Below the pieces are notes generated by a model. The model was not told the DNA's origin and did no database searches. It saw only the letters and a list, made by a program, of their open reading frames with translations. Of a stretch of 64,000 bases of DNA, positions 1-64,000 are shown piece by piece; within the stretch, counting starts at the first letter, position 1, and every line of letters starts with the position of its first letter. The position numbers and the translations under genes are program-made. The stretch comes from Candidatus Pacearchaeota archaeon (lineage in GTDB: Archaea; Nanobdellota; Nanobdellia; Pacearchaeales; GW2011-AR1). The DNA lies in contig JAIFVX010000001.1 in the NCBI GenBank assembly GCA_019659125.1, positions 438,097 through 502,096 on the forward strand. Direction: 5' to 3'.

Positions 1-513
1 GCCACCTCATTCATTGACGCACATGTATCTCCCAAGGCAAACTACATCTATAGGATTACTGCCGATATTGGTTCAACAAATGATGCCGATGCAACAACCT
101 GGATACTTGGAGATTTAAACAATGATGGTGCAGTCAGCATTTCTGACTTTATCGACTTTGCCACTATCTATCCAAGAACAATCCAAGACCTCGATTTCAA
201 TACCAACGCAGACTTAGATAACGATAAGGTTATTGACAAGAAAGACTTTATCATGTTCAAGGCGGCATTTAACGGCATCGATCCTCTTAACACAACTCTT
301 GGGGATATTAATAATGATGAGTTAGTTTCGGTTGCAGACTTCATTGATTTTGGAGCTGCATTCAATAGCACCTCTATTGATGCACACTACAACCTACGAG
401 CAGACTTGGATTCTGATGGAGATGTAGATAGTGATGACATGGCACTATTTGAAACGATATTTAACTACCATATGGAGTTAGATTCTCTGAACAATGAGTC
501 ATCGACAGATTAA
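1..513 (+). CDS. 3' end of dockerin-repeat extracellular protein (partial, begins before window)
   Basis: Frame 1 is open from base 1. Repeated Ca-binding loops LGDLNNDGAVSISDFIDF / NADLDNDKVIDKKDFIMF / LGDINNDELVSVADFIDF / RADLDSDGDVDSDDMALF are typical of dockerin type I. Confidence 0.8.
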   Translation, partial: ATSFIDAHVSPKANYIYRITADIGSTNDADATTWILGDLNNDGAVSISDFIDFATIYPRTIQDLDFNTNADLDNDKVIDKKDFIMFKAAFNGIDPLNTTLGDINNDELVSVADFIDFGAAFNSTSIDAHYNLRADLDSDGDVDSDDMALFETIFNYHMELDSLNNESSTD

Positions 514-591
514 TATCTATGACTTCATCACCTAGAAGCATAATATTTCCAGTACAACAATCCTTATAATCATCTTTTTCCTTAAAAAACC

Positions 592-903
592 ATGTCTCTA
601 GAGGATATACAAAGGCAGGTGGATGAGTGGGCTCAAACACGACCCTATTGGCATCAATTATCACAAGGCATGAGGCTGACAGAGGAAGTGGGAGAAGTTG
701 CCAGGGAAATAAATCATCAATATGGAGAAAAGAAAAAAAGAACTGATGAAGCTGAAGGAGACTTAGGAGAAGAGTTAGTAGATGCAATGTTCACCATTGT
801 GTGCATAGCAAATAATTCAAAAATAAACCTCCATGAGAAATGGAAAGAGATGATGGATAAGAAGCATTATGGCCGAGACAAAAATCGCTACGAAGTAAAG
901 TAA
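592..903 (+). CDS. MazG-like nucleotide pyrophosphohydrolase
   Basis: Helical EExGE(V)AREI...DLGEELVDAMFTIVCIAN pattern typical of MazG-like proteins. Confidence 0.75.
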   Translation: MSLEDIQRQVDEWAQTRPYWHQLSQGMRLTEEVGEVAREINHQYGEKKKRTDEAEGDLGEELVDAMFTIVCIANNSKINLHEKWKEMMDKKHYGRDKNRYEVK

Positions 904-1488
904 TTATTTTAAAGATCCTTCAACGAGTATAAATGAATTCTTTCCAGCTTTATGATTGATATACTGAAGAAATCTATTCATATCCTTTCCTTTCTCAACA
1001 ATACAGAAACTGTTATCTTCTGGTGTAAAGACTGTAGGGTTCTCATTGGCAACATAGACTGTATTGCCTCCCCAAGCAGGATTCCAAGGAGGGGAAAGGC
1101 AATAAAAGAATTCTATTCGTTTTCCTGCAAGCTCTGAATCATGGATGAGAGTATAGTTCTTATGGCCATATCTCCCTACGTGTAAAGTGAAGTTCTTAGC
1201 CTTCTTCCCGAGAATGCTCGAAAGAAATGACCGAAATTCATCAGAGAAGAATATACTTTTCATGGAAGGGCTTGAAACAACTAAGGATGGATATCTATAA
1301 ACTGAATACCTATCGGGAATCTTATGTTCTACTCCTTTCTGCTTGGTTAAAAAGCGAGATAGCGAATCATAACTCTCTTTCATGAGGAAGTTAGGAAGTT
1401 TGATCATCCCAGCCTCTTGGAATGCCTGCTTCATCTGTTCGCATATATTCTTATCTGTATAAAGAGGATTAATCATCAATGAAACCAT
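904..1488 (-). CDS. 2OG-Fe(II) oxygenase-like protein, divergent
   Basis: Similar layout to the adjacent ORF (IHDSELAGKRIEFFYCLS vs CHDDQLSGRKIAYIFYLS); distal His/Arg region poorly conserved. Confidence 0.5.
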   Translation of the reverse strand: MVSLMINPLYTDKNICEQMKQAFQEAGMIKLPNFLMKESYDSLSRFLTKQKGVEHKIPDRYSVYRYPSLVVSSPSMKSIFFSDEFRSFLSSILGKKAKNFTLHVGRYGHKNYTLIHDSELAGKRIEFFYCLSPPWNPAWGGNTVYVANENPTVFTPEDNSFCIVEKGKDMNRFLQYINHKAGKNSFILVEGSLK

Positions 1489-2075
1489 CCTCCAATGGCA
1501 TACCTATCTTTCGTGCTTACATTTTCTTCAACCTCATGATACGAGCGTGCAGAGACCTCGAATATCATCAATGAATTCCACAAGGGAAGATGCTTTTGTG
1601 AGATAGTCGTTGGCTTTCCCTGCTTTGAGTTGAAAAGGACTAGACATCCCCCGTCTTTTTCCTCAAAACTCTCAGATAAGTAAAAGATGTATGCAATCTT
1701 CCTCCCACTAAGCTGATCGTCATGGCATAAGAGGTAGTTAGTATCCTTATACAGGCTTCCTGCCATGTCGATCTTTTTTGTTTTAATGCCTGTAATCTCC
1801 TGGATAAGCCCAAGAAAATCTTTGGAAGAAAATAACGAGTGAAGTTCCTGCAAGGTCTTGTTTCGCGTTGATTGTAAATCCTTAGTCTGATGAAGATGAA
1901 ACAAATCCGACTCTTTTTCTTCAAATCTTTCAGATTTTAGTGCCTGTAAAACTTTTCGCGCCATATCTTCATTGAGAAGATCTCGTATCACGACATGCCT
2001 GAAAGGTTTGGCAGCATCAAACCGGTCTTTGAGAGTGCTTGCCATGCCTGCAACTGATCGATTGACAAAAATCAT
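1476..2075 (-). CDS. 2OG-Fe(II) oxygenase (prolyl 4-hydroxylase/Tpa1-Ofd1-like)
   Basis: HxD in LLCHDDQLSGRKIAYIFYLS, distal H and R in SYHEVEENVSTKDRYAIGGWFH. Confidence 0.7.
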   Translation of the reverse strand: MIFVNRSVAGMASTLKDRFDAAKPFRHVVIRDLLNEDMARKVLQALKSERFEEKESDLFHLHQTKDLQSTRNKTLQELHSLFSSKDFLGLIQEITGIKTKKIDMAGSLYKDTNYLLCHDDQLSGRKIAYIFYLSESFEEKDGGCLVLFNSKQGKPTTISQKHLPLWNSLMIFEVSARSYHEVEENVSTKDRYAIGGWFH

Positions 2076-2105
2076 ATATAACTTTCAAGAAAGGAATATA
2101 AAAAA

Positions 2106-3080
2106 CTATCCTTCGTCTTTGACACCGGCTTCACTCACGAAGAACTGAGCCTCATTGTCTGGCAAGTTAGGTGAATCAATAAGCTTTGCTACCCTGCTTC
2201 CCTGTTTTCCTCTTCGGAAATACATCCTATAGGTTGAAGCATGCCCTACAATATTTCCACCAATAGCCGTCGTAGGGTCTCCAAACATCATGGCAGGGTT
2301 AGCCATGACCTGGTTTGTCACATAGACAGCAAGATTGTGCTGTTCAGCCATTCGTATAAGATTGTGTAAGTATCTGTTCAGCTTTTGCTGCCTATCAGCT
2401 AATTGGCCTCTTCCCGCAAACTCAGCCCTGAAATGTGCAGTCAACGAATCGATAATAACAAGTTTAATAGGTTCTCCATCTTTGATCATCTCGTTAATCT
2501 TGTCGATAAGAAGAATCTGGTGATCAGAGTTGAATGCACGAGCCACTAATATATTCTTGAGCACCTTATCTGCGCTTGCCCGCATGGCCTCTGCAATCTG
2601 CCGTATTCGTGCCGGCCTAAAGGTTCCTTCGGTATCAATATAAACGGCCTTGCCGTTGATTCCTCCCTGTTCCTTAGGAAGCTGTACATTCACGGCCAAC
2701 GTCAATGCAAGCTGCGTTTTCCCACTTCCAAATGCTCCATATGCCTCAGTCATAGACCGAGTCTCAACACCCTTTCCTCCCAGAAGATTATTTAGATTGG
2801 AAGACCCTGTAGAAATATATCCAACGTCCTCGCGCTTCTTGGCAAACTCCATCCCATCCATGAACCCTAAGTTAAGGAGTCCTCGCGCTGCCTGGATTGC
2901 CTTTCGGGCAACAGCTTCTCCTATACCTGCGAGCTCCGATAAGGATGGTGGACTCATAACTGCTAGTCCCATGAGATCATAGACCCCTGCAGCCTCAAGC
3001 TTTGCAGCAATACCAGGCCCAATACCTGGAATATCAGTAAGTGTTGCTTCTTTCTTCTCTTCTTGTTCAGCTTTTGTCAT
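2106..3080 (-). CDS. radA: DNA repair and recombination protein RadA
   Basis: N-terminal HhH (DIPGIGPGIAAKLEAAG), Walker A GAFGSGKTQ, Walker B LVIIDSLTAHFRAE, VTNQVMANPAMMFGDPTTAIGGNIVGHAST. Confidence 0.97.
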   Translation of the reverse strand: MTKAEQEEKKEATLTDIPGIGPGIAAKLEAAGVYDLMGLAVMSPPSLSELAGIGEAVARKAIQAARGLLNLGFMDGMEFAKKREDVGYISTGSSNLNNLLGGKGVETRSMTEAYGAFGSGKTQLALTLAVNVQLPKEQGGINGKAVYIDTEGTFRPARIRQIAEAMRASADKVLKNILVARAFNSDHQILLIDKINEMIKDGEPIKLVIIDSLTAHFRAEFAGRGQLADRQQKLNRYLHNLIRMAEQHNLAVYVTNQVMANPAMMFGDPTTAIGGNIVGHASTYRMYFRRGKQGSRVAKLIDSPNLPDNEAQFFVSEAGVKDEG

Positions 3081-3192
3081 AGTTAATAAAACTGATAAGT
3101 CTTTATAAAGATTCTATCAATGAATAATACACATTAGAATAGTGTGTACTCTTATGCCAATGAAAAAGAATTAATAAAGTTTGTGTTGGATG

Positions 3193-3645
3193 TTATGCAA
3201 TAAAAATAAGGGCAAAGAAAATAAGACTCAGGAAACAGAGAAAAAGGAAAAGACCATCTTCAATTCTTCCCCCAGTTTTGATTCCTCCATGTACTTTGCC
3301 CTTGAGCGGCCAGAAAGGCTGTATGCCTTCAATGGTAAAGCTATCAATTAAGAGATGAAACGAGTAACCAAGAAAGAAAGGCAGTGCTGCAATGGGAAAA
3401 TATAATGAAAGTACAACTGCAACGAGCGTGCAGAAAGTAAAGCTATGGATGAATCCTCTATGCTTAGAGAACCATTGGATGGGCCTGAATAAGGGTTTCT
3501 TTCCCATATAGGAGAATCCCGAATCAATATCGGGGAGGAGCGTGGCAATAAGGATAACAGGAATGAATACAAATATATGTTCTGCATGTGGCAGGAAAAA
3601 CAGCATGGCAGCAATCCCTAATGCAAGGTGAGTTCTCATAATCAT
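3193..3645 (-). CDS. YdjM-like membrane-bound metal-dependent hydrolase
   Basis: LLPDIDSG..., KHRGFIHS, LLIDSFT motifs, multiple TM segments. Confidence 0.75.
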   Translation of the reverse strand: MIMRTHLALGIAAMLFFLPHAEHIFVFIPVILIATLLPDIDSGFSYMGKKPLFRPIQWFSKHRGFIHSFTFCTLVAVVLSLYFPIAALPFFLGYSFHLLIDSFTIEGIQPFWPLKGKVHGGIKTGGRIEDGLFLFLCFLSLIFFALIFIA

Positions 3646-3675
3646 CCTTGCCTGAAAAGAACGAAAATTATAAAC

Positions 3676-3840
3676 CTATGTTTTTCTTTTCTTCATCTTA
3701 CCATAAATCCGGCCGATCAAGGCCCCGAGAAGAAAATAAAATATTCCTGATAGGATTCTAACTGCCATCGTGATTTCTCTGTGGCCCCAATTAAGAGATG
3801 TATAGAGTGCATCAAATCCGGGAACATTACTCACTAACAT
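3676..3840 (-). CDS. small membrane protein (54 aa), not in the ORF track
   Basis: Hand translation MLVSNVPGFDALYTSLNWGHREITMAVRILSGIFYFLLGALIGRIYGKMKKRKT; one TM with basic C-terminus. Confidence 0.45.
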   Translation of the reverse strand: MLVSNVPGFDALYTSLNWGHREITMAVRILSGIFYFLLGALIGRIYGKMKKRKT

Positions 3841-4038
3841 TAATAAGATCTCAACGGGGGCTGATAATAATCATAAGAAACAGTATAAGAACCAAAGAAT
3901 TCATACGAATAATGAAATGGTAGAAGAATGAGTGCGAGTATACCTACTAAAAACAAACATATCACTCCGCCTCTAACCCAATACGGCCACTTATTCCATC
4001 CCATTACCAACAGAACAAAAAACTCTTAATAAATCTAA

Positions 4039-5019
4039 CTACTGCTTGGCTTCAAGCTCGTGAATAAGAAGATCGACATTCACGTCCTCGATATGATCAA
4101 CACTAAATTCCATGGTGTTGAATAATGCGTTGTTCCTGACATTGCCCACAAAAAACCTTTCCTCTCCCAAAAGGGAATGCTTCTTCTCGGAAAACCTCTC
4201 AAGAGAAAATACCTCTTCCTGCGTGAGCCCGAGCTTATAGATGTGCTCTCCAAAGATGACTGCTCGAAGAGATTCAGTCCCATCATCCAAGACAAGATTC
4301 AACAAAGCTCTCTGCAGAGGTTTTACTTTTCCATGATTGATGCACTGATCTTCAGCGACCTTCTTCCCGCATTGAGGACATACTTCGAAATATCGGGGAT
4401 CAAAAGTCTGCACAATCAATGCTCGTGTCTTCAAGCTCTCTCCAGGTTTGACATCCTGAAGCTTCTTCATCATAAGAGGCTTCTTCGTTACGACAGCATC
4501 AATACGCTCTGAGCTTTTCTTGATGTCGGAAAATGATGAGAGATGCAATTCCCCATTCCTTACGCTTGCATTGGAAACCTCGATGACATCCCCTTCCTTG
4601 AGCTCTCCCCCTTCAACAAGAGAGATATGATGTGTATCCCATAATACGACCTTAGTATTTGAGCTGTCATCTGCCACAGTCACTCGTGCAACCTTTCCTT
4701 CCTTTCCATTCTTGTTAAATGAGATGATAGGAAATGTTTCGATGATCTTGCCGACAATATTGGCTCGCTTCATTCCTTGCACTAACTCTGAAATCTTCAA
4801 CCTTTCTTTGTCAAAATTAATTCCCAATTCAGCAGCAACAATCTGCGCTGCCCCTTCCTTTGACACTAATCCTGAAAGTTTTGCCCGCTTCGCCTCCACT
4901 TTCCTTTCTATCTCATCTTTCTCTACATGTGCTGCAGAAGCGATTCTCTCAACAAGCTGAATATAGTTATCCATGATCCCCTTTGATAGTACAAAACCTC
5001 CTGACATCTTTATAAACAT
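4039..5019 (-). CDS. OB-fold single-stranded DNA-binding protein (RPA-like)
   Basis: OB-fold segment ARVTVADDSSNTKVVLWDTHHISLVEGGELKEGDVIEVSNASVRNGELHLS; zinc-finger-like CPQCGKKV..C..H. Confidence 0.75.
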   Translation of the reverse strand: MFIKMSGGFVLSKGIMDNYIQLVERIASAAHVEKDEIERKVEAKRAKLSGLVSKEGAAQIVAAELGINFDKERLKISELVQGMKRANIVGKIIETFPIISFNKNGKEGKVARVTVADDSSNTKVVLWDTHHISLVEGGELKEGDVIEVSNASVRNGELHLSSFSDIKKSSERIDAVVTKKPLMMKKLQDVKPGESLKTRALIVQTFDPRYFEVCPQCGKKVAEDQCINHGKVKPLQRALLNLVLDDGTESLRAVIFGEHIYKLGLTQEEVFSLERFSEKKHSLLGEERFFVGNVRNNALFNTMEFSVDHIEDVNVDLLIHELEAKQ

Positions 5020-5070
5020 TTATATACTATTTTTTGCTTTAAAAGCTACCATCGTGAAAGGAGGTTATAT

Positions 5071-5433
5071 ATGGCAAACGTACAAAAGACTTTCGCTCTA
5101 ATTTTAGGTATTGTATTGCTCCTTGTTGGTATCCTCGGATTTTTCCCTAACGGTATTGTTAGTGAAACAGGATACTTCACGGTTAATATGTATCAAAGCA
5201 TCCTGCATGTTATCGCAGGATTATGTGGTATATATGCAGGTACAAAGGGAGAAGGACAGGGCTACAACGCAATCATCGGTTGGATAGGTATTGCTCTAGG
5301 AATATTAGGATTCATCCCAGTAGCTAAGGACTTGCTTCTACAATACTTGAACATTCAAACAAGCATCACTGTATTGCATCTTGTAATTGGTGTTGTCTGC
5401 TTGGGCGTCTACTACGGAGTAAGTAAGAATTAA
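5071..5433 (+). CDS. DUF4383-like membrane protein
   Basis: Four TM helices, LVGILGFFP...; upstream GGAGG ribosome-binding site. Confidence 0.6.
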   Translation: MANVQKTFALILGIVLLLVGILGFFPNGIVSETGYFTVNMYQSILHVIAGLCGIYAGTKGEGQGYNAIIGWIGIALGILGFIPVAKDLLLQYLNIQTSITVLHLVIGVVCLGVYYGVSKN

Positions 5434-5497
5434 CTCCATATCTTTTTTCTTTTTTCTCTTTCCTTAAAATTTATAAACCCTCTAACTAACGATTGGT

Positions 5498-5770
5498 ATG
5501 GCAATCGTAACACTTATCATAAAAATAATGCCTGACTCTCCTAGTACAGACCTGCATGCAATACAATCACATGCTCGGCAGTTATTAGAGAAGGAAGGCG
5601 CGAAAAACCTTTCTTTTGAAGAGAAGCCTATCGCTTTCGGCTTAAAGGCAGTCATGGTGAAATTCGATCTTCCTGAAGAAAAAGGTACGGAAACGGCAGA
5701 GAACAAGCTCGGCACTATACCTCATGTCTCTTCAGTCACCATCGAAGACTACCGAAGAGCCTTCGGATAA
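5498..5770 (+). CDS. ef1b: translation elongation factor aEF-1 beta
   Basis: IKIMPDSPSTDL..., EEKPIAFGLKAVMVKFDLPEEKGTETAENKL...VSSVTIEDYRRAFG. Confidence 0.85.
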   Translation: MAIVTLIIKIMPDSPSTDLHAIQSHARQLLEKEGAKNLSFEEKPIAFGLKAVMVKFDLPEEKGTETAENKLGTIPHVSSVTIEDYRRAFG

Positions 5771-5771
5771 T

Positions 5772-6377
5772 ATGTCGTTAACACCCCAACAAGTCAAAGA
5801 GCTAAAGGCACAGCTTCTTCAGCAAGTGCAGCACCTCCCTCATGATCAAAAGCGAGAATTCATCCAAAAAATAGAGGATATGGCTCCAGAGACCCTGGAA
5901 CTCATGCTTGAGCAGCAACAGGGAAAGCAAAAGCCCATCTTTAGGATGATTATCGATAAGGAAGTCCCCTCAACGATTATTGATGAAAACTCTCATGCGA
6001 TGGCAGTGTTGGAAATAAACCCTGTTTCGGAAGCCCATACACTTATCATTCCAAAAAAGCCGGCCTCAGCCCCAAAAGAAATACCCCCAGAGGCGTTTGA
6101 GCTTGCCAAGAGGGTTGCTCGTACGATTGAAGAGCGCTTGAGACCAAAATCGGTTGATCTTGTAACTGAAACAAAATTTGGCGAATCAATCATTAATATA
6201 ATTCCTTCCTATAATGTACATGTTACTCTCGCATCTCCAAGAAAGAAATCATCTCCTGCAGACCTAGGAAAGGTCGCTCAAAAACTGAAGCCTGAAGAGA
6301 AAAAAGAGGTTATTAAAATACAAAAGCAGCCAGCAAAGAAAGATCCAATCGTGAAGTTGCCCAGAAGAATACCATAA
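5772..6377 (+). CDS. HIT-domain-like protein lacking a canonical HxHxH triad
   Basis: IFRMIIDKEVPSTIIDENSHAMAVLEINPVSEAHTLIIPKK resembles the HIT N-terminal part; the triad position reads SYNVHVTLAS. ATG at 5772 preferred over the track start at 5724, which overlaps aEF-1 beta. Confidence 0.55.
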   Translation: MSLTPQQVKELKAQLLQQVQHLPHDQKREFIQKIEDMAPETLELMLEQQQGKQKPIFRMIIDKEVPSTIIDENSHAMAVLEINPVSEAHTLIIPKKPASAPKEIPPEAFELAKRVARTIEERLRPKSVDLVTETKFGESIINIIPSYNVHVTLASPRKKSSPADLGKVAQKLKPEEKKEVIKIQKQPAKKDPIVKLPRRIP

Positions 6378-7203
6378 CTAAGAATGCCAAGAAAAATGCA
6401 GGCACAAAGGGTATCCCTTCTTTGATCAACACGGATTTATTGAATTTTCTCAGCAGTCTGATGTCCTTCCAGCTCAACCCATGCACGCTCTTCTTGATCA
6501 CGTGCTTACCAACTTTCACATCCTGGTGCAACCAGTCTCCTTCGGTCAATTTTTCAGGAGAAATCCTCTTGATCATGCATCTTTCAAGTGCCTTGAGATA
6601 GAGATAGAGCATTGAAATGCAAAGGATCAGTCCCGCAACACTAAGAGTCTCCTTTAACCAAAAAGAGGGAGCATACAAGATCCCATTAATAACCAACGCA
6701 ATTCCGAGTACAAACACAAGCAGCGCATACTGCGGCGCCAAGAACATTTTGAAATTCTTGCGGTTATTCCAAACTATGTAAATGCTATAGATAAGACTAT
6801 ACAATGCTCCTAGGAAAAAAAGGAGAAAGATGAAAATCAAGGAAAGATACCATAGATCAAACAAGGATGCAAAAGGCAGCACAATCCCGATTCCCATTAA
6901 AAGTTTCGCGTCTCCTCCCGCGAATGCTCGTGCATAGTAGAATGCATACGCTAATCCGAAAAATAGCGCGAATCCCGCTAGTCCCCATAAAAAGAATCCG
7001 AAGTCCTTGGTAAATATAGAGTAGAACGCCCGATATGCAATGGCAAATGCTACTAATGAAAAATTAAGCCAGTTTGAAACCTCTCTGCTCCTTAGATCCT
7101 GGATGGTCGCCCAGAGAATCCAGAGCAATGCAAGACCAAAGAGGAAGCAATACTCATACATTGCATGAAAAACACGATAACCTTTATTAAGCTTCGTGTG
7201 CAA
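6313..7203 (-). CDS. A24 family prepilin peptidase (class III signal peptidase type)
   Basis: Polytopic; catalytic Asp in QDLRSREVSNW and GGDAKLLMGIG. Confidence 0.8.
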   Translation of the reverse strand: MHTKLNKGYRVFHAMYEYCFLFGLALLWILWATIQDLRSREVSNWLNFSLVAFAIAYRAFYSIFTKDFGFFLWGLAGFALFFGLAYAFYYARAFAGGDAKLLMGIGIVLPFASLFDLWYLSLIFIFLLFFLGALYSLIYSIYIVWNNRKNFKMFLAPQYALLVFVLGIALVINGILYAPSFWLKETLSVAGLILCISMLYLYLKALERCMIKRISPEKLTEGDWLHQDVKVGKHVIKKSVHGLSWKDIRLLRKFNKSVLIKEGIPFVPAFFLAFLVMVFFWATSRLDLSLLAAFVF

Positions 7204-7211
7204 TAAAGTCT

Positions 7212-8174
7212 ATGGGCGATAGAAAATATACTTTCTGGATCATTATCGCAATTCTCGTTGTTCTTTCATATCTTATTATAAAGCCATACTTCATTGCACT
7301 TATTTCATCATTCATCCTCGCATATCTTGTCAAACCAGTCTATAATCGGCTTGAAAAAAAGATGTCTCCGAGAGGCGCGGCAGGCATATGTGTTGCGATA
7401 ATAACATTCTTGCTCATCGTACCTGTTTCGCTCATCCTAAGCGGCCTTGTGCAACAAACATATCAGTCAGTAAGGCCTGCAGCGCTTATTGAGATCTTTA
7501 ACACTCTCCCTAAATCAATCACACAAGTTGTTGACCTCTCGACATTAATTGGAAAAGGGACATCATTAATCCTTTCCTTTGTCCAGTCAGCCCTAACATT
7601 CCTTCCTGGATTCCTCATCAGCCTTCTCATTTGTCTTTTCGGTATATATTACATCCTTCTAGAATGGGAGCCTCTGACGGAAAAGATTCGCTCCTATCTT
7701 CCTGTTGACAACAAGGAAAAGGTGATGAAAGACATAGCGCAGGCAACCAATGAGATAGTCTATGGTACCACACTCGTTGCAATCATAGAGTTTGTCGTTT
7801 CAGCAATAGGGTTTGCCATTGTGGGAGTAGACTACTACTTGCTGCTTCCATTGTTAATATTTTTCTCAGCCTTTATACCTGGAGTTGGAGCGGGCGCGGT
7901 GTGGATCCCTGCAGCAATTGTCTATCTCTTCCTTCACCAATATATCACAGCGATAGGTGTCATCATCACGGGAATTATTGTAAGTATTGGCATAGACACA
8001 TTCTTTAGGAATCAGATCCTATCAGCAAAGTCAAAAATACATCCTATGATCATGTTAGTTGGAGTATTTGGAGGCCTGGCAATATTCGGAATCTTCGGGT
8101 TCATCATAGGTCCCCTAGTGCTTGTCTACACCGTAGAGTTGATTGAACAGGCTATCAAGGAACGATCATCGTGA
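7212..8174 (+). CDS. AI-2E family transporter (PerM/UPF0118)
   Basis: Polytopic; FIPGVGAGAVWIPAAIVYL..., ILSAKSKIHPMIMLVGVFGGLAIFGIFGFIIGPLVL. Confidence 0.9.
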   Translation: MGDRKYTFWIIIAILVVLSYLIIKPYFIALISSFILAYLVKPVYNRLEKKMSPRGAAGICVAIITFLLIVPVSLILSGLVQQTYQSVRPAALIEIFNTLPKSITQVVDLSTLIGKGTSLILSFVQSALTFLPGFLISLLICLFGIYYILLEWEPLTEKIRSYLPVDNKEKVMKDIAQATNEIVYGTTLVAIIEFVVSAIGFAIVGVDYYLLLPLLIFFSAFIPGVGAGAVWIPAAIVYLFLHQYITAIGVIITGIIVSIGIDTFFRNQILSAKSKIHPMIMLVGVFGGLAIFGIFGFIIGPLVLVYTVELIEQAIKERSS

Positions 8175-8285
8175 TGAAGGGATGTTAGCTGCCCGGTTCT
8201 TTCCGCCTTTCTTGTAACGGTTATACCTGCCTTTGGCACGCTTGTCATTCTTGCTCTTCCTCTTCTCAGAAAATCCATAATCCAT
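8166..8285 (-). CDS. very small basic protein (39 aa), not in the ORF track
   Basis: Hand translation MDYGFSEKRKSKNDKRAKGRYNRYKKGGKNRAANIPSSR; overlaps 3' end of the AI-2E gene by 9 nt. Confidence 0.4.
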   Translation of the reverse strand: MDYGFSEKRKSKNDKRAKGRYNRYKKGGKNRAANIPSSR

Positions 8286-8321
8286 GGTATAAAGAATTAA
8301 TTGAGATTTATAATACTAGCG

Positions 8322-8732
8322 TTAGGGGGAAAGCGGATAGTCAAACAAGCGAAGACAGTAACTTTCTGGTGTATAGCCTGGAGGCATCTTGGCAGGCAAG
8401 TTATTGACTTTTGCCTTGCCATCATAGTTTTTGTCAGAGACAAGATCCATACACTTCATAGCTGCAGAGTCGCTCGTACCAGTACCGCATGATATCGAAG
8501 AGTTGCCAACGAATGTCAAGCGTGGATCCAAGCAGTTGACATATTCAGTTATTCCATTGATCTTCACTTTCTGCATGGTGCAGAAATCAATCTGAAGATT
8601 CTTCTGGTTGCTGAGCTTGCATCCTTGACCGATGGCCTCAAGATTCTGCCTGGGTAGGAAAAACCCAAGGACAATAAAGACTAGGACAATAATTCCAAAA
8701 ATAATCAAAAAACGCTTATATCCATAGCCCAT
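8322..8732 (-). CDS. small N-terminally anchored protein, paralogue of the 8763-9227 product
   Basis: Shared IIVLVFIVLGF TM and CK.S.QKNLQIDFC..KVKINGITEYVNCLDPRLT. Confidence 0.6.
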   Translation of the reverse strand: MGYGYKRFLIIFGIIVLVFIVLGFFLPRQNLEAIGQGCKLSNQKNLQIDFCTMQKVKINGITEYVNCLDPRLTFVGNSSISCGTGTSDSAAMKCMDLVSDKNYDGKAKVNNLPAKMPPGYTPESYCLRLFDYPLSP

Positions 8733-8762
8733 AGTGTAAATAATTAATCAATACTTATAAGA

Positions 8763-9227
8763 TTATGGCTGAGGGCCGGTTAGACCGACTCCAGAATTAA
8801 ACTTCTTACAATACTCAGTTGCTACTGAAGTATTCTGGCCAACAAGATCGTTATTAATATAGACATTATACTCTTTGTTCTCAATAAGCTTCTTGCATTG
8901 GTCAAATTTGATAGTGGAAGGACAACTGAGAAGAGTGCCTTTGATGCTTGGAGTAAGACGTGTATCAAGGCAATTTATATACTCCTTCCGACCATCAATC
9001 TTAGCTGATTTAAACTGGCAGAAGTCAACGTTAAGCTTTCCTTGAATAGCAATATTACAACCCTGAGCAACGGTTTCTAAACTTTGCCCCGGCACAAGGC
9101 CAATCTTACCGAAGATATAATCCCATCCCAAGGAAAATCCAAGGACAATAAAGACTAGGACGATAATTCCAAGTATAATAAGGATAAGTGTCGTAATAGA
9201 CAAATCCTGACCTCTTTTATCTGGCAT
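8763..9227 (-). CDS. prepilin-like protein with class III signal
   Basis: MPDKRGQDLSITTLILIILGIIVLVFIVLGF: basic-G-Q followed by one TM. Confidence 0.7.
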   Translation of the reverse strand: MPDKRGQDLSITTLILIILGIIVLVFIVLGFSLGWDYIFGKIGLVPGQSLETVAQGCNIAIQGKLNVDFCQFKSAKIDGRKEYINCLDTRLTPSIKGTLLSCPSTIKFDQCKKLIENKEYNVYINNDLVGQNTSVATEYCKKFNSGVGLTGPQP

Positions 9228-9258
9228 TCCCTAGTGAAAGCGAAGCTGTTTATAAATC

Positions 9259-9750
9259 TTATGCAGCTTGTGCTGGTGAACTGACTTTCTTTACAACAGC
9301 GCCTGTTTCCTTATTAACAGTAAGGGTCAAATCAAAATGCTCAATGATACTATTAGTACCAGATTCAGCAGATATAAACAAATCATGCAATACGAGTACA
9401 TACCCTGCTGCAGTCTGTTGAACTTCAAAATCTCCTGTCCTGATCTTACCGAAGAAATTTCCTTTCAACCCTACACTTGTATCGTGGCTTGCAGCACTAT
9501 TCATAAACGCTGCCTTGAATGCATCGGGACTGCATGCCTTACATGCAAGAGCACTTTCATGTGTGATGATGTCTGCGCTTGAAATCACATATTGCCGATT
9601 AAAATCAATCTCAGAGAAAAGAGAGGTATATTCCACAAACTTATGCTGTTGGGAAGTTCCCTGGCTTGAAAACATAAGCAATGCAACAACTGAAAGGAAA
9701 AGGGCAGCAACTACAAGGGCAATCATAGGAACGTCTCCTCGCCTGTTCAT
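9259..9750 (-). CDS. prepilin-like protein
   Basis: MNRRGDVPMIALVVAALFLSVVALLMF. Confidence 0.65.
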   Translation of the reverse strand: MNRRGDVPMIALVVAALFLSVVALLMFSSQGTSQQHKFVEYTSLFSEIDFNRQYVISSADIITHESALACKACSPDAFKAAFMNSAASHDTSVGLKGNFFGKIRTGDFEVQQTAAGYVLVLHDLFISAESGTNSIIEHFDLTLTVNKETGAVVKKVSSPAQAA

Positions 9751-10325
9751 GGGGATACTCCAGCTTTAGTGCATGCATCGTAATAATACTCCAGAGTTTC
9801 CTGTTTTCCTTCGACACTAACTATACGCTTCTTAAAATCGGCATCCACTGGATTTTTTGTGTGGGGATTGATGTATATATGAGGAGATATAGACATAACT
9901 TGAAGTTTATCATCTCCTACAAGAAACAATGAATATTCTGGAGAGCTTGCATCAAGTTTAAGCGCAAGAGACGTTAGATGAAGGTATAAGCATCTTTGCC
10001 TTGAGATCCCTGAGCCTTTATCCATCTCCTGCAATGATTTGACAAATGACTCATACGAGCCGAGCTTATTCGAACTGGGCTGAGCAAATAATGTCTTGAG
10101 CAAAAGAAGTCCCTCTAAAACAGTCATTTGCCTGCCTTGAAAGGTGATGATCTGCAAAGGAAGAGCAAGTCCTTGAGATTCTCCCGAAGGAACTCCAAGA
10201 GCCTCAGGTCCTTGAGCGAGTTTAAGTAATCCTGAAAGAACAATGAAAAGTGCCATGATGATGACGATAATAATGATGACTGGCAATGCAGTGATGATTT
10301 TTCCTAATTGTCCTTTCTTTCTCAT
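9747..10325 (-). CDS. prepilin-like protein
   Basis: MRKKGQLGKIITALPVIIIIVIIMALFIVLSG. Confidence 0.7.
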   Translation of the reverse strand: MRKKGQLGKIITALPVIIIIVIIMALFIVLSGLLKLAQGPEALGVPSGESQGLALPLQIITFQGRQMTVLEGLLLLKTLFAQPSSNKLGSYESFVKSLQEMDKGSGISRQRCLYLHLTSLALKLDASSPEYSLFLVGDDKLQVMSISPHIYINPHTKNPVDADFKKRIVSVEGKQETLEYYYDACTKAGVSP

Positions 10326-10819
10326 GAAACTCTCCTGACTCGCTGTTTGCTTACAGTGAGAATAGTGTAACTTTTAGAGTTCGCACTCATTTCAGTAGTA
10401 ACGCACGAAGGATAATCTCCATTGGATTTTACACCTGCAATCCCGCAGAGTTGAAAATCTCCACCAGTGGAAAACAAAGGATTACCCGCACTTATGCAAT
10501 CGACGCTATTGACGCATACCTTAATGAGATTATATCGATCGGTAACAGACTTGCCTATAGTACATGAATCATAAAACCTTGTTGAGAAATCTGCTTCAGA
10601 AACATCCCGAATGCAATTTTGTATCTCTCGATTAAGAGAGACTGCATCACTCGATCGAAAATCTGAGGAATCTTCAAGAAACAAAGAGGTCCCAAAGACA
10701 ATTCCTCCTCCGATTAGGACAAACAGGAACAAATAAATAAAAATGCTTAACTGGTTCCCAAGCTGCCCTTTATCCATTTTTCTCCAGCCTAAACGATAGC
10801 ACAGTATTAGGAACTCCAA
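10322..10819 (-). CDS. prepilin-like protein
   Basis: MDKGQLGNQLSIFIYLFLFVLIGGGIVFG; true start probably the internal MDKGQ, downstream of the track start. Confidence 0.65.
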   Translation of the reverse strand: MEFLILCYRLGWRKMDKGQLGNQLSIFIYLFLFVLIGGGIVFGTSLFLEDSSDFRSSDAVSLNREIQNCIRDVSEADFSTRFYDSCTIGKSVTDRYNLIKVCVNSVDCISAGNPLFSTGGDFQLCGIAGVKSNGDYPSCVTTEMSANSKSYTILTVSKQRVRRVS

Positions 10820-11192
10820 ACTCTGTCTTTACACCTATGACCTTGACATCATTAAAATAACTAACGCAACTTTTTCCAGAGGGACTAAGCCTTGCACACA
10901 CCTCATTATTCTCATTGCTAAACACAAACAGATTTACCACATCAGAAACTCCATTTTTCTGAGCAATAGAAACTGCTTTACCCACATCGAGGTGAAACTC
11001 ATCACCAGGTTTTCCTTGGTCAATCAAGAGGGCAATCTGCTTTGTATAATAGTCTCCCCATAGTCCTGCACCATTCATCTGAAGATAGAGGAAAGCACTC
11101 ATGCCTGCGACAAACAACGCCACTAATATCAAATAAATGATATGGTCATGCAATATCTCTCCGATACTTCCGCGTCTATTGAGGTACTCCAA
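10770..11192 (-). CDS. prepilin-like protein
   Basis: MEYLNRRGSIGEILHDHIIYLILVALFVAGMSAFLYL. Confidence 0.65.
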   Translation of the reverse strand: MEYLNRRGSIGEILHDHIIYLILVALFVAGMSAFLYLQMNGAGLWGDYYTKQIALLIDQGKPGDEFHLDVGKAVSIAQKNGVSDVVNLFVFSNENNEVCARLSPSGKSCVSYFNDVKVIGVKTEFGVPNTVLSFRLEKNG

Positions 11193-11688
11193 TATAAACT
11201 CCTCCGCTCGTCTTAGAAATTTTGAGTTCTATCAAGTTTCTTGGGAACTGGATATAGTCAACGCCCTGATAAAGAGGAAGATCTAAACCTTTAGGGCTCA
11301 TCCCGTCAGACACAACGGCTTTTACACTAAGGGTAGCTACATCAAACTTCCTGCAAAATCCTTTTGTCTGGCAGCTATCCTTGGTGTTGGAAGGACAGAT
11401 GCAGAGGCAGCTGCTAAGAAAGCACACATCAGGTTTTGCAGGGTCCTGATTACTCCATCCCTTGAGATACCACTCATTCACACCTCGTATACTAAATCGT
11501 GCTTCCTGACCAGCCTCAAGGGCATTTATTTTTCCTTCAAGGATGTTGATGGTTGCCTTTGCACTTTCAGATTCTTGATTGGAAGTGAAATGGAAAATTC
11601 CCATGCCGACCGCTCCAAGGATGAGCGCAATTCCCAAGACAGCGATGATTGCTTCTAGAGTGTTTTGAGGCAGAATTCCTTTTCTCAT
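11176..11688 (-). CDS. prepilin-like protein
   Basis: MRKGILPQNTLEAIIAVLGIALILGAVGMGIF; Cys-rich central segment. Confidence 0.65.
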   Translation of the reverse strand: MRKGILPQNTLEAIIAVLGIALILGAVGMGIFHFTSNQESESAKATINILEGKINALEAGQEARFSIRGVNEWYLKGWSNQDPAKPDVCFLSSCLCICPSNTKDSCQTKGFCRKFDVATLSVKAVVSDGMSPKGLDLPLYQGVDYIQFPRNLIELKISKTSGGVYIGVPQ

Positions 11689-12740
11689 GGACTTCCCTCA
11701 ATCTCTGCACATAATCCATTAATGTCCTTGAAAGAATACGGCAATGCTTCAACGAGAGAACATCCTTGCTCTCCAGAATCCTTATCGCGCGTATCAACCT
11801 TCCCGCAATACCCTGCGGCAACCTGCTGCCCCTGGTACGCATTGAACGCCGAGTTTGCAGCTACGGCTCCTCCGACAACAGCGGTAACGACTAATCCTGC
11901 AGGAGTGAGAAGCAATGCCTTCGCCAAAGGGGCTCCAACATAGGGTAGGCTGAAGACTGCCCCTGAAACAACCACTGCATCAGTTCCTACATTCGCCAAT
12001 GCGCTGCCAATGGAAGTCGATTTTATCTGCATAAAAACTAATGCAAGTTCATCTCCGCTTCCTGCGACATTGCCGATCTCCTTAGGTTTTTTCTTCTGAA
12101 GCTCGTTGAGCGCGTTCTCAACTTTTTCCTTGGACGCAAGAGGATAGGACTCAAGGCCAATGGCCTGCATATAGGTCTGGCTTTTTCCAGGAACTTGATG
12201 ACTTGCCAGGTATCCTTGAATATCCACTTTATCAGAGACTGCTTTTAAGAAATCTTGATTCATATTTCTATCGATAGCCACTCTTGAGCAGATAACGCAC
12301 ACAGGCTCTGTAGGCTTAAAGCCCCGTGACGTAGCATAACTTCCAAAAATATCAAGCTTTCCCTCACCCATCATACTCCAACAGTCATAGAGTGCCTGGG
12401 CACTGACCTCAGAAACTGTTACAGCAGCCTTTGTAGAATCTTTATCAAGGACTATGGTAGCCACATCTTTCTCACCAGTAAATTGCGGACATGTTCCAGA
12501 AGCCCGATCGCTCAAACATATTTTTTTTGTTGTGCATTTCAAAGGAATAAGACTACTCGCAGATCCTGGAGTAGTGGCTCTGCTCAAGACTGAAAGCTTG
12601 CAAAGTTCTTCATCAGAATAGGTGTTAAGATCAAGTTTTGTGAAAAGAAAGGCTAAAATGATGATGAATCCTGCGATCCCGAACAGTAAAGGGAACAATA
12701 CGCCTGATGAAACCTCTCCTTTCTTTTTCATGCAGAACAT
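11685..12740 (-). CDS. large prepilin-like secreted/anchored protein
   Basis: MKKKGEVSSGVLFPLLFGIAGFIIILAFLF plus an internal hydrophobic Ala/Gly-rich region. Confidence 0.65.
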   Translation of the reverse strand: MFCMKKKGEVSSGVLFPLLFGIAGFIIILAFLFTKLDLNTYSDEELCKLSVLSRATTPGSASSLIPLKCTTKKICLSDRASGTCPQFTGEKDVATIVLDKDSTKAAVTVSEVSAQALYDCWSMMGEGKLDIFGSYATSRGFKPTEPVCVICSRVAIDRNMNQDFLKAVSDKVDIQGYLASHQVPGKSQTYMQAIGLESYPLASKEKVENALNELQKKKPKEIGNVAGSGDELALVFMQIKSTSIGSALANVGTDAVVVSGAVFSLPYVGAPLAKALLLTPAGLVVTAVVGGAVAANSAFNAYQGQQVAAGYCGKVDTRDKDSGEQGCSLVEALPYSFKDINGLCAEIEGSP

Positions 12741-12762
12741 ACGAAAGAGCTCTTTATAACAA

Positions 12763-12876
12763 TTACGTCGTTAGCTTTTTGATAAGGAAGAAGACTGCCG
12801 CAAACACAAGAAGGGCAAAGATAATCCAGAGAAGAGTGCTCATGGTGAAGTCAGACTCTACATTTTCCCCTTCCAT
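12763..12876 (-). CDS. small single-TM protein (37 aa), not in the ORF track
   Basis: MEGENVESDFTMSTLLWIIFALLVFAAVFFLIKKLTT; start overlaps the stop of the upstream gene (TAATG). Confidence 0.5.
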   Translation of the reverse strand: MEGENVESDFTMSTLLWIIFALLVFAAVFFLIKKLTT

Positions 12877-13667
12877 TAGGTGCACACCGTACTAGCAGAG
12901 ACAGGCTTAGAAAGATCTACAATAATATCACTTCCGATTCTTCTAGTGCAGAAGTAATCCTGCTTAGGAGTAATCTCTTTCCCTTTTATCTCCTTATATG
13001 AGATTCTAACAGGAACCGCAAACACCGCATCCCTCCAGTTTCCCACAGGATCTCCATATTGTCGTATGACTGTAGGATTAGTAACCAAAGACACGTCATG
13101 ATTAACATTATCTCCATCATAAAGTTTTCCATCAAAAGCAAAATTGTAAAACAAAGTATTTTTGTCAGAAAGCTTCTGCATGAAAGAGATATACGCTATC
13201 CCCATTTTTCCATTAGGGTCTGAAGCATTATAAAAATAGGTTACTTGAAGTGGAACGCTTTCATGCCATGGGATAAGAGTTCTTCTAATGCCTCGCTTGG
13301 CATAGACATCCTTGTAAGCAGAATAGAAAGGACTTCCCTCCCACCCATAATAATACTCAACGAAGTCAGTGTGTGCGTCGCCCCAGTAGACTTGCTTGTC
13401 ACCTACAACAACTTGCCAATTCTTAGGTTCACGAAAATCACGCCACTGAGATCCATCATAATATTGCACATTATCAGAGTCTATCTGATACCTAACTACC
13501 TGGAGGCTCGTAACGGGAGACTGATTATTGTCAAATCCAGGAAGAAGATTCTTGAACCAGTCAGGAAGCCCCACTTTGAAAAGAGAAGCAGCGGCGATAC
13601 CAAAAACAACTAATGCAATAATGCCAAAAATAAGAACTGGCGTTGCAACATCTCCCTTTTTCCTCAT
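12876..13667 (-). CDS. prepilin-like protein, paralogue of the 13848-14615 product
   Basis: MRKKGDVATPVLIFGIIALVVFGIAAA; VRYQIDSDNVQYYDGSQWRDF repeated in the neighbour. Confidence 0.7.
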   Translation of the reverse strand: MRKKGDVATPVLIFGIIALVVFGIAAASLFKVGLPDWFKNLLPGFDNNQSPVTSLQVVRYQIDSDNVQYYDGSQWRDFREPKNWQVVVGDKQVYWGDAHTDFVEYYYGWEGSPFYSAYKDVYAKRGIRRTLIPWHESVPLQVTYFYNASDPNGKMGIAYISFMQKLSDKNTLFYNFAFDGKLYDGDNVNHDVSLVTNPTVIRQYGDPVGNWRDAVFAVPVRISYKEIKGKEITPKQDYFCTRRIGSDIIVDLSKPVSASTVCT

Positions 13668-13816
13668 GATCCAAACCTGAACAGATCCTTGAGATACTGC
13701 AGGGCCCCTCCGCCTTTATCAGCCAATATAGCATAAACAAAGAATACGATGACTGCAGCCACCAATGCAATCATCCAGGGAATGAGCGTGTCCCATGCAA
13801 CCTCTCCTCGTTTCAT
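13664..13816 (-). CDS. small prepilin-like protein (50 aa)
   Basis: Internal start MKRGEVAWDTLIPWMIALVAAVIVFFVYAILADKGGGALQYLKDLFRFGS, preferred over the track start at 13960 that overlaps the upstream gene. Confidence 0.6.
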   Translation of the reverse strand: MKRGEVAWDTLIPWMIALVAAVIVFFVYAILADKGGGALQYLKDLFRFGS

Positions 13817-13847
13817 GATAGGGGGAAGAAATTCTAGATTATTAAAT

Positions 13848-14615
13848 TTATCCTGAGCAGGCGTAACTTGAGCTAACAGGTTTAGAAAGGTCTGCAACCA
13901 AGGTATTTCCTTCCTTCGAAGCGCAGAAGTAAGAGTCATCATGCAGTGTGCCTGCAGCATCTCTGTATCTGATTCGTACGGGAATCTTCAAGACATCATC
14001 TCTCCAGTGTAGAATAACATCCTTTATCTGCTCTGCATTGGAAGCGGTAGCTGGCTCTACTTTTGATGTCGCGTAATTCCACTGATACAAGGTATTATCT
14101 GCTGCCAGATGATAAAGCCCTCCCGAAAGCAATGAGAAGGAAATGTATCCTCTACCGAATTTAAGCTCGGTATTAGGATCTTTACTCAATGATTGTATCT
14201 TTATAGGGGGAGTTGCGGAACTTAACGTCAATCGCCTCATATTTTGCTGGGCATACAATTCACGATAGATAGGAGAATAAAGGTTCACCTGCCATGTATA
14301 GTAGTACTTCCACAAATCATCAAAAACTTCCTGCCCTACAACTTCCTTATCGCCACGAGGTATAGGGGCGTTGTCAGTTATGGAAAGTTCCATCCACGTC
14401 TTACCATCATAATATTGTACCGTGTTATCTGATATAGAGTATCGTACGGTGCTGGGGGTTGCAGAGCTTCCTCCCGTAAATCCAAGGTTGAAGATGTTGC
14501 TTGATAATCCAAAAATGACGAGAACGGCAACAACCACGATAATAACCCCTGCAATGATATACCTCGTGTCAATGCCTTTTTTCTTTACTATCGCCTTGAT
14601 ATCTTTCTTTGCCAT
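13848..14615 (-). CDS. prepilin-like protein, paralogue of the 12876-13667 product
   Basis: MAKKDIKAIVKKKGIDTRYIIAGVIIVVVAVLVIFG; VRYSISDNTVQYYDGKTWMEL. Confidence 0.65.
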   Translation of the reverse strand: MAKKDIKAIVKKKGIDTRYIIAGVIIVVVAVLVIFGLSSNIFNLGFTGGSSATPSTVRYSISDNTVQYYDGKTWMELSITDNAPIPRGDKEVVGQEVFDDLWKYYYTWQVNLYSPIYRELYAQQNMRRLTLSSATPPIKIQSLSKDPNTELKFGRGYISFSLLSGGLYHLAADNTLYQWNYATSKVEPATASNAEQIKDVILHWRDDVLKIPVRIRYRDAAGTLHDDSYFCASKEGNTLVADLSKPVSSSYACSG

Positions 14616-14695
14616 AGCCCTCCTCTTAAATAATAGGGATTATTAAATCTACCGACCGAGCAATTTATAATCTGCATCCCCTTCAGAAAGTAAAG

Positions 14696-16822
14696 ATGGT
14701 GACGACAAAGGAAATTCTGGACAAGTATAGCAGAAAACTCGAATCTCAGATCATTCAGGAGCCTCAATCAGGAGACTATCTTCAGTTCAAGCGAGACATG
14801 ATTCCAGAACTGTCAAGGTACGAGCGTTGGGCACGATCCTTGGGCACAATTATTAGCTTACGAGTCGCTGAAAAGGATAGGATAAAGATGCAGAGGCAGC
14901 TTGACGCAGCACATGTTGCTGTAAGTGCAAGTCAAGCATTAACGCTTGCTGCTTTGTCTATGCTATTCATATTCTTTGCGACCATGTTGACGGCAGTAGC
15001 AGTATATCTCATTAATGGCTCGATACAGATATTGTTTGTATTTCTAGGGCTGATAACGAGTATGTTTGTTTTTTATTACACCTATAGTATGCCTCAAAGG
15101 CTTGCTAATGCCTGGAGATTGAAAGCGTCAGCAGAGATGGTTCCTGCAATCCTTTATATGGTAGTCTACATGAAGCACACCTCCAATCTTGAGCGGGCAG
15201 TGGAGTTCGCAGCCCAGCATCTTGAAGGTCCTCTTGCTCTCGACTTCAAGAAAATATTTTACGATGTTGAGATCGGAAAGTTCTTTACTATCAAGCAATC
15301 AATTGATACCTATCTTGAAAGCTGGCAGGATTACGCTCCTGAATTTATTGAGGCGTTTCATCTCATAGAGTCTTCGTTATACGAACCCCAGGAAGCGCGA
15401 AGAGTCCAGATCCTTGAAAAATCCCTGCAGATTATCCTCGATGGTGTCTATGAAAAAATGCTGAAATATTCACGGGAGATTAGAAGTCCCCTAACGAATG
15501 TCTACATGCTTGGGATAATACTGCCAACGCTAGGCCTTGCACTCCTTCCTCTTGCCTCTACGCTTCTAGGAAGCGTTATCAGATGGCAGCATGTCTTCAT
15601 TATCTTTAACGTTATTATCCCCTTCTTTGTCTTCTACCTCGTTTCCGAGGTGCTTCTTAAGAGACCTGGAGGGTATGGGGAGTCATCGATCCTCGAATTG
15701 AATCCAGACTATCATCTCTATAAGTCAAAAGCCCCCTTCGTCGCAGCGGCGATCGTTGCAATTCCATTCCTCATCATCGGATTATCACCTTTCCTCTTCC
15801 AGATATCTTCGGTAACAACCGCACTAGGAATAAAAAATGACTATGCGCTAGGAGAGCTTGGCATTCCATTCTTCCAGGACATTAAGCTTTTTGATTTCAA
15901 AAAACTTGCGGATGGGACAACCGTAGGCCCTTTCAGCCCTATTGGAGTAATGTTAAGTTTCTTTATACCTCTGGCATTGGCGCTCTTCTTTTCTCAATCG
16001 TATAAGGGTAAGACACGTCAGCTCATGAAAGCTCGGGAGAAAACAAAAACTCTTGAGGAAGAATTTACTAATTCATTGTTCCAATTCGGTAACAGGCTTG
16101 CAGATGGAACTCCTGCAGAGATTGTATTCTCCCGGGTAGCTGAATCAACCCAAGGCCAGGCCACGCACGATTTCTTTCTTATAACGAGCCAGAATGTCCA
16201 GCAGGGAGGCATGTCACTTGAGCAGGCAATCTTTGATAAAAAACGAGGCTCGATAACCTACTATCCCTCAGCACTGATTGCCACATCAATGCGAATCCTT
16301 ATAGAATCGGTTAACAAGGGTCTGCAAGTAGCAGCTCGCTCACTGATGTCAATCTCCGATTACGTAAAGAACATAAACAAGATTAATCAGCGTCTGAAAG
16401 ATTTGCTTGCAGAGGTTATCTCCGACATGAAGTCAAACATGACCTTCCTCGCCCCATTGCTTGCAGGTATTGTCGTCGGTCTTTCAGTCATGATTACCAC
16501 CATTCTCGAGAAGTTAGAAACCATTCAGCCAGCCGGAGACGCAACTCTTGGAGGGCTTGGAAGCCTCGTTCAGCTCTTTAATGTAAGTGAGATGATCCCC
16601 CCCTATTTCTTGCAAGCAATCATCGGCATTTATTTGATAGAGATCATATTCATCCTTACGATTGCTCTCGTCACCGTAGATGCAGGAAAAGATACCTTGA
16701 AAGAAAAATATGAAGTTGCACAATACCTTAAAACAGGCATCTCGTTATATGTTATCACTGCATTCATATCCACGCTAGCATTAACAGCCCTTGCAGTTAT
16801 TGTCCTTCCCAGTCTTACATAG
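14696..16822 (+). CDS. type II/IV secretion system F-domain membrane protein (FlaJ/TadC-like, two T2SSF-like halves)
   Basis: 708 aa, polytopic; PAILYMVVYMKHTSNLERAVEFAAQHLEGPLALDFKKIFYDVEIGKF and a second cytoplasmic repeat FGNRLADGTPAEIVFSRVAE...GGMSLEQAI. Confidence 0.85.
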   Translation: MVTTKEILDKYSRKLESQIIQEPQSGDYLQFKRDMIPELSRYERWARSLGTIISLRVAEKDRIKMQRQLDAAHVAVSASQALTLAALSMLFIFFATMLTAVAVYLINGSIQILFVFLGLITSMFVFYYTYSMPQRLANAWRLKASAEMVPAILYMVVYMKHTSNLERAVEFAAQHLEGPLALDFKKIFYDVEIGKFFTIKQSIDTYLESWQDYAPEFIEAFHLIESSLYEPQEARRVQILEKSLQIILDGVYEKMLKYSREIRSPLTNVYMLGIILPTLGLALLPLASTLLGSVIRWQHVFIIFNVIIPFFVFYLVSEVLLKRPGGYGESSILELNPDYHLYKSKAPFVAAAIVAIPFLIIGLSPFLFQISSVTTALGIKNDYALGELGIPFFQDIKLFDFKKLADGTTVGPFSPIGVMLSFFIPLALALFFSQSYKGKTRQLMKAREKTKTLEEEFTNSLFQFGNRLADGTPAEIVFSRVAESTQGQATHDFFLITSQNVQQGGMSLEQAIFDKKRGSITYYPSALIATSMRILIESVNKGLQVAARSLMSISDYVKNINKINQRLKDLLAEVISDMKSNMTFLAPLLAGIVVGLSVMITTILEKLETIQPAGDATLGGLGSLVQLFNVSEMIPPYFLQAIIGIYLIEIIFILTIALVTVDAGKDTLKEKYEVAQYLKTGISLYVITAFISTLALTALAVIVLPSLT

Positions 16823-16852
16823 ATTTATAATTATCAAATAACTAAAATTGCA

Positions 16853-17221
16853 ATGGGATGGAAAGACTGGCCATATTGGCTTAAAGGAGGAGTCATATCT
16901 TCACTCATTTCAATCATTATCATTTTCTTATATTTTCGTGGAGCTCCCTGGAGTGCTACTCTTACAGGTATTAGTTTTCTTGTGCTTCTATTTCCCCTTA
17001 TTTTGACATTCATTCTTCTTAATCCCGAATGCAATAGGGTTACATGCTATACAGGTCCTGGTGGAGGTCAATGTATTCGCCAAGCATACTGCGAGTCGTT
17101 GGGCTCAGGACAATTCTCTTCCCATTTGATAGTGCCTGTAATTATTGCACTTGGAATCTATCTTCTTATAGGAATTTTTTTGGGTTGGTTGTACGGAAAA
17201 ATGAAAAAACCTAGAAATTAA
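16853..17221 (+). CDS. small membrane protein
   Basis: Several TM segments with a Cys-containing loop NPECNRVTCYTGPGGGQCIRQAYC. Confidence 0.5.
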   Translation: MGWKDWPYWLKGGVISSLISIIIIFLYFRGAPWSATLTGISFLVLLFPLILTFILLNPECNRVTCYTGPGGGQCIRQAYCESLGSGQFSSHLIVPVIIALGIYLLIGIFLGWLYGKMKKPRN

Positions 17222-19484
17222 TAGCGGTTTCGTAAAGCCATTTCTTCCAGGCAGGAAAGACACGTTCGCTTAAAGGAAGCCCGGTAGCCTGCACAGCCTC
17301 ATCGCTAATTCTATGGAATGCTGCATTTGATAGTGCGTTAAATTTCGCTTCCAAAATCTGAGGCTTGTTCAATCTCTGCGCAGCATCAACAATTTCCTGT
17401 TTTACCCTGCCCCGTAAGAGGATATTATCATATACTGCATCCCAATTACCAGCCCATCCTTTTACTCGGGAAGCGATACTCTTTATGATTTCAGATTCTC
17501 CGTTCATTAATTCCTGTGTAGGCTCAAGCTCGTCCTTCTCAACATTATACCGCAACAAATCGACAAATCCTACTTCATCGAGAGGATCTTTGCTCCATTG
17601 CTTTCTTACTTCAGTGACTCCCACCACTCTTTTCACTGAGTGCAATCCATCAGGACTCTTGACAGGATTCGCAACAATAATAATATCAGTCGCCTTAAAG
17701 CTCGTTGGAGGAACATCAAGATCATTAACAACTCTATCAAAGACTCCATAGGGAGAATCTCCGTGGATTGTACCTGCAACCACATTTGCCAACGCTCCTA
17801 CTCTCATAGCTTCATACAATGCTTTTGCCTCAGAGCTTCTTACCTCTCCAACAATAAGCGCAGAATCTCCCAATCGCAAGCTTGTCCTGATGCCTTCACT
17901 TGCTTCAATTTCAGTCGTGCCGCTGGCGAGAGCACTTCGCACTTTCATCCTTAAAATGTCATATCCAATTGCTCGCAAAGAATCAACGGGAAGTTCTAGA
18001 GTATCCTCAACTACAATGACTCGACAGTTGGGCATGATTTCAAGCAGCAAGCTTCCAAGAAGAGAGGTCTTACCGGCGCTTCGAGTTCCCGCAACGAGCA
18101 ATGTTCGTGATCCATCGATTAAGAAGCTTAATAATCCTGCACTAAATGAGTTAATCATCTTGTTCTTTATGAATAATGGCAAGGTCCATGGCTGGTCTCT
18201 GTGTCTTCTAAATGCATAGGCTAGCCCTGAAGGAGACAACGGTTCCTTTATTGCAGCAACTCTAGCACGTGCTCCTCCAAACACCAAGTCCGTATCTAAA
18301 ACTGGATTTGCCTCATCTAAAGGGCGTCCAGATTGCAATCGAAGTTTAGCAGCCCACGATTCCGCATCCTCAAAGCTTGGAAGAATATTCGTAATACACT
18401 CATCATATTTTTCATGCCTGACAAACACCGTATTCTGTGAGATAGGTGCATTCAAGACAACATCTTGCAAATGAGTATCTGCCAATAATACTTCTATTAA
18501 CCCAAAGCCGATCGTATGCCTTACAAGGATCTCTGAAAGGTCGCTGATCTCTCGGTATGTCAAACTAATACCTCTGCTTCGGGCTAACTCACCCAATAAA
18601 TCCCGTGCAACATTGAAGAATACCTGCCGTGTCCGTTCAGGATCGGTAAATTCTTCAGCCTTTGGTCTGTGCTCCGTCAGCACATTACGAGCAAGGTTCA
18701 AGAGAATATGATGCTCTTCCTTCAAAGCATATTCAGGAGGCATGATGTGATAAAAATACTTGGAATCATTCGGCCGTTTCAAGATCGTGACTACAATGTC
18801 CCCTTGCTTGCCTTCAATAGTATATTGATCTATAAGCTCCCCATCTGCAGGAAGCTGTGCGACCAGTCTTGTAAAGGTAAAATTAGGAAGAATGTCTGGC
18901 CTAAAAACTTTCTGATAAATCTCCCTGCTTCCCAGAGCATACTCTCCCAAATCACTCATAATTGCCTTGATGAATTTTGTGCTTTCAAGCATCCCAAGAA
19001 ATCTTTCCAAAAACCGTATATAGCCGGCAAGCGCAGACTTTCGCAATGCATTTCCAGAAACAAGTTGCTCTCGCAATCCCTTGATCCTATTTCCCATCTC
19101 AACATAGCATCTGACAGGGTCCTGCTTCAGCAGTGAAAGCAAATAACTGAGGTCCTCATACACCTGCGACGTCTCTCCAAAAATACTAAGTTTCTCAGGA
19201 GAAAGGATTGCCTCCTGTTTAGTCATATAGTTATAAAGGCGTGCAAGTTCTGACAAAAGTAAGATCTGGTCTGAAGAATAATTGTAATTTCTCTGCTGCA
19301 CAAACACAACTCGTGAGACTTCAGGATTCTCCCCCAAGTTATCAAGAGTCCTCTCCATTACCATAGGATTGTCGGCAAGTGATGGCACAAACGGAGCAGT
19401 AAGATAATTGACATACATCACATCCTCTCCCTGCTTCCGCTCCACCTCGATCGAGTACACCGGACTCCCCTCTTTAAAGATCAT
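17211..19484 (-). CDS. type II/IV secretion system ATPase (TadA/FlaI/VirB11 family)
   Basis: Walker A LLVAGTRSAGKTSLLGSLLLEI, VIVVEDTLELPV, SALIVGEVRSSEAKALYEAMRVGALANVVAGTIHGDSPYGVFDRVVNDL. Confidence 0.95.
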   Translation of the reverse strand: MIFKEGSPVYSIEVERKQGEDVMYVNYLTAPFVPSLADNPMVMERTLDNLGENPEVSRVVFVQQRNYNYSSDQILLLSELARLYNYMTKQEAILSPEKLSIFGETSQVYEDLSYLLSLLKQDPVRCYVEMGNRIKGLREQLVSGNALRKSALAGYIRFLERFLGMLESTKFIKAIMSDLGEYALGSREIYQKVFRPDILPNFTFTRLVAQLPADGELIDQYTIEGKQGDIVVTILKRPNDSKYFYHIMPPEYALKEEHHILLNLARNVLTEHRPKAEEFTDPERTRQVFFNVARDLLGELARSRGISLTYREISDLSEILVRHTIGFGLIEVLLADTHLQDVVLNAPISQNTVFVRHEKYDECITNILPSFEDAESWAAKLRLQSGRPLDEANPVLDTDLVFGGARARVAAIKEPLSPSGLAYAFRRHRDQPWTLPLFIKNKMINSFSAGLLSFLIDGSRTLLVAGTRSAGKTSLLGSLLLEIMPNCRVIVVEDTLELPVDSLRAIGYDILRMKVRSALASGTTEIEASEGIRTSLRLGDSALIVGEVRSSEAKALYEAMRVGALANVVAGTIHGDSPYGVFDRVVNDLDVPPTSFKATDIIIVANPVKSPDGLHSVKRVVGVTEVRKQWSKDPLDEVGFVDLLRYNVEKDELEPTQELMNGESEIIKSIASRVKGWAGNWDAVYDNILLRGRVKQEIVDAAQRLNKPQILEAKFNALSNAAFHRISDEAVQATGLPLSERVFPAWKKWLYETAINF

Positions 19485-19521
19485 CCATTCTCATAAAGGC
19501 TCAAGATTATATAGATTTCGC

Positions 19522-21435
19522 TCAACCAGATTCTGCGAGTTTAAGCATTGCAACGAGCTTCAAGTTAGTCTCATCAGCATTTGTAACTGCGACTATTATC
19601 CCATTAATCGTCTTTGAGCTGTTTTCAAGAACTTCCTTTGTCTCATAAGTACCATCATCCTTTGTCACTCTGATAGTAGCGGCACTATCTGAAGCAGATA
19701 TAAGCTCAATAGTGTATTCTACTCCATCAATAGATGTTATCTGTGAAGGTGCATCACTAGTCAGATATATTTGGCCTGGTCCAAGTTTGCATGCTCCATT
19801 CTGACATCCATTAGGACAATTCACGTTGACTTCATAATAGCCTGTCTGGTCTGGTCCTCCAATTCCCTCAATATTAGGGTCGTCTTTATTAGGAGCAGTA
19901 CATGAGTACTCTCGTGAGAAATTGGTATACTTCCCATCATGAGGATTATCACTGTCTTTCCAGCAGTAGTCTTTTCTGATAACATTTCCTGTGCTTAAGA
20001 TTCCTGTAGTGTAATAGTCAACTCCGCCGTCGCTATCCGAGCAAATGGCAGTTTGATCCTCGCAAGACTCAGTATAGCTTGCTCCCTTGCAAAGACTGAT
20101 AATCTGCTGGTCTCTAGAACAGAAGTAAGGCTGAACTTCTGCGCTTATAGTAACAGTTCTCTTTCCATTAACGCATTCACTTTTAAACCTAGAATAACTA
20201 CATTGGGACTGAGAACATAAATCATCCATATTGCAGGTGAATGAATGAGTCTCGAACACTTTGTCTCCCCAGTAAAATACATAACTTCCACCAGTCGTGG
20301 TAGGAGGCAGATTAGGCTCGTCCTTATCGTGAGGGTCATAGTAGGCATTTTCATTGTAGAAAATATTATAGCAAGCATCACGAACTACGTTTTCATTCAT
20401 AACCTCATTTTCTCCTCTTTGCTCACATTCCTGAGCAGAAATATCTCCATAATCCGATGTATAAAGGCTAATTCCCAAGGAATTTCTAATCTTGACCTGA
20501 CAGTGGATCTTGAAATCATCCTGTATTCCTTCAGGCATTATGAATGTTGAAGGATATCTCGTTACATACGCCCTAAGCAATGCTAAAAGAGCATCGTCAT
20601 CATCGACTTCATCAGTCATAGTCAAATCTAAGAAAACCGCATTAGGTCCGCTTACCCAGAATGCCAGAGCTCTTAATTTCCTGTTTCCTGCAGGACCATC
20701 CTCAACTTCACTTACTACAATCGCAGCTCTTGGATCGACTGTTGGAGGCATATATGTAATTTGATTAACAAACTCTATGTCATAACCTCTGTCATGTCCA
20801 TCCCTTTTTGGATATTTAGAGAGGATTACATTCTTCATCTGATCAAAAGTAATATCAGAATTATATCTCGCAACAGTCATTTTTACCTGAAGAGCATTCC
20901 CGTTATCTGAATAAGTAGCAGTAGAACCATTCTTGAATCCAGTAAAGAATTTCTTATAATCTTCAGAGATAAGGCTAGAAACACTATTTGTCTTAAGCTT
21001 CAAAGAGCCAAAGTCCTGCTTAATAATGTAATCTCCTGTTCTGTCGACAACACAAGCACCTGCAACACATGCCTTTCCAGCACCGCATGCCCGGTCTGTT
21101 GATCGTATGTTTACGTTCGCACTGCTCTTCTCACAACTGTACTCAAGAACGGTCTTGCTGTCCTTGCAGGTGTCGGTCTTTGAATCAAGCTTAGCACCCC
21201 GATTGCCAAATGGCAACTTTCTGTAAAGTTCTACAGTGCTTGCAGTGGCAGTCTTACTCTTAAGCTTAGCGTTGCCTTCAGGATCGATGCAAACATAATC
21301 CTTAGTTTCTACTATTTTAGTATTATTTTCAGAATTGGCGACAGCATTACCTGTGAACGGCCAGAAAGCGTAAGCAGAAAAGATGGAAAGTACAAGAAGT
21401 GCTGAAAAAGATAGGATGACCATGCTCTTTTTCAT
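19522..21435 (-). CDS. secreted/surface Cys-rich protein
   Basis: Likely start MKKSMVILSFSALLVLSIFSAYAFWPFTGNAVANSENN (signal/anchor plus FTGNAV motif); the track extends it to 21597. Confidence 0.65.
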   Translation of the reverse strand: MKKSMVILSFSALLVLSIFSAYAFWPFTGNAVANSENNTKIVETKDYVCIDPEGNAKLKSKTATASTVELYRKLPFGNRGAKLDSKTDTCKDSKTVLEYSCEKSSANVNIRSTDRACGAGKACVAGACVVDRTGDYIIKQDFGSLKLKTNSVSSLISEDYKKFFTGFKNGSTATYSDNGNALQVKMTVARYNSDITFDQMKNVILSKYPKRDGHDRGYDIEFVNQITYMPPTVDPRAAIVVSEVEDGPAGNRKLRALAFWVSGPNAVFLDLTMTDEVDDDDALLALLRAYVTRYPSTFIMPEGIQDDFKIHCQVKIRNSLGISLYTSDYGDISAQECEQRGENEVMNENVVRDACYNIFYNENAYYDPHDKDEPNLPPTTTGGSYVFYWGDKVFETHSFTCNMDDLCSQSQCSYSRFKSECVNGKRTVTISAEVQPYFCSRDQQIISLCKGASYTESCEDQTAICSDSDGGVDYYTTGILSTGNVIRKDYCWKDSDNPHDGKYTNFSREYSCTAPNKDDPNIEGIGGPDQTGYYEVNVNCPNGCQNGACKLGPGQIYLTSDAPSQITSIDGVEYTIELISASDSAATIRVTKDDGTYETKEVLENSSKTINGIIVAVTNADETNLKLVAMLKLAESG

Positions 21436-21558
21436 ACGCTTAGTCAGTTTTGATATATATATACCTTTCTGAGAATAGAAAGCAAAAAAAGAGCAATAAG
21501 TATTGCTTGCAAGTAATAAAAGCAATACAATTTTAAACCCTTTACTCCTCCAGAGACG

Positions 21559-21852
21559 ATGGAAGAGGGATATCAGTCGTACCAGGGAGATGTGCAAACA
21601 AGAGTGCGTGATGTAGAGGAAAAACAGAGGCTTCTGAGAGATAGGATACTTCTTCTAGGGCAGACGCTCGTTGAAGAGCGAGAAAAAACATTCAAGGAAA
21701 TGCAGGAGATGAAGAAAATGACGTTTATGTTAAAAGAGGAGAATGACCGGATGAAGGAATTTCTGCAAAGGATTACTGAACAGCTGACATCGACAGCGCG
21801 AAAGGAAGAGCTCATGATATTGCAGAGGCAATTCGATCTGTTTAGGAAATAA
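21559..21852 (+). CDS. coiled-coil protein
   Basis: Charged heptad-like sequence; stop overlaps the next start (TAATG). Confidence 0.6.
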   Translation: MEEGYQSYQGDVQTRVRDVEEKQRLLRDRILLLGQTLVEEREKTFKEMQEMKKMTFMLKEENDRMKEFLQRITEQLTSTARKEELMILQRQFDLFRK

Positions 21853-22517
21853 TGGGAGTTATAGAGGATATTCGGAGAATGCAGGAAGAAGGCAACTCAG
21901 AGCAAGATATCATCCATTCACTTGCAGAGCAGGGAGTGTCAGAAGCTGAGATAACGGATGCTCTTACCCAATCAAGGATAAAGAAGGCTGTGACTGAGAA
22001 TGACTATGAATCCTCGATGACTCTTGGAAAAGTAGGCCAGCCTCAAGAAGCAAGTAGTCTAGGGAAAAGTTTCGAAGGCATGCAGCCATCCATGATGAAC
22101 ATTGCCCCTCCCGAGCCCGGGCAAGAATACGTGGGCCAGCCCTATCAGCAGCAACAGCAATACCAGCAGACGTATGTCCAGGAGACGCCGGGACAGCAGC
22201 AACAGCAACAGTATGATTATGCCTATCAGCCCAATGTAAGTACCGACACCATTTCAGAAATATCTGAGCAGATTGTCTCGGAAAGGCTTTTCTCTATAAA
22301 GAAGGAGCTTGAGAAAACACTAGACATGAAAATGATCTTCGAGTCAAAGATAGATTTCATTGATGAGCGGCTGAAGAGAATAGAGAAGATCATTGACCGA
22401 TTACAATTATCAATCCTTCAGAAAGTGGGGGAATACACGACGAATATAGAGGACATAAAGAAGGAATTGGTAGAAACGCAAAAATCATTCAAATCGCTTC
22501 ACGGAAAGCATAAGTAA
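21852..22517 (+). CDS. coiled-coil protein with Gln-rich linker
   Basis: N-terminal EDIRRMQEEGNSEQDIIHSLAEQGVSEAEITDALTQ; YQQQQQYQQTYVQETPGQQQQQQYDYAYQ linker; C-terminal coiled coil. Confidence 0.65.
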   Translation: MGVIEDIRRMQEEGNSEQDIIHSLAEQGVSEAEITDALTQSRIKKAVTENDYESSMTLGKVGQPQEASSLGKSFEGMQPSMMNIAPPEPGQEYVGQPYQQQQQYQQTYVQETPGQQQQQQYDYAYQPNVSTDTISEISEQIVSERLFSIKKELEKTLDMKMIFESKIDFIDERLKRIEKIIDRLQLSILQKVGEYTTNIEDIKKELVETQKSFKSLHGKHK

Positions 22518-23012
22518 TTACTTACTTCTCACTAATACCCAACTGACGATTGCCCCAGCAACAAGCAAAAGAAATGCTCCGGTTACTCGAGGCGAATATG
22601 CCCATCCTGAAAAACTGCTTGGCCCTCCAGGCAAGTATGCTTGGAAATACGATGAGAATACAACGATTCCAGAGACGATAAAGATGACAATAAGCGCAAT
22701 AGCAAATCCTCTTCCAACCTGAGGGCTCCAGTTCTTCGTGAAATCTCCGCCAACAAACCCCACTAATGCAAGCATCAAGAACAAACTAACGATAAGAACG
22801 GCAAACCAAGGGATAATGCTTAATACATAGGTTCTCGGACCGATTGCCGAGACGAATACTGTGGCAAGAATAAATGCTGTAAGGAGTTCAATGAATTTGT
22901 TTTCAACGACTTTCGTCTTGTTTAATACGACGAAGACGACAATAAATACAAAAAGAAATCCTAAAAGGGGTAAGAATATTTCAATGCCTGAAAGATCTAC
23001 GGGAGTTACCAT
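22518..23012 (-). CDS. multi-TM protein, one of three related membrane proteins
   Basis: IEIFLPLLGFLFVFIVVFVVLNKTKVV... resembles the neighbouring LPFLLLFAVIFGILSTTNIIG. Confidence 0.6.
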   Translation of the reverse strand: MVTPVDLSGIEIFLPLLGFLFVFIVVFVVLNKTKVVENKFIELLTAFILATVFVSAIGPRTYVLSIIPWFAVLIVSLFLMLALVGFVGGDFTKNWSPQVGRGFAIALIVIFIVSGIVVFSSYFQAYLPGGPSSFSGWAYSPRVTGAFLLLVAGAIVSWVLVRSK

Positions 23013-23542
23013 TATTGACCACGGTGATGGGTGAGCGTAGCCGCGCCACCTGTTCCACCTTTAGAGTTCGCAGCCACGACAGCAATGACAACTCCAAGAA
23101 GCAATATTGCTCCTATGATATATGCTACGCTATCTTCCGATGCAAATGAAGTGTACCAACCAAAGTGACTGAATGAATTGTTTATGACGACAATGGCGAT
23201 GATAACAGCGATCGTTGCAAGCCCCCAATACCAGTATTTTCTCTGCTCATCAGGGATGAAGAGGCCAAATAATATGAGTACTGTAAGAAGGACTGCGATA
23301 CCTATACCTAATCTCGGGAATAATTCCTTCAAGAAGTCTCCAAAATAATTAAACTGCAAGGCCATCAGTGCAACAACAACTGCGATAAGACCATGAACTC
23401 CCCTATTCGAGCCTATAATGTTAGTAGTGGAGAGAATTCCAAAGATAACAGCAAAAAGAAGGAGGAAGGGGAGAATGTAATCGAAAACACCGGCAGTCTG
23501 CCACTGATTAAGAATCGAACCAATTGTAATCATAAGCACCAT
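23012..23542 (-). CDS. multi-TM protein, related to neighbours
   Basis: FDYILPFLLLFAVIFGILSTTNIIGSNRGVHGLIAVVVALMALQF. Confidence 0.6.
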   Translation of the reverse strand: MVLMITIGSILNQWQTAGVFDYILPFLLLFAVIFGILSTTNIIGSNRGVHGLIAVVVALMALQFNYFGDFLKELFPRLGIGIAVLLTVLILFGLFIPDEQRKYWYWGLATIAVIIAIVVINNSFSHFGWYTSFASEDSVAYIIGAILLLGVVIAVVAANSKGGTGGAATLTHHRGQ

Positions 23543-23584
23543 GGTGCTCTAATCAAAGATTAATTTATATATGTTTCGCTGCAG

Positions 23585-24103
23585 TTAATGGCTCGAACTG
23601 CCTGAGCTCTTTCCACTGAATCCGACAACAGCAGCAACGGCAATAATAACAATGATGATAATGATGGCATTGGTTGCAATTGACGAATCCTCACCCTCAA
23701 ACAAGCCCTTGATGTATTCCCATCCACCACTATAGACAAGAACTGCAATGACAACTGCAATAAGAGCTAAAATTCCTACCGCCATCTTAACATTCTTGTG
23801 AATCTGAAATGTTCCAGGCTCATGGAACATTCCCCACATCATGAGAAATACAAGGCCAACAATTAAGGCAACTGCTGAGAACGAAACTAATTGCACGGTA
23901 AGTTGTACTGCCCAAGCAAATGAGACAAATATTAAGCCAATAACAAGTGCCACAATGGCATCAAGCTGTCTCTTGCCGTCTCCAAGAATTTTAGTCTTCT
24001 GAAGAACGGCAAACACAAGTGCGAAGATGAGTAGAAATGGTAAGACAAGTTCAACGAACAAGGGCGACTGAAGAATCGTTGCGCCGCCGTACGTGAATGC
24101 CAT
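23585..24103 (-). CDS. multi-TM protein, related to neighbours
   Basis: LVLPFLLIFALVFAVLQKTKILGDGKRQLDAIVALVIGLIFVSF. Confidence 0.6.
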   Translation of the reverse strand: MAFTYGGATILQSPLFVELVLPFLLIFALVFAVLQKTKILGDGKRQLDAIVALVIGLIFVSFAWAVQLTVQLVSFSAVALIVGLVFLMMWGMFHEPGTFQIHKNVKMAVGILALIAVVIAVLVYSGGWEYIKGLFEGEDSSIATNAIIIIIVIIAVAAVVGFSGKSSGSSSH

Positions 24104-24137
24104 CAGTCAAGTTTGTTTCTAGAATATTTAAATCTTC

Positions 24138-24458
24138 TCACAATTGCTCGTCAGCGGTTGCAGAAACATCAACGGGAGCCATCGCGCCTTCTTCGCGCAT
24201 TGGTAATGATGCCTTGTTAACAACAAAAACGTCCCCAATGGCCTTTACAAACTGATGAGGGATAATAACACCCCGTGCTCCTCCAAACAATGAGACTGCG
24301 CCGCTTCCAACCTTGATTCTCCATCCTTCTACCTTGTTATCAATCAGATTGACCTCTTCGACCTGTCCGAAATAGTCACCTTCAGAAGTATAGACGTGCT
24401 TCCCAATAACCTCGCTGACTCTTTTTATTCTAAGCATGATAAACGTTGCAAAGAACAC
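24138..24458 (-). CDS. PRC-barrel domain protein
   Basis: VSEVIGKHVYTSEGDYFGQVEEVNLIDNKVEGWRIKVG...GVIIPHQFVKAIGDVFVVN. Confidence 0.75.
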   Translation of the reverse strand: MFFATFIMLRIKRVSEVIGKHVYTSEGDYFGQVEEVNLIDNKVEGWRIKVGSGAVSLFGGARGVIIPHQFVKAIGDVFVVNKASLPMREEGAMAPVDVSATADEQL

Positions 24459-24552
24459 TATTTATACTTTATGTTTTTCTATTATATACATACGAAAATG
24501 ATAATAGACTGAGAGCCATAATGTTTATATAAACAACAGCTTCAAAAGAGGG

Positions 24553-25194
24553 ATGAGAGACTCCGAATTTGCGCACATTATCGCTGCAGTCATTATTCTT
24601 ACACTGGTCATTAGCTTTTCCGCACTTATCGGCGGGGATTTTGCACTTATACCTCAATTATTTCTCTTCGCAGTCATTATCATTGCAACAGCGCTGCTTG
24701 CAAAAAAGATAATGGCCTATATTTTAGATGCAGATGTTGAGCACAGGTTATGGATGATGGATCGTTATGGGTGGAAAGCGCACCAGCATTTCAAGAGGGA
24801 AGTGCCTGCAGGAATTATCATACCCCTATTTTTGACACTTTTCTCACTTGGTACGGTAAAATTCATGGGAATTCTTACTTATGAAGCACGAGCGTTGAAG
24901 GTAAGGGCTGCTAAGCGTTTTGGTCCTTACAGTTATACGGAGATGACTGATTGGCATAATGGATTAATAGGTGCAGCAGGAGTTGTTGCTGTCTTGGTGC
25001 TTGCCATGGTGATCTATCTGGTCCCTGCGAATCTCGAGCTGCTTGCAAAAATGGCAGTTTTCTACGCCCTTTCAAATATGATCCCATTTTCAAAATTGGA
25101 CGGTACGCAGATCTTCTTCGGTTCTCGTGTGCTATGGACCGCACTTGCAGTAATAACCCTTATTTTTACGACTTACGCATTCGTTCTTCCATAA
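24553..25194 (+). CDS. M50-like membrane protein without a visible HExxH (degenerate site-2 protease-like)
   Basis: SNMIPFSKLDGTQIFFG resembles the M50 NxxPxxxLDG motif; no HExxH in the N-terminal half. Confidence 0.6.
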   Translation: MRDSEFAHIIAAVIILTLVISFSALIGGDFALIPQLFLFAVIIIATALLAKKIMAYILDADVEHRLWMMDRYGWKAHQHFKREVPAGIIIPLFLTLFSLGTVKFMGILTYEARALKVRAAKRFGPYSYTEMTDWHNGLIGAAGVVAVLVLAMVIYLVPANLELLAKMAVFYALSNMIPFSKLDGTQIFFGSRVLWTALAVITLIFTTYAFVLP

Positions 25195-25225
25195 GAAACA
25201 TAAACCCTTATGGAGTAGAATTATC

Positions 25226-26743
25226 ATGATGATACCTAGAGATTACCAACAGGCAATTTTTAACACTGCAAAAGAGCGCAACACCCTTGTTGTCCTACCC
25301 ACAGGGCTGGGAAAAACACTGATAGCACTCATGCTTGCAACTGAAAGCATAAAACGTCATCCTGGAAAGAAAGTCCTGTTCCTTGCACCTACAAGACCTC
25401 TTGTCGAGCAGCATTACGATTATTTCACGAAGAACCTTCCAGAGCTCTTTGCAGATCTCCAGCTGTTCACCGGCTCTGTCCCTGCGGAAAAAAGAAAGAA
25501 GATATTCTCTACGGCGGAGATCGTCTTTTCTACCCCTCAATGCATTGCCAATGATCTTCGTCATTATTTATATGACATGACTGATGTCTGCCTGCTTATT
25601 ATTGATGAGGCTCATCGATGTCTAAAGAACTATGACTACACTGCAGTCGTTGATTATTACAAGAGACAAGCGGAGAATCAACGGATTCTCGGACTTACTG
25701 CCTCTCCAGGATCAGATTCTGATAAGGTAAAGGAGATATGTGCCCATCTTGATATAGAGGATATAGAGGTAAGGACTCGGGAATCTCCGGATGTAAAGGA
25801 CTATCTGCAAGAAAGAGAGTTCAAAAAAATAGAAGTCCCCTTTCCCCAAGAATTTATAGAAATCCGCATTTTACTCAGAAGGATTTTCGATTCTAGAGTA
25901 GAACAGTTGAAAGCAAGAAGCCTTTTGTTTGGTCCTGCGAACAAGATTACTCTTCTAAAGCTTCAGCACGCGCTTGCAAAAAGAATGGCTGGCAATTTCA
26001 ATGCCATGATCGGAATGGGATTGACTGCACAGGCAATCAAGATCTCCCATGCAATGGAATTGCTTGAGACCCAGACACTCTCAGGTTTGCATGATTATCT
26101 TCGAGGCTTGATAAAACAAGCAGAAGAAGGAAAGACGAAGGCGGTAAAAAATCTAGTGAAGCTTCCTGAATTTAACGCAGCGCTAATTTCCTTAACCGAC
26201 TTACTGACAAAGAAAATAGAGCATCCAAAGATCGAAGAGTGTGCTGTTCTGGTAGAAAATGAAATACAGGAAAATCAAAAGGCAAAAATAATGATATTTA
26301 CGCAATTTAGGGAAACTGCCTCTCAAATTGTTAAAAGGCTTTCTCAAATTCCCAATATCCGACCTGCCGTTTTTATAGGTCAAGCAAAGAAGCATGGTGT
26401 AGGTCTCTCACAGAAGGAGCAGAAGCAAGTCATCGAACATTTCAAGGAGGGAGTCATCAATGTGGTGGTTGCAACATCAATTGGTGAAGAAGGACTTGAC
26501 ATCCCTGAAGTGAATGCAGTCGTCTTCTACGAGCCAATCCCTTCAGCCATACGAAAGATCCAGAGAGCGGGAAGAACTGCACGATTAGCGCCAGGAAAGC
26601 TCTTTATTCTTATTACAAAAGATACCCGGGATGAATTCCATCATAATGCCTCTACAGCGCGAGAAAAGAAAATGTACCGAACCATAGAGCTCGTAAAAAG
26701 GGAAATTAAAAACAGGCCAAAAACATTGAAGGACTTCACATAA
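25226..26743 (+). CDS. Hef/FANCM-type superfamily 2 helicase (stand-alone helicase part)
   Basis: VVLPTGLGKTLIALML, LLIIDEAHRC, GLTASPG, TSIGEEGLDIPEVNAVVFYEPIPSAIRKIQRAGRTAR. Confidence 0.9.
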   Translation: MMIPRDYQQAIFNTAKERNTLVVLPTGLGKTLIALMLATESIKRHPGKKVLFLAPTRPLVEQHYDYFTKNLPELFADLQLFTGSVPAEKRKKIFSTAEIVFSTPQCIANDLRHYLYDMTDVCLLIIDEAHRCLKNYDYTAVVDYYKRQAENQRILGLTASPGSDSDKVKEICAHLDIEDIEVRTRESPDVKDYLQEREFKKIEVPFPQEFIEIRILLRRIFDSRVEQLKARSLLFGPANKITLLKLQHALAKRMAGNFNAMIGMGLTAQAIKISHAMELLETQTLSGLHDYLRGLIKQAEEGKTKAVKNLVKLPEFNAALISLTDLLTKKIEHPKIEECAVLVENEIQENQKAKIMIFTQFRETASQIVKRLSQIPNIRPAVFIGQAKKHGVGLSQKEQKQVIEHFKEGVINVVVATSIGEEGLDIPEVNAVVFYEPIPSAIRKIQRAGRTARLAPGKLFILITKDTRDEFHHNASTAREKKMYRTIELVKREIKNRPKTLKDFT

Positions 26744-26767
26744 GGTTTATTAATATACTCCCCCTAT

Positions 26768-27079
26768 ATGCTTATGAATAATTTTATTAAATATTTCTTT
26801 TCAGTTATTAATTTAATTCTTATCTTGGTTTTTATGCTCGGTGGAGTCTTTAAGGAAATATCACGCGCTATTTCTTTCCAAGCAGGAGTAAGATTCTTTG
26901 ACACATTAGTTTATTTTCCCCTCATCCCAATCCTTGGTATAGTATCTCTAATTATCGGAGGATATCTTCTAATAAAAAATAAGGAAAAGTTTGGAGGATG
27001 GTTTAATATCATAATTGGAATTGGCTCTTTATTAGTAACGGGATGGGTTTTCTGGTATCTATCTACTCATTCATTTTGA
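26768..27079 (+). CDS. small membrane protein
   Basis: Three hydrophobic segments; preceded by a TATA-like AT-rich region. Confidence 0.45.
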   Translation: MLMNNFIKYFFSVINLILILVFMLGGVFKEISRAISFQAGVRFFDTLVYFPLIPILGIVSLIIGGYLLIKNKEKFGGWFNIIIGIGSLLVTGWVFWYLSTHSF

Positions 27080-27128
27080 TGGTAGTCAAGGGCAAAGACG
27101 ACCTAACTTCATTTTTCATAATCATCAC

Positions 27129-27827
27129 ATGACATTCTTTGACATATTTTCAAACAAAAGGTTAAAGGAACCAAGAAAAATCAACATCCTAGTGGATCAT
27201 AGGGAGAAAAACTCCCTTGTTCCCTCCCACCTTGCCTCTCAAGGGATAGGGGTAAGGTTCCAGCAGCTTAACGTTGCAGACTATTTGTTTGGGAATATAG
27301 CGATTGAAAGAAAGACCATCAATGATCTGAAATCCTCTATCATCAGCAAGCGCATTAACGCGCAGCTTCTCGAGCTTAAACAATATCCCAAGCCACTGCT
27401 GCTTGTGGAAGGAATAGGTAACGAGGATTTATATGAAGGGATTATCAACGAGAATGCCTTGCGAGGTTTCCTCCTCTCCGTAGCGTTGGAATACCAGGTC
27501 CCCATAATTTTTACGCAAGATGAGGAGGATTCTGCTCGATATATTGCCATTCTCGCGAAAAAGAAGGAAAATAAGCATCCCTCATTGAGGGCATCCAAGA
27601 TTACACCGACTGAAGAGCAAAGGCTTCAATATATCCTGGAAGGGTTTCCAAGAATAGGACCGAAGACAGCAAAAAAACTCCTTGCAAAATTCAAGACCAT
27701 AAAAAATATTGTCAATGCCTCTGAAGAGGATCTCCAGGAGATTCTAGGGAAAAATGAGGAAATCTTCTCATATCTCATCAAACATGAAGCCTCATTTGAT
27801 GATATGGACGGGCAAGAAGACACATAA
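27129..27827 (+). CDS. ERCC4/XPF-type nuclease with HhH (stand-alone Hef nuclease part)
   Basis: ILVDHREKNS...ADYLFGNIAIERKTINDL; C-terminal HhH EGFPRIGPKTAKKLLAKF. Confidence 0.9.
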   Translation: MTFFDIFSNKRLKEPRKINILVDHREKNSLVPSHLASQGIGVRFQQLNVADYLFGNIAIERKTINDLKSSIISKRINAQLLELKQYPKPLLLVEGIGNEDLYEGIINENALRGFLLSVALEYQVPIIFTQDEEDSARYIAILAKKKENKHPSLRASKITPTEEQRLQYILEGFPRIGPKTAKKLLAKFKTIKNIVNASEEDLQEILGKNEEIFSYLIKHEASFDDMDGQEDT

Positions 27828-27828
27828 T

Positions 27829-28371
27829 CTATTTTTCTGCAGAATGGTACTCCTGAAGTAAGGAATAAACAGGTCCAAGTGCCTTTAAATGAGAACTCAT
27901 CAGCTTAAATGAATTACAAGAAAAGCTCAGAGGTTTTACATGGATTGAGGATACGGAATCTTCGAATCCCTTCTTATCCATAACATATTTTATTCTCGCC
28001 AGAGTGAGGTGTCCCATGAATCTTTCTTCCTCAGGAAATAATCCTTTTATTTTTTCATCAATCTTCTTCTGTAAATCATATAATCCCTTGCCCTGCACTT
28101 TTATCCAGACAATCCTCGGATTCTTATGATGGTGAAATATACCTATAGTGCCTAGGTTCAACTCCATAGGTTTAAATTTTATTTCCTTTAAGGCTTCCTT
28201 TACCTTCTCAAGTGTAGCGTCATCAATCTCTCCTAAAAATTTTAAGGTAAGATGAAGGTTCTCAAGTTCAGTGAGCTTGCCAGCAAATTTCTTCTTGCCC
28301 AACAGTTCATGGATCCGAGCAACTTCTTTTATGATTTCATCAGGAAAGTCAATTGCTATGAAAACTCTCAT
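27829..28371 (-). CDS. thpR: RNA 2',3'-cyclic phosphodiesterase (2'-5' RNA ligase family)
   Basis: Two HxT/S-type motifs NLHLTLKFLGEI and FMGHLTLARIKY; MRVFIAIDFPDEI. Confidence 0.9.
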   Translation of the reverse strand: MRVFIAIDFPDEIIKEVARIHELLGKKKFAGKLTELENLHLTLKFLGEIDDATLEKVKEALKEIKFKPMELNLGTIGIFHHHKNPRIVWIKVQGKGLYDLQKKIDEKIKGLFPEEERFMGHLTLARIKYVMDKKGFEDSVSSIHVKPLSFSCNSFKLMSSHLKALGPVYSLLQEYHSAEK

Positions 28372-28800
28372 CTAGTTCTTAATGCAAAGATAAAAACTGG
28401 CCGTCTTAGGTGTTGATTGATAATTAAGATAACCAGCAGAAACAGCGATAATTGTTCTGGTGCTGTTACGGCATTTGAGAAGTTTGTTATTGGTTCCAGG
28501 CTCGCAGAATGCCTCTCCCCAAACATACTTCGGAGCATTGGTACTGGCCTTATTAAGAGGACCGTCAGTTGTTGAATCAACACAAGGTAGAGCAGTGCCT
28601 GCACCGACACCTAATGCATCTCCAAATACAGTGCCTCCACCGACAATAGTGCCCTGCACTTCTTCTGCAGAATGGCCGAACACGGCCGGCTTAGGAGGAT
28701 TGGAATTGTAGGCATACACAGTAAATATTCCGGCAAGAACAATCAATAATCCAATGATGGTGAGAGCATACCTCTTTTCAATGTTCACTGACAGCTTCAT
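28372..28800 (-). CDS. N-terminally anchored hypothetical protein
   Basis: Signal/anchor YALTIIGLLIVLAGIFTVYAYNSNPPKPAVFGHSAEEVQGTIVGGGT. Confidence 0.55.
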   Translation of the reverse strand: MKLSVNIEKRYALTIIGLLIVLAGIFTVYAYNSNPPKPAVFGHSAEEVQGTIVGGGTVFGDALGVGAGTALPCVDSTTDGPLNKASTNAPKYVWGEAFCEPGTNNKLLKCRNSTRTIIAVSAGYLNYQSTPKTASFYLCIKN

Positions 28801-28835
28801 AGGGGAATAATAGGAGCATTATTTATAAGTCTTTC

Positions 28836-30026
28836 CTAGTCAGGAATAATTGCGGCAGTGCTATGTCCAGAAATCTGTGCAATCTTCTTGACATCAGCAA
28901 GAGTAACTTTGCGTATCTGTTCCTCATGCTTGTAATAATCCCCTGCATTCCCTCGTAGTTCTGCGAATAGAAGCTCATTCATCACGGATGAGCTCTCCTC
29001 AGAAGTTATCTTTCGTAGTCCGAGAAGCCGTTCCTTGGCTTCCTGAAGGTCCTTTGCAGTCATATTCTTGACGTTATTAAATTCCTCAAGAATGATCTTC
29101 TTAACCTCGGGCACTGCATCTTTAGTGGTCCCGACATAAATGCTGTAATAGGAATAATTCTTTTCGGCATTGATGGAGCTCTTCACGGCATATGCGAGTC
29201 CTTTCTCTTCCCGGATCTTCAAAAATAGACGTGAAGACATTCCATTTGCTAAGTACGCATCGAGCACTTCCAAAGCAGTATGTTCCTTAGTGCTTGGTAA
29301 TGGTGCGTGCATGGCAAACACGAAATGTGCCTGGTCGATGCCGGGCCTTTTTTCCACACTATCGTTATGACGAGTCTTTATCGGTTGTAAGGCAATGCTT
29401 CTACTTCCTCGCTTAAAGCGTTTTTCAAGATATGCGCACAGTGCATCAAAGTCTGCGTTGCCGACAGCGGTGACAATATAATTTTCAGCAGAGTAGTTTT
29501 TCTTGAAATACTCTGCGACAAAATCTCTTCCGAGTGCCTTGATGGTCTTCTCAGATCCTATGATTCCTTCCCCTAGGGGCTTATCATAGAGGTTTGATTC
29601 GATCTTTTCAAATACATAGTGCTGAGGGGTATCATGGTACATCTTTATCTCCTCAAGAATTACTTTCTTTTCCTTTTCGAACTTTTGAGGATTGAATAAG
29701 GGGCTAGTAAGCATATCAATGAGAATATCAAGGCCTGCAAAGAGATGTTCGCTTGGAAGCTTAAACCAGAATGAAGTCACCTCGTTTGAGGTGAATGCGT
29801 TGAGCACGCCTCCCTTTTTCTCTATCTCTCGAGAAATATCTTCATGGGTCCGTGTTTGCGTGCCGGTAAATACCAAATGTTCCATGAAATGGGCAATCCC
29901 TTTTATGTTTGAGACCTCATAGGCTGCTCCGAACTTGTTAGTAATACTCAAAGATATCACGGGGAGTTCCCGCTTCTCCATGATAACTGTCATTCCATTA
30001 GAAAGTACTTTCCTTGAAAACTTCAT
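28836..30026 (-). CDS. M16 family zinc metallopeptidase
   Basis: HFMEHLVFTGT (HxxEH) and downstream KKVILEEIKMYHD. Confidence 0.93.
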   Translation of the reverse strand: MKFSRKVLSNGMTVIMEKRELPVISLSITNKFGAAYEVSNIKGIAHFMEHLVFTGTQTRTHEDISREIEKKGGVLNAFTSNEVTSFWFKLPSEHLFAGLDILIDMLTSPLFNPQKFEKEKKVILEEIKMYHDTPQHYVFEKIESNLYDKPLGEGIIGSEKTIKALGRDFVAEYFKKNYSAENYIVTAVGNADFDALCAYLEKRFKRGSRSIALQPIKTRHNDSVEKRPGIDQAHFVFAMHAPLPSTKEHTALEVLDAYLANGMSSRLFLKIREEKGLAYAVKSSINAEKNYSYYSIYVGTTKDAVPEVKKIILEEFNNVKNMTAKDLQEAKERLLGLRKITSEESSSVMNELLFAELRGNAGDYYKHEEQIRKVTLADVKKIAQISGHSTAAIIPD

Positions 30027-30074
30027 GAAAGCTAAAAAAGAAAACTATTAATAAATCTTGTTATAGAGAGTTAG

Positions 30075-30980
30075 ATGCCAATCAACGCAGGATATGAGTA
30101 TGTTGCCGCGGAGAAGAAGTATCTTCAAGCAATAACTTTGGAAGAAAAGATTGCCAGCCTCGAGGAAATGATCCGGGCAGCGCCAAAGCACAAGGGAAGC
30201 GAGAACCTGCTCTCAGAGCTCAAGACACGATTGAAAAAGTTCAGAGAGAAGCAAGAAAAGAACAAAAAGACCGGAAAGACGACAAAAAAGGGAATAAAGA
30301 AGGAGGGATTTCAAATTGTGTTGTTAGGTCCTACAAAGTCTGGAAAATCATCACTCCTGAGTAAACTCACGAATGCAAAGCCCCTCATTTCTCCCTATCC
30401 TTTTACAACAAAAGAGCCTGAAATCGGAACTCTTCATTTTCAAGGTGTGCAGGCGCAGGTCGTTGACCTTCCAAGCATAGGCTCTGAATACTTTGATATA
30501 GGAATAATAAATACTGCTGACCTTATTATAACCGTCGTAGAAAGGCTTGAAGACATTGAAAAGAGCAATTCCTTTCTGACGCGAGCTACAGGAAAGAAAA
30601 TTATCGTAATAACCAAGGCTGACCTGCTTACCCTTGAACAGCAAAGAAAAATTGAGGCAACCCTTAAGAGCAAAAAGATCAATGGTCTTCTCATATCTTC
30701 AACAACAGGACAAGGCCTTGAGCCGTTGAAGGAGAAGATACTCCTCTCTATGAACATAGTGCGGATATATATGAAAGAGCCAGGAAAACCCCACTCCCCC
30801 GTTCCAGTAGTGCTTCCCGAACACTCAACAGTAAAGGCTGTTGCTGAAAGCATCAGGAAGGGCTTCTCAGCGACTATCAAGGAAACACGATTGACGGGAC
30901 CAAGTTCAAAGTTCTCCAATCAAAAAGTAGGCCTTTCGCACGTCCTTAAAGATAAAGACATCGTAGAATTCCACACCTAG
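30075..30980 (+). CDS. DRG/OBG-type GTPase with TGS domain
   Basis: G1 GPTKSGKSSL, G3 DLPSIG, G4 TKAD; C-terminal TGS-like VGLSHVLKDKDIVEFHT. Confidence 0.9.
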   Translation: MPINAGYEYVAAEKKYLQAITLEEKIASLEEMIRAAPKHKGSENLLSELKTRLKKFREKQEKNKKTGKTTKKGIKKEGFQIVLLGPTKSGKSSLLSKLTNAKPLISPYPFTTKEPEIGTLHFQGVQAQVVDLPSIGSEYFDIGIINTADLIITVVERLEDIEKSNSFLTRATGKKIIVITKADLLTLEQQRKIEATLKSKKINGLLISSTTGQGLEPLKEKILLSMNIVRIYMKEPGKPHSPVPVVLPEHSTVKAVAESIRKGFSATIKETRLTGPSSKFSNQKVGLSHVLKDKDIVEFHT

Positions 30981-31055
30981 AAAAGTTTATTAATTAGGAC
31001 ACCCTAAAAGAATCACATAGAAAGGCTTATTAATTACTCATTATCGTCGTTTACC

Positions 31056-31529
31056 ATGCGTGAAGAAAAAATAAACAAAATTGAAGTCCTTGTAGAGGGC
31101 ATATGCTTCCATGAAGACAAAGTCTTCCTTCTTAAGAGAGCTCCTACACGAAAACTGTTCCCTAATATATGGGAATGTGGTGGAGGCTCTGTAGAGGTAG
31201 GTGAAAGCTTTGAGGAGGCCGCTGTCCGTCAATTGAAAGAGGAAGCAGGCATCATTGTCGAACCGATAACAGTCGTAAAGACGTTTGAGATTTCCACACC
31301 CCAGAGTGAGCAGAGGACTATCCCTGGAGTATTCTTCGCATGCAAATTCGTGAAGTATGTATCTGGCAAAAGCCCTCGAATAAGCAACGAGCATACTGAA
31401 TGGCGTTGGGAGCCTGTAGAGTCTGTCAATCAGCTTGAATCTCTTCCAAGCACCATCAAGGAAGCCATAAAGGTAGGTCATGAGGCGTATAAGAATCACA
31501 TGGCTAGAAGAACCCTTAACGTAGCTTAA
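31056..31529 (+). CDS. Nudix hydrolase
   Basis: Nudix box GGGSVEVGESFEEAAVRQLKEEAGI. Confidence 0.9.
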   Translation: MREEKINKIEVLVEGICFHEDKVFLLKRAPTRKLFPNIWECGGGSVEVGESFEEAAVRQLKEEAGIIVEPITVVKTFEISTPQSEQRTIPGVFFACKFVKYVSGKSPRISNEHTEWRWEPVESVNQLESLPSTIKEAIKVGHEAYKNHMARRTLNVA

Positions 31530-32599
31530 GGATGCTGAAGTTTCTTAACAGCAGCAAAGATTTTCTTGGCCTTAGCATTGTTTTCAAAATGCTCTCGCAC
31601 AGGCTTAATGAGTTGATTAATATGAGAAGCAATGGTATTTTTCAAGTCTAACGGATGTATCTTTCCTGCAACAAACAAATCTCTCAGTTTATCATAGCTT
31701 TTGACCTCAAGGTCTCCTCCGAATTTCTCTGGGCGCTTGATCACTATAGATTTAAACCGTTCAAACACAATATATTTTGCATATTCTAAAATAGGGTTGT
31801 TTTCATCACTCTTCTCAGGACAGTAGGCGTTTCTGAATTTCTTAAAAATCTCCTCTTCGCTGTCAGTCATAAAAATGGCACTCTCTGGATTAGACTTAGA
31901 CATCTTAAGGGCAATGGCTCTCTCAACACCAGTTTTTTCAGATTCCTTGAATTGCAAGCCCATAAGCATATGGTGATGAACAGCGATAGGTGCCTTTAAA
32001 CCGATTTTTGGAAATAAATCCCTGGCAAGCATATTTACTTTCCGCTGATCCATACCAAGCTGAGCGATGTCTGCCTCTAAATGATGGATGTCTGCCGCCT
32101 GCATCAAAGGATATAATATCTGGGCGCTTGGATTGCTTGTGCTTTCTTCCCGCCCCATGATCTGTCCGCACCGCATAACTCTCTGGATAGTGGCATGGGT
32201 TGAAAGCTTCAGGACAGTCTCCCAATATTCGGGATGTTTCATTATTAAGTCTGAAGCCCATATGAACTCGACATTTTTCAAGTTCATGCCACTTGCCTTC
32301 CAAACTTCTATGAAATACTCTCCAACTATTCGTATTTTTTCCAGATCTCCGCCTAATTTGTTATTTAACATTGCAAACCAGTCAGCGACCCAAAATCGGA
32401 AATGCATCCCTGTGCTGGTCAGCTTGTTGACAGTAATAGCGCGAAGCAAACCCTGTGCAATATGGATGTTTCCCGAAGGTTCAAACCCATCGTAGGCAAT
32501 GATCTTTTTCTTTGATTTGAACAACTCCCTTAGCTCTTCTTCAGTTACAATCTCTTCAGCAATGCTCTTTACAATAGAAACTTTTTCCTCTACATTCAT
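31526..32599 (-). CDS. tyrS: tyrosyl-tRNA synthetase (archaeal type)
   Basis: EPSGNIHIAQGL (HIGH-like), MDQRKVNMLARD, LKMSKSNPESAIFM (KMSKS). Confidence 0.92.
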   Translation of the reverse strand: MNVEEKVSIVKSIAEEIVTEEELRELFKSKKKIIAYDGFEPSGNIHIAQGLLRAITVNKLTSTGMHFRFWVADWFAMLNNKLGGDLEKIRIVGEYFIEVWKASGMNLKNVEFIWASDLIMKHPEYWETVLKLSTHATIQRVMRCGQIMGREESTSNPSAQILYPLMQAADIHHLEADIAQLGMDQRKVNMLARDLFPKIGLKAPIAVHHHMLMGLQFKESEKTGVERAIALKMSKSNPESAIFMTDSEEEIFKKFRNAYCPEKSDENNPILEYAKYIVFERFKSIVIKRPEKFGGDLEVKSYDKLRDLFVAGKIHPLDLKNTIASHINQLIKPVREHFENNAKAKKIFAAVKKLQHP

Positions 32600-32633
32600 A
32601 CTCTTGCGAGCTGAAAATACAATTTAAATGTTT

Positions 32634-32954
32634 CTAGATTTTCACAAGGTCTTCGTGGTCGAGATAATACCCGTCATGGCCTGTTTTTCCTGGAAAGAGG
32701 GCAATCACATAATCAACGGCCCTCTCCCCCAATCTCATCTCTCTACTAAGCGTGATTGCATAGGCTTTAAGGCATTGCTCGCACACAGCCGTATCCCCAT
32801 GCACTGAGAGGGGAGAAGAAATGGCGTTCCTCCTTACAAATTCTCGTAGTTTGCGTAGATACTCCTTTGGCAGCAACGGAACGTAAAAGTCTGACTGTTT
32901 GAAAAGCAGTTCGTGTTTTATGATGTCCCTCATAGTTTTTTTCATCACCTGCAT
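32634..32954 (-). CDS. hypothetical protein with CxxC
   Basis: Intact ORF; TAVCEQCLKAYAITLSREMRLGERAVDYVIALFPG. Confidence 0.5.
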   Translation of the reverse strand: MQVMKKTMRDIIKHELLFKQSDFYVPLLPKEYLRKLREFVRRNAISSPLSVHGDTAVCEQCLKAYAITLSREMRLGERAVDYVIALFPGKTGHDGYYLDHEDLVKI

Positions 32955-33023
32955 TTTTTAGGAAAAGTTTATATATAAGTATTACTAAAGTTATTTTAAT
33001 ACCACTAAGAATTATTTTTTACC

Positions 33024-33926
33024 ATGCACATCGTACAAAAAAAGGAAAATGAACTCTTTAGCCTTCCATGCAAGGAGCTTCCTCCCAGTTCATTCAAGGC
33101 TCTCGCCTCTCCGCTCGCACAGAGACTAGTGAGGAAGCTTGCAGAAAAGCCAAGCTATGCAAAGAGAATTGCCGAAGAACTTGATGTCCATGAGCAAAAA
33201 ATCTATTATCATATGAGAATGCTCGAGCAGGCAAGAATCATAAGCCCTCTAAAGACGGAGGCAAGACAGGGAGCTATCGCACAATACTATGAGCTTGCGC
33301 AGCCTAGCTTTGCAGTTCGATTCAAAGATTTTGAAGCAACTCAAAAGATAGCTACATACTCAAATGAAAGTGAGTTTCTTGAGCCGTTTATTCATAATGG
33401 AGAACTGAAGGCACTGGTCGTCGTAGGAAGCCCCGACCCGCATGGTCCTGAAAAGGCTCGTGCCCGTGATGGGTACTACGGCATTGATCTTGCGCTCTTC
33501 CTCGGCACATTCCTTCACGGAGTAAGGGGACTAAATGTACGTCTTGATACTGAAATACATGACGAGGACCTAAAAAACAACCTGATAATTTTAGGAGGGC
33601 CTATAGTCAATAATGTGGCTAGGAAAATAAACAAAAAACTCCCCCTCCAATTTAAAGGAAAGGTAATCGTAAGTACCCTGACAAAAAAAGAGTATTATAC
33701 TGATGAAACAGGTATTATCATTAAGATGGCAAACCCTTTTGACAAGACAAAGAAAATTCTTCTCATTGCAGGAAGAAGGCACGCAGGCACGCGCGCATGC
33801 ATTTTAGCCTTCACCAAGCATTTCAAGGAGATAACTGACAAAAAGCAGGTACCTTTCGCGAGAGTCATCGAAGGTATAGATCTTGATAGTGATGGTATTG
33901 TTGATGACGTAGAGATACGAGAATGA
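33024..33926 (+). CDS. wHTH (ArsR-like) protein with C-terminal S-layer-associated-like domain
   Basis: LVRKLAEKPSYAKRIAEELDVHEQKIYYHMRMLEQARII; C-terminal NNLIILGGPIVNNVARKINKKLPLQF...LLIAGRRHAGTRACILAFTKH. Confidence 0.65.
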   Translation: MHIVQKKENELFSLPCKELPPSSFKALASPLAQRLVRKLAEKPSYAKRIAEELDVHEQKIYYHMRMLEQARIISPLKTEARQGAIAQYYELAQPSFAVRFKDFEATQKIATYSNESEFLEPFIHNGELKALVVVGSPDPHGPEKARARDGYYGIDLALFLGTFLHGVRGLNVRLDTEIHDEDLKNNLIILGGPIVNNVARKINKKLPLQFKGKVIVSTLTKKEYYTDETGIIIKMANPFDKTKKILLIAGRRHAGTRACILAFTKHFKEITDKKQVPFARVIEGIDLDSDGIVDDVEIRE

Positions 33927-34243
33927 GAAGAATGTCATTTATAGTAGCGATGGTTGGACTGCTCATTCTCGTGCTGATCTTTGTCCTCTCACCTTTCCAT
34001 GAAATAAGAAACAAGAGTCAGATTGATACGCTCATGGAGAATAGGAAAGTGTCGACTCAAGGAAAAGTAGTGCATGAGAGAAAATTCGGAAATTCATATA
34101 TCCTAGTATTAGATAACAATATTGAAATCATAACCTCTGACATCTTTCCTGTTATAAACGAAACAATGAGTGTAGAAGGAAAGGTCGATGATTATGATGG
34201 AGTCAAAAGGATTCGTGCTCTTGCCATGCACATTAAAAATTAA
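33923..34243 (+). CDS. membrane-anchored OB-fold-like protein
   Basis: N-terminal TM; STQGKVVHERKFGNSYILVLDNNIEIITSDIF. Confidence 0.5.
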   Translation: MRRMSFIVAMVGLLILVLIFVLSPFHEIRNKSQIDTLMENRKVSTQGKVVHERKFGNSYILVLDNNIEIITSDIFPVINETMSVEGKVDDYDGVKRIRALAMHIKN

Positions 34244-35238
34244 AGTTTCCTTGTAGTAAGTTCTGCTCGTGTATCTTCTACATAGGTGTAAGTCATATGC
34301 ACGAGATCACCAATCGTTTGTTCTGCTTCAGGCTTGTCTAAATTCTGCGTCATGATACAATAAAATATTCGTGTTTCTGCAAGATACATGATACCGCAAT
34401 TGTGGAAGTATTTCTTATTATCGACAAAATAAGACCCATACTTATGGGCGATAATAATATCCTTAGGAAGGCGAGCAACTCCATGTATATCAAATGTCGT
34501 ATTGGTCAGCAAGGAGAGCAAGTACTCATCATCCTGCGGCTGTAGTATCGTTGAGAGATAAAGACTCAGGAAAAGATGGGTCGTGGATTCAGGACTTATA
34601 AAATAAGTGTTGTTAGAAAGCGAATCGTAAGTATATCCTATATCATCGCGATAAAAGTCAAGGTATGTCGAGAGGGCTTCAAGTTCTTTCAATGTCACCT
34701 CTCTACTTAATACCCTAAAGGCAGTGTTATCTGATTCGGTGATCATCCTATCAAGAAGAGCATGGACAGTAAGCTCCGATACATCCTCTTTGTAAAGCGT
34801 CCCTGATCGTGAATCTCTATCTTCAGGCATTATAGGCAATACTGTGTCAAATCGTAGCCCTCCTTCCTCGATCTTTCTTAAAATAAGGATAGCAATTGGT
34901 AGCTTATTGAGGCTTGCTGGCTCGAAGGGCGCTTCCTCATTGATACCAGTGGATGAGCCATCTCGTTGATTAAGTATATAGACTGAAACATTTAGATTTC
35001 TGTCAACAAGATATTTTTTCATCTGTTCCTGCAAAGGCTTGAAATTAAAGATAAGATGGCTTTGTGGTGCCAATGTTCCAGAATATACTCCTGCAGCGAG
35101 TAGTCGCGTTGATGTTGTAGACTTTGGGAGTACATTCGACTGCACCACGTTTGCCCGAGGCAGTCCATAATCTTTGAAGAGAAGAATAAGAAGTATAAGA
35201 ATAATGGCGCTTTGAGCAATAATGATCTTCTTTTCCAT
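34240..35238 (-). CDS. class A beta-lactamase-like serine hydrolase, membrane anchored
   Basis: SxxK in EPASLNKLPIAI, SDN in MITESDNTAFRVL, KxG in IIAHKYGSY; N-terminal TM. Confidence 0.85.
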   Translation of the reverse strand: MEKKIIIAQSAIILILLILLFKDYGLPRANVVQSNVLPKSTTSTRLLAAGVYSGTLAPQSHLIFNFKPLQEQMKKYLVDRNLNVSVYILNQRDGSSTGINEEAPFEPASLNKLPIAILILRKIEEGGLRFDTVLPIMPEDRDSRSGTLYKEDVSELTVHALLDRMITESDNTAFRVLSREVTLKELEALSTYLDFYRDDIGYTYDSLSNNTYFISPESTTHLFLSLYLSTILQPQDDEYLLSLLTNTTFDIHGVARLPKDIIIAHKYGSYFVDNKKYFHNCGIMYLAETRIFYCIMTQNLDKPEAEQTIGDLVHMTYTYVEDTRAELTTRKL

Positions 35239-35268
35239 CCATTATATTTAGGAATAATCTATAAAAAC

Positions 35269-35487
35269 CTATGGTAGGGGACAAGCTATTGTAGAAGAAA
35301 GTATATAATAAAACGTTGAGAAGATAACAAATGCCATGGAGATTATGAATAAACCGCGCTTGGCGATGATAGTGTATTTAGCAGGCATTCGTAGAGCAAG
35401 ATCCATAAGTAAATATCCTATAAAGAACATAATGCCCGTAATAAAAAAAGCCAAGAGAACTCGGCTAGAGCCACTGTCTATGCACAT
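35269..35487 (-). CDS. small membrane protein
   Basis: Two TM segments. Confidence 0.35.
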   Translation of the reverse strand: MCIDSGSSRVLLAFFITGIMFFIGYLLMDLALRMPAKYTIIAKRGLFIISMAFVIFSTFYYILSSTIACPLP

Positions 35488-35538
35488 GCAGGGTAATATC
35501 TGAAAGAACTTATAAACCTATTCATAGTTACTCCTCCA

Positions 35539-36720
35539 TTGATACAAATTATCCTCGCATTTCTCCTTGGAGTGATCGCAGGTACATTTACTGGACTTGC
35601 GCCAGGAATACATATTAATCTCGTTGCGGCACTTATTCTTTCCTTCCATGCAAACTCTCCTCTTCCATTCATCATATTCATTGTCGCAATGTCAATAACC
35701 CATGTGTTCATAGATTTTATACCTTCAATCTTTCTTGGCGCCCCCGATGAAGATACTGCACTTTCTATTCTTCCAGGTCATCAGCTCTTGAAACAAGGCA
35801 AGGGACGCGAAGCGGTTGTGCTGGCTCTTCTAGGGGCGCTGATGGGAGTCGCAATTTCAATCATTCTTGCATATCCATTTGCAAAAATTGTTCCTTATAT
35901 CTTTACTCATGTCCAGCCATTTATTCCATTTATCCTTATCTTTATTTCAGCATATATTATCCTTAGAGAAAAAGAGATCATCATCGCTCTAGTCGTATTC
36001 ATACTGGCAGGGTTTCTTGGATTTTTTGCATTCAACCTTCCTGTCAGGGAGCCATTACTCCCCTTATTATCCGGATTGTTTGGAGTATCAGGACTTATCA
36101 TAAATGTGCATGAGAGAAAATCCCTCAAGAAACAGGAAGTAACCTCTTTCAAAAAAATAAATATTCAAAAGAAAGAACTTGCACTTTCAGCACTTGTGGG
36201 GGCAATTGTTGGCCCTCTCTGTTCATTCCTTCCCGCGATCGGCTCAGGCCATGCTTCAATTATAGGCTCGGAGATAAAGGAACATTCTATTCGAGGGTTT
36301 CTTTTCCTCAATGGTTTGATGAACGCTCTGATTATGTCTCTCAGCTTTGTTACAGCCTATGCAATTGGAAAAACAAGGACAGGAAGTGCAGCTGCAGTCA
36401 AAGAGCTTGTAGGCACGCTCACTACATTCCATCTAGTGAGTATATTTCTTACGATAGCATGTGCCTCTGTATGTGCATTCATCCTAGGGCTCATCTTGTC
36501 AAGAAAATTCGCATATATTATGAACAAGATCAACTACCGAAAGCTAGGAATTACTACGCTTGGAGTGCTTGTAACAGTTAATATAATATTTTCAAATGTT
36601 CTCGGTCTCGTTGTTCTTGCGACAGGAGCTTCTCTTGGACTCTATGCAATACTTTCAGGATCCAGAAGAATAAACCTCATGGGTTGCCTGCTCATTCCCT
36701 CAATTATTTTCTACCTTTAG
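35539..36720 (+). CDS. TctA/DUF112-like tripartite tricarboxylate transporter permease-type protein
   Basis: AGTFTGLAPGIHINLVAALILS...IFLGAPDEDTALSILPGHQLLKQGKGREAV, duplicated halves, PAIGSGHASIIGSEI. Confidence 0.8.
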   Translation: MIQIILAFLLGVIAGTFTGLAPGIHINLVAALILSFHANSPLPFIIFIVAMSITHVFIDFIPSIFLGAPDEDTALSILPGHQLLKQGKGREAVVLALLGALMGVAISIILAYPFAKIVPYIFTHVQPFIPFILIFISAYIILREKEIIIALVVFILAGFLGFFAFNLPVREPLLPLLSGLFGVSGLIINVHERKSLKKQEVTSFKKINIQKKELALSALVGAIVGPLCSFLPAIGSGHASIIGSEIKEHSIRGFLFLNGLMNALIMSLSFVTAYAIGKTRTGSAAAVKELVGTLTTFHLVSIFLTIACASVCAFILGLILSRKFAYIMNKINYRKLGITTLGVLVTVNIIFSNVLGLVVLATGASLGLYAILSGSRRINLMGCLLIPSIIFYL

Positions 36721-39700
36721 AACCACTTCTTGAGATCTTCTTGTTTTTCTTTCTCTCTTCCGAATATGCTTTCAATATACATCTGAGTCAACTCTAGGCT
36801 TTCAAGCAAATAATCGCTTACCTCGTATTTCTTTGCAATATCCAGTGCCGGCTGCATGTATTTCAAGATACTTCCTTCAGATATGGTGAAGATCAATTTG
36901 CCCCCACAATGTGTGCATTTCCCCGTCAGAGGTGGCCTGCGGTACTTGTCATTACATCCAACACATCTAAACACCTGCATTGAAAACTTTCTGAGATTAC
37001 CTCTCGTGTCACGAATGAAGTGCCTCTCTATGATAAGACGCGCCACATCGCGGACATTTACCGGCCTCAACTTAACCGAGAGGTTCATCATCTGCTGTAC
37101 CTTCTCCTGCATTGTTGGCAATGTTTTATAGCTCGAGCAGAGAGGCGCATTGTTCAGGTCAGAGGTATCATAACTGAAGGAAAGATTAGTGAACTCCTTT
37201 TCTGTATGCAGGCGCTCCTTGACTTGCTCCATACGAACATCTGTTGCAGGCTTATGATGCTCTGCAGCCTCATAGAGTGCCAGAGGGATGCTTGAAGAGA
37301 CATCAACATCAAAAATCATATCATCAACCTCGCTTGCTCTAATCCTCATATTCAAGACAAGGGGTGCATCCTGTGTCCCTCCTCTATGAGATGGGAGAAA
37401 TTTTCGTGAAAAATTCAAAAGCAAATCCATAAGGAGCATTACTGCAGCCTCATCACCATCACAATCCCTTCTCATGGCTGCATGGATATAAGGAGAAGCA
37501 AGGAGTGCCTGTACATGGGAGAACCCTATAAGCCTTCCTACGACTGTTGCTGAAGTATGAGGAGACATACACCCAAAGAGATGCCCTACGAGATCTTGAT
37601 GCGACGTAGCATGATAGAACGAAGGACATCCATAAAGTTTCTCAAGCTCTGCATCAACGAATCGTGCGACGTTTAAGAACACATCATCTGCCCGTTCATC
37701 GGGAGTAGTAGGGCATGAAGGAAGGACAATGTCATGAGGAAACAACTCCAAAACTTGATCATCGTGAGTAAGAGGCACACCATGAATATCATGAGTATAT
37801 CCAAGTTGGACAAGTTTCTGAGGCGGAGTTCCGACCTCGCGAGGCTTGAACTGTGTTAGAGGCATCTCAGTCATATCATAGCGGATAGTGCCATCTTTAT
37901 TGACATGAAGAGAATGCTGAGCCCTCAAAAATCCTTTGGCAAGATGTTCACAACTATGATCCTTGCTGCTTGTTCCTCTAACGCCTTTAATGATCGGGAT
38001 GCCATTACCATCAGGCTGGATAAGTTTTCTCGCTGCATCAAAATAATGTTTAATATCAATGCGTCGTTCATTATACTCGTGAACAAGGGGGTGGTGTGGA
38101 CAACTCCCCACATAACTCTGCATGCATTCAGTGCAATAAACAAGTCTCGTACACGTTTTGCCGCACTTCTCACAACGAGGATAGATGCTCTCTCCGCATG
38201 ACTCGCACGAATAGAGAGGAAAATCAGCCTTGACGCTTCCAACATCTACTGCTGCTTGGACGCTCCGAAGCCTTCCTCCCTCTTCACCAACAGGAAACAG
38301 GCAATGGGGACTCCCTATCAATTTTCTTAGTTTTGCTTTCTCAGGTCTTCCCATTCTTCCCCCTATGAACGTGCCAGATTTATCCTTGATAGGGATACTA
38401 GATAATAAGTTGATAATGACTAGCCCATTCTCACTCCGACCCTTTATCTTTCCAATGCACTCTTCAATACTATGTTCAAAATTATCTTGGGAAATTCCAA
38501 GATTAAAGAGCAGAGATTGACTCTGTGCAGCACTAAAAACAACATGCTCTATGGAAACTTTATGCTCGCAGCCAATAAGTTCTAAGGCTCTCTTGCCCTG
38601 TGCAAATCTCTCTCTATCAGATCTTGTGTAGGGAAGAATGAGGATTCCTTCCTTGAGCTCTCCGTGAGCTATCCAATCAATCAACGAAAGGAAAAGGTCT
38701 GCTGAAATCTCTCTCCAATAATAACTGTATCGAGGATGAAGAGGAATTGAATACTGCTTAGAAAGTTCTAGAGCCGTTTCAAACGAAGGGACGAGTTCGC
38801 TTGTCCCTCCTGCTTTTTTAAGATGCTCAAGCCAATACTGCTCGACATACCCTGCAGGCTCAAGGGGATGATTTCTATTACAAAAATCTCCATAAGGCAC
38901 TAATATGTCCCCTAAGTATATGATTTGATCAACCTGTGGATAGAGTTGCTTGGCTTCTTGGATTGTTTTTATACTCTGGACGCTTCCATCTTTAAGGCGG
39001 ACGATAGGACCGTCAATACTATCACATGAAGCGATAGTACATCCTTTTGTCGGCTTTTCTATTTTAAGTTGCGTTCCAACAGCAATGAAATTGTCAGTGA
39101 TAGCCATAGTTGCAGGATGCAGGGCAAGAGTAGAATATCCAGTCGTCCTAGATCGACCATATCTGAGCCTAAAGCCTCCTGACTCTGAAGGATGGCTGAA
39201 AACAGGTCTTCCGGCAACAAGATCTTGCATATAGGTGGCTCCTCCTCGCGCACTGTCGCCGCTCTTTTTTCCCTCCTTTAATTTTTTCTGTAATTGCGTG
39301 AATCCAGCAAGCCAATCCCAACCTGAGAGCTTGAATCCTCGTTCTTTTAATTTAACAATACGCTTAAGGATCTTAGGCGCTTTTTGCGCAAGACCCTCTC
39401 CAATGACGAGGCAGAATCCACTCCTGATGAAGTTGGTCTCAATTCTTGGAAGATCCTTATAATTGTAAACTTCCCTCTCCTCACTTGGATCTCCTGTGAG
39501 TTGTATAGGAAGATTGCGGAGTAAATAATCAAGCTCTTGTTCAGAAGGAAGATACTGCAAGTTGGTAATTCTCTCGTGATACTCATAACATTCATGGATT
39601 CCTCGTTTAATCTCATCTTCAGTAGGATCATATTTCGCATATCCAAACATCTCACGCAGATAATCGACAATGACAAGAGAGAATGCTGCCTCAGTTCCTC

Positions 39701-40184
39701 CTGCAGATCTGATAGGACCCGAATAGTAGGGTGCAAGATAATCCCCTCCATCGGCTGTTTTCTTAATTTTAAGTTGTATGAACCCCTCTATAGGGGAAGA
39801 GACATACCCTAGTGTCAAATATCCTATAGCAATCCGTATCCCTGCCTCAACTGCTTCGAGATGATCTTTAAACTTGCAGAAGGTCTCCTTTGCAACCTCT
39901 TCGGCAATTTTTAGCGAGACTGCAGGATCAAGATTTCCATATTCCTTTTCAAGCTCGAGAATTCTAGCAACAAGTCGAGGATCCATGACTTGAGGATAAA
40001 GAACTGAGACAAGTCCAACAACCCGCTCTGCTAAAGAAGTTGCAACGGGAATCTCAACGTCTGAAACAGGGTCAAATCCCTTCTTTCGTGCCTCGCGTGC
40101 TGCATCATAGCTCTTTTTCACTTCCTGCTCTAGATTTTGGAAATAGTCTTTAATATTCACGATTAAGTTCCTCCTCAATGCCAA
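36717..40184 (-). CDS. polC: DNA polymerase D large subunit (DP2), no intein apparent
   Basis: [73 protein letters not shown], zinc ribbons. Confidence 0.97.
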   Translation of the reverse strand: [1155 protein letters not shown]

Positions 40185-41709
40185 AGTCTAACAATTTTAA
40201 TTCCCTGGATTTCAAGTTGAGTACGGCGACCTTGCAAGGATCAGGTATATTTCCTATCTTTTCCTCGAAAGGCGTCTGCGATTGCCAACAGCTTCCGGTA
40301 ATGATAAGCACCCCATTATAATTCTCTATATCCATCCTATGAACCTCTCCCGTACACAAGACGTCGGGAACTTCGGAAATAACCAAGGGATCATATTCAA
40401 TGTTAGGGATATACACAACCGAAGAATGTGGTGGGGCAAGATGTCTTCTCTTAAGCATATGCCTTACTGCCTTTGCAGGAGTCCTATGGGCCTTCATCTC
40501 ACGTAACTCCTTGATCTCGTTGATGAAAGTGTGGATGCTTGCCCCATGATACATTAAAACCTTGAATTCCTTGTCTTTCTCAAGAAGTTTTATCAGTGCA
40601 GGATTAGTAACAAGCACAAGATTTTCAATGGCATATAAGGGGCCCGCATATCGTTTATCAATGAGTGGTTGCGGCTCTGCTACCCGCGCTGCATCGTGTT
40701 GGCCTGGACACATAAACATGGTAATGTGTTTAGGCACACGTGAGAGGTATGATGCAAGCAACGTATACTGCTCCTTCATACTTTTTAAGCTAAGGACGGA
40801 TTCCTGCCCTGGAAAAATTCCTACCCCGTCAACATTGTCTCCGACAAAGAAAATATACCTTAGCTTTTTCGCAACCTCATGATCACTTTCGACCCAGTCA
40901 ATGAATTGCGTGAAACTTTTTCCCAGATGACGGTCACTTCCACAATGAATATCTGATAGGAAGGCAACCGATATATCCTCATCAAATTTTGTCTTCTCTG
41001 GAATAAGTGCATCAGGAAAAAATATGTCTTGGATAAAGAGCATGTCCCTGCTCCCTGAAGCTCTTATCCCTACTACATCATCAAGTTGAAGCTCATCAGC
41101 TTTCTCAAATACATCCGCTCGGTCAGCCTTAACCAAAGTGCTTACTTTTCCTGTCAAGTCCTCAAAGACAATGATAAGGTTCTTGTTCTTTGTAACCCTT
41201 TTCTCACTGACCATGGCAATGATGCTTAAGCTTTGCCGCTCACTAGATATTTTATTGATAGAAATAAGATTTGTCAATTCAGGCCTTCTCATGAGGATTT
41301 TCTGCAGCTGCTGGTATCGTGACCTGAAATGCCCTGTAAAGTCGCCGACCTCAATTTTCTTGTCAGGTTTCGTGTCAGCATAAAATATCCTGTAATTTTG
41401 GCTGCGAGTTTCAGGAGCTTTAGGGACGACTGAGTTCTCCTTCCGTATCTCAAGACTTAGGCCGAATTTGATAAAGGTGTTCTCAAGAATATTCTTGTCA
41501 TTTCCAGGTAAATCTCTGACAAAGCTTTGTACATATTCATAATTCTTACTTAATACCGACTTTGTGATGACTTTTTGCCCCGATAGTCTTTCGACGCTCT
41601 CAAGGAAGGCTTTGGCGACACCTGCATCAATACTGCTAACCAAGTCGAATATTTCCTTTTCAAGAAGAAGCCCCCTATCTTTAATGACTTGTAGAAGTTC
41701 TTGATTCAT
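40150..41709 (-). CDS. polB: DNA polymerase D small subunit (DP1)
   Basis: Phosphoesterase motifs FLSDIHCGSDRHLGKSF, VGDNVDGVGIFPGQ, CPGQHDAAR, CTGEVHR; overlaps DP2 start. Confidence 0.95.
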   Translation of the reverse strand: MNQELLQVIKDRGLLLEKEIFDLVSSIDAGVAKAFLESVERLSGQKVITKSVLSKNYEYVQSFVRDLPGNDKNILENTFIKFGLSLEIRKENSVVPKAPETRSQNYRIFYADTKPDKKIEVGDFTGHFRSRYQQLQKILMRRPELTNLISINKISSERQSLSIIAMVSEKRVTKNKNLIIVFEDLTGKVSTLVKADRADVFEKADELQLDDVVGIRASGSRDMLFIQDIFFPDALIPEKTKFDEDISVAFLSDIHCGSDRHLGKSFTQFIDWVESDHEVAKKLRYIFFVGDNVDGVGIFPGQESVLSLKSMKEQYTLLASYLSRVPKHITMFMCPGQHDAARVAEPQPLIDKRYAGPLYAIENLVLVTNPALIKLLEKDKEFKVLMYHGASIHTFINEIKELREMKAHRTPAKAVRHMLKRRHLAPPHSSVVYIPNIEYDPLVISEVPDVLCTGEVHRMDIENYNGVLIITGSCWQSQTPFEEKIGNIPDPCKVAVLNLKSRELKLLDFGIEEELNREY

Positions 41710-42911
41710 CGTTGAAGTGAGTTGTCGAGTATTTCTTGTGCCTTCTCTTTTATCTCAGGAGCAAGCATGAGCTTTATTTCACGTGTTCTTCCCTGCCTGC
41801 CTTTACTGATGACTCTAGCATTAATAATGCCCAACATATCAAATTCGGCAAGTATGTCGGATACTCTCCGTTGTGTCAAGACCTCATTCTTACTGCTTTC
41901 ACATATTTCCTGATACGTATTGTAGACATCGCCGGTGAATATTCCTTCAGGATCATTTTTCCTCTCAAGTTTCATAATCGCGGCAAGGACAAGCTGGAAT
42001 TGCTTAGGTTCACTCTCTATAATATCAAGCATCTTGTCCTTTTCTATCTTTTGATTTGCTGCATCAATATGCTCAAGAAGTATTTTTTTGCTTCGTTCTC
42101 GTTCTGCAAGCTCGCCGGCGACCCTTAACAAATCAAGAGCTCTTCGTGCATCTCCGTGCTCTCGTGCAGCATAGGCAGCGCACTTAGCAATCACTCCCTC
42201 TTGAACAACTCCCTCCTTGAATGCCATATCTGATCGCTCACGTAATATATCTTGTAGTTGGAGAGCATTATAAGGAGAGAAAACAAGTTCCTCCTCACCA
42301 AGAGAACTTTTTACTCGTGGATCCAAATCATCCATAAATGTCAGGCTGTTACTGATGCCTATGATACTTATCTGTGCGTTCCGTAGTTCAGAATTCATCC
42401 GCGTTAGAGTATAAATGAAATTATCTGATATCTTTTTAACTGCCTGGTCGATTTCATCAAGGACAATGAGGATCATCTGTTTCTTACTATCTATGATATC
42501 AACGAATTTAGTGTAAACAGCATCAGTGGGAAGCCCTGTTGCAGGTACACTGCCGCCAAGTTCACTGATTAGTTCGGCAATGATCCTATACTCCGTATCT
42601 GCAACCTTCTTCATTTTGCAATTAATATATAGAAACTTTAAGTGATCCTTGTCTAATTCTCGCAGTTTAGCAAGAATTCTGTTCCCTACATGAAGGACAC
42701 TTAGTGTTTTCCCAGTGCCTGTCTTGCCGTAGACAAATAGATTGCTTACTCTCTCTCCACGTAAGCTAGGAGCAAGGATAGAAGCAACAGCTTGTACCTG
42801 TTCCTCACGATGGGGGATGGTCTCAGGAGTGTAATTTGATTGGAGAACAGTCTTATTTCTAAATAAGTTGTTGCTTACGAATGAGTCAAATATAGTATCG
42901 ATTCGGTCCAT
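41706..42911 (-). CDS. cdc6: Orc1/Cdc6 replication initiator
   Basis: AAA+ Walker A VYGKTGTGKTLSVLHV, VLDEIDQ, wHTH C-terminus TQRRVSDILAEFDMLGIINARVISKGRQGRTREIKL. Confidence 0.96.
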   Translation of the reverse strand: MDRIDTIFDSFVSNNLFRNKTVLQSNYTPETIPHREEQVQAVASILAPSLRGERVSNLFVYGKTGTGKTLSVLHVGNRILAKLRELDKDHLKFLYINCKMKKVADTEYRIIAELISELGGSVPATGLPTDAVYTKFVDIIDSKKQMILIVLDEIDQAVKKISDNFIYTLTRMNSELRNAQISIIGISNSLTFMDDLDPRVKSSLGEEELVFSPYNALQLQDILRERSDMAFKEGVVQEGVIAKCAAYAAREHGDARRALDLLRVAGELAERERSKKILLEHIDAANQKIEKDKMLDIIESEPKQFQLVLAAIMKLERKNDPEGIFTGDVYNTYQEICESSKNEVLTQRRVSDILAEFDMLGIINARVISKGRQGRTREIKLMLAPEIKEKAQEILDNSLQR

Positions 42912-42969
42912 ACTCTTTTTTATATTCTACTTACCATGAAGAACATTATAAACTTATCTGTCTTTGAAG

Positions 42970-43250
42970 CTCTATTTCCACTGGAGATATAAATATCGTC
43001 GAGTAAAACAACATAATCACAATCATTTTTATCCTTCATCTCACACACCCTTATTTCATGTGGAACAAGTATCTTAATTATACTCTATGTTGAATTAACA
43101 TGAACTTACTAACAAACATAATATAACTATTATAATATATATAATATATAATATAAATATTTATAAAAGAAAAATAGAAGAAGAATACCTTCTGAAGACT
43201 ATTTAAACCCTTTTTCTATCTCCAGTGGAAATAAGGGTGTGTGACATAGG
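42970..43250. other. oriC: putative replication origin (ORB-like sites flanking an AT-rich tract)
   Basis: TATCTCCAGTGGAAATAAGGGTGTGTGA (+) near 43218; inverted related copies near 43041 (TCACACACCCTTATTTCATGTGGAAC) and 42973 (TATTTCCACTGGAGATA); TATAATATATATAATATATAATATAAATATTTATAAAAG between; upstream of cdc6. Confidence 0.8.
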
Positions 43251-43312
43251 TAGTGCTATATAGGTGAAAATACCACGGAAAAATTTATATACTGCTTCCT
43301 TGTTAATCGCCT

Positions 43313-43573
43313 ATGGCATTAGAAAAGAGACCACTAAAAGAGTTAATGAGTAAGCTTGTAGTGACTAAAGAAGGCAAGCGTCTTGGATTTGTAAAAGATG
43401 TTACCTTCGAGACAAAAACAGGAGAACTCATCCAGCTTGTTCTAAAGGATGCAACGCCATACACACGAAATCTTAACCTAGAAATGTCTCAAAATAAAGA
43501 AGCACTTATTCCTTACAATACAATCATCGCTATCGGTGATTTTGTCGTCATCTCTGAAGAAGACTTGATGTAA
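43313..43573 (+). CDS. PRC-barrel domain protein
   Basis: LMSKLVVTKEGKRLGFVKDVTFETKTGELIQLVLKD...IPYNTIIAIGDFVVI. Confidence 0.8.
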   Translation: MALEKRPLKELMSKLVVTKEGKRLGFVKDVTFETKTGELIQLVLKDATPYTRNLNLEMSQNKEALIPYNTIIAIGDFVVISEEDLM

Positions 43574-43715
43574 TTGTTACAATTCTAATCCATTCTACAC
43601 TCTATCATTTATCATAAACTATCAACTAGGTTTTTGCTGACACATACAGAACATTATGGATATGTATGTATTATATCATAAAAACCTTTAAAAACAGCTC
43701 TCTCTACTCCACTTT

Positions 43716-44153
43716 ATGCAAATCATAGGATTTAATTTTACTAAAATTGTCGCTACAAAAGAAGGCTCATTTAGTGCAGCCTCTTTGAAAACTAATCCTA
43801 CTATCAATGTAGAGTTCACCTCTATAGAAAAGGACAAGCTGGATCTCCTTAAGGACAATGAGATAGTACGGGTATCATTCAAGTTTTCTGTTGCCTATGG
43901 TGAGTCTAGAGACAAGCCAGATGCAGAGATCCTCATGGAAGGCTTCATTGTTCTTTCACTAGATAAGAATCAATCAAAAGACATCTTGAAAAACTGGAAG
44001 AAAAAGATGGTTGCCCCTCCATTGCAGATGAATCTCTCAAATATAGTCTTAAAGCGCTGCACAATAAAGGCCTTAGTACTCGAAGAGGAATTAAATCTCC
44101 CTACTCATATAAGGCTTCCTCAATTACGCATGCAGCCAAAACCGGAAGATTAG
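43716..44153 (+). CDS. hypothetical protein, possibly SecB-like fold
   Basis: Beta-rich FNFTKIVATKEG...INVEFTSIEKD...VRVSFKFSVAYG...AEILMEGFIVLSLDK; fold call tentative. Confidence 0.4.
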   Translation: MQIIGFNFTKIVATKEGSFSAASLKTNPTINVEFTSIEKDKLDLLKDNEIVRVSFKFSVAYGESRDKPDAEILMEGFIVLSLDKNQSKDILKNWKKKMVAPPLQMNLSNIVLKRCTIKALVLEEELNLPTHIRLPQLRMQPKPED

Positions 44154-44854
44154 ATATCTTTTAATCTTCCAAAATCTAGAACGCTAAGATCTTCTCCTAC
44201 AACCTTGACACGGAACCTGCTGAATGATATGTCCCATGCTAAAGGGATAGTCCCTTCACGGGGATCGCTCCCTTCATTGATATCAAGGAAACTCGGTACG
44301 ACAATAACTGTTCTTCCCTTATATTCTCCCTCCAGAAAACACTTATACTTCTCGCTTTTCACACCCTCAGTGAGAGTGATGGCTGGGTGGACATGGCCTA
44401 CAATCCAGTGGGTTATTTTTCTGTCATGGATTTCTTCAAAATCCTTATCTCCATGAAGAAAGCAATACCCATCAGAGATATAGAAATCTAAGATTTTTAT
44501 TCCCCTGTCCCGGGCAATGAACTCTAGAACCGCATCATGATTCCCTCGGACAATAATGACCTCACGAGCATGTTCTTTAAGGTAGTCGAGCAGTTTCAAG
44601 AGATCGGTTCTTTCCTGCTTCAAGATGGCTCCAAATTCGTGTTTGACATCACCTAAGAGAACGACCTTGTCTACCATTCCCAAACCTTCAAATATCCTTT
44701 CAAGCTCTGATAACATCTCCTTGAACTGTGTCCGTAAAACAAACACTCCATGTTTATTAAGTGCCTCTTCATATCCCAGGTGGAGATCTCCTACTGCAAG
44801 TATTTTCTTTCCTTTCTCCTCGATATAGAGGCATTTCCCTCGATAATGTATCAT
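44150..44854 (-). CDS. ICC-like metallophosphoesterase (COG1407-type)
   Basis: LAVGDLHLGYEEAL, LLGDVKHEF, VRGNHDAVL, HGDKD, VGHVHPAI. Confidence 0.9.
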   Translation of the reverse strand: MIHYRGKCLYIEEKGKKILAVGDLHLGYEEALNKHGVFVLRTQFKEMLSELERIFEGLGMVDKVVLLGDVKHEFGAILKQERTDLLKLLDYLKEHAREVIIVRGNHDAVLEFIARDRGIKILDFYISDGYCFLHGDKDFEEIHDRKITHWIVGHVHPAITLTEGVKSEKYKCFLEGEYKGRTVIVVPSFLDINEGSDPREGTIPLAWDISFSRFRVKVVGEDLSVLDFGRLKDI

Positions 44855-44985
44855 ACTATTTTCCTTTGCTTGATATATATAGAACTTGCGGTTTTTCTTT
44901 ATAAACGTCGGGAAAAGTTTATTAACTGACGCGTATTATTTACAATACTACGTCTGCCGTTCTGTTTTTGAAAGGGGGTTTTACT

Positions 44986-45120
44986 ATGATAGAGAATAAA
45001 TACAAATATAAGCGTATTGAAATCGAAGAAACCGCTGATACTGAAGAGGAAGATATCCTACCTGATTCGGCTTCAATTGAATCAGTTGATGAATCAGTTG
45101 AAGAGACCGAGGACTTCTAA
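44986..45120 (+). CDS. small acidic protein (44 aa), not in the ORF track
   Basis: MIENKYKYKRIEIEETADTEEEDILPDSASIESVDESVEETEDF; GGGGG-type RBS upstream. Confidence 0.5.
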   Translation: MIENKYKYKRIEIEETADTEEEDILPDSASIESVDESVEETEDF

Positions 45121-45168
45121 TTGTTAACTGGTGGAATTTTTTTTCCGAGCGAAGTATTAGTGATAAAT

Positions 45169-47754
45169 CTAATTCTTCTTTTCCTTTATGATGTTCATGT
45201 GAATTTCATGCATTCGTTTAAGGAAGCTCGCCTTATCTTCCATCTTGATGAGATCGCTCCTTCCCTGAAGAACAAGACTTAATCCAAAGGGGGACACGAT
45301 AGGGGTGATGACTTTCTTTATTTTAACATCCCCTTTCTCGATCCATCGCAATACTTTTTCAGCATTCTGAACATCCATCAGATCTTCAAGCACCTCTCTC
45401 CGTGCCTCACGGAGGATAGGAAAGTCATCACTTATTTTTTTAATTGCTGCAAACAGGAACATGGAGTGCATCTGCTGTCTTCCTACACTTTTTTCCCTTC
45501 CCTTGTAGTTTCGCAAGATCATAAGGCTTCTAGATGCGCAGTGCCTGAATCGTCTTTTTAAGATATCAGTCTTTTCAATCGCAAGCTTAAGGATATCTCG
45601 GAGCTTATCGGACTTAACTCCATTAAGGATCTTGTTTTCGTCAAGTTTTTCTCCTGCCAGAAAGAATCCATTGTCAGAGATACCCATCTCTACATCTCTA
45701 TACCGTAATTCTGCGGCTGCATAGGCATAGGCCCGTGCAAGCGCATCGTTTACTCGCCTCCCATACATGCTGTGGAACACTAAAAACTCCTTTTCTTCCT
45801 TGAATTTTTCAATCAAGAGGGTCTTTTCATCAGGTAACTCTGAGAAGTCCTGCTGTTGCTTGAAATAGTCATAGATTTCCTCTGCAATATCCTTGCCAAC
45901 ATACAAATATTCTTGAAGAAATGCAAGAGCCTCATCTCTCTTCCCTAGTCTCTCTTTTACAAGTCTCCTTAATCTTCCAATACTAACCCCTACATCAAAG
46001 TGTAGGGGAAGCATCTCGCTAAACCATGAGGGAATCGTAGGACTGCGGCTGACTTGTGTTTTTACATATGCTTTCATCCCTTTCGCATAAAGATACTGAT
46101 ACTTGTGACCTCCTAGTACAAACACATCTCCTCGTTTCATACGTTCGAGGAAGTTCTCATCGATCTTTCCTACTGTTTCTCCTTTATGACTTCCATCCTG
46201 TGCAACAACCGAGATGAAGCTTTCTTCTGGGATTGTTCCTACATTTGTCATATAGATGACTCTGGCCATCTTCCCACGCTTTCCTACTTGTTTCGTCTTC
46301 TCATCATACCATATCTTAGCATAGACATTTCTGTGTTCTAAGGCGTAGTCTCCAGCGAGATAGCTTAAGACTGCGTAAAAGTCATCTTTAGTTAGCTTTT
46401 CATAGCAATAACTCTTCCTGATAGTCTTAAGCATATCATCTACATTCCATATTTTAGTGATTGCCATGCCAAATATCTGCTGTGCAAGCACATCTAATGC
46501 ATTTTTAGGGATCTCTGCCTGATCGATCTTCTTTTCAATCATTTCTTTCATCAAAATCGCGCATTCAACAAGGTCATCTCGATCCATCACTAAGAACTTT
46601 CCTCTTGGATTATCATGAAGCTTATGCCCTGCTCTTCCAATTCTCTGTAATGCCCTGGAAACGCTTTTGGGAGATCTAATCATGACAACAATATCAACGC
46701 TTCCGATGTCTATTCCCAGCTCTAGACTTGTAGAGGTCACAACAACCTTCAATTCACCCTTTCGTAACTTATCCTCAATCTCAAATCTTCTTTCCTTACT
46801 CATAGAGCTGTGATGTGCCCCAATAAGCCCGACATATTTTCCAGGGAAATATAGATCTAGATGATGAACAATCCTTTCAGTAGCAGCTCGTGTGTTAGTA
46901 AAAATCAGCGTAGTCCGATTGGATTGGACAATGTCATCCAAAAGCTTATACAATTTCCTCTGATTCTCAGCATTTTCTGCCTCAAGAATGCTCTCTCCAG
47001 GAAAGTCAAGACTAATTTCAATCTTCTTGAGCAGCTTTACATCAGCAATCAGGCAATCCCGGCCATTTCCTACAAGGAACCGTGCAATCTCCTCTAGAGG
47101 AGAGATGGTAGCGCTAAGGCCGATACGAACAGGTTCTATTAAGCTTATATCGCACAATCTTTCCAAGGTTAATGTAAGGTAGACTCCTCTCTTATTAGTC
47201 AGTGCATGGATTTCATCAAGGACAATGAACTCTAATGCAGCCATTTTCTCTACAAATTTTCCTGTCGTAAGGACAATGGCAAGTGTTTCGGGAGTTGTGA
47301 CAAGAATATGTGGTGTTTTACGGAGCATTTTAGCTCTGTCCTTAGGACTTGTATCTCCAGTACGAAGACCAACTCGTATATCTTGCATTTCCATTCCTTT
47401 TTTCTTTGTAAGCTCTTGGATTTCCTCCAATGGTTGGATAAGATTGACATAGATGTCATTGGAGAGGGCCTTTAAGGGGCTTACATAGACAGCATATATT
47501 TTTTCCTCTAACTCTTTCTTGAGAGCGAGCCCGACCATGTAATTGATGATACCTAAGAATGCAGTCAGCGTCTTCGTACCTCCTGTCGGAGCCGATACAA
47601 GAATGTTTTTCCTATCATAGATATTCTTCACCCCGTAAAGCTGTGTCTTGGAGAAGTCTTTGAACTTGCCAAAAAACCATTCAGATACGACTGGGTGGAG
47701 AGTGTTCTTCACCTCCGAAGATGTATGTGGTTCTATAAAATTAATCTCAGCCAT
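45169..47754 (-). CDS. Lhr-like DEAD/DEAH-box helicase
   Basis: SAPTGGTKTLTAFLGI, VLDEIHAL, GLSATISP, TSLELGIDIGSVDIVVMIRSPKSVSRALQRIGRAGH. Confidence 0.93.
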   Translation of the reverse strand: MAEINFIEPHTSSEVKNTLHPVVSEWFFGKFKDFSKTQLYGVKNIYDRKNILVSAPTGGTKTLTAFLGIINYMVGLALKKELEEKIYAVYVSPLKALSNDIYVNLIQPLEEIQELTKKKGMEMQDIRVGLRTGDTSPKDRAKMLRKTPHILVTTPETLAIVLTTGKFVEKMAALEFIVLDEIHALTNKRGVYLTLTLERLCDISLIEPVRIGLSATISPLEEIARFLVGNGRDCLIADVKLLKKIEISLDFPGESILEAENAENQRKLYKLLDDIVQSNRTTLIFTNTRAATERIVHHLDLYFPGKYVGLIGAHHSSMSKERRFEIEDKLRKGELKVVVTSTSLELGIDIGSVDIVVMIRSPKSVSRALQRIGRAGHKLHDNPRGKFLVMDRDDLVECAILMKEMIEKKIDQAEIPKNALDVLAQQIFGMAITKIWNVDDMLKTIRKSYCYEKLTKDDFYAVLSYLAGDYALEHRNVYAKIWYDEKTKQVGKRGKMARVIYMTNVGTIPEESFISVVAQDGSHKGETVGKIDENFLERMKRGDVFVLGGHKYQYLYAKGMKAYVKTQVSRSPTIPSWFSEMLPLHFDVGVSIGRLRRLVKERLGKRDEALAFLQEYLYVGKDIAEEIYDYFKQQQDFSELPDEKTLLIEKFKEEKEFLVFHSMYGRRVNDALARAYAYAAAELRYRDVEMGISDNGFFLAGEKLDENKILNGVKSDKLRDILKLAIEKTDILKRRFRHCASRSLMILRNYKGREKSVGRQQMHSMFLFAAIKKISDDFPILREARREVLEDLMDVQNAEKVLRWIEKGDVKIKKVITPIVSPFGLSLVLQGRSDLIKMEDKASFLKRMHEIHMNIIKEKKN

Positions 47755-47846
47755 AAATCACCTAAAACAAGCATTCTAGAGCACAAATCAAATGTTTTAA
47801 ACCTATCGATATCAACCTTTAAATAAAACGACCTATACCCTACTAT

Positions 47847-48158
47847 ATGCCTAAGATATCTCAACAGAAGAAAGATAAGATTTCAGAGCAGATACTTCAT
47901 TACCTCTTTAGCATCACGCCAGAGATGAAGTTCACAGCCCAGATAGCCGATGAAATAGCTCGGGATGAGGAGTTCACCAAGAAGATCCTCAATGATCTCA
48001 TGCAGAAGAACCTTGTCATTCCTATAACTAAGAACAAAGATGGTACCCAGTACGTCCAACGACAGCGCTGGAGATTATCAAATGATGCGTTTGAGGCGTA
48101 TAAGAGGCAGCAACCATCACCTTCATCTATAAACGCCTTCGAAGACAACAATATTTAA
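47847..48158 (+). CDS. winged-helix-like DNA-binding protein
   Basis: KISEQILHYLFSITPEMKFTAQIADEIARDEEFTKKILNDLMQKNLVIPI. Confidence 0.6.
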   Translation: MPKISQQKKDKISEQILHYLFSITPEMKFTAQIADEIARDEEFTKKILNDLMQKNLVIPITKNKDGTQYVQRQRWRLSNDAFEAYKRQQPSPSSINAFEDNNI

Positions 48159-48181
48159 ATCATCATACGATAAAGAAATCT

Positions 48182-48853
48182 ATGGATCCCATTAAAGAAG
48201 CCTTTACAAAAGCAAAAGAAGACATTAACGAGCTGAGAATTCAAATAGAAATCCTTACCCAGACTGTGGAAGACATTAAACGAACTTTATACCAACAGAT
48301 CCAGGATACAAAGCAGACAACCCAACAGATAACTCCAACAATTAACACGAACCCAACAGATAACCTGCCTCTAGAAGGCGTAAAAACATCAAATATGAGC
48401 ACTTCCACAGGAAATAGGGGGGTTCCAACAGACAGACAGACAGACAGACAGACAGACCAACACATCCCTTCCAACACAAAAATCCTTTATAAAGCGGACA
48501 CAAACACACAGAATATCAATCATATAGAACGGGTTTCCCAGGTTCTTGAGTCCCTCGACGCTATAAAGAAAGAATTACGCGTAAAATTCAAGAGGTTAAC
48601 TCAGCAGGAAATGCTTATTTTCTCGACGATATACCAGCTTGAAGAGGAGAATGGCAGCGTCGACTATCCACAGGTAGCTGCCAAGTTAGGTCTTTCAGAA
48701 AGCTCGATCCGGGACTATGTCCAGAAGATCATCAAAAAGGGTATCCCTATCACAAAAACGAAGGAAAACAACAAGAAAATCATTCTTTCATTGCTTCCCG
48801 ATTTCAAGCGCCTAGCCTCACTTGAGACTATTTTATCCCTTCGAGAGCTGTAA
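48182..48853 (+). CDS. HTH regulator with repeat-containing linker
   Basis: C-terminal HTH RLTQQEMLIFSTIYQLEEENGSVDYPQVAAKLGLSESSIRDYVQKIIKKG; linker TDRQTDRQTDQ encoded by CAGA repeats. Confidence 0.65.
   Translation: MDPIKEAFTKAKEDINELRIQIEILTQTVEDIKRTLYQQIQDTKQTTQQITPTINTNPTDNLPLEGVKTSNMSTSTGNRGVPTDRQTDRQTDQHIPSNTKILYKADTNTQNINHIERVSQVLESLDAIKKELRVKFKRLTQQEMLIFSTIYQLEEENGSVDYPQVAAKLGLSESSIRDYVQKIIKKGIPITKTKENNKKIILSLLPDFKRLASLETILSLREL
48429..48456. repeat. (CAGA)7 tetranucleotide microsatellite inside coding sequence
   Basis: Direct reading: seven uninterrupted CAGA units. Confidence 0.95.
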
Positions 48854-49101
48854 ATATAACACTTGTTCGACTAACCGATTAACTTTCTTCAGGTTACCAC
48901 TATCTTTTTCTCACAGGGAAATAAGATATTAAACGAACTTTATCTCTCACTTTTTACACATAAACTGCCTAAAACGGGCTAGAGTTATCACTCACTCTCT
49001 TTCCTATTCCTCAGAAAAATTGAACACAATTTTCCCTCACTTTTTATCGTTTTTCGATCATTTTTCAACCAAAAATGAGTTTGCTAACTCTCACTTTTTC
49101 A

Positions 49102-49770
49102 TTATTGAGCATGATTTTCCTCATCTTTCTCGTAATTCTCTGATTTTGACTCATTAACACGAACTTTTCCCTTTTTCTTAACTCTCACTTTTGCGTATTT
49201 TGACAGTTTTTCACGTACTTCAGCTACCACAAACACTCTCTTTTTCCCATTTTTCTCTGTTATTTCCTCGATCAGCCCTGGTCGCTTCTGCCGAATGGCA
49301 TTTACCTGTCCTCGAATGGTAGATCTCTCTTTTCCCAAAAGGAGGGCTAAATCTTCATAACTAAGCTTCATATCGCTGTTCATAAGAGTGAACAAAACAA
49401 GTCGTTCGTTAGCACTTAATCCTTTTAGAATTTCGTAAAAACTGCCTGTTTGAACAGCTGTTTGAACACCATTATCAACATCATAAACAGCTGTTTGTTT
49501 GCCCAAAACCGGCAGTTTCTTAAACAGCTGTTTGTCTTTTTCGACATGAGTTGCCATTTCGAGAGCTTCACGCAGTCCAGAAATCTCATCATTTATCGAC
49601 GACAAATCCTTTTTTAGCTCATTTACGATGTCAAACAGCTGTTTATCTTGAGAATCAAGGTGTTTGACCCACTTTCCAACAGTGTCCATATCTTTTTTAA
49701 CTCCGGCAAAGCTTTCCTTTACTTCATGCTCGAATTTCTTGTCCCTTTTTTTGAAAAACCAGTCAAACAT
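49102..49770 (-). CDS. HTH regulator related to the 48182-48853 product
   Basis: LSANERLVLFTLMNSDMKLSYEDLALLLGKERSTIRGQVNAIRQKRPG; MFDWFFKK at 49770 lies about 28 nt downstream of TATTTAAATA. The track extends the ORF to 49911 with an added TM segment. Confidence 0.6.
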   Translation of the reverse strand: MFDWFFKKRDKKFEHEVKESFAGVKKDMDTVGKWVKHLDSQDKQLFDIVNELKKDLSSINDEISGLREALEMATHVEKDKQLFKKLPVLGKQTAVYDVDNGVQTAVQTGSFYEILKGLSANERLVLFTLMNSDMKLSYEDLALLLGKERSTIRGQVNAIRQKRPGLIEEITEKNGKKRVFVVAEVREKLSKYAKVRVKKKGKVRVNESKSENYEKDEENHAQ

Positions 49771-49943
49771 TAAAGTATACCAACAGTTGTAGTATTTAAA
49801 TATTGCCATTTTAGAGGCTATAAAGGCAAGTGCCCCCAAGTATCCCAAGACAAAAGCAAACACCAACACAAACAGCAAAAACACACTTAAACACCTAAAA
49901 AGTGAAAACAAACAGCTGTTTAAACAGCCTCAAACACCTGTTT
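49453..49943. repeat. repeated palindrome AAACAGCTGTTT (four perfect 12-mers, one 10-bp core copy, one near-match)
   Basis: Perfect 12-mers at 49485, 49522, 49633, 49910; core AACAGCTGTT at 49453; AAACACCTGTTT at 49932. Confidence 0.85.
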
Positions 49944-50041
49944 AAGGGTGTAAAAACAAGGAAAAAACAATAAAACCTATAAAAACAACACAAACAGCCC
50001 AAAGGGAAAAGTATATATACAAGTTTGACTGTAATATAGAG

Positions 50042-50185
50042 ATGGTTGTTACGACTTCAGTCACCATCTCAGCAGTTCTGGCCATTATTGTGGGTATTAT
50101 CATCCTCATCTGGCCTAAATTCTTGAATATTGCCGTAGGAATCTACTTGCTTATTGCAGGATTCCTGAATCTATTCAGCTTCTAA
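50042..50185 (+). CDS. DUF3096-like small membrane protein (47 aa), not in the ORF track
   Basis: MVVTTSVTISAVLAIIVGIIILIWPKFLNIAVGIYLLIAGFLNLFSF; TATA-like GTATATATAC about 25-30 nt upstream. Confidence 0.7.
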   Translation: MVVTTSVTISAVLAIIVGIIILIWPKFLNIAVGIYLLIAGFLNLFSF

Positions 50186-50211
50186 GGGAAAACAACCCTT
50201 TCATCTCAGCC

Positions 50212-50550
50212 ATGGATAAACAAAGAAAACTTGACGTATCAATACCTGTGCCATTAGTCGTAGATTTCTACTTTATCCTCGATAAAAAAGCCGTGAAACC
50301 ACTCTACATAAGCGCCGACAAACGGCTGTTTACCAAGGAAGAATACAGGCTTTTTGAATCAGGGGCAGACCTTGTCTATACAGGGGTAGGGATTTACAGG
50401 AAACGCAAGCATGTTTCCTTCGCCCGGGAGATAAGCCGCACAAATCTCAAGCAAAAAACCACCATGGCTAAGATAATCCCCATCACATTCTTCGAATATG
50501 TCTACCAGGAGGACTATCCGTTAAACACCCTGGCACTATTCGATAGCTAA
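50212..50550 (+). CDS. hypothetical protein
   Basis: Intact ORF in small-gene cluster. Confidence 0.5.
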   Translation: MDKQRKLDVSIPVPLVVDFYFILDKKAVKPLYISADKRLFTKEEYRLFESGADLVYTGVGIYRKRKHVSFAREISRTNLKQKTTMAKIIPITFFEYVYQEDYPLNTLALFDS

Positions 50551-50572
50551 AAACACACAAGGAGGTATACAA

Positions 50573-50803
50573 ATGACAAACAACCAAGACGAAATTCGTG
50601 CAATCTATCGAGAAAATGGAGATGGATCTCGCGGAGGCCTTATGAGAGCAGAAGGCCCAGCAGACCCGACAGATTTACGTCAACTTGACAGTCTCGTCCC
50701 TCCACCCTATTTGCGTGGTGGAAAATATAGGTATGATGATCAAATCCATGTACAAGATCATCGCGGAGAACGTACCAGAGTATATAAGCAAGCAGCAGAT
50801 TAA
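50573..50803 (+). CDS. hypothetical protein
   Basis: Strong RBS AAGGAGGTATACAAATG. Confidence 0.5.
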   Translation: MTNNQDEIRAIYRENGDGSRGGLMRAEGPADPTDLRQLDSLVPPPYLRGGKYRYDDQIHVQDHRGERTRVYKQAAD

Positions 50804-50883
50804 TAGCGATAACTTCTTCTTAACGCTTAAAAGTTTCAGCTAAGCATAAAAGTTCGCTTTAATTCTAAAAAACTAGCCAGACT

Positions 50884-50930
50884 AGTAGTGAGGCCGAAGG
50901 CCGAACGCGCCCGACATAAGATTTAAATAT
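50884..50930 (+). repeat. intergenic repeat element copy 1 with GGCC-GAA-GGCC mini-hairpin
   Basis: AGTAGTGAGGCCGAAGGCCGAACGCGCCCGACATAAGATTTAAATAT. Confidence 0.75.
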
Positions 50931-50950
50931 ATATTGGGAACTATATTTTT

Positions 50951-51316
50951 ATGGAAGATTTACAAAGACTTTTTGCACGAGCCTCTAAAATAAACGAAGA
51001 TACTAAAGGCTATTTCACCTCAGAAAAGCTAGCTTCTATGAGAAAGTTTGACGGACCAAAGAGATTCAAAAGAAAAGCTTTAGGTTTATGTGGATCGGAC
51101 GCTGTAAAAAGCTTGGATGAGATGGCCCAATTATTATATGAAACGGGAATTGCCTCTTCTCAAGAAGAAGGCAGGGAGATTACTCCTTCTCTTGTCGGGA
51201 AAAAGGTATATTATGACAGCAACAACGACTACCTTACTTTTGAAAGCGTACAATCTACAACAGGGGCGAAGGCTTATAGGATATTTATAGCATCAAGGTA
51301 TTCTGGTTTTGAGTAA
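50951..51316 (+). CDS. hypothetical protein
   Basis: ATG about 28 nt downstream of the TATA-like TTTAAATATATA. Confidence 0.5.
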   Translation: MEDLQRLFARASKINEDTKGYFTSEKLASMRKFDGPKRFKRKALGLCGSDAVKSLDEMAQLLYETGIASSQEEGREITPSLVGKKVYYDSNNDYLTFESVQSTTGAKAYRIFIASRYSGFE

Positions 51317-51392
51317 AATCTTACTAAAAATTGACAAAATAAACGTTCGTCTAATCACCCTTAACTGAACTTTTAGTGTTTTTAGCCAATTT

Positions 51393-51752
51393 TTACTCTT
51401 TTTCTGGAGGTATAGTCTTTAAATATTGGTTAAACTTGTCTTTTCTATCGCGGCGGATGAGATACCTAGCCGTAATACCTACTGCAGTCATTGTTAAAGC
51501 AAGAGGGAGAAGTTCTCGCCCATATCTGAAAGCATAGAGAAGAGGACCATAGGTAAAGACCGTTCCAAAGAAATCCTGGGCTGCTGAGCCATACCATAGC
51601 TGAGAGTCAAGACTTTCAAGCTCGCGCTTCTTTGCCCGAGAGACGTTATTTTTACTTCTTCGTTCACTAAGGAATTTAATATGTTGTTCAGTAAGGTAAA
51701 GATGGCTGCCTGGAAGGGCTGCGAGAACTATATCTGTAAGGACATTCTTCAT
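51393..51752 (-). CDS. hypothetical membrane-associated protein
   Basis: Intact ORF with hydrophobic segments. Confidence 0.45.
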   Translation of the reverse strand: MKNVLTDIVLAALPGSHLYLTEQHIKFLSERRSKNNVSRAKKRELESLDSQLWYGSAAQDFFGTVFTYGPLLYAFRYGRELLPLALTMTAVGITARYLIRRDRKDKFNQYLKTIPPEKE

Positions 51753-51894
51753 CGAATTTAAACTAGTAAGTGGTTTTTAATACTTTCGACCACCGCGCAA
51801 GGTTGTAAGCATCGATAAAAGGTTTGGACAATACAAAGAAGTTCGCTTAACTAGATTATATAAATATTTAAATACCTCCAGTAAGCAGAGTGAT

Positions 51895-52185
51895 ATGGGC
51901 ACTATTTTAGAAAGAGTAATTGAAGAGCGTCAACTGCTGGAAAATTTTTTGAGTGAAGAGATGCCGAGTACATCTAGGCATATTATTGGAAGATCATGGT
52001 TTCATAGGCACTGTGGTGAAAGAATGCTAAAAATACAAGAATATAGTCATGAGGACATGCAGGGAGACCACTTCGAGCTTGTAAGGATGGGAGGAAAAGG
52101 TATCGGAAATGTATATTATTGTATGAGATGTGGATATGGTGCAGATACCTACCCTTCTGGTGGCGGATCTATAGCTGGAGGATAG
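51895..52185 (+). CDS. hypothetical protein, possible zinc site
   Basis: RHCGERM...YYCMRCGYG; promoter AAATATTTAAATA upstream. Confidence 0.5.
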   Translation: MGTILERVIEERQLLENFLSEEMPSTSRHIIGRSWFHRHCGERMLKIQEYSHEDMQGDHFELVRMGGKGIGNVYYCMRCGYGADTYPSGGGSIAGG

Positions 52186-52372
52186 TTATCTCCCAAGATA
52201 GTGCAAAGAAGTTCGTATTAACCGAAAGATTTAAATAAAAGTTAGCCTTATAATAATTGCACCTCTTTTTCCCCGGAAGAGGACGTTTGATCCTTTTGTT
52301 TAACAGATTAGACCTCCTCTTTTGGGTTTATATTCAGAAATCTTTATAATACTCTTTTTCTTTTATTCTTCT

Positions 52373-52642
52373 ATGATACGAGAGGTACGTAGGTTCTTTA
52401 CGGGAGAAACGAGATATGCCCATGAGTTCTGGCATGACATCCGGACACTTATCCTGTTTACACTTGGTTTTACTATTGCCTTCACATGGAGACAGACAGT
52501 CTTCGACACGATGGAAAGCTTTATCCAATGGCTGACGAACGTGCATAATACCACCTCGCTCAGTATCCTCACTTCTCTACTTACGACTCTGATCTGTGTG
52601 CTGGTTATTGCAATCATGGCCCAGTTCTTTAAAAATAAGTGA
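52373..52642 (+). CDS. DUF5654-like small membrane protein
   Basis: GFTIAFTWRQTVFDTMESFIQWL...SLLTTLICVLVIAIMAQFF; internal ATG preferred over the track start at 52322. Confidence 0.55.
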   Translation: MIREVRRFFTGETRYAHEFWHDIRTLILFTLGFTIAFTWRQTVFDTMESFIQWLTNVHNTTSLSILTSLLTTLICVLVIAIMAQFFKNK

Positions 52643-52680
52643 TTTTCTGCCCTAATTCCATAAATAAAATAGCCACAATA

Positions 52681-52728
52681 GTGTTGTGAGGCGCGAAGCG
52701 CCGAACGCCCGGTACGTAGGATTTTTAA
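52681..52728 (+). repeat. intergenic repeat element copy 2 with GGCGC-GAA-GCGCC mini-hairpin
   Basis: GTGTTGTGAGGCGCGAAGCGCCGAACGCCCGGTACGTAGGATTTTTAA. Confidence 0.75.
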
Positions 52729-52750
52729 GCTATAAAAAGAATAGAGAGAT

Positions 52751-52873
52751 ATGACAAAATTAGAAAAAGAGAGTAAAAAGAGGACTAGAAACCATAATTC
52801 CTCCTTATCACTTATCAAGGTCCACAAGACTAAGGCGTCTAAACTCACGTATAAATTCAAAGGTCCCTCATAA
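52751..52873 (+). CDS. small basic protein (40 aa), not in the ORF track
   Basis: MTKLEKESKKRTRNHNSSLLSLIKVHKTKASKLTYKFKGPS. Confidence 0.4.
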   Translation: MTKLEKESKKRTRNHNSSLSLIKVHKTKASKLTYKFKGPS

Positions 52874-52907
52874 GGTCTGAACGCGCCCGACAAAGGATTT
52901 TTAAATT
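52871..52907 (+). repeat. intergenic repeat element copy 3 (hairpin lost)
   Basis: GAACGCGCCCGACA identical to copy 1, followed by AAGGATTTTTAAATTA. Confidence 0.65.
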
Positions 52908-52926
52908 AAGGATATGGTTCTTTACT

Positions 52927-53286
52927 ATGGAAGAAGATGCTTATATGAGAAATATGAAGTCCCTCTTGGAGGAAAGGAGCCAAATCCGATCAAAAGTTGA
53001 GCAAATCTTACGAAAGAATGATGCTACGCTAGAGGAAAAGAGGTATGCTCTTTATAATGGGGCTTTTGGTATGGGAGATGCAAGTTCATTACAAGACGGC
53101 GACCGTGAGGTCTGGAGTGTCTATTTGGATAAAATTTCAGATAAAACTGTAGAGGAACATTATCAGAGTTTTCATGCCAAAAGACGTTCTTTCTTAACTC
53201 ACGATGAATTAGCACCTATATGGACTTCTGCTAAGAGAGTTTACGAAAAGCATTGTAAAGAGATTAGTTCGCATAAGAAGCATTAA
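52927..53286 (+). CDS. hypothetical protein
   Basis: ATG downstream of TTTTTAAATTA promoter-like sequence. Confidence 0.5.
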   Translation: MEEDAYMRNMKSLLEERSQIRSKVEQILRKNDATLEEKRYALYNGAFGMGDASSLQDGDREVWSVYLDKISDKTVEEHYQSFHAKRRSFLTHDELAPIWTSAKRVYEKHCKEISSHKKH

Positions 53287-53339
53287 CCGTACTCTCTAAT
53301 CATATAAATATTTATAAACTCTACGGCCCACGAGATACG

Positions 53340-53753
53340 ATGCCTAACATAAAAGAGAGGTTCATCGTTGATGAGTCGATATTTAACAGTCAGCGCGCCG
53401 AGCAATTGGCGGAAATGCTATTGGATCTAAACATTAGTACGGTAACAAAGGAAGGAAATGTATTGCTGCACATGAACTCAATCACAAATATTGATAAAAT
53501 CGGACTTGTGATAATCTCTCGTTTTATAGCGAATCATCTAGAGTCCACTATCCCCGGAGAAGTAACTCTCTCAGAAATAACGTCTTCAACTTCTCTTACT
53601 CCAGATATAGTAAGTGCTCGTGCCGCAGAGCTCGTAGATAGAAGAATCATCCGCCGCGTAAAGAATGGATCATATATTGCCGTTCCATCCAGTCTTGAGA
53701 CATTTATTAAGAAACTCGCATCGAGGTATACTTTCAACAATGGTAAGTCTTAA
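53340..53753 (+). CDS. helical/wHTH-like protein, module gene 1
   Basis: NIKERFIVDESIF...NIDKIGLVIISRFIANHLESTIPGEVTLSEITSSTSLTPDIVSARAAELVDRRIIRRVKNGSYIAVP. Confidence 0.6.
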   Translation: MPNIKERFIVDESIFNSQRAEQLAEMLLDLNISTVTKEGNVLLHMNSITNIDKIGLVIISRFIANHLESTIPGEVTLSEITSSTSLTPDIVSARAAELVDRRIIRRVKNGSYIAVPSSLETFIKKLASRYTFNNGKS

Positions 53754-54144
53754 AGATATTAAAGGCACGTTCATAGTAGAAGGAGAGAATTTTCAAGAGC
53801 AAGAACTTGTGCGCCTTGTTGAGATTGTTCGTGAAACCTGCGTCCTCGACGGAAAGGGAACTGTTAAGTTTCTTAAGAATTTAAGCGAGAAAGACAAGAT
53901 AAAATATTGTTTGGCAGCTAGATTTCTAGCTAATAAAATTGATTCAAATATCTCAAAAGAAGTTTCTCGGCAAGAACTTGAAACCTTATTGCGTACGCAA
54001 CCAAAACAGGTTAGTGCTAGAATATCAGATTGCAGAAAAGAAGGATTATTACAGGACGCGAGCGAGGACATGTTCCAAGTATCACCCCACGTCCTTCAAA
54101 ACTTATTGAATGATAATGGAATCGATGCTAATAAAGTACCCTGA
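53740..54144 (+). CDS. helical/wHTH-like protein, module gene 2 (paralogue of gene 1)
   Basis: ATG at 53740 gives MVSLKDIKGTFIVEGENF; EKDKIKYCLAARFLANKIDSNISKEVSRQELETLLRTQPKQVSARISDCRKEGLLQ aligns with gene 1. Confidence 0.6.
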   Translation: MVSLKDIKGTFIVEGENFQEQELVRLVEIVRETCVLDGKGTVKFLKNLSEKDKIKYCLAARFLANKIDSNISKEVSRQELETLLRTQPKQVSARISDCRKEGLLQDASEDMFQVSPHVLQNLLNDNGIDANKVP

Positions 54145-54880
54145 AGAGGTATCTAGCTTACTTCATAAGTACTATGAGCGTATGCTACTAGATGATAGAG
54201 TATCGGATACGGATGCTATACTGGTATCGCTTCATATCTTAGAGTATTCTCAAGATAAATCTGGGGCGACCTACCCAGATTGTCGAGATGTGTTTATCTC
54301 TTTGGGGAGAAAGGAAGAGTCTTATAGGAAAAGGATGCATGAGGCAAAAGCCGATAATTTGATTTATCAAGATGATCACGGGATTTTTTTCTTGATTAAG
54401 GGCCTAAAACGCTTACAGGATCTTCTCGGCAAAACTAGGAAGTCCCCAGTGCATATAATAAAAGCGGGCAAGAACTTTAGCGGGATCAAGCTTTTTGAGG
54501 AATTTCTAACTGTCGAATTTGAGGGAGAAGAAGTCTTGATATGTGACGCTCATGTAAGCCAAGAGACTCTTTTTCCTCTGACAGCTCTTGAAGGGAAGAT
54601 AAAGCGTATAAAAATTCTAACATCGAATATATATGATAAAGATAAATTCGATGGGTATATCAAGAAAATACAGAAAGAGCTGAAAATCGAGGTCGAAGTG
54701 CGTACTAGTAATAAGATTCATGAGAGATATATGTTGAGCGGCGACTCATGCTGGTCGATTGGTGCAAGCATCAAGGATTTGGGAAATAAAGATACGGTAA
54801 TAAAAGAAATTAATGAAGTAATGACTTCTATGCGAGAGTTATTCCTAGAAAGATGGAACGAAGTGGAAAAGAAAGAGTAG
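54110..54880 (+). CDS. wHTH-like plus PLD-like protein, module gene 3
   Basis: N-terminal HTH-like region; C-terminal KIHERYMLSGDSCWSIGASIKDLGNKDTVI resembles PLD-like HxR-type motif proteins. Start could also be 54116 or 54125. Confidence 0.6.
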   Translation: MIMESMLIKYPEEVSSLLHKYYERMLLDDRVSDTDAILVSLHILEYSQDKSGATYPDCRDVFISLGRKEESYRKRMHEAKADNLIYQDDHGIFFLIKGLKRLQDLLGKTRKSPVHIIKAGKNFSGIKLFEEFLTVEFEGEEVLICDAHVSQETLFPLTALEGKIKRIKILTSNIYDKDKFDGYIKKIQKELKIEVEVRTSNKIHERYMLSGDSCWSIGASIKDLGNKDTVIKEINEVMTSMRELFLERWNEVEKKE

Positions 54881-55153
54881 TTACTTAGCAATCTCAGGCT
54901 GTTTCCAGCGCTTAAGAAGGGGGATGATTGCAGAGGCCAGGATGCGGGCCCTACCTTCAGGAATACGAAGCTGAGCGCTGATGTTCTCAGCAAGCTTCTG
55001 GATCATACCCTGGATATTTAATGAAGGTTGGGTAAATGATCCTCGCTGAAAGCATTTAGAGCAATAGTCCATATTGGGAGTGCCATCTTTATTGCTTCCA
55101 TGCGTGGAAGGAGCAAGATTTATGCCACAACTTTGACATCGTTCATCATTCAT
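54881..55153 (-). CDS. putative zinc-ribbon domain protein
   Basis: CQSCGINLAPSTHGSNKDGTPNMDYCSKCFQRGSFTQPSLNIQGM. Confidence 0.75.
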   Translation of the reverse strand: MNDERCQSCGINLAPSTHGSNKDGTPNMDYCSKCFQRGSFTQPSLNIQGMIQKLAENISAQLRIPEGRARILASAIIPLLKRWKQPEIAK

Positions 55154-55232
55154 TGAATATAAAATGTTAGAGACAGTTTAATAGGTAAGAACTATATTCT
55201 ATCTACGCCGATGAAATATATAAACCTGTCGA

Positions 55233-55439
55233 TCACCTGGATAGTCTTGATGCTAACCACCAGTAGATAACTACATAGGAAATGACATAGGGTAATACTC
55301 CGTAGAATGTATCGCTAACAGAATGGGACTTCGAGTCAACAGCAATAAAGATCTGGGCGATAAGTGCCAGAAAAACCAAGGTAATGATCCATCCTGACAA
55401 AGAGGTTGGATAATACATCCACTTGTTTTTCTTGAACAT
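55233..55439 (-). CDS. small membrane protein
   Basis: Two TM segments. Confidence 0.45.
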   Translation of the reverse strand: MFKKNKWMYYPTSLSGWIITLVFLALIAQIFIAVDSKSHSVSDTFYGVLPYVISYVVIYWWLASRLSR

Positions 55440-55678
55440 TACAACTTCTTTGCTCCGCGTAACAATCCACGGACAGGCTTCAAAGATTCAGTAAGCTTGG
55501 TTACTTCATCAGGGGATAGGGTTAAGATTCCTGAGGAATCCCTACCTTTAAAGTAGACGGCGACATGAGCCTTTTCAGGTTCAAGAATATTTTCTTTCAC
55601 AAGCACACTATCAACGGTGCTAAGGGCGTCAATTCTTTTCTCTCCGAATGACTTTTTTTCCTTGATACGTATTCTCAT
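55439..55678 (-). CDS. hypothetical protein
   Basis: Intact ORF adjoining the downstream gene. Confidence 0.5.
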   Translation of the reverse strand: MRIRIKEKKSFGEKRIDALSTVDSVLVKENILEPEKAHVAVYFKGRDSSGILTLSPDEVTKLTESLKPVRGLLRGAKKL

Positions 55679-55698
55679 ATAAAAAAGAGGAAGACTAT

Positions 55699-55923
55699 TT
55701 ATTTAAGGATTATGGTGTTATTGCTTGCAACCATCATAATCAATCCAAGCTCAACACCAATCAATCCAAGAAGAATATCGAGAGTATGATGAAAGGTTGA
55801 TTCATGTTCATCTTCATGTCCAAGTGCAGGGCTCAATGCCCGTTCATGAGCGATGTGAGGGAGGAACATCCAGAAAAATCCTATGAAAAGAACAACACTT
55901 CCTACAACATACCATCCATTCAT
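55699..55923 (-). CDS. small membrane protein
   Basis: Two TM segments with a His-containing linker. Confidence 0.5.
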   Translation of the reverse strand: MNGWYVVGSVVLFIGFFWMFLPHIAHERALSPALGHEDEHESTFHHTLDILLGLIGVELGLIMMVASNNTIILK

Positions 55924-55924
55924 A

Positions 55925-56353
55925 CTACTGCCAGGCTGCTAAAAGTCCGCCCGTAATGAGGAGATAGACAAGATAGTGTCCGGTGTTGACTAAATATAAC
56001 TTGAGAGGCTTACCTTCCCAAAGGACAATGCTGAGTTGTACGGGAGCGACAAACCCAAGCCAAACCCAGAATCCAAGCTGCATTCCTCCAGAGAATGACG
56101 TTGCTCCTACATATTGCACAAAGTGAGCAAGGACGTATGCCATGATTAACGAAGCAATAAATGCTGTAAGATAAAGGCGACCCATAGGTTTTGGATTTTT
56201 CTTCATGTCTTTCTTCATTTCAGCCATGCTCTTTCCAAATGTCGTCCGAGACCAGTAATTGCCGAACAATGAAGAGTACCAAAACATCCCAAGAACCATA
56301 GAGATAAGGGCAGAAACAATGACTGCCCACCAGTTTACCGCAACATCAATCAT
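55925..56353 (-). CDS. DUF1761-like membrane protein
   Basis: VNWWAVIVSALISMVLGMFWYSSLFGNYWSR. Confidence 0.8.
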   Translation of the reverse strand: MIDVAVNWWAVIVSALISMVLGMFWYSSLFGNYWSRTTFGKSMAEMKKDMKKNPKPMGRLYLTAFIASLIMAYVLAHFVQYVGATSFSGGMQLGFWVWLGFVAPVQLSIVLWEGKPLKLYLVNTGHYLVYLLITGGLLAAWQ

Positions 56354-56389
56354 GCGTTATAAAGAAAAAAGGTATTAATAAATCCTTCG

Positions 56390-59287
56390 CTAGATAAATT
56401 CATATTGCCGTTTCTTGAAAGGGTTGCCATAGACATACACATAATAAATGCTGCCAATTATGACGAGCATTAAGAGCAACACAATAATCCAGAACCATTT
56501 AGTAGTCAGTACGGATACCTTTGATAATGCTGAACCTGTGCTATTGGTTGCCGTGGTTGTGTCAGAAGCAATAGCTGCACCAGTAATCGCTGACCCCGTA
56601 AGAGCATTGATTTCTTCATGGATTGAAAGAACCGTTATGTTTGCCCGACTCCCTAAAACATTGTTGAAAGTTATCCGTACATCATAATAGCCATCATTAT
56701 CGAGGTCAAATCTTTGGTTCTGCCCAAGCATAAGTACTGCCGCTTGAGGTGTGCTGGCGACTATGATGCTTGCCTGGCTTGATGACAGGGTCATGAGTTG
56801 AAGAGCGTGGAGTGCACTGTTGATGGTAAATTGTATTTTGTCGCTCACATAGAGATATTGTGAATATCCACTTGCGAGTTGGGTCTGGTTAGCTATGAAT
56901 GTCCTATTGCCATCCGTAGTAACATCGATAAGAGAATCTGAATCTGAATCGGAATCTGAAGAGCCTGCCGATGACGAGTTGCTACCGCTGCCGCCACTAG
57001 TCGAGTCAGCAAGCGCGGATCCCGATACAAGGGCGCCTATCGTCGAGAAATGAGGGATTTTCAGTGCGATATAATTTCCAGTCGTATTGAGGAATGCGAC
57101 TGCCCCGTTGTCTGTCTTGCTCGCAGTGAATCCGCTCGTCGTGTTGACAAGCGATTGATAATAACTGCTGTTGTATTCAAGGAAGTCCTCGCCAAGATTA
57201 GAAGGCGAATCTCCTCTAGTCAAGTTCCAAGTCGGATTATTATTCTCATCATAGAGGATTGGAACTGAAATGTTAACATTAGCTGAATCATTGAGATACG
57301 AGGCACTCGTGGTTGTGTCGGAATAGGGCATAATAAGAGTTATATTGGAATACGAATCAACAGGGGCGAAACTTCCGAAATTCCAGGTGTCTTTGACTGC
57401 ACTGCCTGCAGGTTTCATTCTTCCAGAGGCATTCTCGCTGATAATGGAGTCCATGGGAGGCTGCTTCGCTGACATCATGTCATAATCATAATAAATAATT
57501 GACACGTTTGTCGACGTTATTTTTATTTCCATATTTACCTTGCCTACAAGCATTGCTTTTAGAGGGTTGAACCCAGAGGCATTGAATGAGGTTACCTCGC
57601 AACTTGTCGGTGCATTGGGCAAATCACAGGCTCCTCCTCGCGACAAAAGTCTGATTTGGATTGGTGTGCTTACGGTATCTACATCGTGTACAGTGCCATT
57701 ACCTTCAAATTTTCTGAATCCTTTTTCAGAGTTCAGAGATTTTATTGTGATGTTGACTTCGGAAGCGCTTGTGTTGATGTTTACTTCCTTTGGTGGGCTG
57801 TTGCTCGAGAATACCATGACTTTTGCATAGTTTGAATTATTCAGTAGTGGAAAATAAAACGACCCATTGACAACATCTTCAGGTGATATGATATAGATAG
57901 TAGTGCCTGTTCCAGTATTTCTGTTCTTGACTTTGATATTTGCGTTTATATTCTGGGTGACAGCTGCACCAGTTGAATTGATGATATTGATTTTCATCAT
58001 AGAAATATTGATGGAGACTCCTCCCGTCGAACTATTTCTATAATTCCCTGCGAGCGTATACAAGGTAATGTTTGCTTGAAGGTTGTCGATGGTTGTTATG
58101 TTCTGGAACGCGGCAAGGTTGTTTGCACTTCCAGGATTTGCAGCAGCATTACCCAAAGATGCATTCTTTGCGTAGAACTCTAGCATGTATCCAGTCCCAT
58201 TAAGAAGAGATATATTATAGTATGCTACGCAGCCTCCATAGAGTGGATGGTTTGCCCCATTTGTTACATTCACTATGGTGGATAGCTGGGTTTCGCTGTT
58301 TGAGCTCCCATCATCAGCGCTTCTTGAAGGGATGAAGTTCCCGGCTGCAGTCGTCCAGGGAAGCATCTTTAGCCTGATTGAGGTTATATTTACCATACTG
58401 TTATTTGCTCCTGGTGCAATGTTGATACAGCCATGAACACTTACCTTGCGCATAATGAGGCTCTGACTCATGCTGACAACACTTCCTGGTGCTGCCTGTG
58501 TGATGTTGATAGTGGCTGACTTCGGAGATGCAGGACAACTAGTATCATTCATTAAATCTCTTCTGCTTGCATTATTAGGATCACATCCTAAAGGATCAAA
58601 AAGGAATCCAAAATTAGTGCCAAAGAACGATGGCATTCTGAAGAATGACAGGGTATAGGCCCTGTTTGCAGGAACGACAAGAGTTCCACTCGTTATCTTT
58701 GCCATGAAGTTTCCATCGACAGGATATCCGAGGGCCTGGTCGATGAGCTCCCATCCAAAAGAGACCTGGCTTGTTCCATTGGTTGCGTTGAAGTTGATGG
58801 TGACTGCAGGCTGCATATAGAAAGTGCCTCCATTCAGAGACATGTCAAATGCTCCTGAATCAAATCCACCATAGAACACTGGCGCAGGGAAGTCAGGCAG
58901 TATGGATCCAACTTGGGTCGCTATATTGTTGTTATACGCGATGGTACTCAAGCGATAGCCTCTGAAGGCAGCTGATGTGTTAATGTTGGTAAGCATGAAA
59001 TATCCTGATGCATTGGTGAGTGTCGATGATAGTGCTGTTGTTGTGGGAGGTGCAGTGGGCGAATCAGAAATACCATAGATAGTCACATTAGTGCCATTCA
59101 CATACGCACTGTCATTCTTCACGTATCCTGTGAATGTAAAGTTTGAGATCTCGGTTGCGCTTGCAATTCCTAGAAGAGAGAAAATACTAAGAGCTACAAA
59201 AATTATTACGCCAACAGTTTGACCTCGACACGACCTCATTTTTGTAATGGTCGATATCACTTTTACTTTAAAAATCCTTCGAGGCAT
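56390..59287 (-). CDS. large sequon-rich surface protein with C-terminal TM anchor
   Basis: 965 aa, N-terminal signal, many N-x-S/T sites, SDSDSDSD stretch, ALTGSAITGAAIAS, C-terminal TM then KKRQYEFI. Confidence 0.75.
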   Translation of the reverse strand: MPRRIFKVKVISTITKMRSCRGQTVGVIIFVALSIFSLLGIASATEISNFTFTGYVKNDSAYVNGTNVTIYGISDSPTAPPTTTALSSTLTNASGYFMLTNINTSAAFRGYRLSTIAYNNNIATQVGSILPDFPAPVFYGGFDSGAFDMSLNGGTFYMQPAVTINFNATNGTSQVSFGWELIDQALGYPVDGNFMAKITSGTLVVPANRAYTLSFFRMPSFFGTNFGFLFDPLGCDPNNASRRDLMNDTSCPASPKSATINITQAAPGSVVSMSQSLIMRKVSVHGCINIAPGANNSMVNITSIRLKMLPWTTAAGNFIPSRSADDGSSNSETQLSTIVNVTNGANHPLYGGCVAYYNISLLNGTGYMLEFYAKNASLGNAAANPGSANNLAAFQNITTIDNLQANITLYTLAGNYRNSSTGGVSINISMMKINIINSTGAAVTQNINANIKVKNRNTGTGTTIYIISPEDVVNGSFYFPLLNNSNYAKVMVFSSNSPPKEVNINTSASEVNITIKSLNSEKGFRKFEGNGTVHDVDTVSTPIQIRLLSRGGACDLPNAPTSCEVTSFNASGFNPLKAMLVGKVNMEIKITSTNVSIIYYDYDMMSAKQPPMDSIISENASGRMKPAGSAVKDTWNFGSFAPVDSYSNITLIMPYSDTTTSASYLNDSANVNISVPILYDENNNPTWNLTRGDSPSNLGEDFLEYNSSYYQSLVNTTSGFTASKTDNGAVAFLNTTGNYIALKIPHFSTIGALVSGSALADSTSGGSGSNSSSAGSSDSDSDSDSLIDVTTDGNRTFIANQTQLASGYSQYLYVSDKIQFTINSALHALQLMTLSSSQASIIVASTPQAAVLMLGQNQRFDLDNDGYYDVRITFNNVLGSRANITVLSIHEEINALTGSAITGAAIASDTTTATNSTGSALSKVSVLTTKWFWIIVLLLMLVIIGSIYYVYVYGNPFKKRQYEFI

Positions 59288-59327
59288 GTGTAAAGGTTTA
59301 TAAGAAGTCCGTTTGTCTCAGTGCTAC

Positions 59328-59399
59328 GCCTCTATAGCTCAGTGGTAGAGTACAAGTTTCGTAAACTTGGGGTCCCGGGTTCAATCCCCGGTAGAGGCT
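59328..59399 (+). tRNA. tRNA-Thr (anticodon CGT)
   Basis: Cloverleaf: GCCTCTA/TAGAGGC acceptor, CAAGT-TTCGTAA-ACTTG anticodon arm, CCGGG-TTCAATC-CCCGG T arm; no CCA encoded, no intron. Confidence 0.93.
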
Positions 59400-59401
59400 T
59401 T

Positions 59402-59686
59402 TTATCTAAGAATGTACTCTCGTTGAAGGATCCAGCAGACGTGCTTTTCTCTTATTGTTTGTGCCTTGGCCTCTCTTATCTCAGAAAGGAAAAGTTTGAC
59501 TTCTTCTTTGTTGGCCACAATTTCAAGCCCTCCCTGGGTGTCGACCTTAAGCTTGAATTGCCTTTTCTTATCATCTCCGACAATAATTTCGCTTCCTTCA
59601 GGACCAGCTAGACTACTTTGATTCTGAACGTTGTAATGCTGATAATTCTTTCCTGACTTTGTAGGTTCTAACATATATGGTCCCAC
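59402..59686 (-). CDS. hypothetical protein
   Basis: Intact ORF; stop close to the tRNA 3' end. Confidence 0.45.
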   Translation of the reverse strand: MGPYMLEPTKSGKNYQHYNVQNQSSLAGPEGSEIIVGDDKKRQFKLKVDTQGGLEIVANKEEVKLFLSEIREAKAQTIREKHVCWILQREYILR

Positions 59687-59857
59687 ATACGTGCTAAGTC
59701 TCTCATGGAGAGGTTTTTCAGTATCGACCTTGAGAACTTCCCAAAGACTCTCTTGCTTCCTTCCTTAAGACTATAGTATCTAATGACCATAATTTACAAA
59801 GCATATTTCTTTATTTAAGGATTATCGTGTTCAACAAATCATAGAAAATTTTAAAAA

Positions 59858-60187
59858 GTGGACACACTGTTATGGTGCAGTAAAAAAGAGAACATGACAA
59901 GTAGCAGAGATTTAACACGATATCAAAGGGGAGAGGGTGCAGCGGAAGTTGCCGATGCATTTGCGAAGATTGTTTCTGGCGGCAAGCCAGGGTATAAGAC
60001 TGTCATCGAAAAGAAGGTTTTTCCTCCAAAGTGCGTTAATTGCGGGCGCGGCGGAGATAATGGCCAGAAGTTCTGTCCTCAATGCGGAGGAAAGATGGTT
60101 GTCCCTTTGACAAACTGCCCTGGATGCGACAAGCCCATTGATGATGCGGAGAAATTCTGCACCGAATGTGGTCATAAGCTCAAATAA
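59858..60187 (+). CDS. double zinc-ribbon protein
   Basis: CVNCGRGGDNGQKFCPQCGGKM...CPGCDKPIDDAEKFCTECGHKLK; start codon uncertain. Confidence 0.75.
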   Translation: MDTLLWCSKKENMTSSRDLTRYQRGEGAAEVADAFAKIVSGGKPGYKTVIEKKVFPPKCVNCGRGGDNGQKFCPQCGGKMVVPLTNCPGCDKPIDDAEKFCTECGHKLK

Positions 60188-60220
60188 ATAGATTTATTAA
60201 TTCTCAGAGTAAAAAGGTGT

Positions 60221-61900
60221 ATGAAGCAGGAAGTTATCAGCGCGTTATCTTCAACAGGCCTCTCGAAGAGCGAGATAGAATCTTTGGTTGAAGTTCCTAA
60301 GGATGAGAACCTAGGGGATTACGCATTTCCCACCTTTGCTCTTGCCAAGAAGCTTAAGAAGAACCCAGTTGAGGTTGCCAAGGATCTTGCAAAGAATATA
60401 AAATCCAACGAATTTGAGAAAGTAGAGGCAACAGGGCCGTATGTGAATTTCTTCGTCAGCAAAAAAATCCTCGCAGAAAGGACTCTTCCTCCTATTCAGT
60501 TCCAGGGGGACAAATATGGGTCTTCTTCCCTGGGAAGGAATAAGAAGATAGTCATAGAGATGTCATCTCCTAACATAGCAAAGCCGTTTGGAATAGGCCA
60601 TCTCCGTTCGACAATCATTGGCAATTCTCTTGCAAAGATAGCCTCATTTCTTGGATATACGGTGACAACTATAAATTATCTGGGTGACTGGGGAACTCCA
60701 TTTGGAAAGCTTATCGCAGGGTACAAGGAGTTAGGCAATGAGAAAAAGTTCAAGAAAGATCCCATTAAGCATCTCTATGATATATATGTAGAGATAAGCA
60801 AGAAAGAGGAATATGAGAAGAAGGGAAGGGAATGGTTCAAGAGGCTTGAACAGGGAGACAAAGAGGCTTTAAGGATATGGAAATTGTTCAAATCCGTCAG
60901 TTTAAAGGAGTTTGATGAAATCTATAAAATGTTGACTGTGAAATTTGATGTCATTTCAGGAGAGTCCAACTATAACACGAAGATGGATGCCGTTCTCGAG
61001 GACTTAAAGAAAAAAAAGCTGTTGAAGGAAAGTGAAGGTGCGCTTATAGTTGACCTGGAGAAGTATGGTCTGGGAGTGTCATTAATACAAAAATCTGATG
61101 GAGCAACCTTGTATGTTACACGAGATTTGGCGGCGGCACTCGACCGTAAAAAGGAATACGGATTTGACAGGATGATTTATGAAGTGGGTGCGGAGCAGAA
61201 GCTTCACTTCAAGCAGTTATTTAAGATACTAGAATTGCTTGGGTATTCATGGGCCCAAGAGTGCGTGCATGTTGATCACGGATTATATTTGGACTCTGAC
61301 GGTAAGAAATTTTCGACAAGAAAAGGGAAGACTGTTTTCATGAAGGATATCCTCGAAGAGACGAAAGAGCTTGCACGAGAAGAGATTGTGAAGCGGGAGA
61401 AAGTTCCTAAAAATGAACGTGAGAAAAGAGCGGCGGCAATAGCACTCGCGGCGATATTTTATGGAGACTTGAAGAACAACAGGGTTCATGATATGATTTT
61501 TGACCTTGAAAGGTTTTTGGCGTTTGAAGGAGATACGGGCCCGTATCTGTTGTACACCTATGCGCGGGCGAAAAGCATTCTTTCAAAGCCGGCAAAGTAC
61601 CAAGGCAATCTCGATTATACAGGAAAATACTCATTAGATTATGATGGTGTGGAAAAGAAACTTTTAGTCAAGCTTTCTCGCTTCCCCGAGATTGTCGTAC
61701 ATGCCTATAATGATCTATCCCCCCATATCATAGCGAACTATGCGTACGAGCTTGCCCAACTTTTCAATGAATTCTACCATTCCCATCCAGTCATTGGCTC
61801 TGACAATGAGCTGTTTAGGCTGCAGCTTGTATTTGTCTCCTCGCAAGTGTTGAAGAATGCATTGTCTCTGCTAGGCATTCCCGTGCTAGAGAAAATGTAG
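60221..61900 (+). CDS. argS: arginyl-tRNA synthetase
   Basis: SSPNIAKPFGIGHLRSTIIGNSLAKI, SDGATLYVTRDLAAA, KKFSTRKGKTVFMKDILEE. Confidence 0.96.
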   Translation: MKQEVISALSSTGLSKSEIESLVEVPKDENLGDYAFPTFALAKKLKKNPVEVAKDLAKNIKSNEFEKVEATGPYVNFFVSKKILAERTLPPIQFQGDKYGSSSLGRNKKIVIEMSSPNIAKPFGIGHLRSTIIGNSLAKIASFLGYTVTTINYLGDWGTPFGKLIAGYKELGNEKKFKKDPIKHLYDIYVEISKKEEYEKKGREWFKRLEQGDKEALRIWKLFKSVSLKEFDEIYKMLTVKFDVISGESNYNTKMDAVLEDLKKKKLLKESEGALIVDLEKYGLGVSLIQKSDGATLYVTRDLAAALDRKKEYGFDRMIYEVGAEQKLHFKQLFKILELLGYSWAQECVHVDHGLYLDSDGKKFSTRKGKTVFMKDILEETKELAREEIVKREKVPKNEREKRAAAIALAAIFYGDLKNNRVHDMIFDLERFLAFEGDTGPYLLYTYARAKSILSKPAKYQGNLDYTGKYSLDYDGVEKKLLVKLSRFPEIVVHAYNDLSPHIIANYAYELAQLFNEFYHSHPVIGSDNELFRLQLVFVSSQVLKNALSLLGIPVLEKM

Positions 61901-61939
61901 TACAATAATTCTTAAATAGCCCTCATAAGAGCTATAGAT

Positions 61940-62089
61940 ATGGACATGACTGAAATATTGCTTGCAAACGGATTCTTCCTTGCAGTAATTCTTCTTATCA
62001 TGCTCGTCATCTTTGCTACGAGCAGGCCTAAAAGAAGACGAGTGAAAGAGGATCTAAAGAAGATTAAAGACCAGGTGGAGGAAGAATGA
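61940..62089 (+). CDS. small single-TM protein (49 aa), not in the ORF track
   Basis: MDMTEILLANGFFLAVILLIMLVIFATSRPKRRRVKEDLKKIKDQVEEE; ATGA overlap with next gene. Confidence 0.55.
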   Translation: MDMTEILLANGFFLAVILLIMLVIFATSRPKRRRVKEDLKKIKDQVEEE

Positions 62090-62427
62090 GCTGGTATCAT
62101 CCTCCAGGCATCACCATTGAATTGACCCATGACCAATTTACTCAGGCAAGAAAAATGATTTTAGAGATGGCAAAGGATGTGCGTCATTTTCATGGGGAAT
62201 GGGTGGGCCATGAAGCACAGGCATCTACCTACTATATGACTCGGGGAAAAGATGATTTCTCGATCCGTATGGACTCGGGATATAGGCTCGATGGAAGGAT
62301 CCCCGATGCTCATAATCGATATAAGGCCTCATTTGATATCATGACTCTTGATGCCTTATGCGCTCAGGAAGTCGAGGCGGACATTTCTTCAATTCTTCGC
62401 GCTGTGCTCCAGAATGAAGGGAAATAA
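62086..62427 (+). CDS. hypothetical protein
   Basis: ATGA overlap with upstream gene. Confidence 0.55.
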   Translation: MSWYHPPGITIELTHDQFTQARKMILEMAKDVRHFHGEWVGHEAQASTYYMTRGKDDFSIRMDSGYRLDGRIPDAHNRYKASFDIMTLDALCAQEVEADISSILRAVLQNEGK

Positions 62428-62470
62428 AACCCCATCCAGGTGGATCGCGTTTCAACACTGACTAATAATC

Positions 62471-62505
62471 TTTATATAAGAGAACGACTGTATAATATTT
62501 TGTGA
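62471..62505 (+). promoter_or_regulatory. promoter block of the 62502 gene, duplicated at 63319
   Basis: TTTATATAAGAGAACGACTGTATAATATTTTGTGA; TATA-like box about 27 nt before GTG. Confidence 0.7.
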
Positions 62506-63308
62506 GATCTCGTCTTTTATTTGCTATCTTAATTGTTTGCATGCTATGCGTGTGTATTAGCTTTGCCTGGGCAGAAGATGAAGATCATGATAAAAAAGAG
62601 CTGGAAAAGAGGCAACAAGAACTGGAGAAGAAACAAGCAAAGGATTTGGAAGAGGCTGAGAAAAAGCTTGAGGAGCAGCTGAGAAAGCTTCAAGATGATC
62701 CCATCATCCAAGATAATGACACGATTCCTTTCAATGAAACAAACCAGACTGAAATCGTTGAGAATATAACCAATTCCACTGATAACAATAGCACGGATCA
62801 AAACACCACGATTACAGATACAAATCAGACTGTGAATACAACTACTACAAATACAACAACTCTAAACAATACCTTTCAAAACCAGACCGTGCAGAATGTC
62901 ACGACAAACAATAATACTCAACAAAACGTAACTCAAAACACAACACAGCAGAATCAAACTGCACAAACACAGCAAAGCACCACTACGCAGACTTCTTCCA
63001 GTGGAGGTGGTAGTAGTGGTGGGGGCAGCTCTGGAGGCGGCGGTGGCGGATCAAGCTCTTCTTCTAGTCCAACAAATGAGGTAAGAACAACCACTCTTGA
63101 TTCATCTCCAGTCAATCCTTTTACTACGCTTAATGGGACGGCACCCTTAGCGTCTCAAGTCAAATCCAATACTTCGTTCAATGCTACGGCATTTATTAAG
63201 AATGGAGCAGTACAGGAGACAACTAAAAAAAGAAACTTTACTCCCCTTATCATTATTTCTGTCGTGCTTGCCGCCATAGCCTTTGCAGTGTTCTCCAAGA
63301 AACATTAA
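62502..63308 (+). CDS. secreted/membrane-anchored Asn/Thr/Gln-rich surface protein, GTG start
   Basis: Signal peptide, coiled-coil stretch, long NxT-rich segment, Ser/Gly-rich linker, C-terminal TM plus KKH. Confidence 0.75.
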   Translation: MRSRLLFAILIVCMLCVCISFAWAEDEDHDKKELEKRQQELEKKQAKDLEEAEKKLEEQLRKLQDDPIIQDNDTIPFNETNQTEIVENITNSTDNNSTDQNTTITDTNQTVNTTTTNTTTLNNTFQNQTVQNVTTNNNTQQNVTQNTTQQNQTAQTQQSTTTQTSSSGGGSSGGGSSGGGGGGSSSSSSPTNEVRTTTLDSSPVNPFTTLNGTAPLASQVKSNTSFNATAFIKNGAVQETTKKRNFTPLIIISVVLAAIAFAVFSKKH

Positions 63309-63318
63309 AGCACTAATG

Positions 63319-63353
63319 TTTATATATCAGAACGACTGTATAATATTTTGTGA
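63319..63353 (+). promoter_or_regulatory. promoter block of the 63350 gene, near-identical to 62471-62505
   Basis: TTTATATATCAGAACGACTGTATAATATTTTGTGA. Confidence 0.7.
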
Positions 63354-64000
63354 AGTCTTGTTGGATGTTACTCTTCTTAGTTCTTTGTACCTTTGTTATA
63401 AATATTAGTTCTGCTTACGCCGAATATTCTTTCGTGCATGTGAATGTTAATATAATCAACGACGATTATGGAACTGCTGTTCCTGAAGATTTTCTTATAT
63501 CCTATCATGGAGCTAACCTCTCAGAAAACTTTGGGTCTGCAAGGTCAGAGAATACTATCCCTGTCTTTACAGGAATAATGTATAATTTTACACCTTCCTA
63601 TATTCCTTCTAATTACACCATTTCATATTCAAGTGGCTGCTCAAGAGACCTCATGACTGGGGAAAATGCTACGTGCATGATTACTCTTGATGATCCTCAA
63701 CCTCCTGCTCCTCAAGGAGAATGGTGTTATCAAGAAAATGCCCGGTTTTCAACATGGTGTGGTGGCATGAGTACCGGAAGCTACATCCATGAAGGCGCAT
63801 GGATGGATGGCAATTGGTCAAGGGACTCTAAGAGTAGTATTGGAGAATATTATGTGAATTACGCAAAACCAGCAAAGATCTTGAATACAAGTATCCTCAA
63901 AGTCAAAGACTTCAGGCCAGGAGATGAGATACACTTCGTCAATGAGGGGTTCTATACCATTCCGGCAGCATGTTTCAAAAGACAAACAGCAATACGGCTC
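63350..64000 (+). CDS. secreted protein, GTG start, 3' truncated by window end; not in the ORF track
   Basis: Hand translation VKSCWMLLFLVLCTFVINISSAYAEYSFVHVNVNIINDDYGTAVPEDFLISYHG...; open through position 64000. Confidence 0.75.
   Translation, partial: MKSCWMLLFLVLCTFVINISSAYAEYSFVHVNVNIINDDYGTAVPEDFLISYHGANLSENFGSARSENTIPVFTGIMYNFTPSYIPSNYTISYSSGCSRDLMTGENATCMITLDDPQPPAPQGEWCYQENARFSTWCGGMSTGSYIHEGAWMDGNWSRDSKSSIGEYYVNYAKPAKILNTSILKVKDFRPGDEIHFVNEGFYTIPAACFKRQTAIRL

Follow-up and report, generated by a model that had tools for sequence, protein, structure and literature searches.

A three-gene operon in the 64,000-nucleotide stretch of archaeal DNA analyzed here (the window) probably represents a horizontally mobile archaeal conflict module of the toxin-antitoxin (TA) or abortive-infection type; we put the probability of this reading at about 0.6. 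It draws on gene order, gene overlaps, homology, fold predictions, exchange of the effector, a patchy cross-phylum distribution, and the defense and integrase genes in the neighborhood.

Operon layout and the small winged-helix proteins

The operon resides in the 0.81 Mb genome (five contigs) of a DPANN archaeon. Its three overlapping open reading frames (ORFs) all lie on the plus strand, as given in the preliminary description. Gene 1 (53340..53753, 137 aa) and gene 2 (53740..54144, 134 aa) encode small winged-helix (wHTH) proteins, referred to here as type A, and overlap by 14 bp. Gene 3 (54110..54880, 256 aa), the terminal effector candidate, overlaps gene 2 by 35 bp and fuses a wHTH (residues ~30-110, 54197..54439), delimited by the secondary structure of a high-pLDDT AlphaFold2 (AF2) model, to a phospholipase D (PLD)-like domain with an H-x-R motif (residues ~113-252, 54446..54865). 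For gene 2, the homologous start giving 134 aa was adopted, and the mechanical ORF begins at 53665; the exact start of gene 3 is uncertain (54110, 54116, or 54125).

A TATA-box-like, AT-rich 14-bp palindrome, TATAAATATTTATA (53303..53316, plus strand; palindrome test p = 0.013), is positioned 24-37 bp 5' of the gene 1 ATG and is the sole evident TATA-like element in the operon. This placement fits a leaderless archaeal operon, of which TATAAATATTTATA is, judged by its sequence, probably the single promoter. Most other loci of the module show A/T-rich, TATA-like sequences at ~-25 to -35. The palindrome, considered as an operator candidate, is not kept at these loci.

The GC content of the operon (~0.39) does not differ from that of its flanks. 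When a window gene neighboring the operon was used as query in a synteny comparison, it had no match in G001, the sole congener, and the host's family includes another genome with a gene-3 homolog (G393). At 40150-42911, ~10 kb from the module, lie ORFs that by eye look like Cdc6/Orc1 and the small subunit of DNA polymerase II, and a tRNA-Thr (CGT) gene lies outside the module, ~4.4 kb downstream (59328-59399). Further, a three-gene cluster encoding a small HTH protein, a coiled-coil protein with a DRQTDRQTD repeat, and a second HTH/coiled-coil protein occurs both in the window (47847-49911) and at an unclassified archaeal locus (L060:8195-10478). In both it is ~3-6 kb from the PLD module, which is flipped relative to the cluster, and the site is a possible integration hotspot near the origin.

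Genes 1 and 2 had been described as paralogs, and this is borne out by a single BLASTP comparison (24% identity over 123 aa, E = 5e-11) and by the finding that each is the other's sole significant match within the window (E ~1e-8). For each, homologs in other genomes are more similar than the sister gene; those of gene 1 include L054c (32%, 1e-22), L147 (33%, 4e-22), and L111 (33%, 7e-18). The AF2 model of gene 1 is a wHTH (pLDDT 86, pTM 0.80) with structural matches to Sso10a, the pNOB8 centromere-binding protein, and MarR/IclR-like proteins, all at E > 0.001. Both small proteins would be expected to bind DNA. In Pfam and NCBIfam, genes 1 and 2 had no match above cut-off, and NCBIfam had no usable family for any of the three genes.

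The small wHTH proteins of this and other loci fall into three types. Type A comprises genes 1 and 2 and is present in three copies at the Heimdallarchaeota locus L054; type B consists of an N-terminal coiled-coil "DHEKRI" segment and a wHTH; type C is homologous to type A (HHalign 96.8%). Profile comparisons detected no homology between types A and B, or between the type-B wHTH and the N-terminus of gene 3. The N-terminal region of gene 3 had been likened to genes 1 and 2: the general wHTH fold is indeed common to them, but common descent is not what these comparisons indicate.

A PLD-like domain with an H-x-R motif in gene 3

The AF2 model of gene 3 consists of an N-terminal wHTH and a single C-terminal PLD-like unit (pLDDT 85.7, pTM 0.70). 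Foldseek matches it to TrmBL2 (3.7e-7, top), MITD1 (2ymb, 2.9e-6), mouse Zucchini/PLD6 (2.7e-5), the BfiI nuclease (4.7e-3), polyphosphate kinase (PPK), and Tdp1. At the sequence level, two PADLOC PDC-S05 profiles match residues 99-239, that is, the C-terminal half only (1.6e-12 and 1.5e-11), and the model NsnC matches more weakly. Pfam MIT_C is found in four of eight gene-3 homologs (best E 0.001), and in the PDB the gene-3 family profile finds its best sequence match in MITD1 (E 0.005), which has the same iHDR. Searches with gene 3 itself gave no match in Pfam, TrmB included, or in PHROGs; in the PDB, the single sequence likewise had no match and a profile search with full-length gene 3 returned chance matches only.

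The PLD-like domain carries the motif H-[DE]-R-x(~10)-G-x-[SG]-x-K-D. In gene 3, the HKD-like active-site region reads H204-E-R206 ... G218-A-S220-I-K-D-L-G-N-K-D (54719..54793, plus strand) with Arg in place of Lys. Compared with the HKD signature HxKxxxxD(x)nGSxN, every member has Arg instead of Lys, the gene-3 family lacks the Asp at +7, and G-x-S is kept. Alignment across the gene-3 family, array members, and ORF6N/RhuM-type proteins from bacteria and archaea shows that H, R (at H+2), G, and K never vary. The earlier assignment of gene 3 as PLD-like holds for the fold, supported by AF2, Foldseek, MIT_C, and PDC-S05; the motif is H-[DE]-R...G-x-S in place of HKD. Given the Lys-to-Arg change and the missing Asp, the domain may be non-catalytic, which the TrmBL2 and MITD1 matches would permit; the BrxL-HKD proteins of BREX have the same Lys-to-Arg change and are predicted to be likely active (PMC12839542).

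Among the closest known systems is PDC-S05, a phage-defense candidate of PADLOC that is common in the same archaeal phylum: gene 3 shares with it a homologous HDR-type PLD-like C-terminal domain and the H-[DE]-R...G-x-S-x-K-D motif. In contrast, PDC-S05 consists of one gene whose product begins with a DNA-binding domain of ORF6N/RhuM type, whereas gene 3 has a wHTH N-terminus and is the last gene of its operon, in a module with at least two wHTH genes upstream. HDR-PLD domains frequently form the C-terminal part of ORF6N/RhuM-type proteins, both in archaea (L010, L009, L015-L040) and on Bacteroides and Butyrivibrio plasmids.

Conservation, effector exchange, and genomic neighborhood

The operon had been placed in an orphan-gene setting. 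This is incorrect, since homologs occur in several archaeal phyla. Full-length gene-3 homologs, defined by E <= 1e-80 in genome profile searches or 40-54% identity, are present in Heimdallarchaeota (L054), Pacearchaeota (L055), Woesearchaeota (L056, L058), Thaumarchaeota (L057), and unclassified archaea (L059, L060), with identities of 42-54% in the scan and 40-54% by alignment, and also in the Thermoproteota group (L111); a fragment is found in Archaeoglobaceae (L061). Between one and three small wHTH genes, of type A, B, or C, adjoin the PLD gene in all nine intact loci, the window included, so that the association of small wHTH genes with a gene-3 homolog recurs in other genomes. The last small wHTH gene overlaps the PLD gene by 20-35 bp in six loci (the window, L055, L056, L057, L058, and L059) and by 11 bp in L060. 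Because this overlap is kept, translational coupling, as originally proposed for the window operon, is itself conserved. The exception is L111, where the small wHTH genes are divergent from the PLD gene.

More distant PLD genes either close a wHTH array or lie within one at L044, L045, L051, L085, L113, L115, and, in an Asgard genome, L142/L153. Only the PLD gene led to L111 and L115, and both have type-A neighbors (3.6e-27 and 6.1e-26). Type A is rare, matching 18 of 279 genomes of the phylum with about one copy each; the adjacency at these two loci is therefore not due to chance. HDR-PLD genes also occur without wHTH arrays (L112, L114, and Asgard L138-L140). Conversely, two pairs of type-A and type-C genes without a recognized effector were observed, at L052:3596-4419 and at L096:3618-3989, the type-A gene of the latter lying just upstream at G314:C17:8505-8900. 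These pairs may have an effector of unrecognized type or be what is left of a regulatory unit.

The partner wHTH proteins are combined with different terminal effectors. The type-B profile matches six of the 279 phylum genomes, each time in a wHTH operon, and three of these operons end in a PLD protein (G158, G268, G269). The other three end differently. In G245, the terminal protein is a wHTH joined to a Hypoth_Ymh HEPN domain (Pfam 3.7e-32; PADLOC Aga_HEPN 1.7e-16 and PD-Lambda-3_B 2e-13) with the HEPN R-x4-H motif RNPKGH. In G271, a wHTH is joined to an unassigned helical domain (PADLOC PD-Lambda-5_A 4.6e-4), and the terminal protein of G053 is helical, contains RNDRGVSH, and has its wHTH at the C-terminus. 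For the G271 and G053 effectors, a type-C search turned up one further example each, in G103 (67% identity to that of G271) and G052 (45% identity to that of G053). The effector classes L083/L094 and L086/L095 are tentatively HEPN-like. Moreover, the wHTHs at the N-termini of the Ymh-HEPN effector at L084 and the PLD effector at L051 are 48% identical (E = 4e-17), which amounts to a direct swap between PLD and HEPN domains.

The type-A search extends this pattern to a further toxin. In two genomes, the gene for a type-A-wHTH fusion, which ranks at or near the top in similarity to genes 1 and 2, lies directly 5' of a YoeB/RelE-like toxin gene. The same wHTH partner families are found with PLD, Ymh-HEPN, YoeB-like, and HEPN-like domains, and co-directional, overlapping genes for putative DNA-binding partners precede the effector everywhere except at the divergent L111, two features of TA and abortive-infection systems. 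Separately, a YoeB-like toxin gene is paired with a divergent or adjacent small gene ("PRLDTVL...KHLFW") at L147:3160-4340, L121:710-1908, and L051:6600-7225. Such a pair turns up next to type-A wHTH genes as well as next to a PLD array, and likely constitutes an unannotated archaeal toxin-antitoxin family.

Effector exchange also bears on the main rival to a conflict system, in which gene 3 would be a TrmB/TrmBL2-like transcription or chromatin regulator, its PLD-like domain a non-catalytic ligand-sensing or dimerization unit, and genes 1 and 2 accessory regulators. TrmBL2, the top structural match, has the same wHTH plus PLD-like architecture, wHTHs occur in every part of the module, and the Lys-to-Arg change would suit such a role. 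However, exchange of the effector with HEPN and a YoeB/RelE-like toxin is unexpected for a metabolic regulator and forms the main argument against it, and the same applies to the defense and mobile-element neighbors described below. Gene 3 further differs from TrmB proteins in its H-x-R motif and multi-gene operon, no Pfam TrmB model matches it or any of eight family members at E <= 1, and H, R, and G stay invariant even as far as bacterial ORF6N/RhuM proteins, which is unusual for a degenerate ligand pocket. We consider a regulatory role of this kind unlikely.

Several loci are embedded among defense and mobile-element genes, some of which were identified by eye only. L061 adjoins AbiEi/AbiEii (1e-80 and 8e-99), and an AbiE pair also lies beside L149; two type II methyltransferases neighbor L056, a Type III-like helicase neighbors L045, and an AAA_5 (McrB-like) ATPase is near L111. 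At L114, a Type IIG R-M gene adjoins the PLD gene without an array. In the Asgard locus L153, the array is followed a few genes on by TIR-like, PycTM (8e-21), and PycC Pycsar cyclase (8e-39) genes. The segment L153:669-5999 is one directional run of the wHTH-PLD array, more wHTH genes, a TIR/deoxyribosyltransferase-like protein, PycTM, and the Pycsar cyclase, and possibly represents a composite defense island. Integrases, recombinases, or transposases are found at L055, L056, L057, L085, and L113, comprising tyrosine integrases beside L056, L057, L085, and L113, a serine recombinase at L057, and a transposase at L055. Beside the window copy itself, there is no recognized defense gene. The preliminary description had proposed a sensor/effector system in defense, TA, or signaling; effector swapping and these neighborhoods lend good support to a conflict role, that is, defense or TA.

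The mobile-element genes could instead indicate a maintenance (addiction) or element-control cassette of integrated plasmids or viruses that does not serve host defense. The patchy distribution across phyla at 40-54% identity agrees with such a cassette, as does the type-A wHTH 5' of the RelE-like toxin, which resembles antitoxin-toxin order. Yet gene-3 and type-B profile scans of 2.9 million viral contigs and a search of a phage collection recovered no relative, and several copies of the module adjoin bona fide defense genes. Plasmids yielded only weak, partial matches to the C-terminal domain, in ORF6N/RhuM proteins, and, with the PLD domain of a gene-3 relative as query, only one weak, partial match to a Haloarcula protein. 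Such a cassette is quite improbable in our estimation. We regard as very unlikely a membrane-targeted module in which the PLD-like domain would bind membranes or phospholipids as an MIT_C type, as in eukaryotic MITD1: the MIT_C, MITD1, and 2ymb matches point in this direction, but the domain is always fused to a wHTH here and to ORF6N/RhuM DNA-binding-type domains in bacteria, and no transmembrane or ESCRT-type partner genes were seen.

Relation to known systems and proposed mode of action

No PADLOC system describes the whole conflict module, and no description of such wHTH arrays was found in the literature searched, which excluded most subscription journals. Its organization partly resembles several known systems. 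The polymorphic abortive-infection proteins with AbiJ-NTD combine one N-terminal module with interchangeable effectors, including Ymh, DUF4145 HEPN, and HKD/PLD-fold nucleases (Anantharaman et al. 2013; PMC3710099), which is almost the same effector set as the PLD, Ymh, and other HEPN domains found here. AbiJ-NTDs are, however, mostly helical and part of fused proteins, whereas the present arrays consist of separate small wHTH proteins and are archaeal. With type II TA systems (RelE/YoeB), the module shares co-translated upstream proteins predicted to bind DNA and, in two genomes, a type-A wHTH before a YoeB-like toxin; in contrast, it has several wHTH proteins instead of one antitoxin, and the candidate effector itself carries a wHTH. 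BrxL-HKD of BREX likewise places a PLD-fold domain with the Lys-to-Arg change in a defense context (PMC12839542), but LonP/BrxL, PglX, PglZ, and other BREX components are absent from the window module. Similarly, AbiEii, the nucleotidyltransferase partner in AbiE (type IV TA), is absent from genes 1-3, which have only a weak wHTH similarity to AbiEi (0.0017).

In the arrangement that we propose, between one and five small wHTH proteins (genes 1 and 2 in the window) are co-translated with the effector encoded last in the operon and probably form a complex with it. This effector joins a wHTH to a toxin-like domain that can be exchanged and is, in gene 3, the PLD-like one. The wHTH proteins would bind DNA and either keep the effector inactive or recruit it. 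Upon invasion, foreign DNA or the loss of a labile DNA-bound complex could then lead to release or assembly of the effector. The effector, through its PLD fold, HEPN, or RelE domain, would attack nucleic acid, whereby the cell is halted or the invader destroyed. In this scheme, we infer DNA binding, complex formation, the trigger, and toxicity. For gene 3, the chemistry might be phosphodiester cleavage at a dimeric His/Arg site, which is the least certain step.

The general principle of one partner with exchangeable effectors is already known; there is a real chance that a new archaeal system is at hand here. We raise more tentatively the broader possibility of an uncatalogued, archaea-centered immune family that would have spread horizontally among DPANN, Asgard, Thermoproteota, and Euryarchaeota. 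Its wHTH arrays might act as modular DNA sensors or antitoxins licensing interchangeable HDR-PLD, HEPN, and RelE effectors, and HDR-PLD, shared with eukaryotic MITD1, might be a new class of effector enzyme.

Antiviral systems of archaea, above all of DPANN, are poorly known. In a survey of 7747 archaeal genomes, DPANN were poor in R-M and CRISPR-Cas and enriched in AbiE, SoFic, and uncharacterized candidates (PMC12988326). The module supplies a context for the HDR-PLD domain, for which both the role in PDC-S05 and the link to eukaryotic MIT_C have so far been unexplained. If our reading is true, a multi-gene module with exchangeable effectors that extends from DPANN to Asgard would provide a new entry point to archaeal defense, one that is compact and easy to test.
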